NCBI RefSeq assembly: GCF_014698145.1
Contig: NZ_JACJSM010000006.1
Span: 186,001-250,000 of the forward strand
Reading direction: 5' to 3'
DNA from: Oscillatoria sp. FACHB-1406
Lineage (GTDB): Bacteria > Cyanobacteriota > Cyanobacteriia > Cyanobacteriales > Spirulinaceae
Length of the DNA stretch: 64,000 bases
Shown one piece after another: positions 1 to 64,000 of the stretch (the first letter of the stretch is position 1; each line of letters opens with the position of its first letter). The position numbers and the translations under genes were made by a program. The notes below the pieces were generated by a model, which was not told where the DNA came from, searched no databases, and saw only the letters and a program-made list of their open reading frames with translations.

Positions 1-2238
1 CCCGTCCTCCAGCAGTTAATGCGCGATCGCTACCCCGTCGTTCTCAGCGACCTCGAATCAGCAGCAGAAATGAAGGGCGGAGACCTGCCCCTACGCTTGC
101 CAGCACGCGCGCTCCTCGTCGTCCCGTTACTCGTCGATGGCGAGATTATTGGCAGCATCTCCCTGCGCCAGAGCCGTTCCCCTCGGCAGTGGCTAACCTC
201 AGAAATCGAACTCGCCCGCGCGATCGCTTCCCAGGCTGCGATCGCCGTACAACAATCCAACCTCTACCAAACCACTCGCGAGCAAGCCGAACGCCTCCTG
301 GAACTCAACCGCCAGAAAACAGAATTTTTCCAGAACATCTCCCACGAACTGCGCACTCCCCTCACCCTCACCATCGGCCCGCTCGAATCTGCCGTAGCGC
401 GTTCTCAAGGCTTATCCTTAGAAAGTTCTCTCATCGCCCTGCGCAATTCTCGCCGCCTGTTGCGCCTCGTCAACCAATTACTCGATTTGCAACGCCTCGA
501 TGCTGGCAGAATGCAAGCCACCTTTCGCCCTTGCAACCTCGGCCATTTTATCGAGCAAATTACTGCCAGTTTTAAATCCTACTGCGAGAAAAAGCACTTA
601 ATTCTGCAAACCGATTTACAAAGTTGCCCGCCGGTTTATCTCGACCTCGAAAAGTTCGATAAAGTCATCTACAATTTGCTGTCTAACGCCATGAAATTTA
701 CGCCCCCCGGCGGCAAAATTACCATCGCCGTAGCACCGCAGGGAGAGGGCGTTTGCTTGCAAGTTCGGGATACGGGCATCGGGATCGCTGCGGCACAAAT
801 TCCCCAACTCTTCCAACGCTTTCGCCAAGCTGAAGGCTCGATTTCCCGCTCTTACGAAGGGACGGGACTGGGCTTAGCAATGGTCAAAGAAATGGTCGAT
901 TTACACGGGGGGAAAGTCAGCATTGAGTCGGTGCAATCAGACGAAACCCATTCCGAACTTCCCCACGGAACGACCTGTTCGGTTTGGCTGCCCTGCGGGA
1001 AAGCTCATCTGGCGAGCGAACGAGTTGTTGAAGAAGTGCTAGAGGTTGAGACGGCGCGCGCTGCCGTGGAATTAGCAGATTTGGAGGCAGAACTGCTCGA
1101 TCTCGAACAGGATGAGGCAATGGCAGCCAGTAACTCGCCGGAAACCTCTACCCTTTCGGCGGCTTCTGCCGCTCTACCGCTACTGTTAGTGGTGGAAGAT
1201 AATCCGGATATGCGCGCTTATGTTTGCGAGATTCTCGTGCGGGAAAACTACCGCGTTTGTACGGCGCGCAATGGCGAGGAAGGCTGGCAAGTTCTGCAAG
1301 AACGCCGCCCTCAACTGATTGTCACCGATCTGATGATGCCCAAGGTATCGGGACTGGATTTGATTCGCTTAACGCGGGAGGATCCGGAGTTAAAAGGAAC
1401 GCCGATTATTCTATTGACGGCAAAAGCGGATGACGAAAGCCGCGTTGCGGGAACGGAGAAAGGCGCGGATGCTTATCTGGCTAAGCCGTTTAACGATCGC
1501 GAGTTGTTGGCAGAAGTTCGCAACTTATTATCCCTGAAGGAAAACGAGCAGCGCATCAAACAATTGAATGAGTATTTGACTGAATCGGTACTCTCTCGAT
1601 TTTTGCCCCAAGAAATGGTTCAGCGGGCAGCAGCGGGAGAACTCGCTCTCGATTTACAGCCGGAACCGCGCGTAGTAACGATGTTGTTTAGCGATATCGT
1701 GGGTTTTACGCCGCTTTCCAATACCCTCCAGTCGCACCGCATCGCACCGCTGTTGAATGAGTATTTGGAGGCGATGACGGAGGAGATTTTTGCGGCAGGA
1801 GGAACGGTCGATAAGTTTGTGGGCGATGCGATTGTGGCCTTGTTCGGCGCGCCGGAGGAGTTGAGTCCCCAAGAGCAAGTTCGACGGGCGGTAACGGCGG
1901 CTCGCAGGATGCTTTTGAGGCTAGAAGCGCTCAATCAGCGCTGGCAGGAGGGCGGTTTGCTGGGCGGCGAGGGGCCGCCGCTATTACAGTTTCGCTGCGG
2001 TATTCACCAAGGGCCAGTCGTGGTGGGGATGTTTGGCAGCCATCAGCGATCGGATTATACGGCGATCGGACCTGCGGTTAATTTGGCTTCTCGCTTGCAA
2101 GAGGTGACGCAGCCGAATACGATTCTGATTTCGGCTGTTGTGGCTGAGTTTCTTGGGGAGAATGAAACTATTGCCCTCGGTCCGCTCAAGCTTAAAGGAC
2201 TAGAAGAAGAAATTTTAACGTTTCTGGTTCGGAGCTAA
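1..2238 (+). CDS. Hybrid histidine kinase with C-terminal class III adenylate/guanylate cyclase (5' end outside window)
   Basis: The frame is open from base 1, so the N-terminus lies outside the window. Visible parts in order: the end of a GAF-like sensor domain (first ~85 residues); a HisKA dimerisation domain with the H-box FFQNISHELRTPL; an HATPase domain with NLLSNAMKFTPPGG, DTGIGIA and GTGLGLAM; an acidic linker; a receiver domain with VVEDN, the acceptor Asp in VTDLMMP and the conserved Lys in LAKPF; and a class III cyclase domain with metal-binding Asp residues in LFSDIVGFT and DKFVGDAIVALFG. All catalytic signatures look intact. The likely role is a phosphorelay sensor that controls cyclic-nucleotide synthesis in one polypeptide. 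That architecture is known in cyanobacteria. cAMP rather than cGMP is inferred, and the signal is unknown. Confidence 0.93.
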   Translation, partial: PVLQQLMRDRYPVVLSDLESAAEMKGGDLPLRLPARALLVVPLLVDGEIIGSISLRQSRSPRQWLTSEIELARAIASQAAIAVQQSNLYQTTREQAERLLELNRQKTEFFQNISHELRTPLTLTIGPLESAVARSQGLSLESSLIALRNSRRLLRLVNQLLDLQRLDAGRMQATFRPCNLGHFIEQITASFKSYCEKKHLILQTDLQSCPPVYLDLEKFDKVIYNLLSNAMKFTPPGGKITIAVAPQGEGVCLQVRDTGIGIAAAQIPQLFQRFRQAEGSISRSYEGTGLGLAMVKEMVDLHGGKVSIESVQSDETHSELPHGTTCSVWLPCGKAHLASERVVEEVLEVETARAAVELADLEAELLDLEQDEAMAASNSPETSTLSAASAALPLLLVVEDNPDMRAYVCEILVRENYRVCTARNGEEGWQVLQERRPQLIVTDLMMPKVSGLDLIRLTREDPELKGTPIILLTAKADDESRVAGTEKGADAYLAKPFNDRELLAEVRNLLSLKENEQRIKQLNEYLTESVLSRFLPQEMVQRAAAGELALDLQPEPRVVTMLFSDIVGFTPLSNTLQSHRIAPLLNEYLEAMTEEIFAAGGTVDKFVGDAIVALFGAPEELSPQEQVRRAVTAARRMLLRLEALNQRWQEGGLLGGEGPPLLQFRCGIHQGPVVVGMFGSHQRSDYTAIGPAVNLASRLQEVTQPNTILISAVVAEFLGENETIALGPLKLKGLEEEILTFLVRS

Positions 2239-2638
2239 TTTTTCGGGATAAAAGATTGCTAAGTTCTTGGGTTTGAGACTCCAGAGAAGGGGTAGCAACG
2301 AGCGGATTCTTTCGGCTCGAAATACTTCTACTCGATCGACTTTTTAGCTTCTCTGGATTCTTAAAGATTTGATAAAGAAAACATGAAAAACTTGGTTTGT
2401 GGGGAACAATTATAGTTAGAGTTCGCCCTTGACTATAAGCGCGTTTTGAGAGGATGCGCTCAATATCTATCTCAAAAAAGAAAATTCTATTATTTGCAGT
2501 GACCCAGATCGCAGGTTTAAATTCAATTTGTCACATTGAGTAACCCCGATGGTCACAAAATAGGCTGGAAATTTGCGGCATATTTAAATGTAGATAGAAC
2601 ACCGCAGTTAACCCAGAGCTAAGAGGGAGGGTACTACT
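2239..2638. other. 400-bp intergenic region upstream of a small gene
   Basis: No protein-coding signal is visible. The region is AT-rich compared with its neighbours. Near 2538-2565 there are two TCACA-containing half-sites (TTTGTCAC and GGTCACAAAA) separated by about 17 bases. They do not form a perfect palindrome, so an operator is not claimed. The region should hold the promoter of the 60-residue gene that follows, with its strong ribosome-binding site. Confidence 0.4.
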
Positions 2639-2821
2639 ATGATGACTACAAATATCCTTGAGATGGCAGCACAAGTCCTTGCTTCTCGGAGCATCTCTCG
2701 CTCTCAACAAAGCTTTATGTCTGCCAAGCTAGGAAGTGGAGAACTCAACGAACAAGAACAGATTCTAGTTCGTAGGGTGTTTTACGGAGTGCGTCATGGC
2801 TTGCTAAAGACCGTTGAGTAA
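2639..2821 (+). CDS. Small conserved-type cyanobacterial protein of unknown function (60 aa)
   Basis: A 60-residue, mostly helical soluble protein with no signal peptide or membrane segment. The start is supported by a strong purine-rich site (GAGGGAGG) at about 2622-2630; ATG at 2639 and ATG at 2642 are both possible. Its Ile/Leu/Arg/Ser-rich N-terminal helix followed by an acidic LNEQEQ segment and a VRRVFYGVRHG helix resembles small proteins I associate with cyanobacteria. I cannot assign a function. It stands alone, 400 bases after the cyclase gene and convergent with the acyltransferase gene on the other strand. Confidence 0.75.
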   Translation: MMTTNILEMAAQVLASRSISRSQQSFMSAKLGSGELNEQEQILVRRVFYGVRHGLLKTVE

Positions 2822-2926
2822 GTGCATTCCGCTTTCAGTTATTATACTGATAAAGCTTGAATTTTGTAAAGAGGATAAGGGAAAATTTTGCTAAGAATTG
2901 CTGAAACCTTCAACCCAGATCGAAAT

Positions 2927-4060
2927 TCAGACCTTGAAAAACCAGCCCTTACGATACATTCCGTACAGAACGAGCCACCAGAGGGCAACTGTTGCGATCG
3001 CAAATAATAGGGAGCCGTTCAGTTCGCCCGCCCAAGGGACAAATCCATTTTCGTAAATCCACGCATACAGGCTAGGTGCTTTTTCTCCAGCCCCCACTTT
3101 CAGAACGTAAAACATCCGCGTTACTAGCCCCGATGCCACAAACAAGAAAATGGCGTTTGCACCCATCACCTCAAACGGAAATCCCCATTTCTCTATTTTT
3201 CTCACCTCAATCGCTTCGTAGCAGGCAGCTAGGAGCAACAACGACCAACCCGCACTCACTAAAACATAAGAACTTGTCCACAACTGTTTGTTAACGGGGA
3301 AAATGTTTCCCCAAAGGTAGCCAATAACGAGGCTACCGAGACCGAAAAGCAGTAAATTAACGCTCGTACTCGACTTAATCGGCGCTCGGCGGAGATAATC
3401 TCCGGTTAAGTAGCCCGCGATGACCGTGACGATGGCCGGAAGTGTACTGAATAAGCCTTCTGGGTCAAAAGGAGCTTGTTTGTACATGAATTGCTGTCCC
3501 AGGAGGGTGCGATCGATGTAACCGACGAGGTTTCCTTCTAGGGTAAGGTTCCCGGAACCAAAACCGGGAACGGGAATCGAGGTCACTGCCCACCAATAGT
3601 AGAGGAGGAGGAAGGCAGAACCCAGCCAGAGAGCGCGTCGCGGCAGGTTTAATACGGCGATCGCGCCAAAAAAGTAAGCGATCGCGATCCGCTGCAATAC
3701 GCCTAAGATGCGTAGATTTTTCTGCAACCCTAGCAGTAGGTTAGCGCTGTTGAGCATTAAGCCCAAAGCAAATAACAGCAGGCAGCGTCGGGCAATGCGA
3801 GCATAAACGTTACCCGTCGGTCTATTGTTATCGGTGAGGTATTTGGCAAGCGAAAAAGCCATTGCCACCCCAGAAATGAACAGAAAGGCAGGAAATACTA
3901 GGTCGGTGGGCGTAAAACCGTCCCATTCGGCGTGTTCTAGGGGCGGGTAAATATGGTCCCAACTGCCGGGGGTATTGACGAGGATCATTCCCGCGATCGC
4001 CATACCGCGAAAGACATCCAAAGATTTAAGGCGTTTAGCTAATCGTGTCGAGCCAGACAT
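2927..4060 (-). CDS. HGSNAT-like membrane acyltransferase (DUF5009/DUF1624 family)
   Basis: A 377-residue polytopic membrane protein. The N-terminus carries the family signature RLKSLDVFRGMAIAGMILVN followed by a conserved GFTPTDLVFPAFLFISGVAM segment, as in bacterial relatives of heparan-alpha-glucosaminide N-acetyltransferase. About ten hydrophobic helices follow, and the protein ends with a basic tail. Family members are thought to move acyl groups across the inner membrane onto sugars; the substrate here is unknown. The length is normal for the family. It is transcribed alone, divergently from rpmI, with about 127 bases between the two starts that must hold both promoters. Confidence 0.88.
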   Translation of the reverse strand: MSGSTRLAKRLKSLDVFRGMAIAGMILVNTPGSWDHIYPPLEHAEWDGFTPTDLVFPAFLFISGVAMAFSLAKYLTDNNRPTGNVYARIARRCLLLFALGLMLNSANLLLGLQKNLRILGVLQRIAIAYFFGAIAVLNLPRRALWLGSAFLLLYYWWAVTSIPVPGFGSGNLTLEGNLVGYIDRTLLGQQFMYKQAPFDPEGLFSTLPAIVTVIAGYLTGDYLRRAPIKSSTSVNLLLFGLGSLVIGYLWGNIFPVNKQLWTSSYVLVSAGWSLLLLAACYEAIEVRKIEKWGFPFEVMGANAIFLFVASGLVTRMFYVLKVGAGEKAPSLYAWIYENGFVPWAGELNGSLLFAIATVALWWLVLYGMYRKGWFFKV

Positions 4061-4187
4061 TCAGACTTTACGATACTTTTTGCTCCAGTTTAAATTATCC
4101 CGGTCAGAAACCGATCTTCTAAATTTCCTCGCTTTTAAAGACAGATTCGTAGTAGAATAGTAAATTGTGTCGAATTAGGGCGAGTTC

Positions 4188-4385
4188 ATGCCTAAACTGA
4201 AAACGAAAAAATCGGCAGCGAAGCGTTTTCGCCTGACAGGAAGCGGCAAAATTCGTCGCCGCAAGGCTTATAAGAATCATATGTTAGAGCATAAAACCTC
4301 GAAACAAAAGCGCCGCCTGTCGCAGTTAACGTTAGTCAACGAGCGCGACGAAGGCGAAGTGCGCTTGATGCTGCCTTATATCTAG
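4188..4385 (+). CDS. rpmI: 50S ribosomal protein L35
   Basis: 65 residues, very basic, with the characteristic N-terminus [20 protein letters not shown] and the KRRLSQL segment of L35. This is full family length. It lies 24 bases before rplT, the classical rpmI-rplT pair. The infC gene that often precedes the pair is not here; a divergent membrane acyltransferase occupies the upstream side. A TAGTAGAATAG stretch just upstream is a plausible promoter region. Confidence 0.98.
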
Positions 4386-4409
4386 ATTAAATAACCAAGA
4401 ACATTTGTT

Positions 4410-4763
4410 ATGGCAAGGGTAAAACGCGGGAACGTTGCTCGCAAACGTCGTAAAAAAATCCTCAAACTCGCGAAGGGTTTTAGAGGTTCCCACTCGAAGT
4501 TGTTCCGCACTGCGAATCAGCAGGTGATGAAGGCGCTACGCAGCGCTTATCGCGATCGCCGTCGGCGCAAGCGCGATTTTCGTCGCCTTTGGATTGCGCG
4601 GATTAATGCAGCAGCGAGAATGCACGGCATCAGTTACAGCCAACTGACTGGGCAACTCAAAAAAGTCAATATCGAAATCAATCGTAAAATGTTGGCGCAA
4701 CTCGCCGTTCTCGATCCCGATGCGTTTAGCGCTGTGGTGGAATTGGCGAAAAAGTCGTCATAA
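4410..4763 (+). CDS. rplT: 50S ribosomal protein L20
   Basis: 117 residues, normal length. It begins [20 protein letters not shown] and contains the conserved [20 protein letters not shown] and [13 protein letters not shown] segments of L20. It binds 23S rRNA early in 50S assembly, and in many bacteria also represses its own operon. It is second in the rpmI-rplT pair. A perfect 13-bp inverted repeat follows 24 bases after the stop. Confidence 0.98.
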
Positions 4764-4786
4764 TTGCATTCGATTGTCGTGGGATT

Positions 4787-4821
4787 GCAAGTAACTCGCC
4801 GATTTTCTGCGAGTTACTTGC
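4787..4821. terminator. Perfect 13-bp inverted repeat after rplT
   Basis: GCAAGTAACTCGC at 4787-4799 is exactly complementary to GCGAGTTACTTGC at 4809-4821, with a 9-base loop. It sits between the rplT stop and the ribosome-binding site of the next gene. There is no T-run after it, so it may be an attenuator, an RNA-processing or stability hairpin, or a factor-dependent terminator rather than a simple intrinsic one. Confidence 0.5.
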
Positions 4822-4844
4822 GTTAAGAGGAGCAATTAAAGATT

Positions 4845-5660
4845 TTGGCTCGATGGACTTCGATACAAACGCTAATGTCGATGCTAGCGGCGATCGCTCT
4901 CCTAGGTTCTCCGGCACTAGCACCGCGCCCTCTGCGGGCGGCAAGTCTGGCTGAGATTGTCGATCGCGGTAAATTAATCGTTGGGGTGAAAGATAACCTA
5001 CGTCCGCTGGGATTTCGGGATGAAGCCGGGAATTTACAAGGATTGGAAATCGATATCGCCCGTCAGTTAGCCGCTGAAATCTTAGGCAGTCCGGAGGCGG
5101 TGGAGTTTCGTCCGCTCGGCAATTTGGAACGATTAAACGCTCTTTCAGAGGGGCGAGTCGATGTCGTCATTGCCAACCTCTCTCAAACGGCATCGCGCGA
5201 TCGCTTTGTTAATTTCAGCCGTTACTACTATCTCAATAGTACCGCCTTCCTAACCCTCAACCCCAACCTCCAACGACTCGGCGATTTGTCCTCGAAAAAA
5301 ATTGCCCTGCTGCAAGGCTCGAGTACGATCGCAGTGGTTCGTCACGAACTATCCACAGCAACGCTCGTCCCGGTACAATCCTATCAAGAAGCGCGATCGC
5401 TGCTCGAGAGTGGCAAAGCGGACGCATTCGCTGCCGATCTTCCCGTTCTCGTCGGTTGGGTACAAGAAAATCCTCGTTACCAACTACTGCGCGATCGCAT
5501 CCCCGGAGAGAGTCTGAGCATTGCCCTGCCTAAAGGACTAGCCTACAGCACCCTCTACCTGCGTATCAACCAACTCCTCTCCAACTGGCAAATTTCCGGC
5601 TGGCTGAAGGAACGGATCGAACGCTGGGGACTTAACTCGCGAACAATAAAGAATCAATAA
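4845..5660 (+). CDS. Periplasmic amino-acid-type solute-binding protein (SBP_bac_3 family)
   Basis: 271 residues starting at TTG, with AAGAGGAG about 12 bases upstream. A hydrophobic N-terminal stretch (about residues 10-26, ending in ALA) is a signal peptide or anchor. The mature part has the family features: GKLIVGVKDNLRPLGFRDE, LQGLEIDIARQLA, a VDVVIANLSQTASR segment and FAADLPVLVGW. It should bind a small polar ligand, most likely an amino acid, outside the inner membrane. No permease or ATPase gene lies next to it, so it is an orphan binding protein that either uses a transporter encoded elsewhere or acts as a sensor. The start is the weakest part of the call. Confidence 0.88.
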   Translation: MARWTSIQTLMSMLAAIALLGSPALAPRPLRAASLAEIVDRGKLIVGVKDNLRPLGFRDEAGNLQGLEIDIARQLAAEILGSPEAVEFRPLGNLERLNALSEGRVDVVIANLSQTASRDRFVNFSRYYYLNSTAFLTLNPNLQRLGDLSSKKIALLQGSSTIAVVRHELSTATLVPVQSYQEARSLLESGKADAFAADLPVLVGWVQENPRYQLLRDRIPGESLSIALPKGLAYSTLYLRINQLLSNWQISGWLKERIERWGLNSRTIKNQ

Positions 5661-5686
5661 CATAAAAGTGTTTGGATAAACTCAAA

Positions 5687-6217
5687 ATGAATGAAACTTT
5701 ACCCACAATTTATTTAATCGTCCTGCTTGTTATCCTTAGCTTTGCCGCGATTTTCGTTTTCGTACAACTGTTTAATGTACGACGAATAGAAGGAAGAATT
5801 TCTAAACTAGAAGCTAAACTCAAAAAGGAAAAAGGAAGCGCCAAAGATTACTATGAGTTGGGCGGAATGTATCTAGATAAGAAAATGTTCGTTCAAGCCA
5901 CAAAGTTATTTGAAAAATCTTTGAAAGCAGAAGAGAAAATCGCCCCAGATAACCTCGCTCTCGTGCATAATGGACTCGGTTACGCCTACTTCGCTAACGA
6001 ACAATACGATCTAGCGATCCGGCAGTATAAAGAGGCGCTAAAATATAATAAAGAATATCCAATAGCTTTAAATAATTTGGGCTTGGCTTACGAACGTAAG
6101 AAATTAGTCACTCAAGCCGTAGAAGCCTACGAAGAAACTTTAAAATACGATCCCAAAAATGCCGTTGCTAAAAAGCGAGTTGAATCTTTGCGGAAGCGTA
6201 TCGCTCCGGTGAGTTAA
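5687..6217 (+). CDS. ycf37: Ycf37-like TPR protein (photosystem I assembly/stability)
   Basis: I choose ATG at 5687 over an upstream in-frame TTG at 5672 because it gives the Ycf37-like N-terminus MNETLPTIYLIVLLVILSF. The product is 176 residues. An N-terminal membrane anchor (about residues 6-28) is followed by a short charged coil and three tetratricopeptide repeats: KDYYELGGMYLDKK, LVHNGLGYAYFANEQYDLAI and IALNNLGLAYERK. Ycf37 in Synechocystis is a thylakoid protein involved in photosystem I trimer assembly or stability; that role is transferred here by similarity recalled from the family. It lies 25 bases before a YihY-family gene on the same strand. Confidence 0.82.
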   Translation: MNETLPTIYLIVLLVILSFAAIFVFVQLFNVRRIEGRISKLEAKLKKEKGSAKDYYELGGMYLDKKMFVQATKLFEKSLKAEEKIAPDNLALVHNGLGYAYFANEQYDLAIRQYKEALKYNKEYPIALNNLGLAYERKKLVTQAVEAYEETLKYDPKNAVAKKRVESLRKRIAPVS

Positions 6218-6242
6218 TAGAAATAGGAAAAGGTGGAGCGTT

Positions 6243-7166
6243 ATGAAATTCCGAGTTATTACCGAACTCTTTAAAGAAACCTGGGAAGAATGGCAAAAGG
6301 ATAAAGCCTCCCGTTTGGCGGCGGCTTTAGCTTACTATACGGTTTTTTCCCTCGCACCGCTCTTAATTATCGCGATCGCAATTGCGGGGGCAATTTTTGG
6401 GGAAGAAGCCGCGCGGGGTGAAATTGTCGGGCAAATTCAAGGCTTAGTTGGCACAGAAGGAGCGAAAGTTATTGAAGCCGCGATCGAAAATGCCAGCAAA
6501 CCCGATACCAGCAGTTTAGCATCGTTCTTAAGCATCATTGCCCTACTATTTGGCGCATCGGGCGTATTCGCAGAACTCCAAGACGCACTCAATACGGTTT
6601 GGGAAATTGAAGTTAAACCGGGACGAGGCATTAAAAACTTCATCAGGAAGCGAATTTTATCGTTCTCTGCCGTGTTGGGGATTGGGTTCTTACTCCTCGT
6701 TTCCTTAGTGTTAAGTGCCGGTTTAGCAGCGGTAAGTAATTACCTTAACGGCATACTGCCGGGAGCAGATTTTATCTGGAAGATTGTAGACTTCGTTCTC
6801 TCTTTTGTCATCGTGACGCTTCTATTTGCGTTGATGTATAAATATTTGCCGGATGTCAAAATAAAATGGAATGATGTCTTAATTGGTGCGGCAATGACTG
6901 CTTTGCTATTCAGCATTGGAAAATCGATTCTGGGCATTTATTTAGGCGGCGGTAGTTTCGGTTCAACTTATGGGGCGGCGGGTTCTTTAATTATCGTTTT
7001 GGCTTGGGTTTACTACTCCGCCCAAATCCTCTTTTTTGGGGCAGAATTTACCCAAGTTTACGCGCGTCGATTTGGTTCTCAAATTGTTCCCGAACGACAC
7101 GCCACTTGGACGGATGAACGGGCGAAGTTTGAGCGGGAGAAGGGAAGAAGAAGGGATAATTCGTAA
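6243..7166 (+). CDS. YihY/BrkB-family inner membrane protein
   Basis: 307 residues with about six transmembrane helices. The family hallmark near the N-terminus is DKASRLAAALAYYTVFSLAP, followed by a GASGVFAELQDALNTVWE segment and the C-terminal helix LIIVLAWVYYSAQILFFGAEF. The C-terminus is hydrophilic and basic. The family was once annotated as ribonuclease BN in error; it is an inner membrane protein of unknown, possibly transport-related, function. The start has a good AGGTGGAG site. Probably cotranscribed with ycf37. Confidence 0.93.
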   Translation: MKFRVITELFKETWEEWQKDKASRLAAALAYYTVFSLAPLLIIAIAIAGAIFGEEAARGEIVGQIQGLVGTEGAKVIEAAIENASKPDTSSLASFLSIIALLFGASGVFAELQDALNTVWEIEVKPGRGIKNFIRKRILSFSAVLGIGFLLLVSLVLSAGLAAVSNYLNGILPGADFIWKIVDFVLSFVIVTLLFALMYKYLPDVKIKWNDVLIGAAMTALLFSIGKSILGIYLGGGSFGSTYGAAGSLIIVLAWVYYSAQILFFGAEFTQVYARRFGSQIVPERHATWTDERAKFEREKGRRRDNS

Positions 7167-7312
7167 TTTGTAATTCGTAATTCGTAATTCGTAATTTGTA
7201 ATTCCCCAATTCCCCATTCATCACTCATCACTCATCACTCAGAATTCCCCAATTCCCCATTCCCCATTCATCATTCACCACTCATAATTCATAATTCATA
7301 ATTCATTATTAA
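7158..7312. repeat. Cluster of heptanucleotide tandem repeats
   Basis: Several 7-base units run head to tail: AATTCGT/AATTTGT, then CCCCAAT/CCCCATT, then TCATCAC, then AATTCAT. They fill the gap between the convergent YihY and purM genes. Similar heptamer arrays occur in this window at about 13661-13694 (AACTGAT), 26454-26487 and 29396-29425 (AATTCGT), 31661-31693 (AAAATTC), 42037-42075 (AATGGAT), 47464-47490 (AAAAATT) and 51238-51275 (ACGAATT). They match the short tandemly repeated repetitive sequences known from cyanobacteria. Confidence 0.9.
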
Positions 7313-8303
7313 CGACTTCACCGATACAATAACTGGCAATGTCGCGATCGCGGAACCACGCCAGCGTTTCTGAAGCGCGTTCTCGTCCCACGATCGCCAC
7401 AAATCCGATTCCCATATTAAACGTATCGAACATATCTTCTTCCTTAACTTCACCTACTTTCGCCAACCAGCGGAAAATCCCCGGAATTTCCCAGCTATCA
7501 GCCTCCAATCGCACGGATTTACCTTCACCCAAGCAGCGAGGTAAGTTCTCCGGCAGTCCGCCGCCAGTGATATGCGCCATCCCGTGAATCTCCATTCCGT
7601 CGCGCAATGCCTCTAAAATTGGTTGCACGTAGAGGCGCGTTGGTGCAAGCAACACTTCGCCCAAACTTCTCCCACCTAACTCCTCGGGCGTTGCATCCCA
7701 CGCCAAACCACTCTTTTCAACAATTTTGCGCGCCAAACTAAAGCCGTTACTGTGCAATCCCTGACTGGCTAACCCGATCGCTACATCACCCACTTCAACT
7801 TGCGAACCATTCAATATTTTCTGCTTCTCGACAATTCCAACGCAAAATCCCGCCAAATCGTATTCGCCGTTTCCATAAAATCCCGGCATTTCTGCGGTTT
7901 CGCCGCCTAATAAGGCGCAATTACTCTGCCGACAACCCTCGGCAATTCCCGCGACGACTTCGGCGAGTTGTTCGGGTTCGAGTTTCCCTGTCGCTAAATA
8001 ATCAAGGAAAAAAAGCGGTTCTGCGCCCAATGTCAGCACGTCGTTGACGCACATCGCCACTAAGTCTATTCCTACTGTATCGTGACGATTGAGGGCGCGG
8101 GCGAGCATTAACTTCGTCCCTACGCCATCGGTTCCCGATACGAGAACGGGTTCTTTGTAACCCGATGGCAACTGAAAACAGCCGCCAAAACCGCCTAATC
8201 CCCCTAATACGCCGTCGCGGTAGGTACTTTCGACGCTTTGGCGAATGCGATCGACAAATAAACGTCCGGCGACAATATCAACTCCTGCGTCTCGATAATC
8301 CAT
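7296..8303 (-). CDS. purM: Phosphoribosylformylglycinamidine cyclo-ligase (AIR synthetase)
   Basis: 335 residues, normal length. It catalyses the ATP-dependent closure of FGAM to AIR in purine synthesis. Recognisable parts are [10 protein letters not shown] at the start, [26 protein letters not shown], the [13 protein letters not shown] segment and a final [16 protein letters not shown] a few bases before the ATG supports the start. It is monocistronic here. The stop lies inside the heptamer-repeat cluster. Confidence 0.97.
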
Positions 8304-8703
8304 AAGTCCTTCTTCTAACTAATCTCAGTAAGTTTCATTATTTTTAATCACTCAAACGTACAAAATCCCCCTTGATGGGATTGCTTTTTATCATAAGTTG
8401 TGCATGGAATCCCTCTGAAGTATTAGTGAATCTTTTAAAAAGTCTGGAAGCTCATAAATGTTTGTAAATAAAAGTAAATTTTATGGCACTAATGGAAGGT
8501 TGATGGAGTCTGATGTTTGATTTACTTCTTGCTCGGAGAAAAATACGCGAGCTTGCGATCCCCGATCCCGAAACCCAAAACTTCATGATAGGCTGTTGCA
8601 GTTCATTTACACGCACTACTCTTAAACACCGCTCGATCGAAAATCCGGGACATACTGCTGAACCAACTGCAAGATTTCGAGAAAGCCTAACACCAAGAAA
8701 CTT
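8304..8703. other. 400-bp intergenic region between divergent purM and rlpA
   Basis: The two flanking genes diverge, so both promoters should lie here. The half near purM is AT-rich. An open frame of 64 codons at 8513-8707 runs into the rlpA start, but it has no ribosome-binding site and no recognisable protein character, so I do not call it. I see no RNA gene or repeat. Confidence 0.4.
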
Positions 8704-9552
8704 ATGAGTCAGAAATTTTTAGGTAGTCTAACCGCTTCTTTAGTTCTTACCGCACTGGGAACGACCGCCGCGATCGCGCAAACGCTACCTCCCTCTCAAA
8801 ACGTTGCCGCCAACTCAGCTACAATCGCGACAACCTCGACTCCAACTCGCATTCTGACCCACAAATTGGGCGACTCTAATGCTGCCACGCTCTACATTCG
8901 CAGTATCCCCCTTCTCACCTTTGTTGCCGCACCCGCTCAAAACGATCCCGCACAAGCTGCAAACGCCGTCGCCGAACGCCTCAAAGCCCTCAACCCGAAC
9001 GATGCCAATGCCATTACGGTAGGCTGGAATGAGGCGCGTCAAGCTTACCTCATGACCCTCAACGGTCAAGAATTGGCGTTAGTGGACGGCAAGCAAACCA
9101 TATTGCCCGATACCACGCGCAATGTCACCCAAGATGCCATCCAAGCGACCAACCGCTTGCGGCGTTTGTTAGGGAATGCTGCGCCCCTGCAAGCTAACCA
9201 ATTAATATTACGTCCTGAAGCCGCCGCCGCCCCTCAAGCGCCAGAACAAAGAACGGTTTCAGTTCAACGCGGTATGGCTTCCTGGTACGGGCCTGGTTTC
9301 CACGGTCGTTTGAGTGCTAGCGGCGAACGGTTCAACCAAAACGCAATGACCGCCGCCCACCGAACCTTACCTTTCGGCACGCGCGTGCGCGTCACCAATC
9401 GCAATAACGGTCAGTCCGCGATCGTGCGGATCAACGATCGCGGACCTTTCGTGCGCGGTCGCATTATCGACCTCTCCGTTGGTGCTGCCAAACAGATTGG
9501 AATGTACGGCAGTGGCGTAGCTCCGGTCGAAGTTGAAGTTCTCGGTCGTTAA
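8704..9552 (+). CDS. rlpA: RlpA-family septal ring lytic transglycosylase-like protein
   Basis: 282 residues. A signal peptide (cut near AIAQ at residues 23-26) is followed by a low-complexity region of about 160 residues that I cannot assign. The C-terminal double-psi beta-barrel spans about residues 190-282. It has the family motifs GMASWYGPGFHGRLSASGE, LPFGTRVRVTN and NDRGPFVRGRIIDLS, including the catalytic-type Glu and Asp. RlpA proteins act on peptidoglycan at the septum or bind to it. A GGGGCATAGC hairpin follows the stop. Confidence 0.92.
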   Translation: MSQKFLGSLTASLVLTALGTTAAIAQTLPPSQNVAANSATIATTSTPTRILTHKLGDSNAATLYIRSIPLLTFVAAPAQNDPAQAANAVAERLKALNPNDANAITVGWNEARQAYLMTLNGQELALVDGKQTILPDTTRNVTQDAIQATNRLRRLLGNAAPLQANQLILRPEAAAAPQAPEQRTVSVQRGMASWYGPGFHGRLSASGERFNQNAMTAAHRTLPFGTRVRVTNRNNGQSAIVRINDRGPFVRGRIIDLSVGAAKQIGMYGSGVAPVEVEVLGR

Positions 9553-9601
9553 GTTTAAAGGTCACGCGATCGCAGCGCTCGCGATCGCGGCATAATCTTG
9601 T

Positions 9602-9625
9602 AGGGGCATAGCATTGCTATGCCCT
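9602..9625. terminator. Hairpin between rlpA and panC/cmk
   Basis: AGGGGCATAGC at 9602-9612 pairs with GCTATGCCCTT at 9615-9625 around a short loop. The arms resemble a small palindromic repeat common in cyanobacterial intergenic regions, so it may be both a dispersed repeat and the rlpA terminator. There is no T-run. Confidence 0.5.
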
Positions 9626-9660
9626 TACAGCCATGAAAATAAGGATATCAAGAGAGGGGA

Positions 9661-11214
9661 ATGGGAATGCGAGTCTTAAAAACGATCGCGGGCTTGCAAG
9701 CTTACCTAAACGACGAACGGGTTAGCCGCGAGATTGGCTTAGTACCGACGATGGGAGCCTTGCACGCCGGACACCAGCGTTTGCTCGAACGCGCGATCGC
9801 AGAAAATGACCGCACGGTAGCCACAATTTTTGTCAATCCCCTTCAATTCAGCCCTCAAGAAGATTTAGAGCAATATCCCCGCAATCTCGATCGCGATTGT
9901 CAATTTTGCCAAAATTTAGGCGTAGATGTCGTTTTTGCCCCGTCCCCAGAAGAGATGGGCATCTTTCCCGGTCAAAATGAACGTTCGCTCGCCGTGATTC
10001 TACCGCCCGCCGATATGGTAACGGGATTGTGCGGTCCCTTTCGACCGGGGCATTTTGCGGGCGTGGCGACGATTGTCACCAAGCTCTTGAATATCGTGCA
10101 GCCGACTCGCGCTTATTTTGGGGAAAAGGACGCGCAACAACTGGCGATAATTCGCCGTTTAATTCGGGATTTAAACATTCCGGTCGAAATTCGCGCCTGC
10201 TCGACAGTTCGGGACGAATTGGGTTTGGCTTTGAGTTCTCGCAATCAATATTTATCAGCCAGCCAAACCGAGCAAGCGACTATTTTGTATTGGAGTTTAG
10301 AGGCAGCGCGGCAAGCTTTTCGAGCCGGAGAACGCGACAGTAAGGTTCTGAGCGCGATCGCCGCAGAGAAACTAGCAACTGTTCCGGAAGTGCAGGTGCA
10401 ATACTTAGAATTGGTCGATCCGGCTTCGTTGCAACCAATCGAGCGGATCGAAACGGCAGGGTTACTCGCGATCGCGGCTTACCTGGGTTCGACCCGCCTC
10501 ATTGATAATGTCATTCTGCGCGATCGCCAGCCCATCATTGCCATTGACGGGCCCGCTGGTGCCGGAAAATCAACGGTAACGCGCCACGTTGCCGAAGCCC
10601 TCGACTTCTTTCACCTCAATACTGGAGCCATGTATCGCGCTGTTACTTGGTTGGTGCTGCAAGCGGGGATCGATACCGACGACGAACCCGCGATCGCGGA
10701 ACTTCTGCAATCAGTTGCGATCGAATTTCTCCCCACGGACTCCCCCACCGGAATGCAGATTACCATTAACCAGCAAGATGTGACGAAAACGATTCTTTCC
10801 CCTACCGTAACCGATAGCGTTTCCGCCGTCTCCAAACTGCCCGCCGTTCGCAGCGCCCTCGTTCGCCAGCAGCAAGCGATCGGCAAAAAAGGCGGTATTG
10901 TTGCCGAAGGGCGAGATATCGGAACTCATGTTTTTCCCGATGCCGAGCTAAAAATTTATTTAACCGCCTCGGAACGCGAACGCGCTCGCCGCCGACGCAA
11001 TGACCTACTGGCGCAGGGCGAACTCAACCTCAGCCTCGAACAAATCGAGAAAGATATTCAACGGCGAGATTTTCTCGATAGCACGCGCAAAATTGCTCCC
11101 CTTCGCAAAGCTCCCGACGCGATCGAAATCGTGACCGACAATCTCAATATTGAAGAAGCCACCGAAGCTATCCTAAACTGCTACCGCGAGGCGTTTTCAA
11201 AGCGAACAAAATAA
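9661..11214 (+). CDS. panC/cmk: Bifunctional pantothenate synthetase/cytidylate kinase (PanC-Cmk)
   Basis: 517 residues. Residues 1-~285 are PanC, which joins pantoate and beta-alanine with ATP: PTMGALHAGHQRLL, GEKDAQQLAIIRRL and SSRNQYLS. Residues ~290-517 are CMP kinase: P-loop GPAGAGKST, the GAMYRAVTWL segment, AEGRDIGTHVFPDAELKIYL and the Arg-rich lid RARRRRNDLL. This fusion is characteristic of cyanobacteria and links coenzyme A and pyrimidine nucleotide supply in one chain. ATG at 9661 or at 9667 (giving MRVLKTIAG) are both possible after a GAGAGGGG site; the second fits the PanC N-terminus better. Confidence 0.97.
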   Translation: MGMRVLKTIAGLQAYLNDERVSREIGLVPTMGALHAGHQRLLERAIAENDRTVATIFVNPLQFSPQEDLEQYPRNLDRDCQFCQNLGVDVVFAPSPEEMGIFPGQNERSLAVILPPADMVTGLCGPFRPGHFAGVATIVTKLLNIVQPTRAYFGEKDAQQLAIIRRLIRDLNIPVEIRACSTVRDELGLALSSRNQYLSASQTEQATILYWSLEAARQAFRAGERDSKVLSAIAAEKLATVPEVQVQYLELVDPASLQPIERIETAGLLAIAAYLGSTRLIDNVILRDRQPIIAIDGPAGAGKSTVTRHVAEALDFFHLNTGAMYRAVTWLVLQAGIDTDDEPAIAELLQSVAIEFLPTDSPTGMQITINQQDVTKTILSPTVTDSVSAVSKLPAVRSALVRQQQAIGKKGGIVAEGRDIGTHVFPDAELKIYLTASERERARRRRNDLLAQGELNLSLEQIEKDIQRRDFLDSTRKIAPLRKAPDAIEIVTDNLNIEEATEAILNCYREAFSKRTK

Positions 11215-11528
11215 TTTAGAGCGACCCAGAGAATTGATTCGACTCAAGATATAATACAACCGTAAACAGGGTGAAGCGATGAACCGGAACATTAAGAAAG
11301 GAAAAATATTTCCAGAAATTCCGGATTGAGGGGTCTTGTCATTGCAGACAAGCAGTAACTATAATCATCAGCACTAGAGCGATTTAGATCGCGATAAATT
11401 TCGCTCGAACGGGGGGACTCGCTGGCAGAGCGAGAGATTAAAAAAGAGCATCAAAAGCGTTGCTCTTGGGATTGGGGCAGGTCTCGATACCCAGTCATCT
11501 TTATAGAGGAGTTAAGGAGACTTAGACA
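11215..11528 (+). promoter_or_regulatory. Long structured leader before the polysaccharide deacetylase
   Basis: About 314 bases without a clear gene. A TATAAT element lies near 11253. Two hairpins are visible downstream: CTTGTC...GACAAG near 11335-11353, and AAGAGCA...TTGCTCTT near 11445-11470. A 16-codon frame starts at ATG near 11280; it could be a leader peptide but nothing else supports it. A strong double site (GAGGAG and AAGGAG) precedes the TTG start of the next gene. Confidence 0.4.
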
Positions 11529-12494
11529 TTGGCGGAACATTCTTCATTGGTCTGGCAGCGACGCGCTGCTTTCGCGATCGCAATTGCAGCAGCAAGCTAT
11601 GCAGCGGGTTTGTTGTGGTCTTTTAAATCAGCTTCCAACTCGTCCAAACTCGGTGCGTTTTCGTGGAATATCGGGGCGCGCTCGGCTCAAGCTCAGACTA
11701 TCGCGTTGGGCGAATCGGAAGTTATTGATAGCTTAGTAACTCGCGTCAGCGGGTTAGATGCCGCACAAAAACAAATTTATGACTATGCCGTCCCCAAACA
11801 GTTTCAGGGACAAATTATCAAGGATATTAGCGTACCGTCAGGGCGCAAAGTGATTGCTCTAACCTTTGACGATGGACCGTGGCCAAAAAGTACCAATGAG
11901 GTCTTAAGCATTCTCAAAAAATATGACATCAAAGCTACTTTTTTCGTGGTTGGACAAAACGTTAAAAGTTTTCCGGAACTCGCGCAAAAAGTGGTTAAAG
12001 AAGGTCACATTATTGCCAATCACAGTTGGAACCATCCTTACCGTCATCACACTCGAGAAGCAGCAGCGCAGCAAATCGATCGCACCGACGATATTATCTA
12101 TAAAACCACGGGCGTAAAAAGCGCCTTCTTCCGACCGCCGGGAGGAATCCTTAAAAATGGTTTAGCGACTTATGCGGCGGAGAAAAACGATGTCATCGCT
12201 ATGTGGTCTGCCGATTCTCAGGACTATCGCGCTTCCAGCGCCGCCCAGATTCATAATGTCATGCGGGATGCAGGACAGGGTGGCGTTGTCCTCATGCACG
12301 ATGGCGGCGGCGATCGTCACCGGACGGTTGCTGCATTACCAACGATTATCGAAAATCTCCGCAACCAGGGATATGAGTTTGTTACGCTTCCCGAGTTGTT
12401 GGATTTGAAGGCGAAGGCAGCGCAACAACCCAAAGTAGAGGCGCAAAAGTCGCAGACCGGAACCCAGAAACCAGCGAAAAAAGCGAGTTCGTAA
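11529..12494 (+). CDS. Membrane-anchored polysaccharide deacetylase (NodB domain)
   Basis: 321 residues with a TTG start, supported by GAGGAG and AAGGAG upstream. An N-terminal anchor (about residues 14-30) precedes a NodB deacetylase domain at about 105-300. The metal and catalytic motifs are present: LTFDDGPWPKST (motif 1), IANHSWNHPYRHH (motif 2), FFRPPGG (motif 3) and VLMHDGGGDRH (His motif). The C-terminus is Lys/Gln/Ala-rich and disordered. Family members remove acetyl groups from peptidoglycan or chitin-like polymers; cell-wall modification is the likely role, not shown by the sequence. A terminator follows. Confidence 0.93.
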   Translation: MAEHSSLVWQRRAAFAIAIAAASYAAGLLWSFKSASNSSKLGAFSWNIGARSAQAQTIALGESEVIDSLVTRVSGLDAAQKQIYDYAVPKQFQGQIIKDISVPSGRKVIALTFDDGPWPKSTNEVLSILKKYDIKATFFVVGQNVKSFPELAQKVVKEGHIIANHSWNHPYRHHTREAAAQQIDRTDDIIYKTTGVKSAFFRPPGGILKNGLATYAAEKNDVIAMWSADSQDYRASSAAQIHNVMRDAGQGGVVLMHDGGGDRHRTVAALPTIIENLRNQGYEFVTLPELLDLKAKAAQQPKVEAQKSQTGTQKPAKKASS

Positions 12495-12528
12495 CCTCAA
12501 TTTTGAAAATATTTTTAATATTTAGTCG

Positions 12529-12557
12529 CCCGGTTTCAAAATGAGACCGGGTTTTTT
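12529..12557. terminator. Intrinsic terminator of the polysaccharide deacetylase gene
   Basis: CCCGGTTTC and GAGACCGGG form a 9-bp stem with one wobble and a short loop, followed by TTTTTT. It lies between convergent genes and overlaps the aat stop codon at 12556, so it may serve both directions. Confidence 0.85.
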
Positions 12558-13131
12558 AAACAAAAGTGCAATTTGCGAGTAACGCTTGCTGTAGCAAGCT
12601 TTGATAGTCCCGATCGCCGATAATCATCGAGCCGAAGCGTTCGAGGTGGGGGTTTTGCAATTGTGCGTCGAAGAGAATAAAATTATGACTTCTTAAATGT
12701 TCGACTAATTTCACCATTGCGACTTTAGAGCCGTCAGGAATGCGGAAAAACATCGATTCACCGATGAAAGCTCCACGAAGAGTCAATCCTAAAATACCGC
12801 CAGCGAGTTCGTCGCCTTGCCAGGTTTCAAAACTGTGCGCTAAACCCGCGCGGTGCAGTTCTCGATAAATGAGTTGGAGTTCGGGCGAAATCCAGGTTGT
12901 TTTGCGATTGGCACAACCTTCGCATACGGCTTCAAAGGCGCGATCGATCGCAACGCTAAAACGATTTTGATTGAGGATACGTTGAAGGGATTTTGGATAG
13001 CGGAAGTGATGGTCGAGGGGAATTATCGCACGCTGGCGACTGCTATACCAGCCGAGTTCGCCCCTTTCGTTCGACATCAGAAAATATCCCCGAGCGTATC
13101 CTTCCACGATCTCCGCCACATCAAAGGCCAT
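12556..13131 (-). CDS. aat: Leucyl/phenylalanyl-tRNA--protein transferase
   Basis: 191 residues. It transfers Leu or Phe from tRNA to proteins with N-terminal Arg or Lys, marking them for ClpAP/ClpS degradation. Family features are [10 protein letters not shown] near the start, [46 protein letters not shown] and a final [16 protein letters not shown] segment. The length is slightly short compared with the E. coli enzyme but typical of cyanobacterial members. Three AAATGTTAG 9-mers lie just upstream of the start. Confidence 0.92.
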
Positions 13132-13217
13132 TAAATGTTAGAAATGTTAGAAATGTTAGAAAATATAGTAAATATTTAAGGTTTTTGAGATTTAACTTGT
13201 AAATTTTTGTTTGAGAA

Positions 13218-13556
13218 ATGACTCAACCCATACCGCCGATACCGCCGATTACGCTTCCCCCTATGCGCAATCCCCAGCAAGAAGGGGACTGGCTAAAAAA
13301 AGCTTTACGGGATTGGCTCGATCGCGAATTTATTCCCGAAACCGTCAATCAACAGATCGCCGAACGCGCTTCCCAAATTTTTGTCCGCCAGCGTTTAGAG
13401 GGCGAGAACGATCTCGGTTGTTTGGTCATTGCCATTGTTACTGAGATGCAGGCTTTTGATTTTAGCAAAAGTTTTTATAGCGAATTTGCGATCGCGAACG
13501 CTGTTAGCGACTTAATCCTCGACAGTTTGGGGATCGATCGCTGCTGCGGGCAGTAG
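13218..13556 (+). CDS. Hypothetical protein (112 aa, Pro-rich N-terminus)
   Basis: I do not recognise the family with certainty. The first ~16 residues are a Pro/Ile repeat (IPPIPPI) encoded by a short DNA repeat. The rest is soluble and acidic, with a WLKKALRDWLDREF helix, an ARQRLEG-like central segment (FVRQRLEGENDLGCLV) and a C-terminus ending LGIDRCCGQ. The codon usage, with an internal GCGATCGC, looks native. It is transcribed divergently from aat. Confidence 0.65.
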   Translation: MTQPIPPIPPITLPPMRNPQQEGDWLKKALRDWLDREFIPETVNQQIAERASQIFVRQRLEGENDLGCLVIAIVTEMQAFDFSKSFYSEFAIANAVSDLILDSLGIDRCCGQ

Positions 13557-13700
13557 TTCGATTCAGTTATCGGAGAGCAGTAACCCATTTGTTTAGTTAC
13601 CGGAAAAATTTTCGTTCGTAGACGATTTCCTGTTCGGGGATTACTGCTCGCTAGTTCCTGATAACTGATAACTGATAACTGTTAACAGATAACGATTAAA

Positions 13701-14003
13701 CTACCAACTCGACTTAACAACACCCGGAAGTAAACCTTCGTGCGCCCACTCTCTGAAGACGTTCCGAGACAAACCAAAGTCGCGATAGTAACCTCTCGGT
13801 CTTCCTGTCGCCCAGCAACGGTTGCGCAAGCGGACTTTAGCGCTGCTGCGAGGTAACTGTTGAATTTCGCGGTGAATTTCTAATTTTTCGAGCTGAGAAC
13901 TCGTCGTTCTAAACTTTTCTTTCAATTCTGCGCGTCTTTCCGCGTACTTATCTACGAGTTTCTGGCGCTTTTTCTCGCGCTCGATCATGCTCTTCTTTGC
14001 CAT
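13701..14003 (-). CDS. rpsN: 30S ribosomal protein S14
   Basis: 100 residues. It begins [20 protein letters not shown] and ends with the conserved [20 protein letters not shown] and [10 protein letters not shown] segments. The length and the single Cys place it in the long, zinc-independent S14 form. It stands alone, as is common for this protein in cyanobacteria. An AACTGAT heptamer array lies just beyond its 3' end. Confidence 0.97.
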
Positions 14004-14241
14004 TGAGTCCTGAGTTCTGGATTTTAGACAGCATTCTCGATTTTAACTCATTTTGAAGGCGGAAAATCCCCAATCTAGATTTTCTCTCCTGTCTCTCCTC
14101 CTGCCGTTACTCAAAAACCCCAGTAACGCCAGCCCACCCCGATGCTAGTTCTCCCAATCCCCTTACGCCGGAAACCCAAAAATTCTCTACTATGACTTAA
14201 GGATTTTGTCAAGCTATTTTTCCCAATTAGCTCTCTAGCGC

Positions 14242-14736
14242 TTATAACAAAGCTTGAATATCTTTGGCTAAATCTTCCGGCTTAGTCGTAGGCGGATAGC
14301 ACTTAACGACCTTGCCGCTGCGATCGACCAGAAACTTAGTAAAGTTCCATTTAATTCCTTCCGTCCCCAAAATACCGGGTGCTGCTTGAGTCAAGTACCG
14401 ATATAAAGGATGAGCGTTGCTTCCATTCACGTCAATTTTTTGGAAAAGGGGAAAAGAAACGCCAAAGCGAGTTTCGCAGAAAGACTGAATTTGCGACGAA
14501 TTTCCGGGTTCCTGCTGCCCGAATTGATTGCAGGGAAATCCTAAGATTTCCAACCCTCGATCGCTAAAGCGCTCGTATAAAGACTGCAATCCTTGGTATT
14601 GAGGCGTAAAGCCGCACTGACTCGCCGTATTGACAATCAGTAAAACTTTATCTTTATAAGTATTTAATGACACCGGATTGCCATCAATCGCGATCGCGGA
14701 AAGGTCATAAATCGATGCAGGTGCTTGTGCGGTCAC
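14242..14736 (-). CDS. Glutathione peroxidase-family protein (Cys type)
   Basis: 164 residues with a thioredoxin fold. The peroxidatic motif is NTASQCGFTPQYQGL, with Cys in the position that is selenocysteine in some relatives. The Gln of LGFPCNQFGQQEPG and the Trp of GIKWNFTKFLVD complete the catalytic set. The second Cys in FPCNQF is the usual resolving residue of thioredoxin-dependent members. The likely role is reduction of lipid or organic hydroperoxides in the cytosol with NADPH- or thioredoxin-linked reductant. It is monocistronic. Confidence 0.95.
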   Translation of the reverse strand: MTAQAPASIYDLSAIAIDGNPVSLNTYKDKVLLIVNTASQCGFTPQYQGLQSLYERFSDRGLEILGFPCNQFGQQEPGNSSQIQSFCETRFGVSFPLFQKIDVNGSNAHPLYRYLTQAAPGILGTEGIKWNFTKFLVDRSGKVVKCYPPTTKPEDLAKDIQALL

Positions 14737-14801
14737 AGGATTAAAATACTCCCCAGTTTTAAAAGATATCCAACTTTTGGACAGTATATAGCGTTTTTCC
14801 T

Positions 14802-14822
14802 AAGCGTGAGGCACGCTTTTTT
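14802..14822 (+). terminator. Terminator-like hairpin on the plus strand
   Basis: AAGCGTG and CACGCTT form a perfect 7-bp stem around AGG, followed by a run of six T on the plus strand. Both neighbouring genes are on the minus strand, so no gene here needs a plus-strand terminator. It could end an antisense transcript, or be read as a simple hairpin on the minus strand between two genes. Confidence 0.4.
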
Positions 14823-14870
14823 CAAAGTTCCGCTGACGATTTCGCTTCGTTAAGCGTGCAAGTCAACTCG

Positions 14871-16592
14871 TTACTGGCTCGCCCCCCAAAATTTAATTTC
14901 GTCGGGGCAAGCGCTAATTAAATATTGACCGTCAGGCGAGATGGCAATGCCGTTCACGGGGAGCGCGTGAGCTTTAATGCGGCGCAGTATCTCGCCCGAA
15001 TCGAGGTGAATAAATTCGATCGTGCCATCTTGATGACCGCTAATCGCCAATTGGTTATCGGGACTGAGCGTTAAGCAAGTCACATGAGAGGACTGAATAT
15101 TTAACGGTCCCAATAAATCGCCGGTTGCAAAATCCCACAGTTTAATATTGCTATTTTCGTGTCCCGTAACCAAAATACTCCCGTCGGAGGTAAGAGCTAA
15201 GGCAGTTGTACCGAAGGAGTAGTCATTGAAAGGACAAATTGTCTCGCCGGTTTGTAAATCCCAGAGTTTGACGTTACTGTGCAATGCACCGCTAATTAAC
15301 GTTAATCCATCGGGGGAAATCGCGATCGCACTGACCCCCACCGCCGCATCGTTCAAAGGGCCTAGCAGTTCGCCCGTCAGAAAGTCCCAGCGTTTGACTT
15401 TCGTTCGTTCCGCGCCGCTAATCACCGTATGACCGTCCGGCATCACGGCCAGACAGCGAGTTTCCTTAGAAAACAAACTCCATTGCACTACCAGCGTACT
15501 GGTTGCTAAATCCCAAATTTGGATCGGGTGGACTGCGCTTCCGGTGAGGAGATATTGTCCGTCTGGGCTAATGGCGAGACAATCGATATTCCGAGCGGCG
15601 CGATCGCCCAGGCTTCGATAACATTCTAAAGAGGCGTAAGGTGTCGGCGCAATCTCGAATTCGGCGAGTTCGGCTCCATTATTGCTTTCCCAGCCCCGAG
15701 TTTCCCGGGCAATTGCCGCTTCTGTAGGGACAGGGGTAGCGGGCGGTGCTAGATCGGGTTCTGAAAAATTGTTTTGTAATTCTGAGGTTGTCGGCGCAAC
15801 TGGAGGTACTTCGACGCTCGCAAACGGCTCGGCAAAGCTTTCAGAGAGAGTAGAAACGGTCGTATCGGGAGGAGTCGCCGTTGCAAAAGGATCGGCGAAG
15901 GCTGCCCCCGCATCAGTAAGGGGAGAAGGATCGGAGTTTTCCGCAGGCGCGAAGGGATCGATAAAGGCAGTAGCAGCCTCAGTCTCGGCGGCGGGATTGG
16001 AGTTGCTCGCGAAGGGATCGACAAAATTTTCCGTTACGTTCGCTACCGGGTTGAGTTCGATACTTTCGGAAGTGGTTAAGGGAGGGTAGTTGGTTTCTGG
16101 GGGGGGAAATTCAGCGGTGGGGGGAACGGGTTCGAGAACGGGTTCGGGCTCGACAGGTTGTGGCGTTGGCGGAGCGAGGGGTTCGGTGGGGAGAGATTGA
16201 CGCGGGAGCTTGGTTTTGTTGAGGGCAGATTTGAGGGCTTTTTGGAAGGGGATGCGATCCCAGGAAGTTTCAACGACTTCGATATAGTTTAAGTAGGGCT
16301 GCGGGACGATCGCGGTAACGTCGGCGGTGCGATCGCTAGTGACAATGGCTGCGATTTTTTGCAGTTCGGGATCGGTTTGGAGTTTTTTCAGCACTTCCCA
16401 ACCGCTAACGATAGCAAGCTCGAAGTTAAAGATGACAACCCGCAAACCGACGCGATCGCTGTCTAACAATACGATTGCTTCTTCGCCATCGCTCGCCTCG
16501 ACAACCTCGAAGTTGCCGCTGGGAAGCATTTCTCTAATCTGCGCCCTCCGAGTCGCAAGTTCGTCAACAATTAGAACTTTATTCGCTGCCAT
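14871..16592 (-). CDS. Pseudo-receiver domain / Pro-rich linker / WD40 propeller protein
   Basis: 573 residues in three parts. Residues 1-~125 have the receiver fold (KVLIVDELATRRAQIREML, SGWEVLKKLQTDPELQKIAAIV), but the phosphoacceptor position reads VIFNFELA, with Asn for Asp, and the conserved Lys is not found. Residues ~130-315 are a Pro/Ala/Glu-rich linker with a repeated (V/I/A)DPFA motif, four or five times. Residues ~325-573 are WD40 repeats with WD or similar ends (IQIWDLATS, VKRWDFLTG, VKLWDLQTG, IKLWDFATG) and ISPDG strands. I infer a phosphorylation-independent scaffold. It is transcribed divergently from the HTH-GrpE gene. Confidence 0.9.
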   Translation of the reverse strand: MAANKVLIVDELATRRAQIREMLPSGNFEVVEASDGEEAIVLLDSDRVGLRVVIFNFELAIVSGWEVLKKLQTDPELQKIAAIVTSDRTADVTAIVPQPYLNYIEVVETSWDRIPFQKALKSALNKTKLPRQSLPTEPLAPPTPQPVEPEPVLEPVPPTAEFPPPETNYPPLTTSESIELNPVANVTENFVDPFASNSNPAAETEAATAFIDPFAPAENSDPSPLTDAGAAFADPFATATPPDTTVSTLSESFAEPFASVEVPPVAPTTSELQNNFSEPDLAPPATPVPTEAAIARETRGWESNNGAELAEFEIAPTPYASLECYRSLGDRAARNIDCLAISPDGQYLLTGSAVHPIQIWDLATSTLVVQWSLFSKETRCLAVMPDGHTVISGAERTKVKRWDFLTGELLGPLNDAAVGVSAIAISPDGLTLISGALHSNVKLWDLQTGETICPFNDYSFGTTALALTSDGSILVTGHENSNIKLWDFATGDLLGPLNIQSSHVTCLTLSPDNQLAISGHQDGTIEFIHLDSGEILRRIKAHALPVNGIAISPDGQYLISACPDEIKFWGASQ

Positions 16593-16823
16593 CGTTGTTG
16601 CCTTTGCATTTCTCCTACTCTCAATATTAAGATGTTATCGACCCTTATTCAAAATTCAAAATTAAGAATTAAGAATTCCTGGAGCGTGCAAATCACTCCA
16701 ACTAATTGAGAGGGAGCGAGAGAGAATAGAGAGAAGGAATGACTTGTTTTTATCCCGCTCCTTCATCCTTAATTATTCGGTCTTCATCATTCATTATTTA
16801 TCATTCATTATTTATCATTCACT

Positions 16824-17498
16824 GTGTCTGAGTTTCAAATTTACACGGAATTATTACAGCAGTTGATGCAGGAACGAGGAATTTCGAGTTTTCGACAATT
16901 TTGTCAGCAATCGGGACTGTCGGCGCGTCAACTGCTGCGCTTGCGTCGAGGAGAATTGTTGCAAATGCGGATCGAGGATGCGTTGAAGGTTAGCTCGACA
17001 CTGCAAATTCCCTTGCAAGGTTTAATCGAACAATTTACGGCGACTCCTGCGGCCGGGAGTGTAGCGGAGTTTAAGGCAGGATCGGAAGAGGAAGGGAAAA
17101 AGACTGAGGATTTCAAGGCTTTGCAACAAGAATACTTGCAGTTGCAACAGCACTTGCAAGACCAGCGCGAACTGCTGATGCAAGAGTTTCAGCGCAGTAG
17201 TTTGCAAGCGATCGAATCTTGGTTAGTCTCTTGGTCGGCGGCGGCGACCAAGGCAAAAGAAAATCCCGATTTACCGGCAACGAGATTATTGCCTTTGGTC
17301 AAACCGCTCGAGCAACTGCTACAGCAATGGCAGGTAGAAGCGATCGCGACGGTAGGAGAAGAACTCCAGTACGATCCCCAACTCCATCAGCCGGTTGAAG
17401 GAACGGCGCAACCCGGCGAGCGGGTGCGCGTGCGTTACGCGGGTTATCGCCATCGAGGGCAACTGCTGTTCCGCGCTAAAGTGAGTCCTGTGTCTTAG
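16824..17498 (+). CDS. HTH (XRE-like) and GrpE-domain fusion protein
   Basis: 224 residues with a GTG start. Residues ~1-65 resemble an XRE-type helix-turn-helix (FRQFCQQSGLSARQLLRLRR, then an IEDALKVSSTLQIPLQGL segment). Residues ~95-140 are a Gln/Leu-rich coiled coil. Residues ~185-224 match the GrpE C-terminal beta-domain pattern (YDPQLHQPVEG ... GERVRVRYAGYRHRGQLLFR), which in GrpE contacts DnaK. No dnaK or dnaJ lies nearby. A role linking DnaK activity to DNA or RNA binding is inference. Heptamer-like ATTCATTATTTATC repeats lie immediately before the start codon, which makes its ribosome-binding site unclear. Confidence 0.78.
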   Translation: MSEFQIYTELLQQLMQERGISSFRQFCQQSGLSARQLLRLRRGELLQMRIEDALKVSSTLQIPLQGLIEQFTATPAAGSVAEFKAGSEEEGKKTEDFKALQQEYLQLQQHLQDQRELLMQEFQRSSLQAIESWLVSWSAAATKAKENPDLPATRLLPLVKPLEQLLQQWQVEAIATVGEELQYDPQLHQPVEGTAQPGERVRVRYAGYRHRGQLLFRAKVSPVS

Positions 17499-17677
17499 TT
17501 CGCGTCAGCAGAAGAGTCTTCTACTGCGTTGTCATCCTCGCGATCGCTGCCGGACGGACGGTTATCATAGCGTTTGTTCCGGAAGGTACGACCGCGATTT
17601 AGCGATTTCCGGAACCGGCGCGCGTAAGCTTTATTGCGCAGCGCTTTTTCTTTCTTTGGATTGCGACGTTTCGACAT
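17495..17677 (-). CDS. Small basic cyanobacterial protein (60 aa)
   Basis: I choose ATG at 17677 because GAGG sits 5-8 bases upstream. The frame stays open further upstream, but that part reads through an IS200/IS605-type end. The product begins MSKRRNPKKEKALRNKAYAR and is Arg/Lys-rich for 45 residues, then ends in an acidic Ser/Asp tail. This resembles a small conserved cyanobacterial family of unknown function; nucleic-acid binding is likely from the charge alone. The stop overlaps the end of the convergent HTH-GrpE gene by 4 bases. Confidence 0.78.
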   Translation of the reverse strand: MSKRRNPKKEKALRNKAYARRFRKSLNRGRTFRNKRYDNRPSGSDREDDNAVEDSSADAN

Positions 17678-17778
17678 GGTTTCCTCATAGACACAGATTA
17701 AAAGGCCCCTGGTGCGTTGTAATTCACTCCCAAGCATCCCAGAGGCATAGCGGGCTTTTTCTAGAGTGTGCCGCGAGA

Positions 17779-17813
17779 TTGACACTCCACTGCTTAAAGG
17801 CGAGTGGATTCTT
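17779..17813 (-). mobile_element. IS200/IS605-type right-end hairpin
   Basis: On the plus strand the stretch reads TTGACACTCCACTGC, a loop, then GCGAGTGGATTCTT. On the minus strand this is AAGAATCC, a hairpin, then GTGTCAA, the usual 3' end of cyanobacterial tnpB-type IS200/IS605 elements. The same flanking words occur at 47500-47534. No transposase or tnpB frame survives next to it. Confidence 0.75.
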
Positions 17814-18165
17814 GAGCTAATCACTGCGCTTTCTGGTTGCCCTTACTTACGTCTTACATGATTATGTCTGAACCGAACTTACTAGAATATCACTTGCTAT
17901 CTAGGTGTCCTTTTTAGGGTTCACTCTCCAAGCGTTTTCCCGTTTCCGGGAGATTCGGGTATGCCCTACCCTATCTGTCTTGCGACAAGTCTTTTACTTG
18001 TTTTCATTCGCCGTTGTTTATCGGCTACTGCGCTATGATTTACGAGGTTTTCGCTACCCTCCTTTTTGTCTCTTGTGCAGACTTTCGAGTTCTAGGGTTC
18101 AACTCAGTATGAGCCATTCACTACCGCCCACTCAGGGAATTCAAACCGGTTCCATTATAACATAA
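17779..18165 (-). ncRNA. Candidate structured RNA of an IS200/IS605-derived element (omega/HEARO-like)
   Basis: No reading frame is open across this stretch, yet short perfect hairpins follow one another. Plus-strand positions: 17856-17867, 17882-17904, 17939-17950, 17957-17971, 17976-17987, 17985-18001, 18010-18025, 18044-18061 and 18087-18105. On the minus strand two loops are GNRA tetraloops (CCCG-GAAA-CGGG and TGTC-GCAA-GACA), which favours a minus-strand RNA. A TATAAT box lies at 18154-18159 in that orientation, and the IS-type end hairpin is at the predicted 3' end. This gives an RNA of about 370 bases. Guide (omega) RNAs of TnpB or IscB elements are the closest known class; identity is unproven. 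Confidence 0.45.
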
Positions 18166-18182
18166 AGCCGTCCTACGCTTTG

Positions 18183-18469
18183 TTAAAGGACGTAGCTCTA
18201 AACCCAAATTTTCGGTAAAACGAAATTCAAAGCGCGAGGCAATTTGAATTTCTTGTTAATTGTGACCCACTATCGAGGGGGACTGCTGCGCGCTGGGAGG
18301 CGGGCTAGCGTCATCGCGACCTCGAGGGGGAGCAAACCCTAGGGAACCCGGAATTCGACACATCTAAAAACAATATCAACTTTTGTCTCTTTGTTGTCCC
18401 CCTTTTACTAAAGCGATCGCGTGTTTCAATCAGTCAGGGAGGCGAGGGGATACGATTATCGATCGAGCT
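18183..18469. other. Gene-free remainder upstream of the structured element
   Basis: No gene is visible. A CGTCC...GGACG inverted repeat at about 18168-18192 may be the left end of the element that follows. Two copies of CGAGGGGGA lie about 60 bases apart near 18275 and 18333, around a GC-rich, partly self-complementary stretch. The rest looks like ordinary spacer before the 3' end of the antiporter gene. Confidence 0.35.
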
Positions 18470-20632
18470 TTAGATCGGCTCGGATTGCGGCGGGTTGGGA
18501 ACGGAAGCCTCAGTTAAAACGGATTTGAGGTGCGATCGCGCGGTTAAGTGGCAGCGCGCAATTAGCAGCGAGGAGTGACAGCGCACGGCGAGTTCGTCGG
18601 TGTAACTGCCCAGGGTATGCCGTTCGATTCCCCATTCGCGCGTCGTTCCCGCTAAGGTGAGATCGACGTTAGCTGAGGCTTGAATGACAGCTTCTAAAGG
18701 TTGACTATTTCCGACGGCGACGATTTCGAGACGCGATCGCGCAGCGGGGGGGAGTGAGTCGAGCAAACGTTGCAATTCGTGGGTTAATGCTTGCGATGGT
18801 TCGGCTTCGGGTTCCGGGCGCAAAATCGTCAGCTGTCGGGAGTCGTCGTTCACGAGTAGGCGCAAGGCTAACTCCAGGGCTAAATCGTCGTGAACGTTGG
18901 CAGCGTAAGGAACCAGGAGGGTATTGAGGCGAGTGCGCCCGCGATCGACGAATACCGCCACATCTACGGGCGCGCCGCGCAGAATCTGCCCGACTCTACC
19001 GCCTAAACGATTGCTGCTGAATGTCGGGCGATGCCAACCGACGAGGATTAAGTCGGCGCGATCGAGGCGGGCGATTTGGATGGTTTCGCGCGCCACATCG
19101 TTTGTCGTGCGGATGATGGGTTGGATGAGCTTTTTGGCTTCCGTCAATTCGAGGCTGTTTATTAATCCCTCGAGGGTGGTGCGCCGTTCCTGCATTAATC
19201 GTTCTGCTTCGACCGGGGTACTCTCAAAGGCGTAATCTTCTTGCAGTTGGATCAAACTCAGGGGATGCACGACAGCAGGCGGTTGTCCTTGCCCTGCAAG
19301 CGAGATCGCTAATTGCAACAAACCGCGCTGCGTATCGGGATTTGCTACCGGAACCAGAATGCGATAATTGGGTGCGAGTTCCTGCGTTTCATCCTCCACC
19401 GTATCCAAACGAATCAGGCGTTTCGGGAATGTCCATTCCAACAGCGGCGAAGTCATGAACGTCGTTACTAAAGCCATAATCACCAACATCGCAAACAGTA
19501 ACGGCGAAATAACGCCCAGGCTCAACCCAATATTAAGAACGATTAACTCCGTTAGTCCGCGCGTATTCATCAGCCAGCCTAAAGCCGAAGCTTCTCGATT
19601 TTCAATCCCGCAAACCCTTGCAGCAATGTATGTTCCCGCGTATTTGCCAATGACGGCAACCCCTAAAATAGCTGCGCACAATCCCCAGAGTTCCGGGCGA
19701 TCTAACAGACCAATTTGCGTTCGCAAACCGCTATAAGCAAAAAATACGGGTAGCAAGAAAATTAAAACAAAATCTTCGGTTTTTTCGGCAATTTCTCTCG
19801 TTAATCCTGCATTTTTAGGCATAACTGCCCCTAACAGAAATGCTCCAAAAATTAAGTGAATTCCAATAAATTCTGTAATTAAGGCAGAAGCAACAACTGC
19901 CATATAAATTCCCGCAAGGGTCAATTGTGTCAAACGCCCTCTGCGGTTGTAATATTTTGCCAACCGTTTCAAGAATTTTCGTCCGATTGTTAACATCAAA
20001 GCGATGTAGATTATCGATTCGATAATCGTAGGTAAAGCACCCGTCATACTATTGGTTCGCGTTACCGCGATCGCGACGGCGAGCAAACACCACGCTGTCA
20101 CGTCATCCACCGCCGCACAAGTTAAGGCTAACGTACCCAATCGCGTATTTTGTAGGTTATTTTCAGTAATAATTCTGGCTAGAACTGGAAAGGCAGTAAT
20201 CGACATTGCTGCGCCTAAAAACATCGCAAAAGCAGTAAAAGAGACGCTGTTATTCGAGACTTGCGGGTACAGGAGCAACGCCAAAATACTTCCCAATGAA
20301 AAAGGAACCAGAATGCTAACGTGGGAAGTTAAGATTGCAATGTCTAAGTTCCCCTTTAGATATTTTGGGTTTAATTCTAAGCCGATCAAAAACATGAAAA
20401 AGATCAGCCCGACATCTGAAATAACCTCTAAAAAAGGGATTGTTTCTGGTGGAAATAAGGCTCCCGACCAGTGGGGAGCAATTAACCCCAATAGCGACGG
20501 GCCTAACATAATTCCGGCAACAATTTCACCAATAACTTGAGGCTGTTTTATCCAGCGAAAAGCCGAACCGACAAGACGCGAAATCCCGATGACAATAAGA
20601 ACTTGAGCGAGAACGAGGACCGGTAAAGGCAT
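18470..20632 (-). CDS. Cation:proton antiporter (CPA2 family) with C-terminal universal-stress-type domains
   Basis: 720 residues. The first ~400 form about 12 helices of a CPA2 Na+/H+ exchanger, with QVIGEIVAGIMLGPSLLG near the start and the paired acidic residues TCAAVDDVTAWC used in ion and proton binding. GWLMNTRGLTELIVLNIG is the conserved Arg/Glu helix. Residues ~420-700 are cytoplasmic and resemble one or two UspA-like domains (ILVPVANPDTQRGLLQLAI, ADLILVGWHRPTF). The product should exchange Na+ or K+ for H+ at the inner membrane, with the soluble part regulating it. The transcript starts about 350 bases from lpxB on the other strand. Confidence 0.93.
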   Translation of the reverse strand: MPLPVLVLAQVLIVIGISRLVGSAFRWIKQPQVIGEIVAGIMLGPSLLGLIAPHWSGALFPPETIPFLEVISDVGLIFFMFLIGLELNPKYLKGNLDIAILTSHVSILVPFSLGSILALLLYPQVSNNSVSFTAFAMFLGAAMSITAFPVLARIITENNLQNTRLGTLALTCAAVDDVTAWCLLAVAIAVTRTNSMTGALPTIIESIIYIALMLTIGRKFLKRLAKYYNRRGRLTQLTLAGIYMAVVASALITEFIGIHLIFGAFLLGAVMPKNAGLTREIAEKTEDFVLIFLLPVFFAYSGLRTQIGLLDRPELWGLCAAILGVAVIGKYAGTYIAARVCGIENREASALGWLMNTRGLTELIVLNIGLSLGVISPLLFAMLVIMALVTTFMTSPLLEWTFPKRLIRLDTVEDETQELAPNYRILVPVANPDTQRGLLQLAISLAGQGQPPAVVHPLSLIQLQEDYAFESTPVEAERLMQERRTTLEGLINSLELTEAKKLIQPIIRTTNDVARETIQIARLDRADLILVGWHRPTFSSNRLGGRVGQILRGAPVDVAVFVDRGRTRLNTLLVPYAANVHDDLALELALRLLVNDDSRQLTILRPEPEAEPSQALTHELQRLLDSLPPAARSRLEIVAVGNSQPLEAVIQASANVDLTLAGTTREWGIERHTLGSYTDELAVRCHSSLLIARCHLTARSHLKSVLTEASVPNPPQSEPI

Positions 20633-20981
20633 AACTTTAAATCCATCAATTACAGCAAAGAGTTGAAAGCCAAGGGTACCTCGGACGATACTATCGTATA
20701 AGCGAGTTAAACAAAAATTTCTCTTAATTTAGTATTAAAATACTAATCTACAGAAAATTCTTGAAAGTGAACCGCGAATCTTGAATAATAGGAAGGATCG
20801 TTATTCCTTTGTGAAGCAAGGGAACAAAGAATTCGTTAGCAGAGTCGGCCCGGAAGCGGTCATGCTTGATGCTCGTCACGCCGTTCGTGCCTTGCAAGTA
20901 GCCTAAATTGCTAGAATACCTCAAAACCCCTAACGCAGAGCAAAGATTGTAGCTCTTCATTCAGATTAAGCGGGATACCAG
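20633..20981. other. 349-bp divergent intergenic region between antiporter and lpxB
   Basis: It should contain both promoters. An AGTATT-AA-AATACT palindrome lies near 20729-20742. A 70-codon minus-strand frame (20748-20960) has no ribosome-binding site that I can see and no recognisable domain, so it is not called as a gene. Confidence 0.35.
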
Positions 20982-22139
20982 ATGCGGATATTTATTAGTA
21001 CCGGGGAAGTTTCGGGCGATTTACAAGGCGGGTTGTTAGTGGAGGCGTTGTATCGCCAAGCGGCCGCTGCGGGCATCCCTTTAGAGATCGTCGCCTTGGG
21101 GGGCGATCGCATGGCAGCAGCGGGGGCAGAACTCCTCGGCAATACCAAGGGCATCGGTTCGGTAGGTTTGCTAGAAGCGATTCCCTTTATTCTGCCGACG
21201 TTGCAAGTGCAAAAAGCAGCAAAGCAATATCTGAAAAATAATCCGCCCGATCTTATTGTTTTAATCGACTACGCAGGGCCAAATAACGTTATCGGCAACT
21301 ACGCACGCCAGCATCTCCCTAACGTGCCGATCGTCTACTATATCGCACCGCAGTATTGGATTTGGACACCATTTCCCAATGACATCAAAAAGATGATTGC
21401 AGTCACCGATCGCTTGCTAGCTATTTTCCCCGAAGAAGCGCGGTTTTTTGAAAAGCGAGGCGTATCGGTGGGATGGGTAGGACATCCCCTTGTCGATCGC
21501 CTCCAGAACCCGCCAAAGCGTGAGGAAGCGCGACAGGAATTAGGAATTGCCCCCGACGAACTCGCCATCTCTTTATTCCCCGTTTCGCGCCGCCAAGAAG
21601 TGAAATATTTATTCCCGAATTTATTTTCCGCCGCGCGAGAAGTTCAGGAGCAATTGCCGCAAGTTCGTTATATTATTTCCCTCTCGCTGCCGGTGTATCG
21701 CAAGCCGATTCAAGAACAGATCGATAAGCACGGGTTAAAGGCGATAATTTGGGAAGGACACAGTTTAACGGCAATGGCGGCGGCAGATCTGGCGATCGCG
21801 AAATCGGGAACGGTAAACCTGGAAATTGCCCTGATGGGTATTCCTCAATTGGTGGTGTATCGTCTCAGTCCGATTACCTTGGGGTTTGCGCGAACGGTGC
21901 TGAAATATCCTTCGCCGTTCCTCGCACCGCCGAACTTAGTGCTGATGGAACCGATTGTGCCGGAGTTGTTTCAAGAAGAGGCAACGCCAGAGAATATTGC
22001 TCAAAACGCGATCGATTTGCTGTTGAATCGAGAACGACGCAATAAAATGCTGCACGATTACCAACGGATGCGCGATTGTTTGGGAGAAGCAGGCGTGTGC
22101 GATCGCGCCGCGCGGGAAATCTTAGAGTATCGCAAATAA
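20982..22139 (+). CDS. lpxB: Lipid-A-disaccharide synthase
   Basis: 385 residues, normal length. A GT-B enzyme that joins UDP-2,3-diacylglucosamine and lipid X to make the lipid A disaccharide at the inner membrane. Signatures: ISTGEVSGDLQGGLLVEAL, LIVLIDYAGPNNVIG, IVYYIAPQYWIW, VGHPLVDRL, LFPVSRRQEV and the donor-binding segment AIAKSGTVNLEIALMGIPQ. It heads a run of same-strand genes (DUF2996 protein, glycosyltransferase, pyrG). Confidence 0.96.
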   Translation: MRIFISTGEVSGDLQGGLLVEALYRQAAAAGIPLEIVALGGDRMAAAGAELLGNTKGIGSVGLLEAIPFILPTLQVQKAAKQYLKNNPPDLIVLIDYAGPNNVIGNYARQHLPNVPIVYYIAPQYWIWTPFPNDIKKMIAVTDRLLAIFPEEARFFEKRGVSVGWVGHPLVDRLQNPPKREEARQELGIAPDELAISLFPVSRRQEVKYLFPNLFSAAREVQEQLPQVRYIISLSLPVYRKPIQEQIDKHGLKAIIWEGHSLTAMAAADLAIAKSGTVNLEIALMGIPQLVVYRLSPITLGFARTVLKYPSPFLAPPNLVLMEPIVPELFQEEATPENIAQNAIDLLLNRERRNKMLHDYQRMRDCLGEAGVCDRAAREILEYRK

Positions 22140-22235
22140 AGATTTACGGCCTCATTTCTCCATGAGCGAGGATCCCAGAACTCGGTACAATAGTCAATGT
22201 TTAAGGATTGTATACAATCTTGAGGAGCGCTCCGA

Positions 22236-22766
22236 ATGGCAGAAGAAACGAATCCCCCAGAACAGCAGTCAGAACAGGTTGAAGCTGCCGCCGAACCCAA
22301 GGCACAAGACGCAGCAGATACACCAAAAGCGAAACCGCCCGCTAAAGAGAAGCCTCCCGCCGCCGAAAAAGCGAAAAAGCCCAAAGCCCCGGCAGTGGAA
22401 GACAAGCCCTTTACTGAATTTATGCAACAAGATTTCCTTCCCGCCTTGCAAACAGCAGCCGCGAAGGAAGGGGCAAAAGATATGAATCTCAAGTTTGTCA
22501 ATGAAGCTGTTCCGATTGTCGGTGCTTCGGCGACGGAAGCTTGCTGGCAAGTACGCGGCAGTTGGGGAAGAGACAACTATCAGTTCAATATTTATTTCCC
22601 CGATGCCGATATTCAAGGCAAAAAAGGCTTTTCTTTTTCGACTAACGGTGCAAAGCCTAGCATTCTCGAATCGTTTATGATTGACGAACGTAAAGTCAGT
22701 TTGGATCTGATGGTGTTGTACGCCGTACAACGCCTGAATGCTGAAAAACTGTTAGCGAGAAATTAG
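22236..22766 (+). CDS. DUF2996 family protein
   Basis: 176 residues. Residues 1-~60 are a low-complexity Pro/Ala/Glu/Lys segment (PPAKEKPPAAEKAKKPKAPA). Residues ~62-176 form a compact domain with FTEFMQQDFLPALQ, ASATEACWQVRGSWG and YQFNIYFPDADIQGKKGF, which I recognise as DUF2996, a family of cyanobacteria and plastids without an established role. A strong GAGGAG site precedes the ATG. It lies 24 bases before the glycosyltransferase gene and may be cotranscribed with it. Confidence 0.88.
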   Translation: MAEETNPPEQQSEQVEAAAEPKAQDAADTPKAKPPAKEKPPAAEKAKKPKAPAVEDKPFTEFMQQDFLPALQTAAAKEGAKDMNLKFVNEAVPIVGASATEACWQVRGSWGRDNYQFNIYFPDADIQGKKGFSFSTNGAKPSILESFMIDERKVSLDLMVLYAVQRLNAEKLLARN

Positions 22767-23926
22767 CTCGAACCGTTTATCTGTAGCCGAATGAAAATTC
22801 TTCAGATCGTCCCTTCGATATCCTTAGTCTATGGCGGCCCCAGCCAGATGGTGAGGGGATTGTCCGCAGCTTTAGCAGCGCGAGGAGTTGAAGTGATGGT
22901 GCTGACGACGGACTCGAACGGCGATGCGGGACAACCGCCGTTAGATGTTCCGCTCGATCGCCCTGTCGCCGAAGATGGCTATCAAGTCCGTTATTTTCGC
23001 TGTTCCCCCTTTCGGCGTTATAAGTTTTCTGTCGAGTTGTTGCGCTGGTTGGGGCAGAACGCGCGAGAGTACGATTTAGCGCATATTCACGCGCTATTTT
23101 CGCCGGTGAGTACCGCAGCGGCGACGGTGGCGCGATCGCGCGGCTTGCCCTATATTCTCCGTCCTCTGGGGACGCTGGATCCGGCCGACTTACGGAAAAA
23201 GCAGCGTCTCAAGCAGATCTATGCAGCACTGTGGGAAAGGAAGAATATTGCAGGGGCGGCGGCGTTGCATTTTACGAGCGATCGCGAAGCCGAAATTTCT
23301 CATCGCTTCGGCGCGAAAACCCGAGATCTCGTACTTCCCCTCGGAGTCCAGTTATCAGAACTGCCACAGGCGGGTAAAGCAAGGGAAAAATGGGGAATTG
23401 CGCCGGAGATTCCCTTACTGTTATTTATGTCGCGCCTCGACCCCAAAAAAGGCTTCGATTTGCTGTTTCCCGCCTTAGAAGCCTTGCAATCGGAAGGGGT
23501 TGAGTTTCACTTCGTTTTAGCCGGATCGAATTCTCAAGCGCCCGATTACGAACGGCAAATTCGCGATCGCCTTTCCTCCTCTCCCCTTAATTCTCGCACT
23601 ACCATTGCCGGATTTGTGACCGGCATCGATAAACTCGCCCTCCTGCGCGATGCCGATCTCTTCGTACTGCCGAGCTATTATGAAAACTTTGGCATTGCCG
23701 TTGCTGAAGCCATGCTTGCGGGTTTGCCCGTTGTCATTTCCGATCGCGTCGATCTCGAAGTAGACGTGCGCCAAGCCGGTGCGGGTTGGGTGGGTTCGTG
23801 TCAGATTGAAAGCTTGACAAACAACCTTCGTTCTGCAATAACGAATGAGGCAGAACGGCAACAGCGAGGGAAGAAAGCGCGCGACTATGCCTTAGAGCAT
23901 TATAGTTGGGACGCGATCGCCGCTCG

Positions 23927-25865
<1,939 letters not shown>

Positions 25866-26042
25866 AGGAGAGGCGATCGCGAGATTTAGTTCGTAAGTTG
25901 TGGGGAACGACAAATGCTTGTCGCTCCAAACCCGAACTAAAGGGAAGTGTCGGCAATCGTCTCGCACGATAAAATGCGATCGATCGATTCAGGAATATGT
26001 AGGAGCAGTCTTTTAGCATTTGCCTTGCGATCGGGAGGTTTT

Positions 26043-26456
26043 GTGGCACATTGGATCGAAATTAATTACGAACGGAAGAAATACTTTGTGGATCTCGACC
26101 GCATTGTAGTATTCGCCACCGCTCCTAACGGTCGCTTGACTTTTTGGCTGCCTGCCAGTTCGATTCCGATTATTCTCAGTCATTACAATGATGGGGACAG
26201 TTATTATCGGGTTCTCGAGTATATTAAAACGCTGAAAAGCTCATCTTTGAGCGGAAGTTGGGTGCGTCTCTTCTACGAACGTCAAGAATATTTGATCGAT
26301 TTAAATTCGATTGGGAGTTTTTGTTATGCAAATCATAAGTTAACGTTTTGGCTTCCGGATAGTTCTATTCCTATTGTTTTAAGCCAACAAACAGAACCGG
26401 AAGCTTACGAAAAAATTCGGCATTTTATTAGCGAGAGAACTGGAAAGTCTATATAA
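26043..26456 (+). CDS. Hypothetical protein with two tandem copies of a ~60-residue domain
   Basis: I choose GTG at 26043 because GGGAGG lies five bases upstream; a longer in-frame extension to 25947 has no such site. The 137-residue product contains the same unit twice. Copy 1 (~3-62) has HWIEINYERKKYFVDLDRI and LTFWLPASSIPIILS. Copy 2 (~70-130) has WVRLFYERQEYLIDLNSI and LTFWLPDSSIPIVLS. Each ends with a short helix (YYRVLEYIK / YEKIRHFIS). The pattern suggests a beta-sheet domain that pairs with itself. I recognise no family and no motif for catalysis. Confidence 0.72.
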   Translation: MAHWIEINYERKKYFVDLDRIVVFATAPNGRLTFWLPASSIPIILSHYNDGDSYYRVLEYIKTLKSSSLSGSWVRLFYERQEYLIDLNSIGSFCYANHKLTFWLPDSSIPIVLSQQTEPEAYEKIRHFISERTGKSI

Positions 26457-26504
26457 TTCGTAATTCGTAATTCGTAATTCGTAATTGGAGCGATGCAGAG
26501 AACG

Positions 26505-27374
26505 CTATTTTTTCATTTTCGGATCCAACGCATCGCGCAGGCCATCGCCGATATAATTAATGCTCAACACCGTTAAAAAGATCGCCAAACCCGGAAAAAT
26601 CACTAAATGCGGCGCTTGGGTCATGTAATCTTTGGCTTTAAATAACATCTGCCCCCAAGTCGGGACATCGGGAGGAAATCCTAAGCCTAAAAAACTGAGT
26701 GTAGATTCGGTAATAATGGCAGTGCCGACGGCTAAAGTTGCAGCGACAATAATAATGCTGGCAGTGTTGGGTAAGATATGCGCCAAAATGATGCGTCGCG
26801 GATGCGCGCCGAGGGAACGGGCAGCTTGGACGAATTCCATTTGTTTGAGTTGCAGGAAGTTAGCGCGCACGAGACGGGCGACGGACATCCAGTTGAGTCC
26901 GCCGATGATGAGGACGATGAGGAAAAAGAGTCCGGTTTCTGGCCCTGCGATCGCGCGAGCGGTATCGCGGAATAAATAGACCATTAATAAGAGTAATGGC
27001 AATTGCGGCAGCGAGAGGAAGAGATCGGTAGCGCGCATCAGTAACGTATCGAGCCAGCCGCCATAATACCCGGAAATTGCCCCGATCGCGGTTCCCAAAG
27101 AAATTGCCACAGCCATCGCCGCTAAGCCCACCGCCAGGGAAATCCGCCCGCCAACCAGCATTCGCGCCAGTTGGTCTTGTCCGAGGTCGTTGGTGCCGAA
27201 GGGATGCGCCCAACTGGGGGAAGCCATCGATCGCGCGAAGTCGATGCGATCGGGGGGTGTCGTATAAACCCAAGGACCGATGATAACAGCTAGTGCGATC
27301 GCGCCTAAAATAATTGCGCCGAAAACCGCTAATTTATCGCGTCCGAACTGCCGGAGGGGAGATTCAAAATTCAA
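26505..27374 (-). CDS. ABC transporter permease, DppC/OppC type
   Basis: 289 residues, about six helices. The N-terminus has the OppC-like RQFGRDKLAVFGAIILG, and the periplasmic segment has AHPFGTNDLGQDQLARMLVG. The coupling helix is EFVQAARSLGAHPRRIILAH (EAA motif), and the end GLRDALDPKMKK is typical. It should form one half of a peptide or nickel importer with a DppB-type partner, but no partner permease, ATPase or binding protein lies in this window. The TTG start lies inside an AAAATTC heptamer array. It follows the PHP gene by 49 bases on the same strand. Confidence 0.92.
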   Translation of the reverse strand: MNFESPLRQFGRDKLAVFGAIILGAIALAVIIGPWVYTTPPDRIDFARSMASPSWAHPFGTNDLGQDQLARMLVGGRISLAVGLAAMAVAISLGTAIGAISGYYGGWLDTLLMRATDLFLSLPQLPLLLLMVYLFRDTARAIAGPETGLFFLIVLIIGGLNWMSVARLVRANFLQLKQMEFVQAARSLGAHPRRIILAHILPNTASIIIVAATLAVGTAIITESTLSFLGLGFPPDVPTWGQMLFKAKDYMTQAPHLVIFPGLAIFLTVLSINYIGDGLRDALDPKMKK

Positions 27375-27423
27375 AATTCCTGCTCCCTATTCCCCCGACA
27401 CCCATTATTCCGTCCCTCATGCT

Positions 27424-28134
27424 TCACAGGCGCAACAAAATATTAGAACAGTGGCTATCCGTACCGCAAGTATTGTACAACCCATAGCGATCGCTCAATT
27501 TTTTGACCGTTTCGGTTTGCGCGGGAGTCGATTGCCAAGGATTGGTTTTGCGGTAGGCGTAATAGGTTTCTACACCATCGATGCCCAATCCTACCGCCGT
27601 TGGAATCAAAAGCTTTGCGGGCTGGCGATAGCGCTCGGGATGCGCGAGTACCGCAAGTCCGCCTGCTTGATGAATCGCACAGATAATGCGTTCGGCCCGC
27701 GCTTCTTCTCCATCCTTATATTCCACTCTTTGGAGATAGGGCGCGATCGCGGGATGTTCGGGATCGAAAGCATACCCTAAAATATGCACATTCGTATCAA
27801 GCAGCCGCGCCGTAATCTCTACGCCTACCCAAAGGTGAGGGAACAGACATTCGGGCTTGCGCATCCGCATTTCTTCGAGCCAAGATTGCGCCGCTTCATA
27901 GCCCCGCACGGTATGATGGTCGGTAATAGCTAAACCTTGCAAGCCAACTTGTAGGGCTTGTTTCATCACAGCTTCCGGCTTAAGTTGACCGTCCGAACAA
28001 ACCGTATGTAAATGAAAATTGTAGGTGTAGGGACAGCTATTCGGTTTAATATTTTCCCAAACTCGAACGAGGCGATCTTTGTCTCGGGCAGCGAGATCGG
28101 GAGACGCTAAAGCGCGAACCGTGGAAATTGCCAT
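27424..28134 (-). CDS. PHP-domain metal-dependent phosphoesterase
   Basis: 236 residues. A PHP domain starts at about residue 38 with the metal motif NFHLHTVCSDGQLKPEAV, then LAITDHHTVRGYEAAQ, a conserved His/Glu pair in LAVLAHPERYRQ and a final CGTDSHCSNI. Metal-ligand residues of the TrpH-like PHP group are all present. The substrate may be a 3',5'-nucleoside bisphosphate or short oligonucleotide, as for E. coli TrpH (RnaM); this is inference. It is upstream of the orphan ABC permease gene on the same strand. Confidence 0.9.
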   Translation of the reverse strand: MAISTVRALASPDLAARDKDRLVRVWENIKPNSCPYTYNFHLHTVCSDGQLKPEAVMKQALQVGLQGLAITDHHTVRGYEAAQSWLEEMRMRKPECLFPHLWVGVEITARLLDTNVHILGYAFDPEHPAIAPYLQRVEYKDGEEARAERIICAIHQAGGLAVLAHPERYRQPAKLLIPTAVGLGIDGVETYYAYRKTNPWQSTPAQTETVKKLSDRYGLYNTCGTDSHCSNILLRL

Positions 28135-28538
28135 AATGCTTTGATGGTTAGGTGGGGTTAAGCGATCGCGAGCAGTTTTTTCCCTCGCGGAATATAAAAT
28201 TCACAATGCAAAATTCAAGATGCTTCCCCAGAGAGGATGTAAACGTAATTTGACGGGTTGTCCGCTCTGCGCCGTATATTGAACTATCCCTGAGAACGTT
28301 GAAGATTGCTAAGCGTTGACTTTAAGTTAGTGTAACAAAAACGAACTCAGAAGGTTTGTTGTGTATTTAGCAGCGTTTTACGAATCGATTCCCTTTGAGC
28401 CAGCTTTGTAGAATTTCATCAAAATTTTTTATTTCTAGCTTTAGCGCGGCTGATGTTCGGAAAACGCGATCGCTCTGTCAATCAGTTACAATCGATCGAT
28501 AGAATTGCATCTTCAAGTTGTATCGAACGCAACCGTTT
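28135..28538. other. 404-bp divergent intergenic region before hisA
   Basis: PHP and hisA are divergent, so both promoters lie here. A TTGACT word near 28315 could be a -35 element but I see no well-spaced -10 box. A short heptamer-like AAAATTC run lies near 28194-28220. No gene or RNA is visible. The in-frame TTG at 28518 is rejected as the hisA start. Confidence 0.4.
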
Positions 28539-29315
28539 ATGGAAGTTATCCCTGCCATCGATTTGCTCGAAGGTCGCTGCGTGCGACTCTATCAAGGCGA
28601 CTACCAACAATCGCAGGTGTTTAGCGAAAATCCCACCGAGGTGGCGCGGCGCTGGGAAAGTGAAGGAGCAACACGCTTGCATTTAGTCGATCTCGACGGA
28701 GCCAAGCAAGGGCATCCCGTCAATACAGATGCGATCGCCTCTATCGTCCGCGCTATCTCAATTCCCGTGCAAGTCGGGGGCGGATTGCGCGATCGAGAAG
28801 GAATATCGAAACTGCTCGATTTGGGAGTCGATCGCGCGATCGTCGGTACGATTGCCGTAGAAAAGCCAGAACTCGTACAAACCCTGACTCGAGAATTCCC
28901 CCAAAAAATTGTCGTTGGAATCGACGCGCGCGACGGACAAGTCGCAACCCGAGGCTGGTTGGAAACCTCCCACATCGCCGCCACCGAACTCGGACAGCAA
29001 ATGGCAGAAATTGGCGCGGCAGCGATTATTTACACCGATATTCACCGCGATGGTACTCTGGCGGGGCCGAACTTAGAAGCCTTACGCGAGATGGCAAAAG
29101 CGGTAGAAATTCCCATTATCGCATCCGGCGGCATCGGTTCGCTGACCGATTTATTGAGTTTGCTCGCCCTCGAACCGGCGGGCGTGACCGGCGTTATCGT
29201 CGGTAAAGCACTCTACAGCGGCGATGTGTCGCTGGTTGAAGCGGTTCGCGCGATCGGTTCCGGACGCTGGCAAGACGTACCACCGGGCGATAGCAGTTTT
29301 TCGACTTTCGCTTAA
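28539..29315 (+). CDS. hisA: ProFAR isomerase (HisA), histidine biosynthesis
   Basis: 258 residues from the ATG at 28539, which gives the standard N-terminus [20 protein letters not shown]; an in-frame TTG 21 bases upstream would add residues foreign to the family. A TIM barrel that isomerises ProFAR to PRFAR. The catalytic Asp residues lie in [10 protein letters not shown] and [14 protein letters not shown]. The phosphate-binding loops are [11 protein letters not shown] and [12 protein letters not shown]. It is monocistronic here. Confidence 0.97.
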
Positions 29316-29652
29316 GGCAAGAGTCGAAAAACCGCTGTGATAAGGTAAATTGGGTAAAACCGTTTCCCTCCCCTAAAGGCGTGACCAGATAATTATTAAT
29401 TCGTAATTCGTAATTCGTAATTTCAGGTCACAGAGCCACTAATTTTAATTAGGAAAAAGTAGCTCGATGCCTAGCAACGATATTCAAGCCCCTGACTTGA
29501 GTTGTAGGGTGATAATTACAACCTACATTTCGACAGGTGCTGTACTGCGATGTCCCGAGCTTGCTGAAGGGATATTGCGATCGTTGAGCTTGCCGAAATG
29601 CAGAAGCGCTCAATGACCGCGAATTATTAATTACGAATTATGTTGACAGCTT
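29316..29652. other. 337-bp intergenic region with heptamers and a dispersed repeat
   Basis: An AATTCGT array lies at about 29396-29425. The stretch 29516-29650 (CTACATTTCG, CGACAGGTG, then TCAATGACC and AATTACGAATTA) shares words in the same order with 51140-51225 upstream of another gene, so it is a degenerate dispersed repeat. A 49-codon frame from 29469 covers it but is not convincing as a gene. Confidence 0.5.
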
Positions 29653-30078
29653 ATGCACGACGACGAGCGCCAAGAACAAGAAATTCAACGAGAACTCGAT
29701 CCTCAATCTCTTGCCGAGATTCAGAAGCGCGAGGAAATGCTGCGGCTTCAAGAAGAAGAACGCCGTATTGCTGACACCCAGAAATTTCTCGTTCTCGAAA
29801 AAATGATTCGCGGCGTTTATTTCTTGGTGGGAGCGCTTCAAGTTCTCTTGATCCTGCGATTCAGTTTATGCCTTTTGGGGGCTAATCCCGATAATCAAGT
29901 TGCTCTGGTTTTGTATAAGTTATCGAGTCCTTTTTATGCTCCCTTTTCCAATTTGTTTGGCAATCCAGAATGCGCTGCGGGCAGACCTGTTTTTGATGTG
30001 AATCTTATTGTTGCGCTGGTGGTCTATGCGGTGTTAGCTTGGCTGTTTGCGAAGTTATTACGGGTCTTTTGGAGCTAA
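29653..30078 (+). CDS. YggT-family membrane protein
   Basis: 141 residues. The first ~50 residues are a highly charged Glu/Arg coiled helix (QKREEMLRLQEEERR). Two or three hydrophobic segments follow (GVYFLVGALQVLLILRFSL, then VNLIVALVVYAVLAWLFAKL), with the YggT-like LSSPFYAPFSNLF linker between them. YggT relatives in cyanobacteria and plastids (Ycf19/CCB3) concern membrane organisation or cytochrome b6 maturation; which applies here is unknown. It is convergent with the kinase gene, which ends 8 bases away. Confidence 0.82.
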   Translation: MHDDERQEQEIQRELDPQSLAEIQKREEMLRLQEEERRIADTQKFLVLEKMIRGVYFLVGALQVLLILRFSLCLLGANPDNQVALVLYKLSSPFYAPFSNLFGNPECAAGRPVFDVNLIVALVVYAVLAWLFAKLLRVFWS

Positions 30079-30085
30079 AACTTTA

Positions 30086-31543
30086 CTAAGGTTTACTAAA
30101 GCGGATGGCATTTAACCAGTCTTGAATTTCGCCTGCTAACCAGTGGAGTTCGTATTCGCTGAGATATTGCCCGAAAAGGAACTGGCGATCGCGTTGAGCG
30201 GCAAAAAAGAGGATTTTGCGTTTTGTTTGGGTAGCAATCGAAATACCGTGATGGGGTTGACCGGTGCGATCGCGCCATTTAGTCAGGTAAACTTCTTCAA
30301 TCTGCGCTAATTCTCCCCGTTCTACGCGACCTCCAGGGGCATTGTGCCGAATTTCAAAGACATTGCGATTGAAAGAAACTTGCGTTCGCTGAAAATAGGT
30401 ACTGCCTCGTAATGACAAAATTAGCCAGAGGAGGGCTAGGTAAGGCAGCAAAGAAAAGGGGAGTAGCACCAATCCGACAAGGGCAGAAGCCAAGCCCGTG
30501 AAGGATACCAGCGTACAAATCCCCGCGACGGTCAAAATACCCCAGCCCAGGGCCTTCTGAACTTTCTCTTTCGATCGCAACCCTCCTCCCATCGATCTAA
30601 AAAGACTGCCAAAGGAGCGTTGGAAGGGTTTGATACATTCAATCTCGAAGCGAGAGGGAATTTCAATCGTTAACTGTTCTGAGGTTTTTAATAGGCGAGA
30701 TAGTCGCCCGCGTGCGGGTTGAGCGACGCTGGGCGTTACTGTCGATTTGTGCTGCAAGCTCTCTAAGGCTTCTTTGGCGCTACTGAAGCGCTTTTGCGGG
30801 GAAGGTTCGGTTAGTTTCTCCAACCAAGCGATGAATCGCTCGTCTGTTCCCGCTGCGAGGCGATCGCGAAATTGAAGGCGAAAGTCATCTTTTGCTAATT
30901 CCGACGGTGCAACCCCCGTTAGTAAATGAATCGCTGTCGCCCCTAAAGAGTATAAATCCGAGGCGGGAACCGATTGACCGCCGTACTGTTCTAAGGGCGT
31001 ATAGCCGTAAGTTCCCACCACCGTAAACGTTGCTGCGGCTGCGGGCGGACGCACTTGCACCGCCCCAAAGTCCAGGAGATAAACGCGATTGTCCTCACCC
31101 CAGAGGAGATTGCTCGGTTTGATATCTCGGTGCAAAATGGGCGGATGCAGCCGGTGCAGGTATTGCAAGATTTCTAAAACATCTTCAAGGGTGCGCTGTA
31201 CTTGTTGGAGGGAAAGCGGTTGACCGCAATCTAATTTTTGTTTGAGGGATTGTCCGGGGATGTATTGCTGTACTAGGGCAAACCAGAGACTGCGATCGTC
31301 GAGGGAAAAATAATCGTAATACTTGGGAACGCGAGGATGGTCGAGTTGCTGTAGAATTTGCGCTTCTCGCTCGAAGAGTTTCAACTCATCCCACTGTACC
31401 GCTCCACCCAGCGCCAAGAGCTTGACAATGACTTGGATTTGTGTAGTGTTATCTCGGGCTAACCAAGTTTGTCGCGCGGGACTGCTGTTTAATAGCTGTT
31501 GGAGGTAGTAGCGATCGTTGAGAAGGGTGTCCGAAGTGAGCAT
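30086..31543 (-). CDS. Serine/threonine protein kinase with C-terminal membrane segments
   Basis: 485 residues from ATG 31543, giving MLTSDTLLNDRYYLQQLL; the frame extends upstream without support. The kinase domain spans ~10-275: the Lys of IQVIVKLLALGG, the catalytic loop HRDIKPSNLLW, the DFG in VYLLDFGAV, and GTYGYTPLEQYGG. All are intact, so it is probably active. A linker leads to two hydrophobic segments (~335-385), and the C-terminal ~80 residues resemble a small PH-like or DUF domain. It is a membrane-bound Hanks-type kinase. Cyanobacteria have many; the target is unknown. Confidence 0.93.
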   Translation of the reverse strand: MLTSDTLLNDRYYLQQLLNSSPARQTWLARDNTTQIQVIVKLLALGGAVQWDELKLFEREAQILQQLDHPRVPKYYDYFSLDDRSLWFALVQQYIPGQSLKQKLDCGQPLSLQQVQRTLEDVLEILQYLHRLHPPILHRDIKPSNLLWGEDNRVYLLDFGAVQVRPPAAAATFTVVGTYGYTPLEQYGGQSVPASDLYSLGATAIHLLTGVAPSELAKDDFRLQFRDRLAAGTDERFIAWLEKLTEPSPQKRFSSAKEALESLQHKSTVTPSVAQPARGRLSRLLKTSEQLTIEIPSRFEIECIKPFQRSFGSLFRSMGGGLRSKEKVQKALGWGILTVAGICTLVSFTGLASALVGLVLLPFSLLPYLALLWLILSLRGSTYFQRTQVSFNRNVFEIRHNAPGGRVERGELAQIEEVYLTKWRDRTGQPHHGISIATQTKRKILFFAAQRDRQFLFGQYLSEYELHWLAGEIQDWLNAIRFSKP

Positions 31544-31783
31544 AATTAGCGCTTCGCAGAATTCAAAGTTTACAGTTCGCGCTGCTGGTCTCCCAAGCAA
31601 TTCATCTTTTTGCATGGTAGCGTAACCCCAATCCGGATAGACAGGGGAGGGGGGATTTCAATTCAAAATTCAAAATTCAAAATTAAAATTCAATAGCGCG
31701 GTTGGACAATCCGAGGAAACCTGGTAGTCCCTCGCGCTCGAGATTCAAAAGTGGGTAATGGGGCGCTTCAGCAGGCTTCCCGT

Positions 31784-32158
31784 TTACAATTGCCGCAAAT
31801 ATTCAAGCAGATCGGCCATTTCTTGCGGCTTCGGTTGAAACATTGGCATCGGAGGAGTTTCACCGCTAATGACTTGGTGGATTAAGCTTAATTCGGATCG
31901 GCGCTGGGCAACATGGTGCAGGCTGGGTCCGACTAACCCCTTACCCTCTAGTCCGTGACAAGCTGCGCAATTGATCTCAAAGATGGCGCGACCTCGGTCG
32001 GGATTGCTTTGTGAGGTTAGAACGCTGTGGATATACGGATCCGAGGCGCGATACCAATGGAGGGCTGCGTAACCCAGCGCGATCGCGGCACAGATGGCAG
32101 CGATCGCGAGGATTGACCGCTGGATGCTGGTTTTTGAATGGACGGATGGGTTATCCAC
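31784..32158 (-). CDS. Membrane-anchored c-type cytochrome (CytM-like)
   Basis: 124 residues. An N-terminal uncleaved anchor (about residues 14-34) precedes a class I cytochrome c domain with the haem motif CAACHG (CxxCH) after IFEIN, and the Met ligand in ETPPMPMFQPK. The short domain with its anchor fits CytM or a related small c-type cytochrome rather than soluble cytochrome c6. It faces the lumen or periplasm. It is divergent from petG, an arrangement that fits a role in electron transport. Identification as CytM is tentative. Confidence 0.85.
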   Translation of the reverse strand: MDNPSVHSKTSIQRSILAIAAICAAIALGYAALHWYRASDPYIHSVLTSQSNPDRGRAIFEINCAACHGLEGKGLVGPSLHHVAQRRSELSLIHQVISGETPPMPMFQPKPQEMADLLEYLRQL

Positions 32159-32416
32159 AAGAGATTAGAAAAATGTTTCTTTAAGTTAAGCTGGCTAGAG
32201 CTATCGCCTTGACGCGCCCCAGCCCATCGGCCCCGACGGATAACCGGGAAGAAGGCAGGTTTTAAAGTATTTCGTTTAATAAACATAGCTTAAGATTTAT
32301 AGATATACGAATCAAGGTGCAAGCCGATAGATCCTAAAGCGGATAAGATTTCAAGCCGCTTGTACAGTACGATGAGAAAACAGAAATTTAAGATAGAGCC
32401 TTAAAGGAGTGCTGAA

Positions 32417-32530
32417 ATGATCGAACCTTTATTGTTGGGCATTGTTGCCGGTCTTGTCCCCATTACTTTAGCGGGACTGTTCGTTGCGGCTTATCTTCAG
32501 TACAAGCGCATCGAAGAACCGAGACTGTAG
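32417..32530 (+). CDS. petG: Cytochrome b6-f complex subunit PetG (37 aa)
   Basis: This small gene encodes 37 residues: [20 protein letters not shown] is the N-terminal half, and the C-terminal half is [17 protein letters not shown]. One membrane helix with the [10 protein letters not shown] end is diagnostic for PetG, which is needed for assembly of the b6f complex in thylakoids. AAAGGAG lies 9-15 bases upstream. The final residues IEEPRL replace the common GNQFNL-type tail. It converges with rsmD, with a terminator between them. Confidence 0.96.
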
Positions 32531-32568
32531 GCAAGTTAGCATCGCGCTGCCTTTGACTCTCAACACTG

Positions 32569-32592
32569 CCCCTTTTCCAATGGAGAAAGGGG
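32569..32592. terminator. Terminator between convergent petG and rsmD
   Basis: CCCCTTTTC and GAGAAAGGGG form a stem with a single mismatch around a short CAATG loop. It lies in the 69-base gap between the two convergent stops and can act in both directions; A/T-rich bases flank it, but there is no long T-run. Confidence 0.7.
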
Positions 32593-32599
32593 CGAATTG

Positions 32600-33139
32600 T
32601 TATTGAGCAATTTGATAAAAAGCGATCGCGGTATTTCCGTAGACTTTGTGACGAACCCGTTCGAGTCCGGCAATCTCTACCGCCTTCCAAAGCTTGGGAT
32701 CGTGTTCGATGGCGAGTTCTCCCGTATCGCAGAGCAATTGCAAACGCGCGATCGCACAGGGAACCGCTTCGTACAAATCGCTGCGGTAAGGCGGATCGAA
32801 ATAAATGCGATCGAACTGTTCCCCCGCTAAATCGTTGAGCTTTTGACGGACATCCCCACGCAACACGCCCATTGATTGTCCGGGGCGGATGATGCCTTGC
32901 CAATTTTGCCGTATTATGCTAATAGCCCGTCCCGATTGTTCGATGCCCACCACGCGATCGGCCCCGCGACATAGCGCCTCGGCTCCCATCGAACCATTAC
33001 CCGCACACAAATCCAACCAGCGACAGCCTTCAATATCGCCCTGCCAGATATTAAAAACCGCTTCGCGCACTCGAGCCGAAGTCGGACGAGTCGCTTGTCC
33101 GGGTAATGTTTTCAATAAACGATTGCCATAAATTCTCAT
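32600..33139 (-). CDS. rsmD: 16S rRNA (guanine966-N2)-methyltransferase
   Basis: 179 residues. SAM-dependent methyltransferase acting on G966 of 16S rRNA. Signatures: RPTSARVREAVFNIW near the N-terminus, the SAM loop LDLCAGNGSMGAEAL, and the catalytic YFDPPYRSDLY (D-P-P-Y), which defines an exocyclic-amine methyltransferase. The length is normal. The first ATG (MRIYGNRLLK) fits the family. It converges with petG. Confidence 0.95.
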   Translation of the reverse strand: MRIYGNRLLKTLPGQATRPTSARVREAVFNIWQGDIEGCRWLDLCAGNGSMGAEALCRGADRVVGIEQSGRAISIIRQNWQGIIRPGQSMGVLRGDVRQKLNDLAGEQFDRIYFDPPYRSDLYEAVPCAIARLQLLCDTGELAIEHDPKLWKAVEIAGLERVRHKVYGNTAIAFYQIAQ

Positions 33140-33208
33140 TGCGCTAATTTAGCATCAGAGGCAGCGAAGAACCCAATAAAATTGTTAAAAAGTTGAGGAA
33201 ATATCGGC

Positions 33209-34081
33209 ATGAATACAATTTTCTTCGATTCTACCCTTAGCGACGATTTGAGACGGCAACATCTTTACCAAGGACAGCTTTTTGTCTATTCACCTTGTCC
33301 CAGCGCGATCGCGATGGTTCAATTTGCCCGAGAACTCATTGAAGAAGCGTTTACACCGCTCGATCCGAGAACAGCACAATATAGCTTACCTGTCGAAGAA
33401 TATGTCGCTATTTTAGCAAAACTAAAACCCTATTTTATCCACCACCCACAATCAAAACAGTTAATTCAAGGAATACTGAATGAGCTTGGATGCGACTTAA
33501 GCAAAACCTATTTTGATGTCCCTAGAATGAGAACGGCTACCAGCGATGGTTATCTCTCCTCCGGCATTGCTTATGCTTTTCATCCCCATCGCGATACCTG
33601 GTATTCCGCTCCTCCCTGTCAATTAAACTGGTGGTTTCCGATCTACGATGTAGAGCCAGATAATATTATGGCTTTTCATCCTCCTTATTGGAGTCAAGCG
33701 ATTCAAAATGGCTCGAAAGATTATAATTACCAGAAATGGAATCAGGAAAGTCGAAAAAATGCCGCACAACATATAAAAACAGATACCCGAAAACAACCCA
33801 AACCGGAAGAAGAAATGGACTTAGACTCCCAATTACGAATCGTTACTGCGGTGGGAGGGGTTATTATTTTTTCGGCAGCGCAAATGCACTCAACTGTTCC
33901 GAATACTTCGGGAGTAACGCGGTTTAGTATTGACTTTCGCACCGTACATCTTGATGATGTTATCGGCAAAATTGGTGCGGCTAATATTGATTCTGCTTGT
34001 ACGGGAACGAATTTAAGAGATTTTTTGCGCGGTACGGACTTAACACAAATCCCAGAAGAGATGGCGCTCCTTTACGATTAG
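33209..34081 (+). CDS. Putative 2-oxoglutarate/Fe(II)-type oxygenase
   Basis: 290 residues. The iron-binding pattern of the cupin-type oxygenases is visible: FHPHRDTWYS (His-x-Asp, about residue 130) and a distal His in QMHSTVPNTSG (about residue 231), followed by an Arg in VTRFSIDFR that could bind the 2-oxoglutarate carboxylate. A WWFPIYDV segment precedes a charged insertion (~170-205). Family and substrate are not recognised. Codon use is more AT-rich and HIP1 sites are scarcer than in its neighbours. It sits alone between rsmD (divergent) and manC. Confidence 0.65.
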   Translation: MNTIFFDSTLSDDLRRQHLYQGQLFVYSPCPSAIAMVQFARELIEEAFTPLDPRTAQYSLPVEEYVAILAKLKPYFIHHPQSKQLIQGILNELGCDLSKTYFDVPRMRTATSDGYLSSGIAYAFHPHRDTWYSAPPCQLNWWFPIYDVEPDNIMAFHPPYWSQAIQNGSKDYNYQKWNQESRKNAAQHIKTDTRKQPKPEEEMDLDSQLRIVTAVGGVIIFSAAQMHSTVPNTSGVTRFSIDFRTVHLDDVIGKIGAANIDSACTGTNLRDFLRGTDLTQIPEEMALLYD

Positions 34082-34226
34082 ATGAGCTAAAGCGTATTTA
34101 AACTGGGTAGACTCAATCTCTCCCCGTCCCCCCTCTACAGCATTTTACAGCTAAGACGATCGCGCGGGGTTACAGTTTGCGGCTCGCGCGGTTAGGATCG
34201 TCCCAGAAAGTCTATTCTGTGATTGC

Positions 34227-35285
34227 ATGAATACATCGCTCGTTCCCGTAATCTTAGCTGGTGGTAAAGGAGAACGCTTTTGGCCCCTTTCTCGGCGATC
34301 GCGCCCCAAACAATTTCTCTGTCTTGATGGTAGCGGCAGAAGCCTCCTACAAGCTACCGCCGATCGCCTCCTCGATTTAGCCGGGGGCTGGGAGAACCTT
34401 TGGGTGATTACTTCTGCCCCCATCGCCGAGGGCGCGCGCGAACAGTTACCGGAACTGCCCGAAAGCAATTTACTCATCGAACCGGAAGGACGGGATACCG
34501 CCCCTGCCGTCGCTTGGGCGACGCTGGAAGTGGCCAAGCGTCACGGCGAAGAAGCCGTTGTCGGTTTTTTCCCCGCCGATCCTTGGATTGGCGATGTAGC
34601 GGGCTTTTGCAAAACCCTGACTGCCGCCGCCGAACTTGCTGCGAAAGAAAGCGCGATCGTTACCCTCGGAATTTCTCCTGCTTACCCGTCCACGGGCTAC
34701 GGGTATATCGAACAGGGGGAAGCCAAAGGAGATTTTGGCGGTTTAGCGGCTTACTCGGTTAACCGTTTTACCGAAAAACCCGACGAAGCCACCGCGCGCC
34801 AATTCATCGATACCGGACGTTATAGCTGGAATAGTGGGATTTTTGTGTTTCGCGCCAGCACGGTTTTAAGCGAACTCGCCGTCCACGCGCCGGGGATTCT
34901 CGAACCGTTACAAGCCAAAGGAAAAGAGGCTTATTCGCAATTGGAGAAAAAGAGCATCGACTATGCGTTAATGGAAAAAACGCAACTCGCTTGCGTGATT
35001 CCCGCCGATTTCGGGTGGGACGATTTGGGCGATTGGAATGCGTTGGAACGATTGCAAGGCGATGTGAAAAATGTTGAGTTAGCGCGTCATGTCGGCTTGG
35101 AAACGCAGGGTTGCATTATTCATTCCAGCGATGACAATGAGATTGTTGCGACGATTGGGTTAGAGGATGTGGTTGTCGTGCGCGATCGCAATGTTACCCT
35201 CGTCGTCCCCAAAAATCGCACCCAGGATATTAAACTGCTGCTTAAGCTATTGCAAGACGATCCTCAGTTGAAGGAGTTGTTGTAA
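34227..35285 (+). CDS. manC: Mannose-1-phosphate guanylyltransferase
   Basis: 352 residues. It makes GDP-mannose from GTP and mannose-1-phosphate. Signatures: VILAGGKGERFWPLSRRSRP, PKQFLCLDG, PADPWIG, RFTEKPDEATARQF and FGWDDLGDWNAL. The length covers the nucleotidyltransferase and left-handed beta-helix only; the phosphomannose isomerase domain of longer bifunctional forms is absent. It is 2 bases before the next gene, so the two are translationally coupled. It supplies precursor for exopolysaccharide. Confidence 0.95.
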   Translation: MNTSLVPVILAGGKGERFWPLSRRSRPKQFLCLDGSGRSLLQATADRLLDLAGGWENLWVITSAPIAEGAREQLPELPESNLLIEPEGRDTAPAVAWATLEVAKRHGEEAVVGFFPADPWIGDVAGFCKTLTAAAELAAKESAIVTLGISPAYPSTGYGYIEQGEAKGDFGGLAAYSVNRFTEKPDEATARQFIDTGRYSWNSGIFVFRASTVLSELAVHAPGILEPLQAKGKEAYSQLEKKSIDYALMEKTQLACVIPADFGWDDLGDWNALERLQGDVKNVELARHVGLETQGCIIHSSDDNEIVATIGLEDVVVVRDRNVTLVVPKNRTQDIKLLLKLLQDDPQLKELL

Positions 35286-35287
35286 GG

Positions 35288-37009
35288 GTGCTACGGCGTT
35301 GGCTGCGATCGCGATTTTGGCTGGTCAGTCTGTTGGTTCTATCGGCAGTCATCGCGCTTTGCGTCGCTTTAAATCCCGGACTGACGACTGATGCGGAATC
35401 CCTCGTCCTCGCGCCGGGGGAAGGGCAATCTCTCGTCCTGCGCATCTTTACCCCCAACGCCGCGATCCCGCAGGGATCCGCGAAGCGGCACGCGCCGCCT
35501 TATCCCACTCTACTGCTCTTGCACGGGATCAATAGCAGCAAGTCTTCGATGGTGCCGCTTGCCGTAGAATTAACCCGGCGCGGAATTGCTGCGATTACCT
35601 TCGATTTTCGCGGCTACGGCGAATCTTCTCCTCGCCCTCCCAACTTGCAACGGGTGGAAGATTTGGAAGTGACGACGCTTGAAGATGCAAGTGCCGTCCT
35701 CCACTACGTTCGCCAACATCCAGAACGCTTCGATCGTCAGCGTCTCGGCGTTGCCGGTCATTCTTTGGGCGGGGAGACGGCGATGCAGTTGGCGCGTCTC
35801 AATCCCGATTTGCGCGCGACGGTGCTGTTGAGTATGGGCGGAAGTATGACCGCAACTTCGCCCTCGAATGTATTTCTAGGTGTGGGCATTTACGAGCAAA
35901 TCAATCCCGCTTCCGGATTGCGAGAACAATTAGCAGAAGCGGGGGAAGATTGCCGCGCGCCCGAAGGGATCCGTGAAACGGATCGTGCTTTTTGCGGCGA
36001 TTTTACGGCAGCAAATGCCCGCAAACTCTTTGTTTCTGCGACGGCAGACCATATTACTGCTCCTTATGATGCCGCGATCTTGCAGCAAGTTGTGAGTTGG
36101 GTGCAAAGTGCTTTTGCAATACCGCAAAAGACTGTATCAATCCGGGTTTCCGCTTATTTGTGCGCGCTGGTCGTTCTCTCGGCAAGCGCGATCGCGTCGG
36201 GAGTCGCATTCCTGGTGCGATCTGGGCGATCGGTGGCGGAAACGCCCCAAAACCTCCGGCTTTGGTATCGTCGCTTCGTAACGGGTTTACTCGCTTTTCT
36301 TATCGCGTTGATGGGATTGATGGGGGCGACGGGAACAGCGCCGAGTAGCGGTGCGGCGCGCATGATGTTGTTTTCCTATCTGTTGCAGTTGGTCGCAAAT
36401 TATGCGCTGCGCGAACCGAAAAAAATTGCAGCCGCCGCTAGCATCGGCAGTTTATATGGAAGTTTGGTCATGGCAGCTTGGTTGCTGCCCGCTCTGCTCT
36501 GCGGCATCCCGGAATTGGCTCGCCAACCCGCCGATTTGTTGCGTTTGCCCCAATTTGTCCTGCAATGGCCTTTACTGACCTTATACAACTATTTGCAGGC
36601 GGTTCGGTTAATCTTTTTTCCCCGCTACAGCCTCTATTTATCGGTCAGTTGGCTGTTTTGGGGTCTGGTTGCGGTAGAATTGTTTGCGCCGGGAGCAACG
36701 TTAAGCGCGGTGGAACGCAGCGGCACTTGGCTGGTGGAACGCTTGCGCCGTCCGGTTCGGTTCGCGGGAGTCGGTCGGCTTTCTGGGTCAAAAATCGCGT
36801 TAATTGCCGGTTTGTTGGTGATTTTTGCCCTCATCCTGGTTCGGCGAGCTTCTGATGGGCTTTTAGGGAAGGTGTTTGTTGAGAGTGGGTGGGTGTTGAA
36901 ATCGCTGGGATTGTTTGTAATGCTACCCCTCGGCGCGATCGCATTAATGGCGCGATCGCCGTTTTTTCAACGTTGGGAACGCGCGCTCTACAACTCCTCG
37001 GACTTGTAG
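35288..37009 (+). CDS. Alpha/beta hydrolase fused to multi-spanning membrane domain
   Basis: 573 residues with a GTG start. A single N-terminal helix (~10-25) is followed by an alpha/beta hydrolase domain (~55-275): LLLHGINSSKSSMVPLA (oxyanion), the nucleophile elbow VAGHSLGGETA, and a His in ATADHITAPYDA. The last ~280 residues hold about seven hydrophobic helices. The catalytic Ser is present, so an esterase or lipase activity is likely, at the membrane. The gene carries two small palindromic insertions of the type GGATCCG...CGGATC near 35470 and 35965. Its 3' end overlaps the DUF4359 gene on the other strand by 22 bases. Confidence 0.82.
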   Translation: MLRRWLRSRFWLVSLLVLSAVIALCVALNPGLTTDAESLVLAPGEGQSLVLRIFTPNAAIPQGSAKRHAPPYPTLLLLHGINSSKSSMVPLAVELTRRGIAAITFDFRGYGESSPRPPNLQRVEDLEVTTLEDASAVLHYVRQHPERFDRQRLGVAGHSLGGETAMQLARLNPDLRATVLLSMGGSMTATSPSNVFLGVGIYEQINPASGLREQLAEAGEDCRAPEGIRETDRAFCGDFTAANARKLFVSATADHITAPYDAAILQQVVSWVQSAFAIPQKTVSIRVSAYLCALVVLSASAIASGVAFLVRSGRSVAETPQNLRLWYRRFVTGLLAFLIALMGLMGATGTAPSSGAARMMLFSYLLQLVANYALREPKKIAAAASIGSLYGSLVMAAWLLPALLCGIPELARQPADLLRLPQFVLQWPLLTLYNYLQAVRLIFFPRYSLYLSVSWLFWGLVAVELFAPGATLSAVERSGTWLVERLRRPVRFAGVGRLSGSKIALIAGLLVIFALILVRRASDGLLGKVFVESGWVLKSLGLFVMLPLGAIALMARSPFFQRWERALYNSSDL

Positions 37010-37428
37010 GTGTAAAATTGCTGCAAAATCCCCACGGTTTCAAAACGGTAGGCAGGGAAGGGCGCGATCGCGAGTTTGGTGGTGTAAATGCTAAATAACC
37101 CAAAGTTTTGCCGTTCGGTTTGCTTGCCGATTAAAGCTTGCAATTGCGGGCGCGCCGTATCAATCGCCACGCCCCCAACGGTTTGACACAACTTCTGACC
37201 AAAATCTCCTGCTTCTTGGGGAATTTTTTTGCAAGCATTATCCTTGAGATATTGGGTCAAATGTTCGCCTGCATAGCTTTGATAGTCGCTGGGATTGGGA
37301 TTCGCAACGACCATTGCTAAGCCCAAGCCGCCCAAAGCGAGGGCGCTAGCAGCTAGCACGATTTTAGCTGCGTTTCTCGGATTTTCCAGTTCCGGCTGCG
37401 TTAAATTTGCTTCTCGATCGACTTTCAT
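36988..37428 (-). CDS. DUF4359 family protein
   Basis: 146 residues. One membrane helix (~22-42, KIVLAASALALGGLGLAMVV) follows a short N-terminal tail. The domain outside has the family pattern NPNPSDYQSYAGEHLTQYL, then a Cys in DNACKKIPQEAG, and ends with NFGLFSIYTTKLA. This matches DUF4359, a family of small cyanobacterial proteins of unknown function. It is convergent with the hydrolase gene with a 22-base overlap. Confidence 0.88.
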   Translation of the reverse strand: MKVDREANLTQPELENPRNAAKIVLAASALALGGLGLAMVVANPNPSDYQSYAGEHLTQYLKDNACKKIPQEAGDFGQKLCQTVGGVAIDTARPQLQALIGKQTERQNFGLFSIYTTKLAIAPFPAYRFETVGILQQFYTYKSEEL

Positions 37429-37471
37429 TTTTTTTCAAGGTGGGCTATAATAGGTAACTGCGTAAAGAGAT

Positions 37472-37545
37472 GGCGAGCGTAGCCAAGTGGTTAAGGCAGT
37501 GGATTGTGGTTCCACCATTCGCGGGTTCAAGTCCCGTCGTTCGCC
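37472..37545 (+). tRNA. tRNA-His (anticodon GTG)
   Basis: The cloverleaf is complete. Acceptor arms GCGAGCG (37473-37479) and CGTTCGC pair with one G-U. The anticodon stem-loop centres on GATTGTGGTT with anticodon GTG. The T-arm contains GGGTTCAAGTCCC. A G precedes the acceptor stem and faces C at the discriminator position, the G(-1):C73 pair that identifies tRNA-His. CCA is not encoded. Confidence 0.97.
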
Positions 37546-37761
37546 TGCTAGATTAAAATCTAAGTCTAACTCGGGTAGAAGCAAGTTCGCCCGAATTAGG
37601 GCTTGAATCATTCCCAGTTTTCTTCATCAGCGAGGGTACTAAACCCGCTTAAAAGCTACTGTTGGTTTGACCAACTGTTTTCAGCTTCACCGCTTTTGAA
37701 GTCAGGGATGCTATATAATAGCGCGATCGCAATCCTCCTGTTATTAATCTCAGCCCAATTC

Positions 37762-38412
37762 ATGCCTCTCAAACCCGACCAACGCAGCAAACTCGACAGC
37801 ACCAACGATGTCGATTTTTACGCTTATCCTCGCTTTGTCACCCACGTTGACGATAATTTTATCCAACAGTTAACCGAACTGTATCGAGAAGGACTCCAAC
37901 CCAACTCGCGCATTCTCGATCTGATGAGTAGTTGGGTGTCGCATTTGCCCGAAGAAATGGAATTTGCCCATGTCGAGGGACATGGCATGAACGAAGAAGA
38001 ATTACAGAAAAATCCTCGCCTTAATTCCTACTTCGTCCAAGATTTAAACGAAAATCCCAAACTACCCTTAAAAGACAGCGATTTTGATGCAGTTCTCATC
38101 TGCGTTTCCGTCCAATACTTGCAATACCCCGAAGCCGTTTTCAACGAAATTCATCGCGTTCTCAAACCGGGTGGTACAGTAATTATCAGCTTTTCCAATC
38201 GAATGTTTTACCAAAAAGCGATCGCGGCTTGGCGGGATGGCACCGAAGCAAGTCGCGTCGAATTGGTGAAAGGTTACTTCCGTACCGTTCCCGGTTTTAG
38301 CGAACCGCAAGCGATCGCGCGACGTGGCGATTCTGGCTTAAATCTATTACAAATGCTGGGTTTGGCGAGTGCCGATCCCTTTTATGCAGTTGTTGCCCAG
38401 CGGTTGAATTAA
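37762..38412 (+). CDS. SAM-dependent methyltransferase (class I)
   Basis: 216 residues from ATG 37762 (MPLKPDQRSKLD...). An upstream in-frame start at 37603 would add a stretch that covers the tRNA-proximal region and looks unlike coding sequence. The core has RILDLMSSWVSHLPEEMEF (SAM-binding region, with an unusual Ser-Ser-Trp rather than a Gly-rich loop), a DLNENPKLPLKDSDFDAVLI segment, and HRVLKPGGTVIISFSNRMFY. The substrate is unknown. Confidence 0.83.
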   Translation: MPLKPDQRSKLDSTNDVDFYAYPRFVTHVDDNFIQQLTELYREGLQPNSRILDLMSSWVSHLPEEMEFAHVEGHGMNEEELQKNPRLNSYFVQDLNENPKLPLKDSDFDAVLICVSVQYLQYPEAVFNEIHRVLKPGGTVIISFSNRMFYQKAIAAWRDGTEASRVELVKGYFRTVPGFSEPQAIARRGDSGLNLLQMLGLASADPFYAVVAQRLN

Positions 38413-38413
38413 C

Positions 38414-38680
38414 TCACTGGGATAGCAGAGAAGACTTTCGTAAAGAGTCTCTCCGAATATTGGGTAACTCAAAGTTTTCGATATTCGAGAATCGCTTCTG
38501 AATGGCTTGGACTAAATCATAAGAATTGCTAGAAGTTTCTTTTTGAGCGGATGTTTCGCTGAATGGATAAGGGTCTGTTCGCTCGCAATTCACTTCTTTA
38601 AGGGCTTGAACTTGAATTAATATAGCAACAGACACATCGATGAGGACAATCCGATCGGTAGAAAACCGGGCGAATGGCAT
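38414..38680 (-). other. Uncertain 88-codon frame, possibly remnant coding
   Basis: The frame begins at an ATG inside a GGGCGAAT-GGC-ATTCGCCC palindromic repeat (38668-38686) and ends one base after the neighbouring methyltransferase stop. The middle part (LVQAIQKRFSNIENFELPNI) is protein-like. I do not recognise it, and the start is inside a mobile repeat, so it may be a broken gene or chance. See also the fragment at 38721-38789. Confidence 0.25.
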
Positions 38681-38698
38681 TCGCCCCTACCCAAATTC

Positions 38699-38724
38699 GT
38701 CCTAACTGCCTTGGCGATGGCTAT
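38699..38724. repeat. 26-bp dispersed repeat (copy at 45594-45619)
   Basis: GTCCTAACTGCCTTGGCGATGGCTAT here is the reverse complement, with two differences, of the sequence at 45594-45619 (ATAGCCATCGCCAAGGCAGT...). It lies at the 3' edge of the short antitoxin-like fragment and creates that fragment's stop codon. Confidence 0.7.
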
Positions 38725-38789
38725 ACTTCAACATCTTTTAAGGCTAAAATCCATTGGATTAAATCGAGCTTTAAAGTTTCTATCAACAT
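38721..38789 (-). pseudogene. 5' fragment of a possible antitoxin-like gene
   Basis: The 22-codon frame starts MLIETLKLDLIQWILALKDV, which resembles the N-terminal helix of small cyanobacterial addiction-module proteins. AAGGA lies about 16 bases upstream of the ATG. The frame stops where a 26-bp dispersed repeat begins, so a repeat insertion may have cut the gene. Family identity comes from pattern memory only and is tentative. Confidence 0.35.
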
Positions 38790-38840
38790 GGTTTTTCCGT
38801 AAATTCCTTAACGAGTTTTACAATCTTGGCAAAAGAAAAG

Positions 38841-39009
38841 TAGGGTGCGTTAGCGAAGCGTAACGCACCATTAGCTTAGCCAAAAATTGAGAAGAGTCAA
38901 TTCTGTGCAACGTCATATTCAATAGTAGGGTGCGTTAGCGAAGCGTAACGCACCATTATCTTAGCCAAAAATTGAGAAGAGTCAATTCTGTGCAACGTCA
39001 TATTCAATG
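38841..39009. repeat. 85-bp tandem duplication of a dispersed palindromic repeat
   Basis: Two head-to-tail copies (38841-38925 and 38926-39009) are nearly identical. Each starts with the palindrome GGTGCGTTA-GCGAAGCG-TAACGCACC and continues with TTAGCCAAAAATTGAGAAG and TGTGCAACGTCATATTC. A third, diverged partial copy is at 45674-45755. The palindrome is a cyanobacterial repeat type. No gene fills 38790-39077. Confidence 0.9.
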
Positions 39010-39077
39010 GGTATCAGCCTCCATTCATCAACAGAAAACGTAGTTTTTGGAGTTCTTTCTGTTAGTCGTTATTTACC

Positions 39078-39548
39078 CTAAGCATCTTCGGGATTGAGGG
39101 GAATCATCGCCCAAGTCACATAAGTACCGATGGGATTCCAGATTAAGTAGGGCAAAAGCAGCACGAAGCCCCAACCCGAAATCGGCAGCACTAAAAAGGC
39201 TAAAATAACTCCGAGAATCGAACCGACAATGCCGATCGCAACTCCAACTTTCAAGCTGCGAGTGCGGAACATCACAAAGGTATAGGCTAAAATTGCCAGT
39301 TCGACGACCAGGTAAAATCCCATCAAGAACCAACTGCGATCGCTCCCCGGATCCGCCTCCCAGACATTGTAAGCCGACCAAACGCCGCAAATTAAAATAA
39401 ACGTCCAAATAAAAGGAATTGCAGCCTCAAACGTTAGCCAGCGAGGGCGACGCAGGCTATTGAACCAGCGATTTTTTGGCGTTAACGCACCGCCGATGAA
39501 GGCGACAACCAATGCAACACCCCCGATAACCATCCACGATTTCAGCAT
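39078..39548 (-). CDS. TspO/MBR family membrane protein
   Basis: 156 residues with five predicted helices. A helix beginning MLKSWMVIGGVALVVAFIGG opens the protein, then RPRWLTFEAAIPFIWTFIL, an AYNVWEADPG segment, and the end YLIWNPIGTYVTWAMIPLN. This is the tryptophan-rich sensory protein fold. Members bind porphyrins and other hydrophobic ligands; the role in cyanobacteria is stress-related. Some family Trp residues are replaced, so this is a divergent member. Confidence 0.83.
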   Translation of the reverse strand: MLKSWMVIGGVALVVAFIGGALTPKNRWFNSLRRPRWLTFEAAIPFIWTFILICGVWSAYNVWEADPGSDRSWFLMGFYLVVELAILAYTFVMFRTRSLKVGVAIGIVGSILGVILAFLVLPISGWGFVLLLPYLIWNPIGTYVTWAMIPLNPEDA

Positions 39549-39755
39549 TATTTCTCGCCCTCATTTCAATTTCTGCTCTTATTGTCATCGATTTCTCGCT
39601 CTGGCGTTTTCTTTCTTGCGACAGAATATCGGGCGCGCGCTAGGAAATGTATTTTTTGTGGCGAGAGTAAATCTATTCCTGGGAGGGGAACTCTGCTATA
39701 AGATGAAGGGGCAACGCGGGCGAATAGCTCGAACTCAGAAAATGGAAGGAAAATT

Positions 39756-39989
39756 ATGGAAACGATTGTTACCGGCAGTATAGATGCTTTACAAGCCAGC
39801 AGCAACGGGATCGCCCACTTACATCACAGTTTAGGGCTAGTTTGGACTTTGCTCGCCCAAGACGTGAAGGATCCGAACGTGCTGGGACAAATGCAAACCG
39901 CCTTTGAAAATTTCGTGAAATCCGGACAAATTTGGGCGCTGATTATCGGTTTTGTTCTCGGTTACGGATTTAAATCCTTGCTGCCGTGA
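39756..39989 (+). CDS. Small membrane-anchored hypothetical protein (77 aa)
   Basis: A mostly helical 77-residue protein ([20 protein letters not shown] ... [13 protein letters not shown]) that ends in one hydrophobic segment ([19 protein letters not shown]). The Gly-rich C-terminal helix could insert in the membrane. GGAAGG lies a few bases upstream of the ATG. It is 40 bases before argH on the same strand and may be cotranscribed. I do not recognise the family. Confidence 0.7.
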
Positions 39990-40029
39990 TAAGCTGTTCG
40001 GCATTGAAATTACGAGCCGGAATAGAGAG

Positions 40030-41421
40030 ATGACTCAGCCCAAAACTTGGAGCGATCGCTTTGAAGGCAGCTTGCATCCCGCGATCGCACGCTTCAATGC
40101 AAGTATCGGTTTTGACATCGAATTGATTGAGTACGATATCGCAGGCTCGATCGCTCATGCGAAAATGCTAGCCCGCACCGGCATTATTTCTGCTGAAGAG
40201 GGCGAACAATTAGTGACGGGACTGACGCAAATTCTCTGCGAATATCAGGAAGGAAACTTTAATCCCGGAGTCGATGCGGAGGACGTTCACTTTGCCGTCG
40301 AACGCCGTTTGACAGAACTGATTGGGGATACGGGCAAAAAACTGCATACAGCGCGATCGCGCAACGATCAAGTTGGAACCGATATCCGGCTCTACCTGCG
40401 GGATAAAATCGACGATATTCGCGAGCAATTGCGAGAATTTCAAACCGTTCTCCTCGATCTCGCCGCCGATAACGTCGAAACCTTAATTCCCGGCTACACG
40501 CACCTGCAACGGGCGCAACCCGTGAGTCTAGCACACCATCTTCTCGCCTACTTCCAGATGGCGCAGCGCGACTGGGAACGGCTGGGACAAGTACGCGAGC
40601 GTACCAATATTTCGCCTTTGGGATGCGGTGCGCTAGCGGGAACCACTTTTCCGATCGATCGCCACTATAGCGCCCAACAGTTGGACTTTAATAGCGCTTA
40701 TGCCAATAGTTTAGACGGTGTGAGCGATCGCGACTTTGCGATCGAATTCGCCAGCGCTGCCAGTTTAATTATGGTTCACCTCAGCCGACTGAGCGAAGAA
40801 ACGATTCTTTGGGCTTCCCAAGAATTTAGTTTCGTCAGCCTCAAAGATAGCTGTGCCACGGGTTCTAGCATTATGCCCCAAAAGAAAAACCCCGACGTTT
40901 CCGAACTGGTGCGCGGCAAAAGCGGGCGTGTTTTTGGGCATTTGCAAGGATTGTTGGTGTTAATGAAAGGGTTGCCCCTGGCTTATAACAAGGATTTGCA
41001 AGAAGATAAAGAAGCGATTTTCGATACCGTTAAAACCGTCAGAGTTTGTATCGAAGCGATGACAATTTTGTTGCGAGAGGGGATGGAATTTCGGCGCGAT
41101 CGCTTGAATGAAGCCGTGAACGAAGACTTCTCCAATGCGACGGATGTTGCCGACTATTTAGCCGCGCGCGGCGTGCCGTTCCGCGAGGCGTATAACTTAG
41201 TCGGGAAAGTCGTCAAAACCAGCTTAGCCGCCGGAAAGTTGCTGAAGGATTTAAGCTTGCAGGAGTGGCAAGAAATTCATCCAGCTTTTGCTGAAGATAT
41301 TTACGACGCGATCGCCCCTCGCCAAGTCGTCGCCGCGCGTAATAGCTATGGCGGTACGGGATTCGAGCAAGTTCGCAACGCGATCGCCGAAGCGAAAACG
41401 CTCCTTCAAACCCTTGAATAA
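40030..41421 (+). CDS. argH: Argininosuccinate lyase
   Basis: 463 residues from ATG 40030 ([14 protein letters not shown]...). Upstream in-frame sequence overlaps the previous gene and is not used. It splits argininosuccinate to arginine and fumarate. Signatures: [41 protein letters not shown]-like [11 protein letters not shown], and the fumarase-superfamily loop [16 protein letters not shown] with the catalytic Ser. The length is normal. Confidence 0.97.
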
Positions 41422-41575
41422 TTATTAGCAAACGTTGTTGAATAGCACTGAATTTCAGCAAAATAATAAATGTCTATTCCATCACAATATTCTAATCTGC
41501 AAGACATTTTAAAAACCTGATGAAAGTGCTATTCATTTATTACTAATTATTCATCATTCATTATTCATTAATAAA

Positions 41576-42028
41576 GTGCGGTACTTTCGTTTTATTTTTA
41601 CAGTTCTTGGCGTTATCTTTCGCCATCCCGTTCCGGGCGCAACGATTATCCCGATTTTGCCCGACGGTAGCATCGTATTAGTGCGCCGACGCGATACCGG
41701 ACAATGGGGTTTGCCGGGAGGATTAATCGATTGGGGAGAAGATTTACCAACGACAATTCGGCGCGAATTAACCGAAGAAACGGGATTGAATTTTGTTAAA
41801 ATGGGGCGTTTTGTGGGGGTTTATTCGGCGGGCGATCGCGATCCGAGGTTGCATTCGATTAGCATCGCGGTAGAAGTTTTCGCCGATGGCAATCTCGGCG
41901 TACAAGATACCGACGAAATTACTGAAGTTCGTGCTTTTTCGCGCGAAACTTTACCCCTCGGTACGCTCAGTCACGATCACGATCGCCAATTACAAGATTA
42001 CCTGAACGGCGCGATCGCGATCGCTTAA
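41576..42028 (+). CDS. NUDIX hydrolase
   Basis: 150 residues with a GTG start. The Nudix box GLIDWGEDLPTTIRRELTEE, followed by TGL, fits G-x5-E-x7-R-E-x2-E-E-x-G exactly. It hydrolyses a nucleoside diphosphate linked to another moiety; the substrate (for example ADP-ribose, 8-oxo-dGTP or a sugar nucleotide) cannot be read from sequence. A heptamer-like TTATTCATTA run covers the usual ribosome-binding position. Confidence 0.93.
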   Translation: MRYFRFIFTVLGVIFRHPVPGATIIPILPDGSIVLVRRRDTGQWGLPGGLIDWGEDLPTTIRRELTEETGLNFVKMGRFVGVYSAGDRDPRLHSISIAVEVFADGNLGVQDTDEITEVRAFSRETLPLGTLSHDHDRQLQDYLNGAIAIA

Positions 42029-42077
42029 TGGAGAAGGGGAAATAATGGATAATGGATAATGGATAATTGATAATGGA

Positions 42078-42194
42078 CGAACGGCACTGAAATAAGAGTT
42101 GAAAAATCGCCTGTAGAGACGTTGACTTGCAACGTCTCTACAGATAATTTCGTAGGGTGGGCAGCGCCCACCAGCCTTAAGTCAGTGGCCTTCG
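42078..42194. mobile_element. MITE-like element, copy 1 (117 bp)
   Basis: The ends CGAACGGCACTGAAATAAG and CTTAAGTCAGTGGCCTTCG are imperfect inverted repeats. Inside are two hairpins: GTAGAGACGTTG...CAACGTCTCTAC, and GGTGGGC-AGC-GCCCACC. The 52106-52389 element is the same sequence in reverse orientation. There is no coding capacity. One copy of the 21-bp unit found nine times at 52 kb is present here. Confidence 0.82.
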
Positions 42195-42235
42195 ATAATG
42201 GACAATTGACAACGTTGAGATACTGAGAGTGCGTT

Positions 42236-43408
42236 TTAGGAATTACGAGGTGAGAGTAAGTTTCCCGCTAAATGTTCGGCGACAGCGCGTTGAGTTTCAG
42301 TCATAAAACGTTGGGCTGAAAAAATAGACTTACGCTCGTGTAAAGCCGCCCTTAATTGTTGCTGCCTTTCCGAATCTTTTAAGACGTTAACAATTTTGCT
42401 AACACCATCCTTAGCATCGTCAAATAATAAGTCTGAATTTTCAGTCCCGACAATTTCGATTTGACCGCCCTTGCTTCTCACAAAGGGAATTGCGCCCGCT
42501 TTAAGCATTTCCGCGATTGAAATACCGAAAGGTTCTTTCTTATAATGAATGCCATACTTACAGCGAGAAACCACCTCGATATAATCCTTATATTTGAGGT
42601 CTTCGTAAACGGTGACCCAATCTGAATTTTCCTCGATAAATTTTTGCAGAAAGCGCTTGTACTTCGAGGCATAAACGCCGCCGCCGCCGCCCGTTAAGTA
42701 TAATTTGAGATCGAATCCTTGTTGGCGGACTTGACTTAAAATTTCAATAACGCGATGCGGTTCCTTTGCGGAGGTTAAACGTCCGCTGCAAATAAAAGCA
42801 TCTTCCTTTTCTTCCCAGGGAATAGAACGCGGTTCGAGGAGAACGGGAGGATAAACAACAGTTGAATCGATGCCATATTCTTTTTTAACTCGGTCGGCAG
42901 TATAGCAAGAATTAGAGAGGGATGTATTGCTTTTCAGGCGATCGAGCGAAAATTTCGACAGTTGTTGATATAACAGATTTCCTTCAACCACATTAATCCA
43001 ATGAATGTACTGTATTCCCGGACAGCCCAGATCGGTGGCGTTGTAAGCAGAGATTGCTAAGTCATAGTTTCGGGCTACAGCTTTGAAAGCACGAATGAGG
43101 AGATGAAATGATAATTTTCTAGCGGCTGGAAAATTGGCGATCGCAAAATGCACTGCGGAAGTGAGTCTTTCCGGAGTCAAGTATTCAACTTTAATCAATT
43201 CCGAAGATAAGTGCGTGCCGTACATCGCATTCATCCGCTCCAGATCAATCGCCGCGATCGTAAATAAAGTTAAGTCATACTTGTCCTTTAACGCTTCTAA
43301 CATCCACAGGGCAACCGCTTCCGCACCTCCTCCCATAAAACCAGGATACCAAACGGCAATTTTTTTCCGGTCAGAAGAACGAGTGTTGGGTTCGGCGTTC
43401 AAAGTCAT
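42236..43408 (-). CDS. Glycosyltransferase family 4 protein
   Basis: 390 residues, GT-B fold. N-terminal domain: KKIAVWYPGFMGGGAEAVAL. C-terminal donor domain: FICSGRLTSAKEPHRVIEIL, then YKDYIEVVSRCKYGIHYKKE and FGISIAEMLKAGAIPFVRSK with the E-x7-E-like pattern partly changed. The position of the family's second Glu is Ile/Pro, so this is a divergent member. It may be involved in exopolysaccharide or S-layer glycan assembly. It is downstream of the CHAT gene on the same strand. Confidence 0.88.
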   Translation of the reverse strand: MTLNAEPNTRSSDRKKIAVWYPGFMGGGAEAVALWMLEALKDKYDLTLFTIAAIDLERMNAMYGTHLSSELIKVEYLTPERLTSAVHFAIANFPAARKLSFHLLIRAFKAVARNYDLAISAYNATDLGCPGIQYIHWINVVEGNLLYQQLSKFSLDRLKSNTSLSNSCYTADRVKKEYGIDSTVVYPPVLLEPRSIPWEEKEDAFICSGRLTSAKEPHRVIEILSQVRQQGFDLKLYLTGGGGGVYASKYKRFLQKFIEENSDWVTVYEDLKYKDYIEVVSRCKYGIHYKKEPFGISIAEMLKAGAIPFVRSKGGQIEIVGTENSDLLFDDAKDGVSKIVNVLKDSERQQQLRAALHERKSIFSAQRFMTETQRAVAEHLAGNLLSPRNS

Positions 43409-43508
43409 CGAGTTTCAATTCGCTTGCAGAATAACACTTCCATGCTAATCTCCCACCTCGGGAGCGGCAAGCCTAGAAGCGATCGCAAAATGCAAGCAGA
43501 ACAGCCCT

Positions 43509-45446
43509 TTAAGGAACGCCAACCAACACAAAAGCCGCCCAATCGATGGGTTTTGGGTGCTTTTGCATTGTCGCTAACATTGCCTGTCGCAGCGATCGCG
43601 CCGCATTCCCCTTTTCCTTGAAATTGCGATAAAACGCGACCATCAACTCCGCCGTCGGCGCGTCGGGAACCGCCCACAGAGAAACCACCACGCTTTCTGC
43701 CCCCGCTGCCATAAATGCCCTCGTCAGCCCCACCACGCCTTCTCCAGTAATCCGCCCGCGCCCCGTATCGCAAGCACTCAGTACCACCAGATGCGCCTTA
43801 AGCGGAAGCGAGATAATATCCTTAGCCGAAAGAAACCCGTTATCCCCTTCGGTTGGGGCGAGGGCTAACATTCCGGGCATCGCAACGCGCACCACTTTTT
43901 CTCGGGCGAGGGCAATATTAGCGGGAACGCCGTTGATAAAAACGTTATCGCCGATGAGAACTCCTCCCGGCGTAACGAACACGCCACCTTCGCGGGCGGT
44001 AGGCGCATTGGGTTCGATAACTTCGCCGAACGCATTGAGATCGGCATCAAAATCGAGCAAACCGTGAGTGGCAAAGTGGATGATATCTGCATCGCGCATG
44101 GCGGCGATGACGTTGGCTTTCGTGGCTGCATCGCCAGTAAGGACAGATGTATCATACAGGGCCGCGATCGCGCGGGCTTCTTCCTCCGAACCCGGTAAAG
44201 GGGGTAACGGTTGTAATTTATCGAGAATCGGAATTGAAGGCATGGTCGGATTGCCAACAATTGCCAGCTTATTCCCCCTAACCGCCGTATTTTTTCCCAT
44301 CAGCGATAGCAGTTGAATCGAAGGTGCAGCGAGTAAGGTATGCTGTTGAACGAAATACTCGCCGCTTCGAGCTTGGAGCGCAGCAAAAGGAACGAGAAAA
44401 AGGGCATCTTGGGGAATGAAGGTTATCTGCGCTTCCGGATCTGCGGGTAACAAGTCCGCGATCGGTGCGATCAGGAGTTGGTGCAATTGTTGCAAGGGAG
44501 TTGGGGAGTTAACATCGTTTCCCCTGCGTCCGCGCCCCGCCCAGCCTAAGCTTTTCGAGCGAGTTTGTTCGACTAAAGCGCGGACGGATTCAACGCCCTT
44601 TTCTCTTAAATCGACTTGACGGAAGGCGACTCTACCACTCGGGCGAACCACCCAGATATAAAGATACGTTTCATCTCGCGGTTCTATCCCTACCACTCGC
44701 GCTTCGCTACCGACAATCGAGTATTCAACGAGGGTAGAGTCTTGTTGTTGGGCGATGCGCTGGATGTCTGCGAGGGTGGGGATTTGGGGTGCGGTTGCAC
44801 CACTCGCGCGGGCTAACTGTTCGACGAGGGAACGGGCGCGAGAAGCTTCGGCAATTTCTAGGGCTGCATCGGTTTTATTTTGCGCGACGAGGACTTTTTG
44901 CAAGAGGCGGTAAGTATGGGCTTGTTGCTCGAGAAGCGTGACTTTGCCAATGTCGTCGGTATCGGGGAGGGCGCGCAAATTTTCCCAATACGCGATCGCG
45001 CGTTGCAATACGACTTCCGCTTTTCCTTGTTCTGCTGTCTCAAAGTAGGCTAGCCCCAAATTGGTTAAATTTTGGGCATTATTGCCACCTTCGGCGACAA
45101 TCTGCTCGAACATGGCGATCGCGGTTGGATAATCTTTCATTAACAGCACCGTCTTCGCCAACTCTAAGAAAGCATCCGCCGCCCGTTCCGTCTCTCCTAG
45201 GGCTTGATAGCGTTCCCGTACTTGACGAAATCCGGCAGCCGCCGCAGCTAAATCGCCTTTATCGCGCTGCTGTAATGCTTGCAACTCCAGCGCCGCAGCT
45301 TGTTGGTAGGGCGTTACATCCGGTTGCGCGGACAGTTTAGCCGGAGGTGCGATCGCGAGAACAAAGGTAAGGAAGGCTAAAACTACCCATCTTTTCCAAC
45401 CCCGAATATTCAACCCTCCTTTCCCGTACCTTTGTTGTCCGCTCAT
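43509..45446 (-). CDS. TPR and CHAT-domain protease
   Basis: 645 residues. A signal peptide or anchor (~17-40, WVVLAFLTFVLAIAPPAKLS) is followed by tetratricopeptide-like repeats (~50-210) and a C-terminal CHAT domain (~330-645), a caspase-like fold. The catalytic dyad is present: His in DIIHFATHGLLDF and Cys in VVLSACDTGRGRI. EGVVGLTRAFMAAGAESVVV is the typical following block. Members of this family are proteases or peptidases in cyanobacteria and, in some systems, in defence. The export signal suggests action outside the cytoplasm. No defence genes are adjacent. Confidence 0.93.
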   Translation of the reverse strand: MSGQQRYGKGGLNIRGWKRWVVLAFLTFVLAIAPPAKLSAQPDVTPYQQAAALELQALQQRDKGDLAAAAAGFRQVRERYQALGETERAADAFLELAKTVLLMKDYPTAIAMFEQIVAEGGNNAQNLTNLGLAYFETAEQGKAEVVLQRAIAYWENLRALPDTDDIGKVTLLEQQAHTYRLLQKVLVAQNKTDAALEIAEASRARSLVEQLARASGATAPQIPTLADIQRIAQQQDSTLVEYSIVGSEARVVGIEPRDETYLYIWVVRPSGRVAFRQVDLREKGVESVRALVEQTRSKSLGWAGRGRRGNDVNSPTPLQQLHQLLIAPIADLLPADPEAQITFIPQDALFLVPFAALQARSGEYFVQQHTLLAAPSIQLLSLMGKNTAVRGNKLAIVGNPTMPSIPILDKLQPLPPLPGSEEEARAIAALYDTSVLTGDAATKANVIAAMRDADIIHFATHGLLDFDADLNAFGEVIEPNAPTAREGGVFVTPGGVLIGDNVFINGVPANIALAREKVVRVAMPGMLALAPTEGDNGFLSAKDIISLPLKAHLVVLSACDTGRGRITGEGVVGLTRAFMAAGAESVVVSLWAVPDAPTAELMVAFYRNFKEKGNAARSLRQAMLATMQKHPKPIDWAAFVLVGVP

Positions 45447-45812
45447 CGTTGCAATACCGATTACTAAAGTCGCTACTGTTTTAACCTAAAGATTGTGCGA
45501 TTGTCGAACCCAATTGAGGGAAGTCGGAAGTTGCGATCGCGAAAATATATCCTCGATCGAATGCGTTTATAATGCCTATTCATCAAGCCCTATATAGCCA
45601 TCGCCAAGGCAGTCAAGACAAAGTTAGCTAGGGACGTATCGTTAATTAATGTGAATCTGCCTAGAATCAAAAGTAGGGTGCGTTAGCGAAGCGTAACGCA
45701 CCATTATCCGAACCTGAAATTGAGAGGGTTCTATTCTGCTCAACGTTCTATAAAATTGGCATTACATCCGAACAATATTGTCAATTGTCAATTATAAATT
45801 ATTCAGCAGATC
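45447..45812. other. 366-bp intergenic region with dispersed repeats
   Basis: It contains the 26-bp repeat at 45594-45619 and a diverged copy of the 85-bp repeat at 45674-45755 (GGTGCGTTAGCGAAGCG...). The rest includes the CHAT gene promoter area. No gene or RNA is seen. Confidence 0.5.
45674..45755. repeat. Third, diverged copy of the 85-bp repeat
   Basis: The first 35 bases (TAGGGTGCGTTAGCGAAGCG, then TAACGCACCATTATC) match the copies at 38841 and 38926. The remainder keeps the order AATTGAGAG, TTCTATTCTG, CTCAACGTTC with substitutions. It is older or more diverged than the two tandem copies. Confidence 0.8.
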
Positions 45813-46370
45813 CTAGCTAGGGGCTTTACGCCAACCGTTAGCAAGTGCTTCCGACTCCGTACAAAACCATCTTTCTCCTTTCGTGACATCAATATTTGTT
45901 GATTCGTAATCTTCCATTCCTGGTAGATGATAAATCTTATTTCCAGTCTGGATTGAAATATTGCCTTTAATATTACATTCCGAGCGTTCTACAGATGGAA
46001 CTGGAGAGGAAGAGATAGAAGGAGAAGGAGGAGGCTCGGGACTAAAGCGGATAGCAGCAACGACAATAGCACTCAGAATCCCAACACCCAGAATAATTTT
46101 AATAACATTCTGCTGTTTTGGCTTGCGGGTAGCTGTTGAAGAACGAGATGGAACGCCTTTAATAGAAGCTTTTACTGCCCGTATCTTCCCATTAGGTTCA
46201 GATACTTGTTCGTAGAAAATTATATCTCCGACTTTGGGGCGGCGGCTTGCCGATCTTAGTTCGCTAATATGCAAGAAGACTTCGCGATCGCTCTTGTCGG
46301 GCTTAATGAATCCAAAGCCGCGATCTTCTTTCCAACGTACCAGTGTTCCTCTATTTTGAATAGGTTTCAC
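45813..46370 (-). CDS. Cold-shock domain / membrane helix / sunset-domain protein
   Basis: 185 residues in three parts. Residues ~1-68 are a cold-shock domain: RNP1-like RGFGFIKPDKS and VFLHISEL, an RNA/DNA-binding OB fold. One hydrophobic helix (~88-108, NVIKIILGVGILSAIVVAAI) follows. A Pro/Ser-rich spacer then leads to a C-terminal domain (~132-185) with CNIKGNISIQTGNKIYHLP and GERWFCTESEALANGWRKA, the pattern of the 'sunset' domain. The topology puts a nucleic-acid-binding part inside and the Cys-containing domain outside. The function is not established. Confidence 0.87.
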   Translation of the reverse strand: MKPIQNRGTLVRWKEDRGFGFIKPDKSDREVFLHISELRSASRRPKVGDIIFYEQVSEPNGKIRAVKASIKGVPSRSSTATRKPKQQNVIKIILGVGILSAIVVAAIRFSPEPPPSPSISSSPVPSVERSECNIKGNISIQTGNKIYHLPGMEDYESTNIDVTKGERWFCTESEALANGWRKAPS

Positions 46371-46443
46371 TATTTCACCCTTTACCGAGTCAGCATCGAT
46401 TATTTTCCCACCAGATATTTGCTTTAACTAGACCTACTGATAC

Positions 46444-47448
46444 TCAATTGCTCGCATTCGCGCCTATTTTGTCTCGATTGTGAGAATCTAACAAATCGCC
46501 TTCATCCCCGCCCAAGGGGATAATTCCACCGGGATTGAGGGGAAATAAATTACCGTAATAATCGCGTTTAATGCTGTCGCGATCGCAAGTTCCCGCAACC
46601 CCCGGCAGTTGATAGAGATCGCGCAAATAAGCCCCTAAATGTTGATAGTCTTGAATACGGCGGCGATTGCATTTAAACAGTCCGTGATAGACAATATCGA
46701 AGCGAAACAAAGTCGTAAATAAGCGCACGTCGGCTAACGTGACGCGATCGCCGCATAAGTAACGATTCGCGGCCAGCGTTGCGTCAATTTCATCCAACAT
46801 CGCGAACAATTCGTTGCAAGCTTCTTCGTAAGCTGCTTGGGTTTGGGCGAAACCGCAACGATACACGCCATTATTCACGCTAGGATAGATTTTATCGTTC
46901 CAACTATCGATCGCGCCGCGCAAATCCTCGGGATATAAATCTAACTCGGCATTCTTCGCAAATTCGTTAAAAGCTGCGTTCAAAATAACGATAATTTCCG
47001 CACTTTCGTTATTCACGATGCGCTTTGTTTCGCTATCCCACAACACCGGCACGGTACAGCGCCCAGTATAACCGGGTTGCGCCAATTGATACAATTCCGG
47101 CAGCGTGCGGCAACCTTCTTCTTCCTCCTCGAATAGCCAAATTCCCTCATCGGGAGAAGGCGAAACGATGACAACCGCGATCGCATCTTCCAGCCCTTTC
47201 AGCGATCGCGTTACCAAAGTTCGGTGCGCCCAAGGGCATCCCAAACCCGCATAGAGGCGGTAGCGCCCCGCTTGGGGTGGGTGGGGACTATCGGGGGCGA
47301 TCGCGTCGCGAAAGGCGCTTTCCGGGCGGATATATGCCCCTTTAGGATCGCGGGGTGCGAGTTGAGACATCATCAGATGCCACATCGTCGTCCAGACAAA
47401 TTTGCCCAGTTTGACAATAAATTTGGAAGGAAGAGATTTTTTAGCCAC
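46444..47448 (-). CDS. Glutathionyl-hydroquinone reductase (Xi-class GST, YqjG/ECM4-like)
   Basis: 334 residues, the length of the family. The active-site Cys lies in GLGCPWAHRTLVTRSLKGL, a diagnostic motif, and VNNESAEIIVILNAAFNEF is the glutathione-binding region. The C-terminal all-helical domain has CGDRVTLADVRLFTTLFRF and GVYRCGFAQTQAAYEEA. It reduces glutathionylated hydroquinones, protecting against quinones. It is monocistronic. Confidence 0.93.
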   Translation of the reverse strand: MAKKSLPSKFIVKLGKFVWTTMWHLMMSQLAPRDPKGAYIRPESAFRDAIAPDSPHPPQAGRYRLYAGLGCPWAHRTLVTRSLKGLEDAIAVVIVSPSPDEGIWLFEEEEEGCRTLPELYQLAQPGYTGRCTVPVLWDSETKRIVNNESAEIIVILNAAFNEFAKNAELDLYPEDLRGAIDSWNDKIYPSVNNGVYRCGFAQTQAAYEEACNELFAMLDEIDATLAANRYLCGDRVTLADVRLFTTLFRFDIVYHGLFKCNRRRIQDYQHLGAYLRDLYQLPGVAGTCDRDSIKRDYYGNLFPLNPGGIIPLGGDEGDLLDSHNRDKIGANASN

Positions 47449-47495
47449 TGGTTCGCTTCGCTGAATTAAAAATTAAAAATTAAAAATTGCTGTCT

Positions 47496-47540
47496 GAGTT
47501 GACACTTCCCGTCCTAAAGAAGCGGGGATTCTTAAAAATC
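47496..47540. mobile_element. IS200/IS605-type end hairpin, second copy
   Basis: TTGACACTTCCCGTC, a loop of about eight bases, then GCGGGGATTCTT form the same TTGACACT...GGATTCTT frame as at 17779-17813. It is the right end of a tnpB-type element whose coding part is gone. An AAAAATT array lies just before it. Confidence 0.7.
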
Positions 47541-47627
47541 TCGACCCTAATGGAGCTTAAATGATTTCAGCAGTTTGGGATAGTAGGCGAATTTACGCCC
47601 TTGTGTACTGGCTCGCTTTCCTGTAAA

Positions 47628-48833
47628 TTACCGTGCAATTTCAGGTCTTCTTCCGAGTAATCCTGTCATTAATTTCAAGGCGAAAATTTTAAACGGACGC
47701 AGTTCTAAAAGATGAATTCCCAAGCGACGAATGAGGACGAGGGGTAGGAAGTTATTGGAAAAAGTGCGATCGAGAAAGTCAGTAAAACCGAGAATAGTAA
47801 GGTTTTCTCGCTTGCGCCAGCGTTGGTAACGATTGAGAACGCGCAAGTCGCCGATATCTTCGCCCGCCCGCTGTGCTTCTTGCAAGATTTGCGCGATCGC
47901 GGCAGCATCCCGAATCCCCAAATTCAACCCCTGTCCGCCGACGGGATGGCAGCAGTGGGCAGCATCTCCGACGAGGGCGAGGCGAGGTTGGACGTAGCGA
48001 TCGCACTGCATTAACTGTACCGGATACAGGAAGCGATCGCCCGCCATTTGCAACCGTCCGAGTACGCCGTTCATCCGCTTTTCCAGCCGCGCCAAAAATT
48101 CGGCTTCCTCCAGTTCGTAAATTGCCTTCGCTTCGGCATGGGGGGCAGTCCAAACGATTTGACAGCGGTTCCCCGGTAGCGGGAGAATGCCCATCGGGCC
48201 GGAATAACAGAAGCGTTCAAAGGCAATATCGTTGCGCGGTGCTTCGTGCTTGATGGTGAACGCAATGCAAGACTGCCAATACTTCCAGCCGCGCGTGTGA
48301 ATTCCGGCAAGACTGCGAACGCGCGATCGCGCCCCATCCGCCCCCACCAGCAACTTCGCCTGCAACGCCCGTTCCTCGCCTTCTACCTCAACCCGCACCG
48401 TCGCCGCCGATTCGCCATACTCCACATCCACCAGCCGCGCCGGACACAACCATTGAATATTTTTGCACTCTGCAATCCGCTCTTGCAGCGTTTTTAAAAT
48501 AACGCCATGTTCGCCCACATATCCCAACGACTCCGTTCCCAACTCTTCCAACTCGAACTTTAAAACCTTGGAATAATCGGCATCTGATAGTTGAATATCG
48601 CGAAATCGACCGATTTGAGGCAGAATTTTATCCCACAATCCCAAACCGTTAAAAATGCGTCCCGACAGAATTGAAAGTGCGTAAGCTTGTTTGCGGGCTA
48701 CGGCTGCTTCTAAGGTTTGTGCTTCGATAATCGCCACGCGCAACCCCGAATCCGCCAAGCTGCAAGCTAACGTTGCCCCGACAATCCCGCCGCCCGCGAT
48801 CGCAATATCACATTCTTTCAATTCTTGCAACAT
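47628..48833 (-). CDS. FAD-dependent hydroxylase, UbiH/VisC family
   Basis: 401 residues. An N-terminal FAD-binding fold has GGGIVGATLACSLADSG and a conserved VGADGARSRVRSLAGI motif. The second FAD motif is GDAAHCCHPVGGQGLN. These three are the signature of aromatic-ring hydroxylases of the UbiH/Coq6 group. Cyanobacteria make plastoquinone rather than ubiquinone, so the substrate may be a quinone precursor or a secondary metabolite. The C-terminal ~60 residues are hydrophobic and may contact the membrane. Confidence 0.92.
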   Translation of the reverse strand: MLQELKECDIAIAGGGIVGATLACSLADSGLRVAIIEAQTLEAAVARKQAYALSILSGRIFNGLGLWDKILPQIGRFRDIQLSDADYSKVLKFELEELGTESLGYVGEHGVILKTLQERIAECKNIQWLCPARLVDVEYGESAATVRVEVEGEERALQAKLLVGADGARSRVRSLAGIHTRGWKYWQSCIAFTIKHEAPRNDIAFERFCYSGPMGILPLPGNRCQIVWTAPHAEAKAIYELEEAEFLARLEKRMNGVLGRLQMAGDRFLYPVQLMQCDRYVQPRLALVGDAAHCCHPVGGQGLNLGIRDAAAIAQILQEAQRAGEDIGDLRVLNRYQRWRKRENLTILGFTDFLDRTFSNNFLPLVLIRRLGIHLLELRPFKIFALKLMTGLLGRRPEIAR

Positions 48834-49080
48834 CTTTAACGATTTCTTTAATAAATGAGAGAAATATTCATATACTTTTATTGTGCCGTAAAGAGGTCAA
48901 ATTTTGGCGGCCTGCATGGGCTGCGGTAGGGCAGGATTTAAGTCGGAAAAATTCGGACTGGCAATTCCCCAAAAAAAATTCGCCAACTCGAGCCGCTTTG
49001 ATTTAGCTGTTTTCATCGCTCGATGTTGGACGATTGCTGTTAATTACGCGGGTTTGCTTGAACGAAGAAGCGATCGCGAC

Positions 49081-49638
49081 TTACGAAGCCGATGCAATTG
49101 CCTTAATAAATGCAGGGCGTTGCGTAACGCGCTGCACGTACTCGCTAACAGCAGGATAGGCGCTATAGTCCGCATTCACCATCATTTTGCCGTAACCGAG
49201 CATCGAGCCGACGGCAACATCGGCGGCGGAAAATGCCTCATCCATTAGGAAAGAACGCTCGGAGAGGACGGTATTGATAGAGCCCAGCAATCGCTCCATC
49301 TCTCTTTCTCGCGCGCTTTCGACAAATAAGGTTGTCGCGAGGGTTGAGTTCCCGAATAAAATCCACTGAGCGAGTTCGGCGCGCTTTTCAGAAGAATCGG
49401 GCAATTTGCCGTATTTTTCGGCGAGATAGAGCAAGATTGCGCCCGATTCCCAAAGTTTAAAATCGCCGTCGGTAATGGCGGGAACTTTGCCGAAGGGATT
49501 AATCGCGAGAAATTCGGGTTGGTGGTGTTCCTTTTCCTGCATATCGAGCAAGACGAATTCGTAAGGAACTTCCAATTCTTCTAAATACCATCGAACGATG
49601 GATGCGCGACTGCGAGCGCCGCCGTAAAGTTTAAGCAT
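49081..49638 (-). CDS. Glutathione S-transferase
   Basis: 185 residues, a short GST. The N-terminal thioredoxin-like domain has MLKLYGGARSRASIVRWYLE (Ser/Arg near the active-site position), INPFGKVPAITDGDFKLWES (cis-Pro and glutathione-binding) and GAILLYLAEKYG. The C-terminal helical domain has FSAADVAVGSMLGYGK. It is one of two glutathione-linked enzymes within 3 kb. It is 3 bases downstream of the next gene and probably cotranscribed with it. Confidence 0.93.
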   Translation of the reverse strand: MLKLYGGARSRASIVRWYLEELEVPYEFVLLDMQEKEHHQPEFLAINPFGKVPAITDGDFKLWESGAILLYLAEKYGKLPDSSEKRAELAQWILFGNSTLATTLFVESAREREMERLLGSINTVLSERSFLMDEAFSAADVAVGSMLGYGKMMVNADYSAYPAVSEYVQRVTQRPAFIKAIASAS

Positions 49639-49641
49639 AGT

Positions 49642-50106
49642 TTATACAACTTGATGGGTAAAGGGGTGTTGTTTGATATTATCCTCGGTACGCACGATAT
49701 TTTCAGCATTGAGAAGGCGCTTGCGCTCGATCGAGTAATTAAAGTCGTCCTTTTGGGTGCCGAGAGGGATATGGTTTTGGGCTTCCGGGTGGTTTTTGTA
49801 GGTACGGGTTGCGGCGATCGCGCGATCGGTGAAATCCTGGCATAATTGCGCATCGTTGGGAAATTCTGCCGGAATATGGAGTTCTTCTTCCCCGTAAAAA
49901 TCACACAGCGATTTGCCGCAAGCAAATTGATAGGAAGTTGGAATCCCTTTGAGCAACGCTTCTAGGGCAGCCGAAGGAATCGGTTCGATCGCGTAAACCT
50001 CTCTAACTTCTCCCTCTTCTCGCACGAAACAGGTTGCCAGTCCGAAAACGCAGTAATCTTCTGCTTGCAAGTCAGGAGCATTGGAAAATAAAGGAGTAGT
50101 TGTCAT
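49642..50106 (-). CDS. Hypothetical protein upstream of GST (154 aa)
   Basis: A soluble 154-residue protein. It begins MTTTPLFSNAPDLQAEDYCV. The middle has FGLATCFVREEGEVREVYAI and AFACGKSLCDFY-like (SYQFACGKSLCDFYGEEELH) segments. The tail has FTDRAIAATRTYKNHPEAQN. Several Cys residues are present but no known metal motif. I do not recognise the family; the pattern looks like a conserved cyanobacterial protein. Tight linkage to the GST gene suggests a shared role. Confidence 0.75.
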   Translation of the reverse strand: MTTTPLFSNAPDLQAEDYCVFGLATCFVREEGEVREVYAIEPIPSAALEALLKGIPTSYQFACGKSLCDFYGEEELHIPAEFPNDAQLCQDFTDRAIAATRTYKNHPEAQNHIPLGTQKDDFNYSIERKRLLNAENIVRTEDNIKQHPFTHQVV

Positions 50107-50476
50107 GGGTATAGTGCCTTAAAATATAGCCAAAATTTCGTTAGGTTAAGAGCGCTCAGAAGTCTTGCAATCCTCGAAACTCGTACATTCTACCAAAAAT
50201 CGTCAGTTTGAAGAAAAGCCAGAAGCAAGGCGGGACAGTGCCGCTATTGGCACAAATTTCTGAGAATTTCAGTCAAGGTCTGCATAAATCTCAGAAACTG
50301 ACCGTAGATAGAGCCAGAGGATCCGGAATCCCCCAGTAATTTCTTGTATTTACTCTCTGTAGCGCGAGTCTACAAAGCCTCTTTTCTCGGGACACCCCAG
50401 TGAGTGACACAAGCTCGCCTCCCGATGGAACCTTTAGTCAGTAGGGTACATAGTAAGTAGAAGTGCAGGCAATCCG
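50107..50476. other. 370-bp divergent intergenic region before a TPR gene
   Basis: It is flanked by divergent genes, so both promoters lie here. Several small inverted repeats are visible (TGCC-GCTATT-GGCA near 50246; TTCTGAGAATTTCAG near 50260). No convincing RNA gene. The ribosome-binding site of the TPR gene is weak (GCAGG). Confidence 0.4.
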
Positions 50477-51079
50477 ATGAATGATGATTTTTCAGATCGA
50501 CTCCAAGAGCGAGAATTCAGAGCGTTAGTCTTAGAAGCCTCCAATAGCGGCGATTATCCTGGTGCAATTGCGCTGCTCGATTGCTTGATCGAGGACAATC
50601 CCGACAGTGCGATTGATTATAACAACCGAGGGCTGATGTATTTTTATAATGGTCAACACGATGGCGCGATCGCCGATTTCGATCGCGCCATCGCCCTCAA
50701 TCCTCGCCTCGACAACGCCTACAACAACCGCGCCAATTGCTATGCTGCGATGGGAGATTTAGCCAGCGCGATCGCCGATTACGATATTGCCCTCGATTTC
50801 AACCCCACCAACGCCCGCGCTTGGGTCAATCAAGCGATTACCTACCGCGAACTCGGACTCTACGATCTTGCCCTTGAGAATTTCGATATCGCCTTGGTTT
50901 TGGGACGGCGCTTGCAAGGACGAATTTATGCCGAACGAGGGCGCACCTATCAGTTGAGAGGAGATTGGAATTGCGCCCTAGGCGACTACCAGCGCGCTCT
51001 CGAAGCCCGTTCTTCTCATCGCTACGAACGGCGAGTTAAAGCTTGGCAAGAAGAGTTGCTCGCTCCCGCCAGCGCTTAA
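50477..51079 (+). CDS. Tetratricopeptide repeat protein (200 aa)
   Basis: Four or five TPR units of 34 residues: IDYNNRGLMYFYNGQHDGAI, LDNAYNNRANCYAAMGDLAS, ARAWVNQAITYRELGLYDLA and GRIYAERGRTYQLRGDWNCA. No signal peptide or membrane segment, so it is cytosolic. It is a protein-protein scaffold; the partner is unknown. It stands alone. Confidence 0.9.
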   Translation: MNDDFSDRLQEREFRALVLEASNSGDYPGAIALLDCLIEDNPDSAIDYNNRGLMYFYNGQHDGAIADFDRAIALNPRLDNAYNNRANCYAAMGDLASAIADYDIALDFNPTNARAWVNQAITYRELGLYDLALENFDIALVLGRRLQGRIYAERGRTYQLRGDWNCALGDYQRALEARSSHRYERRVKAWQEELLAPASA

Positions 51080-51237
51080 TAATGAATAATGAATGGTGAA
51101 TAATGAATAATAAAGGGTAAGTTATGGGTAGTTAATTACGAACTACATTTCGGTAAGCGTTCAACTGAAGTTCGACAGGTGTTACCCCGATATTGTGGTC
51201 AATGACCCCGAATTACGAATTATCTGAGTGGCGAATA

Positions 51238-51275
51238 GTTAATTACGAATTACGAATTACGAATTACGAATTATC
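51238..51275. repeat. ACGAATT heptamer array
   Basis: Five units of a 7-base repeat (AATTACG phased) lie head to tail immediately before the next gene, 6 bases from its ATG. They cover the position where a ribosome-binding site should be. Confidence 0.85.
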
Positions 51276-51281
51276 TGACCG

Positions 51282-52007
51282 ATGTTAAAAAAGTTTGCTT
51301 TACTCGCTTTCTTGATTTGTTCGGGGGGATTTGCCCTCGGTTACTATTACTGGAAACAAGTAACAGGAGTTCCACAGTGGTATGCCGCTCAACAGATTTC
51401 TAGCCCAGTAACGAGCCAAACGGCAGTCTCATCGAGTCCCGGAGAACTGCAAGCTCAAAAGACAGAAGTCATACAAAAGATCGAGCGGCAAATCGCAGAC
51501 CAACGCTCGAACGCTCCCCAGCAGGACGCGAGGGTTAGTCTCGAATCGCAAGATTTAAACGATTTAATTGTTAGTAGCATTGCCGAAAAACCCAAAGGGG
51601 AAAAGTTTTTAGAAGCGACTCGAGGCGTTCAAACGAAGATAGAACCGGAGAAGCTTGAAGTTGGGGCTGTCGTCAATCTCGATCGGCTGGATTCAGAAGT
51701 GTTATCGGGTTCGGGGAAAGCCGCGTTAGAAAAAGTTCTTCAAAAATTTCCTGTGCCGAGCGATCGCGAGGTTTATATCGGCATTGAAGGCGTTCCGACT
51801 GTAGAGAACGGTCGCCTCAAAGTCGATAACAACACGAGAGTTAAAGTTGGCAATGTCAGTCTCTCCATCGTAGAAGTTGCCAAGCAGTTAAGCGTTCCGC
51901 CAGAAATGCTCGTTTCGGGAATTAATCAAAAATTAGAGAATATCTCAGTCAGCGAACTGCAACTTGAAAAAGACCGTTTAGTGCTAAAAGGCGCTTTGGG
52001 TAATTGA
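51282..52007 (+). CDS. Membrane-anchored or secreted hypothetical protein (241 aa)
   Basis: An N-terminal hydrophobic segment (~4-24, FALLAFLICSGGFALGYYYW) anchors or exports the protein. The rest is hydrophilic and acidic. A central SLESQDLNDLIVSSIAE and a VGAVVNLDRLDSEVLSG segment look like a conserved folded domain, but I cannot name it. The C-terminus ends with ELQLEKDRLVLKGALGN. It lies between repeat-rich spacers. The start is defined by the ATG, not by a visible ribosome-binding site. Confidence 0.78.
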   Translation: MLKKFALLAFLICSGGFALGYYYWKQVTGVPQWYAAQQISSPVTSQTAVSSSPGELQAQKTEVIQKIERQIADQRSNAPQQDARVSLESQDLNDLIVSSIAEKPKGEKFLEATRGVQTKIEPEKLEVGAVVNLDRLDSEVLSGSGKAALEKVLQKFPVPSDREVYIGIEGVPTVENGRLKVDNNTRVKVGNVSLSIVEVAKQLSVPPEMLVSGINQKLENISVSELQLEKDRLVLKGALGN

Positions 52008-52105
52008 TAATGGATAATGGACAATGGATAACGAAGAGGGAATAATTGATAATGGACAATGGATAACGAAGAGGGAATAATTGAGAATTGATAATGGACA
52101 ATGGA

Positions 52106-52389
52106 CGAATGGCACTGACTTAAGGCTGGTGGGCGCTGCCCACCCTACGAAATTATCTGTAGAGACTACGAAATTATCTGTAGAGACTACGAAATTATCT
52201 GTAGAGACTACGAAATTATCTGTAGAGACTACGAAATTATCTGTAGAGACTACGAAATTATCTGTAGAGACTACGAAATTATCTGTAGAGACTACGAAAT
52301 TATCTGTAGAGACTACGAAATTATCTGTAGAGACGTTGTATACAACGTCTCTACAGACGATTTTTGAACTCTTATTTCAGTGCCATTCG
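52106..52389. mobile_element. MITE-like element, copy 2, expanded by 21-bp tandem repeats (284 bp)
   Basis: The ends CGAATGGCACTGACTTAAG and CTTATTTCAGTGCCATTCG are inverted repeats. The 13 outer bases pair perfectly. The element is the reverse complement of 42078-42194. After GGTGGGC-GCT-GCCCACC come nine tandem 21-bp units, then the ACGTTGTATACAACGT hairpin. Removing eight units leaves 116 bp, the size of copy 1. Confidence 0.88.
52146..52334 (+). repeat. Nine tandem copies of a 21-bp unit
   Basis: The unit TACGAAATTATCTGTAGAGA+C repeats nine times without interruption and appears identical. It is inside the MITE-like element, where the sister copy has only one unit. It translates in one frame as a seven-residue repeat, but there is no reason to think it is a gene. 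Confidence 0.95.
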
Positions 52390-52536
52390 ACAATGGATAA
52401 TTGATAATGAAATGCTTAATCCCAGGTTTCGATGAATGGGTTTGATGTAGCGAAAAAACACTCGGCATCAACAGAGCAATTAACGGCTCCGAACGTTATC
52501 CATTGTCCATTATCAATTATCAATTATTCAGGGCGC

Positions 52537-53715
52537 TTAACGCAGAGCGGGGCGAGGAAATAAAGCCTGAAAGCTCGATTGTCGCTGTTCTACGGGTTCG
52601 GGAGCGTCATCCCAGAGCGTTTCGTAGTAGAAGAAGGAAACGCCTAAACCGCGATCGCGCGCCGTCCAAACTTTTTGTTGAATGTATTGCATCGGCATCG
52701 GGCGATTGCGCAACCCCGTCAGAATCCCGATTCCCGTCGGAATCTTCTGCTGCGTCTCGGCAATTTCCGGGCGACTAACCTCGGCGGCAAAACTGTTTAA
52801 ATCTGGGCGATATACCTGAACGATTAACTCATCGACGAGATCTTGGCGCACCCAAGTCAGCCAATCTTGCAGGTGAAGGTTATAAGCCCCGTTGTAAGGA
52901 TTCGGCGAAATCGAGAAAATCGCATCGGCTTTCTTCGCCTTGACTGCTTGACGGAGTTGCCGGACGAAGGCGGTAATTTTATCGGCGCGCCAGCGAACCC
53001 AAGCCGGATCGCGAGGATCGGCGGGCGGTTCTTTTTGGGTTTCTTTTTTGTACAGGGCGACTGTATAAGGATCGTAGCCGAATTCGTTGGGCAGACTGAG
53101 ATGGTCGTCAAACTGAATGCCATCGACATCGTAGCGACTCATTACTTCTAACACTAAGTCGGTTAGGAACTTCTGGACTTCAGGATGAAAAGGATTCAAC
53201 CAGGAGACTTCGCCTCCCGCACCCACCCAAGTTTGACCGCCATCGCGCCGTTGAGTCAACCATTCGGGATGGCTAAGCGTCATTTCAGACAAAGCAGGAA
53301 TCATAAAGCCGAATTCAAACCAAGGCATTACGAGTAAGCCTTCGCGATGGGCGAGAAAGATGGTATCGGCAAGAGTGTCTTGTCCTTGGAGACCGTGGGG
53401 GACAAAAGGTTGAATCCCCATTTCCTGCGCGAGGGCGCTTTCATATAGCACGTAGCCCGAATTCCAGACTACTGGATAAAGGGTATTAAAATTGAGGCGA
53501 GAGAGTTGAGCGATCGCATTCTTGAGTTTGGGACGGTCGATAAAAATTTCCGTGTCATTGGTCGTCATCCACACGCCGCGAATTTCCTGAACGGGTTCGC
53601 GTGCTAAGGCGGGACTCAGAGGATTGGCGAGTAAGATTGCGAGCGACGCGATCGCAATACTCAAGGCAACGTATCGCAGCGATCGCCACCAACGTTTAGG
53701 AATGCTGAATTGCAT
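52537..53715 (-). CDS. GHL10-type glycoside hydrolase-like protein
   Basis: 392 residues from ATG 53715; an in-frame ATG further upstream adds residues ahead of the signal peptide and is less likely. A signal peptide or anchor (~12-37) precedes a TIM-barrel domain that starts EIRGVWMTTNDTEIFIDRPK. Conserved blocks are LNFNTLYPVVWNSGYVLYES, VMPWFEFGFMIPA, VDGIQFDDHLSLP and WVRWRADKITAFVRQLRQAV. This matches the glycosyl-hydrolase-like 10 (DUF187) family. It is exported; the polysaccharide is unknown. Confidence 0.93.
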   Translation of the reverse strand: MQFSIPKRWWRSLRYVALSIAIASLAILLANPLSPALAREPVQEIRGVWMTTNDTEIFIDRPKLKNAIAQLSRLNFNTLYPVVWNSGYVLYESALAQEMGIQPFVPHGLQGQDTLADTIFLAHREGLLVMPWFEFGFMIPALSEMTLSHPEWLTQRRDGGQTWVGAGGEVSWLNPFHPEVQKFLTDLVLEVMSRYDVDGIQFDDHLSLPNEFGYDPYTVALYKKETQKEPPADPRDPAWVRWRADKITAFVRQLRQAVKAKKADAIFSISPNPYNGAYNLHLQDWLTWVRQDLVDELIVQVYRPDLNSFAAEVSRPEIAETQQKIPTGIGILTGLRNRPMPMQYIQQKVWTARDRGLGVSFFYYETLWDDAPEPVEQRQSSFQALFPRPALR

Positions 53716-54088
53716 AATAATTGCATTAAGAATGCTAACTGACTCGAGTTTCCGGCAGAGGGCTTCAAGAACACAAACAACCATTCTACTGGGTTAATGT
53801 TCCCTTAACGCCCGACTGCTATTTCTATCTCCACCCGGAAACTGCACCAATCCGAAACCTATAACAAAAGCCGATAAGTCCTGAATATTTCTAAATTCAA
53901 CCTTCGCGATGTAGCGCTGTTGGATTCCGTGGAGTACCCTAGAGGCAAACAATCGCGAGCAAATCCGACCGGAATTGTAAGATTTGCAAGTGAATTTAAT
54001 TACCGAGAAAGCGTGCTAACTTCGCGCTGATTCTTAATTTATTCATTCATCAGGGTGCAATCCATGCAGTTTATTTTTGACTCGGGTT
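53716..54088. other. 373-bp divergent intergenic region
   Basis: The region between the divergent GHL10 and FecR genes must hold both promoters. It shows no tandem repeat, gene or obvious operator. Confidence 0.4.
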
Positions 54089-54895
54089 ATGAAAACTCAA
54101 TGCTCGAACAATCGCTACTGCGCTGGCGTAGCGATCGCAATATTCGCCAGCGTTCTCGTTGGCTGTCGCACCACCGAATCTGCTTCCACTAGCCCCCCTT
54201 CTACTCCGAGTTCTATCCCGTCGCCAGCGGCAACCGCACCGCAGACTAACGCTGCAATCCTCAGCGAGATTCAAAAGCAACCCGTTTGGGTGAAACCCGA
54301 AAACGCTCAATCGGAAGTTCCCGGAAAACAAGGAATGGCACTGAAAGTTGGGGAAACAATTCGCACTGAAGGCGAAGCGCTTGCACAAGTCGAACTCAAT
54401 AGTGGTTTGGCTTTTCGGATTGGGGGCGATGCCGTTCTCACTTTACAGCCTAATAACAAACTCTATTTGAATTCTGGCGAGATGATAACTTGGGTACAAC
54501 CGGGACAAAAAGTTCCAGCCGAAATTGTTACGCCGGGAGGGATTGCCGGAATTCGCGGTACGACTGTTTACGTTAAAATCCCAAAAAATCCTGAAGAAGG
54601 AACGCTGTTTTTCTCTTGGGAAGGAAGTGTTGCCGTCCGTTTGCCCGATCTAGCCGAAGAAATTGTATTGGAGTCCGGTCAGGAAATTCTCATTCCTAAA
54701 GCCGAAAAAGATATTGCAAAACTGCGTGCGTTGGTTCGTCAGTTGCCCCTAGAAGAGTGGAGGAAACGCCGTCAAACAAGTAACCTAATGGGACGGTTTA
54801 GCAAGCCCCTGCCGACACTTTCTAAACTTGAGGAGGTCGAGCAAAAACTGAAAATTCCGCCCTCGCCGCGCGATAATCCCAGACAGGAGCGGTGA
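54089..54895 (+). CDS. FecR-domain lipoprotein
   Basis: 268 residues from ATG 54089 (MKTQCSNNRYCAGVAIAIF). The lipobox SVLVGC at about 21-26 predicts a lipoprotein. After a Ser/Pro-rich tether (~28-55), a FecR domain spans ~85-190: KVGETIRTEGEALAQVELN, FRIGGDAVLTLQPNNKLYLN and VTPGGIAGIRGTTVYVKI. The C-terminus is basic. FecR-type domains bind polymers or signal from the periplasm. It lies 159 bases before the CHASE2-cyclase gene on the same strand, a pairing that suggests a shared pathway. Confidence 0.9.
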   Translation: MKTQCSNNRYCAGVAIAIFASVLVGCRTTESASTSPPSTPSSIPSPAATAPQTNAAILSEIQKQPVWVKPENAQSEVPGKQGMALKVGETIRTEGEALAQVELNSGLAFRIGGDAVLTLQPNNKLYLNSGEMITWVQPGQKVPAEIVTPGGIAGIRGTTVYVKIPKNPEEGTLFFSWEGSVAVRLPDLAEEIVLESGQEILIPKAEKDIAKLRALVRQLPLEEWRKRRQTSNLMGRFSKPLPTLSKLEEVEQKLKIPPSPRDNPRQER

Positions 54896-55042
54896 GAGGG
54901 AATTAATAAATAATGAATAATGAATAGTGAATAGTGAATGGTGAATAGTTAACTTACCCATTAATAGCGAGCGGCTGTATATTTTTAATGTTTCTAGGGA
55001 CTGAAGCCGATCGCAGATTAACGATTCACTATTCCCTAACAC

Positions 55043-55048
55043 AGGAGG
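55043..55048 (+). promoter_or_regulatory. Strong ribosome-binding site before a non-ATG start
   Basis: AGGAGG ends six bases before the ATC codon at 55055. Between the in-frame TAA at 55037 and the first TTG (55118) there is no ATG, GTG or TTG, so this site points to an unusual start or to a sequence error. Confidence 0.6.
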
Positions 55049-55054
55049 TTAAAG

Positions 55055-56998
55055 ATCGGTAGCTCAAAAGGAAGTTTAAGGCATTTTAATTACTGGCTTA
55101 TCGGTTTTTGGGCGCTGTTGGGGGCAACTTTAACCGGGTTTAACCCGGAATTCGTGCAGCGCTGGGATCGTCAAATGCAAGTCTCATTCTATCGGTGGCG
55201 CGGTCCGATCGCGCCGCCGTCGGAAGTGGTTATCCTGGCCATCGATGAGGATTCTCTCAATCAAGGCAATTTAGCCGCAAAAGCGCCCGATCGCTACCCC
55301 GAACTCGCTCCCCTTTATCGTTTTCCCTGGCAGCGTCAAGCCTACGGACAGGCGATCTCGCGCTTATTGGCAGCAGGCGCGAGGTCAGTCTCAGTGGATA
55401 TTCTCTTGACCTCTCCCAGTAGTTATGGTAATAAGGATGACCTTGCATTGCGCCAAAGTCTGGAGAAAGCGGGCGGGCGCGTCGTTCTCGCAGCCGCCCA
55501 CGAATACTCGGGCAGCGATGGCGGTTTGCAGCATCATCTCGTCAAGCCCAACCCGCTGTTCCTGGGGTCAAGTCGCTTGGGTTTAATTAATTTTTTTCCC
55601 GATGTAGACGGCAGAATCTACCATTTAGCGAACAATTACGGCGATCGCGTTTTGCGTCCCCTCGGACTCGAAGCGCTACCCTCTTTCGCAGACGCAACCT
55701 TACAAGCGGCACAACTGCCCCCAACGCAATACGGAGAGATTTTTTATTACGGCGGTCGGAACACTTTCCCTTACGTTCCTTTCTGGCAGGTTATCGATAA
55801 TAAAAATTGGGAATTTCACCGCAAAAACGGGACGTTTCAGGACAAAATCGTCTTAATCGGCGCGACGGCGGATTCGCTGCAAGACTTTAAGCGCACGCCC
55901 TTTTCCGAACGAATGCCGGGGGTAGAAGTTCATGCTAATGCGATCGCGACTTTACTCAGAGGACTCGCACTGTGGCCTTTAGTGCCGGATCCCGGGCTGC
56001 GCGGCGTTTTTGTCTTCCTGGGAGTCGGCGCAATTGCGATTGTGTTGTTGCGTTGGAAAAACCCCCTGTGGCAATGCGCTAACGCGGGGGCGATCGCTTT
56101 GGGTTGGATTGCCGTTACTTATATCTGTTTTCACGCCTCGGGAATGATTTTACCGATTCTCGTTCCCGCGATCGCGCTAACTTTGTACGGTATCACCGCC
56201 TTAGCTGTCGGTATCCTCCGCGAACAACTCGAACGCCTCCGCCTTTACAACACCCTCGGGCGCTACGTCGCCGAACCCATCGTCAACGAAATCCTCAACC
56301 GCCACGCCGACGACTTCCGTTCCCTGGTTAAAGGGCGCAAAGTCAAAGCAGCGATTTTATTTTCCGACATTCGCAGCTTTACAACCTTTTCCTTAACTCG
56401 CGAACCCGAAGAAGTCGTCGAACAATTGAACGTCTACCTCGAAGCAATGGTGGAAGCGATTTTAGCTGAAGGCGGTACTCTCGATAAATTCATCGGCGAT
56501 GCAGTTATGGCTGAGTTCGGATCGCCCATTTCTTACGGCGAAAAAGAAAACACCCTCCGTGCCGTTCGCGCCGCACTTGGGATGAGAAAAGCCTTAGTCC
56601 AATTGCAACAGGAATGGCGCGAACAAGGCAAAGAAATTCTGTTTAACGGGATCGGAATTCATTACGGCGAAGTCATTGCGGGCGATATCGGTTCTTCTAA
56701 GCGCCGAGAATTTGCCGTCATCGGCGATACGGTTAATGTTGCGAGTCGTATCGAAGGACTCACCGGCAAACTCTCTGTCGATATCCTGATTAGCGAAGCG
56801 CTGTACGAATGGGTGCGCGATGAGATTGAAGTGGTTGAAATGGGGCTACATTCACTCAAAGGGCGCGGCGACAATAAGATTAAACTCTACAGCGTTGTCG
56901 GCTTAAAAGCTGGCGATCGGCAACTTTACCGGCAAATGCGGGAGGCACTGCGGCAATATTTGGATTTTCGGCAACGCAGCGATCGCGCTTCGGGTTAG
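55055..56998 (+). CDS. CHASE2-domain adenylate/guanylate cyclase
   Basis: Up to 647 residues. With the ATC start the N-terminus includes the helix NYWLIGFWALLGATLTG, which the TTG start at 55118 would cut. A CHASE2 sensory domain (~45-300, VVILAIDEDSLNQG, ARSVSVDILLTSP, NTFPYVPFWQVID, KIVLIGATADSLQD) is followed by three membrane helices (~308-385) and a class III cyclase domain (~425-630): AILFSDIRSFT, LAEGGTLDKFIGDAVMAEFG and DTVNVASRIEGL. Metal-binding Asp residues are present. It senses an extracytoplasmic signal through CHASE2 and makes cyclic nucleotide. The FecR lipoprotein gene lies just upstream. Confidence 0.9.
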   Translation: MGSSKGSLRHFNYWLIGFWALLGATLTGFNPEFVQRWDRQMQVSFYRWRGPIAPPSEVVILAIDEDSLNQGNLAAKAPDRYPELAPLYRFPWQRQAYGQAISRLLAAGARSVSVDILLTSPSSYGNKDDLALRQSLEKAGGRVVLAAAHEYSGSDGGLQHHLVKPNPLFLGSSRLGLINFFPDVDGRIYHLANNYGDRVLRPLGLEALPSFADATLQAAQLPPTQYGEIFYYGGRNTFPYVPFWQVIDNKNWEFHRKNGTFQDKIVLIGATADSLQDFKRTPFSERMPGVEVHANAIATLLRGLALWPLVPDPGLRGVFVFLGVGAIAIVLLRWKNPLWQCANAGAIALGWIAVTYICFHASGMILPILVPAIALTLYGITALAVGILREQLERLRLYNTLGRYVAEPIVNEILNRHADDFRSLVKGRKVKAAILFSDIRSFTTFSLTREPEEVVEQLNVYLEAMVEAILAEGGTLDKFIGDAVMAEFGSPISYGEKENTLRAVRAALGMRKALVQLQQEWREQGKEILFNGIGIHYGEVIAGDIGSSKRREFAVIGDTVNVASRIEGLTGKLSVDILISEALYEWVRDEIEVVEMGLHSLKGRGDNKIKLYSVVGLKAGDRQLYRQMREALRQYLDFRQRSDRASG

Positions 56999-57083
56999 AA
57001 ATTACTTTCACTCAGCCAATTAACGTGCAAACCTGGTGAAAAAATAGGTAAGATAGCGAGCAATCTATCGTCAGGGAGCTACC

Positions 57084-58661
57084 ATGAAGCTGGACTGTTT
57101 CAAAATCTCTATTAAATTCGATATCATCGCAATCTTGGTGATTGTAATCGCAGGGTTAAAACTTACCTTTGGGTTGGACGGGGGAGAAGATATCGGACTC
57201 TACGATGAAAGCGATTATCTTTACAGTGGAGTCACTTTTCTAACGGCGGGGCCGCCGCAACCGTCCTGGGCCCCGCTCTATGCGATTTGGTACTTTATCT
57301 TATCGTTTTTTGAGCCGAATCGTACTCAGCTTTATTACCTAAACTATAAGTTAATGGTAATTTTATTGCCTGTTTTTACTTATGTTTTTCTTCGCGTTAA
57401 AAATCTCTCGATAACCCTGAGCTTAGCTATTGCAGCTTGGGTACTTTTGCTCCCGATTAATGCTAAATCGATCCAAAAAGTTTCTCACTTTTCGATTCTC
57501 ATCATCTTTATTAACTTTATTGTCCTAAATTTCGTTAAGGATCGCGTTTGGTTCTTGACAATTAACGCACTTTTTGCGTTATTGGTTGCCTTTGTTCGAC
57601 CGGAATATTTTCTAGCATTTGTTCTGTTTTCTGTTGTGCTGTTTGCCGTCGCGATCGCACAATGGAAAGCGCAAGGTGAGTTTCCTCTCAAACCGCTCCT
57701 AACCTACGCTCTACCGAGCATTTTCCTCCTCGCTTGGTTCGGGCTTCCGATTTCTGGCGATCGCAGCTTAATGGCTTTCGGGCAGCATTTTTCAATCCAT
57801 TGGGTAATGTGGAATAACAGCGATTTTAATCCTTGGACGAACTGGGAATGGATTCTTTCCCAAAATTTTGGCAACGTTCATAGCGTTGGAGAGGTTATCA
57901 TTAGCAATTCCTCGCTATTCTTTAAGCATATTTTAGCCAATTTAGGAGATTTAAGACTAGCACCAGGATTTCTAAAGCCTAGAATTATTGACTCTTCTCT
58001 CTTATCGGAAGCTGCTTTTTTATTCTCGATTTTTATTGCCTGTCTTATTCCGCTTGGTAATCTCAAAAAAAATATTTTGCTTCATAAAAAGTTATTACTC
58101 GCAAGCGCAATCTTTTTATTAACCAGTCTCGTCTCAATTTTTCTAATCTATCCGAGGGAACATTATATTTTAGGATTTTTTGTTCCCTTCCTCGCTCTAA
58201 TCGCCATCTGCTTCGGCAGTCCCTCAGCCGAGCAAAGCCCTAAAATAAGGGCTAGAAACATCTTATTTCTCTGCTCTCTGCTCCTCATTTTAACGCCTTT
58301 ACCTTACTTTAAAAAAAGCAATCCAAGCTTACAAAACTTGAATGTGATTGCTTTCCTTCAATCCATAAATCTTCAAGAATCCGTGCGTCTTCTTGAAGCT
58401 GAAGGGGGCTATAATATCTATTTAGGGAGCAATTTCAAACGCATCCCCGAATACAGTAAACAAGTCGATTTCGATCGCTTTCTCCAAATGGAGAAGATTA
58501 ATGGAATCATTTTGAGCGAGGCTTTAAAACGAGATCGCCGATTTAAAACCGATCGCGAATGGCTAGATTTCCTGAACAATTACCAAACCGCAGGATTTGT
58601 CAAAATGGATATTCCGAATACGGAGAAACAATTGCTGCTGAAGGCAGATTTATTGAACTAA
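57084..58661 (+). CDS. GT-C-like polytopic membrane protein
   Basis: 525 residues, about ten or eleven membrane helices, with a short C-terminal soluble region. A conserved-looking acidic loop follows the first helix (GEDIGLYDESDYLYSG), as in GT-C glycosyltransferases that use lipid-linked sugars, and the RPEYFLAFVLF segment is similar to those proteins. The pattern suits a membrane glycosyltransferase, but I cannot assign a family. It has fewer HIP1 sites and is more AT-rich than its neighbours, so transfer is possible. Confidence 0.72.
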   Translation: MKLDCFKISIKFDIIAILVIVIAGLKLTFGLDGGEDIGLYDESDYLYSGVTFLTAGPPQPSWAPLYAIWYFILSFFEPNRTQLYYLNYKLMVILLPVFTYVFLRVKNLSITLSLAIAAWVLLLPINAKSIQKVSHFSILIIFINFIVLNFVKDRVWFLTINALFALLVAFVRPEYFLAFVLFSVVLFAVAIAQWKAQGEFPLKPLLTYALPSIFLLAWFGLPISGDRSLMAFGQHFSIHWVMWNNSDFNPWTNWEWILSQNFGNVHSVGEVIISNSSLFFKHILANLGDLRLAPGFLKPRIIDSSLLSEAAFLFSIFIACLIPLGNLKKNILLHKKLLLASAIFLLTSLVSIFLIYPREHYILGFFVPFLALIAICFGSPSAEQSPKIRARNILFLCSLLLILTPLPYFKKSNPSLQNLNVIAFLQSINLQESVRLLEAEGGYNIYLGSNFKRIPEYSKQVDFDRFLQMEKINGIILSEALKRDRRFKTDREWLDFLNNYQTAGFVKMDIPNTEKQLLLKADLLN

Positions 58662-58676
58662 TCCACAAGCCTTGTT

Positions 58677-59483
58677 TTACGAAGGGGAATTGACTCGAAC
58701 GGCGGCGGGAGAAATAACTTGCGATCGCGGCGTAAATTCTGCATTGGTCGGCACGGTTGCTGAAAAGATCAAAAAAGCTCCCATTAACGCCATAATCGCA
58801 TTTTCCGTGAAACTCACTACCCCTAAAGGTGCTTTTGAGTTACCGCCGATACAAGCACAATTCAAGTCTTTTTTATCGAGGTAAACTGCCTTAAACACAG
58901 AAATAGAACCGCTGATTCCAACGAGTAACGAACCGATACCCGTCGCTAAGGGAAAAACACCGGAAAGAAACCCTAAACCTATAGCTAATTCAGCAAAAGG
59001 ATAAACTTTACTGTAAGGTTTGACGCGCTGCGAGATTAAATCGTACTTTTGGAAACTTTCCGTAAATGACTCTAAATCCATCAACTTCAAAGAGGCAAGC
59101 ATGGAAAGCGAAATTCCCATAAAACCCGTCATTCCCGCTGACAAGGCAACCGCCATCAATCCTGCTGTTGAAAAAAGGGCAATAACCGGCGTGTAGGAGG
59201 TTTCTTCCATCTTTTCAGTGACCTGTAAGCGTTCCGCTAAATCTTGATAACCTCCAATTCGTTCCTCCCCGAAGAAAATTTGGGGGGTTGTGGTGACGTG
59301 ATGTTTGGCTTTGAAAGCATCGACTTCTTCGCGAGAAGTCAATGTTACATCCTCGAAAGCGATGTCCCTCTCGGAAAGCAAGTTTACAGCTTTCCTTCCC
59401 CAAGGACACTCGCTCTCACCAATTGCCATGCGATATACTTTTACATCTGCTATTTTAGGTTTTTCTATATTGACTGCTGTCAT
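58677..59483 (-). CDS. Glutaredoxin domain fused to MauE/DoxX-like membrane domain
   Basis: 268 residues from ATG 59483; AGGAGG lies 9-14 bases upstream, and a longer in-frame ATG at 59549 is rejected. Residues ~15-85 are glutaredoxin-like with a single active-site Cys (ESECPWGRKAV), the cis-Pro TTPQIFF and GGYQDL. The remaining ~170 residues hold about four helices of a MauE-like domain with a paired-Cys motif (LNCACIGG), which suggests a dithiol relay across the membrane. The likely role is to carry reducing power to the periplasm. Confidence 0.87.
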   Translation of the reverse strand: MTAVNIEKPKIADVKVYRMAIGESECPWGRKAVNLLSERDIAFEDVTLTSREEVDAFKAKHHVTTTPQIFFGEERIGGYQDLAERLQVTEKMEETSYTPVIALFSTAGLMAVALSAGMTGFMGISLSMLASLKLMDLESFTESFQKYDLISQRVKPYSKVYPFAELAIGLGFLSGVFPLATGIGSLLVGISGSISVFKAVYLDKKDLNCACIGGNSKAPLGVVSFTENAIMALMGAFLIFSATVPTNAEFTPRSQVISPAAVRVNSPS

Positions 59484-59569
59484 CTCAAGACCTCCTGCAA
59501 CCTGTCTCTTTATTTTTACTGTAAAGTCTCCTGTCGGCTGGAGAGTCAAGGGAATTTACCGATTTTTGA

Positions 59570-60007
59570 ATTAAGAATTGTAAAGAATCCTTAATTGGAG
59601 AAAGTCTCAATTACTTATTCGCGCCCCAGTGCGATCGCGTCGCGCTTTTCCAACGCATTTATAATGCTCTAATTCCCTGCGGTTTATTTATTTTCGATAT
59701 TGCCGAACCCGGACAAATAAACTCAGAGGAACCCGTGCGGGGATTTACCGAAGGTGAAGATTGGATTGTTTTAGTCGAAAAACAAGAAGATCGCAATTCT
59801 CAAATTCTGACTCGCCGCATCATTACGTTTCGCAAGATTGGAGATTCCTATCGAAGAGATGAAGAAATCCATCGCCAGCAACTTTACCGAGCCACGGAAT
59901 TAGCCGCAGAACTCACTCGAATTGGGTTTCAAGTCAAGACTACTCGAGGGAGTTCTCAGTACCCGCTTCCTGGGGCAAGAGCCGCCTTAATTGCCCGCAA
60001 GTCATAG
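59570..60007 (+). pseudogene. C-terminal remnant of a SAM-dependent methyltransferase
   Basis: The frame opens after a TGA at 59567 with no usable ATG until GTG at 59735. Upstream of that GTG the translation is coherent: VALFQRIYNALIPCGLFIFD, then IAEPGQ. This is the later part of a class I methyltransferase, where a Gly-Gly is replaced by Cys-Gly. The SAM-binding half is missing. Downstream, FTEGEDWIVLVEKQED and RRIITFRKIGDSYRRDEEIH continue the family pattern. It is a 5'-truncated gene; whether the stub from 59735 is translated is unknown. Confidence 0.72.
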
Positions 60008-60087
60008 TATTGAACTTTCTCTACATTAATTAACTCGGCTCTATCCACTATTCATTATTAATTACTCATTATTAATTATTCAATACA

Positions 60088-60534
60088 TTACTGTTGCTTG
60101 AGTCGTTGTTCTGCCAGGGCCATTTTTCGACGTTCTTCCCAAACTTTCCCCAAGGTCATGGGGCTGCAAACTAGCAATGCCGTAATAAAAACAATGACAA
60201 ACTTAGCGCCTAACTCTGAAGCGGCTTGTTGAGTGAATCGAACGTGCGTCACGTAGGAAGCGTAGTAATTCAGGAGAATTGCTCCCGTCCAGAAGACTCG
60301 TACCATCCAGTTGACGACGCTGGAATCGTTAGATTTGCCAAAATCGTCGTCGTAGTTTTGCCAGACTCTACTGGTATAAAAGTTGAGGACGCATATTAAG
60401 GCCGAGCCTATTAATCCCGTTCCGAAGGCTACCCAATTTTCTGTTTGCAGGATAGTGACAATCCCAACATAAGTAGTTACGAAGGCCCAGAATGTTCCTA
60501 AAACCAAAACAAACGCAAGTGACCTGTTTAGCAT
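60088..60534 (-). CDS. Hypothetical four-helix membrane protein (148 aa)
   Basis: A 148-residue protein with four hydrophobic helices: SLAFVLVLGTFWAFVTTYV, WVAFGTGLIGSALICVLNFY, WMVRVFWTGAILLNYYASYV and FVIVFITALLVCSPMTLG. The loop after helix 2 has a charged WQNYDDDFGKSND segment. The C-terminus is basic. I do not recognise the family. A heptamer-like TTAATTATTCATTA run lies beyond its stop. Confidence 0.75.
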   Translation of the reverse strand: MLNRSLAFVLVLGTFWAFVTTYVGIVTILQTENWVAFGTGLIGSALICVLNFYTSRVWQNYDDDFGKSNDSSVVNWMVRVFWTGAILLNYYASYVTHVRFTQQAASELGAKFVIVFITALLVCSPMTLGKVWEERRKMALAEQRLKQQ

Positions 60535-60904
60535 TGAGTACCTCGAAATTTCAGGCTGGAGTAGAAGCTGCGGGGCGCAAAATTCTGAATTAGAATTGAC
60601 GATTGATTCATGACCCGTTGCACACCTTGCTTTTTAAGAAGAAAAAAGACTCTTCCTTCAAAGCTTAGATAACATTGTCAATTGTCTATTGTCAATTGTC
60701 CATTAGCCGTTGTATATTGTCGAACGAACTGAGCTTCCCTAAATGTCTGCTTTGAGTCGGGCAACGGGCAACGAGCGGCGTTCTGTTGGATTGGGGTAAG
60801 AGGTTCAATCGATCTGCTTTCTAGCATATAGCAATCTCGCTCTTTCGGGAAATGCTAGGTCAGGTCGAACGAATACTTGACAATGGCGTATGGAAACGCT
60901 GCTT
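60535..60904. other. 370-bp intergenic region with ATTGTCA repeats
   Basis: A run of ATTGTCAATTGTC-type words lies near 60671-60705. Nothing else is recognised. It lies between two minus-strand genes; the hypothetical membrane gene's promoter must be here. Confidence 0.45.
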
Positions 60905-62272
60905 TTAGGATTCGAGCGATCGCACGGACTGTCTTTCCCACCAAGATTTCATTTTACCGGGATTCATTAAACCATAAGGATCGACTTGTTCTTTAAATTG
61001 GAGTTGTAGGGAATCGAGGGTTTGACGGCCGGTTGATTCGAGATGATAGGTGTGGGGGTTAGCAATCGCCGCCCCCCGCGCTTCGTGGTAGGCGATAATT
61101 TCGTTGAGGCGCTCTTCGTTGGTGAAGCGCACGAGTTGCAATCCCCCCGGTACGGTTTTTCCGTCCGCGCGCGAAAACTCGAGGTGCATCATGACTTCGT
61201 TGCCAAAGTGTTGGTATAGTTCCTCGACGAGATCGAGGTTAAAAAACATGGTTTGTAAGTAGGTCAGGTTGGGGTCGATGCTGCGCGCGTGCAGGGTAGT
61301 ATGATTCCAGGTAAACTCTGCTAAACTGACTCCTTTGCTGGCTTCTAGAGCAGTTTTGCTGTAAGTTATTTCCCCGCCGTACTCGCGTACTAAGTCTTGA
61401 AAGGATTCTAAACTGGATTCTGCAACCATTAATAAGGCGCAATGTTTGCCTTTGGGTAGGTAATCTTTCAGGGCGGGAAAGTAGGATGGAATCGGAGCGG
61501 CACAGATGCAAATCAGTTTTTTGATTAAGCCGTCGGCATTGCCCAAGGCTTGCCCGAAGCGAGCAGCGCTCATAAAGTCATCAAAGATAACGATGAGTTC
61601 TGCCCAGGGGTAGGCGGGGGCGAGGGGGAGTTCTAACTCCGTAATAATACCGTTTGTCCCGTAGGCATGGTTGATTTTTTGGATTTCATCGCCGCGCAAT
61701 TCGAGGATTTTCGGTTCGTCTTCGAGGGTGACAACGCGGGCGGCGAGAACGTTACCGCGATCGGCGAGCATTCCGTAGGTTATCGAGCCGATGCCGCCGC
61801 TACCGCCGCCGATGAAGCCGCCAAGGGTCGCAGTCCGGTAAGTTGAGGGATACATCCGCAATTCCCATCCCTGCTGGCGCGCTTGTTTGTCAAAGACGGC
61901 CATTTTTACACCCGCTTCAACGCGCGCGATGCCATCTCTTATCCAACGAATCGCGTTCATTTGCGTCGTATCGAGGATGATGCCGCTTTTTAAGGGAATA
62001 CACTGACCGTAATTTCCGGTTCCAGCGCCGCGAATAGTGAGGGAAACTCGGTGTTTGACGCAGGCTCGTGCGATTTGCAGGACTTGGTTTTCGTCGGTGG
62101 GGCGAACGACGCAGTTACCGCGTTTGTCGGCGAGTTGCTGTTGGAGGATGGGGCTAAAGTGGTAGTAGTCGAGGGAAAGTTTGGCGACGCGATCGCGATC
62201 GGTAATCGTTTCAATGCCGTCGAGTTCGGCGATCGCGTCTTTCCAATTAGTGAGTTGGCGGCTCGGGCTCAT
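60905..62272 (-). CDS. FAD-binding oxidoreductase (GlcD/FAD_binding_4 type)
   Basis: 455 residues from ATG 62272 (MSPSRQLTNWKDAIAELDG); the frame also has ATG at 62317, which gives an extra N-terminal segment. The FAD-binding domain has VVRPTDENQVLQIARACVKH, TIRGAGTGNYGQCIPLKSG and an ATLGGFIGGGSGGIGSITYG loop that binds the pyrophosphate. The C-terminal cap ends DPYGLMNPGKMKSWW, typical of lactate/glycolate oxidase relatives. It is probably a flavoprotein dehydrogenase of a hydroxy acid; the substrate is unknown. It is divergent from the TPR gene. Confidence 0.92.
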   Translation of the reverse strand: MSPSRQLTNWKDAIAELDGIETITDRDRVAKLSLDYYHFSPILQQQLADKRGNCVVRPTDENQVLQIARACVKHRVSLTIRGAGTGNYGQCIPLKSGIILDTTQMNAIRWIRDGIARVEAGVKMAVFDKQARQQGWELRMYPSTYRTATLGGFIGGGSGGIGSITYGMLADRGNVLAARVVTLEDEPKILELRGDEIQKINHAYGTNGIITELELPLAPAYPWAELIVIFDDFMSAARFGQALGNADGLIKKLICICAAPIPSYFPALKDYLPKGKHCALLMVAESSLESFQDLVREYGGEITYSKTALEASKGVSLAEFTWNHTTLHARSIDPNLTYLQTMFFNLDLVEELYQHFGNEVMMHLEFSRADGKTVPGGLQLVRFTNEERLNEIIAYHEARGAAIANPHTYHLESTGRQTLDSLQLQFKEQVDPYGLMNPGKMKSWWERQSVRSLES

Positions 62273-62401
62273 TTTTATATACTCTACGTCAGAACGAAGC
62301 AACAGGGGCGATGCCATCGATCGCTGTCGAACTGGACAACTTTTTCCCCTGTGCTAATATTAGTCAATTTGCAAACCTCACTGTCTCAAGTTTCACTCAC
62401 T

Positions 62402-63517
62402 GTGTTCAAGCAAATCCTCGGTAAAACCGCTCTCTGCTTTCTCTCTAGCTTATTGTTCGTTGAAGGAATCGCGCTCCGTCCGGCTTCGGCAAACCTCAAT
62501 CCATCAGTTTTAATCGCGCAACAAGCAAGCAACGATCGCCAACAAGTCAATCAACTTTTGCGACGGGGACGGGAATTAGTCGATGCGGGAGATTATGCCA
62601 CCGCGATCGCAACTTATCAGCAAGCTGCGGCTTTAGACCGGAGTAATGCAAAGATTTATTCAGGGATTGGTTTTTTGCAAGCGCAACAACGAAACTATCG
62701 CGATGCGGTTCAATCTTATCGCCAAGCGATCGCGCTCGATCCGAATAATGCCGATTTTTACTACGCACTCGGTTACGCTTTCGCTCAGTTAGGCGACAAT
62801 CAAAATGCGGGTTCTGCTTACCAACGCGCCGTTCAACTCAAGCCCGATAATCTCAACAATCAATTGGGACTCGGTACGATTTTGTTGCGTCAAGGTCGCT
62901 ACGCAGAAGCGATTAAAGTTTACCAACAAGTGATTGCTAAAAACCCGCAATACAGCCAAGTTTATGCGCTGATGGGGAATGCGTTGATCGAACAAGGTCA
63001 GTATCAAGATGCGATCTCGATGTTGCAACCTGCCGCTCAACAAGCTCCTAACGATCCCAAAATTCTCGAGCAACTCGCGATCGCACAAATTAAAACCGGC
63101 AATACCCAAGCCGGATTGGCAACTTTAGAACGGGTGGTTCGCCTCAATCCCCATAGTGCGAATGCCTATTTAAATATGGGTCGAATTTTGCAGCAGCAAG
63201 GACAATCGGATGCTGCGAAACGAGCTTACCAACAAGCTGCTATCATCGAACCGAATTCTTTAGAGGTTCAGCAAGCTGTCGGTAATGTATTGCTCGAAGA
63301 AAAGGATTATTTAATGGCGATTGTTGCCTTTCGTCGCGCGACGGAAATCGACCCCAATAATGCGATCGCTTTCCATAAGTTAGGATTGGCTTTTCTGGGG
63401 CGCGAGCGACGCGCAGACGCGATCGAGGCGCTCGAAAAAGCCAGCGAACTTTATCAGACCCAAAAGAACACCCAAGCCCTCAAGGAAGTTGAAGATTTGC
63501 TTGAAGACCTTAAGTAA
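62402..63517 (+). CDS. Secreted or anchored TPR protein (371 aa)
   Basis: I choose GTG 62402 because it begins a plausible signal peptide (KQILGKTALCFLSSLLFVEG), while the frame further upstream runs antisense through the oxidoreductase gene. No clear ribosome-binding site is seen. Nine or ten TPR units follow (~55-365), for example AKIYSGIGFLQAQQRNYRDA, ADFYYALGYAFAQLGDNQNA, SQVYALMGNALIEQGQYQDA and ANAYLNMGRILQQQGQSDAA. The periplasmic location is inferred from the signal. It is likely a scaffold protein. Confidence 0.87.
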   Translation: MFKQILGKTALCFLSSLLFVEGIALRPASANLNPSVLIAQQASNDRQQVNQLLRRGRELVDAGDYATAIATYQQAAALDRSNAKIYSGIGFLQAQQRNYRDAVQSYRQAIALDPNNADFYYALGYAFAQLGDNQNAGSAYQRAVQLKPDNLNNQLGLGTILLRQGRYAEAIKVYQQVIAKNPQYSQVYALMGNALIEQGQYQDAISMLQPAAQQAPNDPKILEQLAIAQIKTGNTQAGLATLERVVRLNPHSANAYLNMGRILQQQGQSDAAKRAYQQAAIIEPNSLEVQQAVGNVLLEEKDYLMAIVAFRRATEIDPNNAIAFHKLGLAFLGRERRADAIEALEKASELYQTQKNTQALKEVEDLLEDLK

Positions 63518-63736
63518 TGGAAGCTAAGAGAAATGTCTTTAAAGTAAGGAGGACTCGAGCCAATTAGTCGAACCCCAATTGATAGCCCGCAGAACCTTTG
63601 ATTAAAAGTAAAGTCTATGGCTTGAGAAGTCTTACTGATTTTCGCGGAAGAATTCTCAAGCATTAGTCCTTTTCTTCTAAGTTTGTATCAATCTCCTCCA
63701 AGAACCACAATCAGCGATCGAAAAAGAGAAGATCTA

Positions 63737-64000
63737 ATGCTAAGAAAGATTCTAAAAGGGATTCTACCGAGACCTCTCCTAGCCAGTCTGAAGAACTACA
63801 AAATATTAAGTTTTGACTTCGGACAGTTCGGAACGATGGGGGCTTTTAATAGCGTAGACAGAATGAAAAATCCCATTCCTTGGTATACTTACCCCGCGAT
63901 CGAATATCTCAAGCAATTAGACTTCTCTAATAAAATTATTTTTGAATACGGTTCGGGAAACTCAACGCGCTTTTGGGCAGAACGTTGTAAGACTCTTGTC
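63737..64000 (+). CDS. Class I SAM-dependent methyltransferase, 5' part (3' end outside window)
   Basis: ATG 63737 begins MLRKILKGILPRPLLASLKN. The 88 visible residues include MKNPIPWYTYPAIEYLKQLD and a SAM-loop-like IIFEYGSGNSTRFWAERCKT. This resembles methyltransferases found in glycan and secondary-metabolite clusters. The codon use is AT-rich. The rest of the gene is cut by the window edge. The gap before it (63518-63736) shows no gene. Confidence 0.72.
   Translation, partial: MLRKILKGILPRPLLASLKNYKILSFDFGQFGTMGAFNSVDRMKNPIPWYTYPAIEYLKQLDFSNKIIFEYGSGNSTRFWAERCKTLV

Follow-up and report, generated by a model that had tools for sequence, protein, structure and literature searches.

It is proposed that the ORF-less element described here, located in a window of 64,000 nucleotides (the whole stretch of DNA that was analysed), is a non-autonomous IS200/IS605 element of the IS608-like type whose sole product is an omega-RNA-like guide, and that it is moved by TnpA and served by TnpB in trans; on balance we judge this reading to be the probable one. 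The element combines IS608-type ends and target, a precise empty site for one relative, a promoter-like box, a covarying RNA and homology to tnpB 3' ends in two modules. The window element and its relatives are called family B, and families A and C are further gene-free families. Two tools recur below: alignment A1, which comprises 26 family B 3' domains including the window copy, with a structure obtained by RNAalifold; and R1, a covariance model built from 23 family A 3' domains, with no tnpB and no window copy among them. The features are as follows.

17779-18214, minus strand: the whole ORF-less IS200/IS605-type element, 436 bp, with near full-length relatives of 79-87% identity
18215-18218, minus strand: target tetranucleotide TTAC, the left cleavage site CL (IS608 rule, CL=TTAC)
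18167-18214, minus strand: left end with guide-like AGAG (18199-18196) and an imperfect palindrome, limits set by eye
18154-18162, minus strand: extended -10 promoter box TGTTATAAT, containing TATAAT (18159-18154)
17995-18147, minus strand: 5' domain of the predicted RNA, conserved in sequence and tentative in structure, with a predicted start near 18147
17779-17981, minus strand: omega-RNA-like 3' domain, matched by R1
17977-17986, minus strand: hairpin GUC-GCAA-GAC, A1 helix 1, with 3 of 3 pairs doubly changed and 84.7% of cells paired
17957-17971, minus strand: hairpin GGGUA-GGGCA-UACCC, part of A1 helix 2, common to tnpB 3' ends
17882-17904, minus strand: CUAGA...UCUAG hairpin, A1 helix 6, invariant
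17815-17868, minus strand: family-specific extra stem GACAUAAUC...GAUUAGCU, A1 helices 9-11, with 6 of 11 pairs doubly changed
17779-17814, minus strand: right end with guide GAAT (17811-17808), hairpin and cleavage site TCAA (17782-17779); GR=GAAT and CR=TCAA as in IS608
17763-17778, minus strand: candidate 16-nt guide flank, if the RNA reads through, by analogy with ISDra2

The initial annotation had placed a gene-free, structured minus-strand element at 17779-18165. The terminus at 17779 and the AAGAATCC...GTGTCAA hairpin near it were confirmed, whereas the left limit had to be moved: the refined element runs on the minus strand from 18214, right after TTAC, to 17779, ending in TCAA. In agreement with the gene-free reading of that annotation, neither the ORF list nor the six-frame translation revealed a minus-strand gene within the element. 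In the available portion of the source on IS608, the cleavage sites are CL TTAC and CR TCAA and the guides are GL AAAG and GR GAAT (PMC5934647); the window element has TTAC, TCAA and GAAT in the corresponding places and differs in its left guide, which is AGAG rather than AAAG. Within 18218-18186, stretches of 31 and 33 nt show 94% and 91% identity to the left ends of L002 and L003, tnpB elements that belong to the same genome, which comprises 5.47 Mb in 42 contigs. The element lies between a long minus-strand ORF at 18470-20632, a transporter as judged by eye, and the ORF of a small basic protein with its ATG at 17677. A decayed tnpB was considered and rejected, since six-frame translation yields no long minus-strand frame and eight near full-length relatives exist in six genomes; no TnpB match was found at the six of these relatives that have about 1.5 kb of sequence on each side.

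Flanking sequences vary from copy to copy, and for one relative (L069, genome G282) a precise empty site was found: 7 of 12 Microcystis genomes align gaplessly with the joined flanks at 93-96% identity, while among the others G282 has the element and G256, G261 and G095 carry about 1.73 kb of inserted DNA a few bases from the site. The target base and the left guide change together across copies. Among 24 copies the fourth target base gives TTAC in 13, TTAT in ten and TTAA in one ambiguous copy (L074); the left guide is AAAA in all ten TTAT copies, and with TTAC it is AAAG in 11, AGAG in one (the window copy), AAGG in one and AAAA in none. These counts come from related copies and from a pattern that fixed TTA and left the fourth base and the guide free; L044 and L051, whose search pattern had fixed the fourth base to C or T, are omitted from them. 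Of 23 joined sites, 4 fall within a frame that stays open for at least 150 aa, and a few insertion sites may thus be in genes. As to the transposase, four PF01797 loci were found in the window's own genome, one strong (102.7 bits, profile positions 18-121) and three weak; the sole strong Y1 transposase is missing profile positions 1 to 17. Contigs C16, C6, C11 and C14 of the assembly each begin just before an IS605-type right end (L029, L031-L033), possibly as assembly breaks at repeated tnpB elements.

The TATAAT box that had been noted is present at 18159-18154 and belongs to an extended -10 box. Across the family, the TGNTANNNT box occurs within bases 31-130 in 24 of 26 elements, against 3.3 expected from shuffles; this set leaves out three repeats of one place and five elements of at least 470 bp. 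Elements in which no left end was recognised were also omitted (47 of 81), some of which have one that the pattern missed (e.g. L071-L073). The 5' domain that would follow the box covaries little, with double changes at 2 of 14 pairs. At four loci (L110-L113) a match to the window-type 5' domain precedes a 3' part of another kind, which is longer and yet recognised by R1; this combination hints that the 5' domain is a module.

Dense folding had been offered as a sign of an RNA, and taken alone it is not above chance: the minimum free energy of the minus strand is -96.6 kcal/mol (z -1.18), with 15 of 100 shuffles folding equally well or better, and the plus strand behaves alike (z -1.29, 10 of 100 shuffles as good). 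Folding energy was consequently rejected as evidence, being unusual on neither strand. Two GNRA hairpins are visible on the minus strand, GTC-GCAA-GAC (17986-17977) and, slightly 3' of it, CCCG-GAAA-CGGG. Compensatory base changes, named beforehand as a sign to look for in related genomes, were found. In A1, pairing holds in 97.0% of cells, where shuffles reach 82.6%, and double changes occur at 28 of 49 pairs, against 17.7 in shuffles, with none of 500 shuffles as high; controls with slid sequences pair at 30-46%. In alignment A4, made of 20 longer copies, the values are 96.8% against 83.5%, with double changes at 31 of 61 pairs. For both alignments the structure was predicted from the same sequences, which gives it an advantage over the slid controls; kinship among sequences can, moreover, lift them above shuffles without any structure. 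Family B loci without a recognised right end (18 of 50) were left out. The arms of the GGGUA-GGGCA-UACCC hairpin covary in relatives, for example as CUGUG/CACAG, CCGUA/UACGG and CCGCA/UGCGG; the CUAGA...UCUAG helix, being invariant, is neutral on its own pairing. Judged from these sequence comparisons, the element holds a conserved structured RNA.

IS605 ends suffice for mobility by TnpA, which counts for a rival explanation, namely that this is a plain miniature IS605 element (MITE) in which the DNA ends alone matter and the interior RNA is a leftover that guides nothing. Further gene-free families occur in the same genome. Family C has seven gene-free copies there (L178-L184, about 280-305 bp), the other six being 90-99% identical to L180; its similarity to the tnpB element L017 lies to either side of the L017 ORF, as expected of internal derivatives, and the family C copies that were read are preceded by TGAC. 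An internally deleted family B copy at the L069 junction (L194, G292:C322), unless it is an assembly error, points the same way. Family A (own copies L004 and L005; 382-450 bp in the copies measured) aligns to a tnpB element of the genome, L009, on both sides of the ORF, and has a non-coding stretch of about 220 nt where L009 has the ORF. Its 27-copy alignment pairs in 97.7% of cells, where shuffles reach 90.0%; double changes occur at 29 of 66 pairs, against 17.4 in shuffles, a value that no shuffle out of 500 attained. For the number of further pair types, 33 of 500 shuffles did attain the observed value. A Cyano-1 RNA match upstream of one family A copy (L055:1313-1381) scores 34.8, the gathering score being 41. 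The three families differ in their 5' parts, as independent deletion derivatives could. Against a leftover interior stand the covariation and the invariant motifs deep inside the element, kept in genomes of several families, and the promoter box retained in 24 of the 26 elements, and we regard the plain MITE as rather unlikely.

The link to TnpB comes from R1. Of the 17 loci with PF07282 in the window's own genome it recognises 15, with scores from 116.5 to 23.1 bits (E 3e-29 to 5e-4), at the 3' end of the gene or just beyond it; L008 and L020 have no match, and four TnpB loci match weakly, at 23-29 bits. L020 (G000:C15:58820-62011) holds a 611-aa TnpB-like ORF near type V C2c8 (339.3 bits, cut-off 350), which adjoins roughly ten copies, counted by eye, of a CRISPR-like repeat. 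On the window element R1 matches 17981-17779 with 43.9 bits (E 1.2e-9 for 181 kb and 3.7e-8 for the genome), and match and element both end at the TCAA at 17779. Homology to tnpB 3' ends was found for two modules, not for the centre: the alignment consists of the hairpin module and the right end, between which 72 model positions and 139 nt are unaligned, so that homology of the centre rests on similarity by eye. The GGGUA-GGGCA-UACCC string is identical in the TnpB loci L009-L012, and the module is also part of the R1 alignment. Ten decoy loci (L143-L145, L186-L192) gave no R1 match up to E 1; L110-L113, which match R1 and have the window-type 5' match, are not decoys, and ten are left without them. 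R1 finds 35 places in the genome, 30 of which were examined as loci: TnpB lies directly 5' in ten, four are at contig starts and count neither way, and 16 have no TnpB match in their flanks, of which at most some 1.5 kb per side were covered. Another R1 match in the window, at 47499-47567 on the minus strand (25.4 bits), marks an isolated remnant of an IS605-type right end that lies between two ORFs. Across the order, R1 has matches at E 1e-6 in 120 of 147 genomes, under strict filtering and with no more than 22 scored candidates in each; the count includes unsorted tnpB 3' ends as well as gene-free copies.

The initial annotation had read the locus as an orphan relative of omega RNAs. The kinship is upheld by A1, R1 and the locus survey, which support a structured RNA on the strand it gave, an IS200/IS605 right end and no nuclease in cis; the orphan status stands in that no TnpB is encoded in cis, and fails in that this is not a single relic: it is one of a mobile family spread over several cyanobacterial families. 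In the window element no tnpB gene lies in cis 5' of the RNA, and a survey of families A and B found TnpB inside the element at none of 85 loci. Some places occur twice in this survey, 67 of its loci have at least 1300 nt upstream, and L089 does not belong to it. At L061 and L128 a TnpB match lies outside the element, and at L089 TnpB is on the 3' side of a family B fragment. Two motifs of the extra stem are absent from all 17 TnpB loci of the window's own genome; as none of these tnpB genes (0 of 17) has the window-type extra stem, no cognate nuclease is assigned. This absence, together with the conserved 5' domain that is also found with another 3' part, would suit a different partner or a decoy role, in which the RNA might, for example, act as a competitor of the omega RNA that TnpB itself encodes or work with an inactive TnpB-like repressor. 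We consider that improbable, given that the 85 loci (some of them one place twice) have no TnpB gene inside the element and that the copies sit in different flanks, with flanking frames that vary by copy in the ORF list. All 30 checked genomes with family B matches also have PF07282 and PF01797 matches; as all 30 were carriers of family B, this co-occurrence is compatible with use in trans and is not evidence for it.

With the window element as query, 118 of 291 genomes of the order match at E <=1e-3, many of the matches listed covering ends only, and near full-length relatives occupy eight places in six other genomes (G211, G282 twice, G265 twice, G057, G034 and G140). The family A query matches 199 of the 291 genomes at E 1e-3, many of them partially. 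A motif pattern searched in named genomes retrieved 25 stretches, all with cyanobacterial titles, among Microcystis, Crocosphaera, Calothrix, Symploca, Moorena, Coleofasciculus, Chlorogloea and Xenococcaceae; going by these named relatives, the window's own genome is cyanobacterial as well. The window element has no match in phage and plasmid collections, and one exact pattern per family has none in viral contigs; family A matches four plasmid records, one spanning 75% of the query. A single full family B copy was found in the window's own genome, as would be expected of a host regulatory RNA domesticated at this locus, an explanation that we hold to be highly improbable in view of the relatives in different flanks and the empty site of L069.

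Other identities were rejected. A kinship with HEARO and IscB had been suggested, and a search of the element against Rfam 15 did not bear it out, with no HEARO match and no family at its gathering score; up to E 10, over 17600-18450, the only match is a chance one to a plus-strand miRNA model, beginning within the left end and extending beyond it. HEARO is also absent from 15 loci (family A and copies of the window's own genome) in the Rfam search, and neither the window nor these loci have an Rfam intron match as would mark a group I intron or IStron. HEARO, group I and II introns and other Rfam families were thus set aside for want of a match at the element. A Microcystis MITE is, in the available part of its description, an ISL3-type element of 187 nt and unrelated (PMC11448079).

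We propose that the guide element works as follows. A conserved non-coding RNA would be made between the promoter-bearing left end and the right end, the nuclease gene being absent; its 3' part would form an omega-RNA-type scaffold reaching to TCAA, and read-through would add the flank as guide. Movement of the element as single-stranded DNA would fall to TnpA, a Y1 transposase acting in trans, and TnpB of the same clade, also in trans, would probably take up the RNA and cut the resealed TTAC plus flank, after which repair would restore the element. The guide at 17778-17763 would match the element's own empty site, TTAC plus flank, where TTAC (18218-18215, minus strand) would be the TAM. The model is ISDra2, for which, in the available portion of the source, the TnpB-bound RNA derives from the tnpB 3' end and the right end, its last ~16 nt being the flank guide; cleavage of the resealed donor site, beside the target motif, is the role that its authors propose for TnpB (PMC8612924). 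Elsewhere in the window's genome, no site other than the element's own junction matches TTAC plus 14 nt with up to two mismatches; with three mismatches there are two, the same number as with a reversed-pattern control. We infer transcription, an acting TnpA and TnpB, binding by TnpB and cleavage; use of the RNA in trans by TnpB is plausible. In favour of the guide element we count the ends and target, the joint change of target base and left guide, the L069 empty site, the covariation, R1, the -10 box, the L009 flanks and ISDra2; against it we count the lack of a tnpB with the extra stem, the two-module R1 match, the L008 and L020 misses, the four weak R1 matches, the strong Y1 protein without its first 17 positions, the AGAG guide, the weak 5' covariation and the differing 5' parts.

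Omega RNAs as such are already known, and so are gene-free IS605 elements and orphan IscB guide RNAs. The window RNA shares with the TnpB omega RNA (reRNA) its 3' position, right-end hairpin, TCAA end and GGGTAGGGCATACCC hairpin module, as well as a target motif ahead of the flank; the differences are the missing cis-encoded tnpB, the promoter box and 5' domain that stand where the ORF would be, and the extra stem of the window family. IS200/IS605 MITEs and palindrome-associated elements are gene-free, have IS605 ends and presumably rely on TnpA in trans; the likeness lies in the missing gene and the ends, whereas the window interior has a conserved covarying RNA and a promoter box. HEARO, the orphan IscB omega RNA, is a guide-like RNA of an IS200/IS605 element without a protein gene; the window RNA differs in having no Rfam match and in scaffold modules akin to TnpB loci. 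No gene-free family with promoter box, 5' domain and omega-RNA-like 3' domain appeared in the titles and opening lines of abstracts, few of them from subscription journals, which is weak evidence of novelty. We tentatively suggest, as a possibility that we doubt more than we believe, an RNA-only class of transposon in which a conserved 5' RNA domain replaced the nuclease gene and a two-domain guide exploits the TnpA and TnpB of relatives; were this true, guide-RNA biology would gain, in the 5' domain, an RNA function of a new kind. Should the RNA act in trans, the transposon could persist on a guide RNA alone, parasitising the transposase and nuclease of its relatives; the role proposed for TnpB in keeping the transposon would become directly testable with protein and RNA apart, nature would provide split guide RNAs that carry an additional domain, and a class of repeats common in cyanobacterial genomes may be explained.
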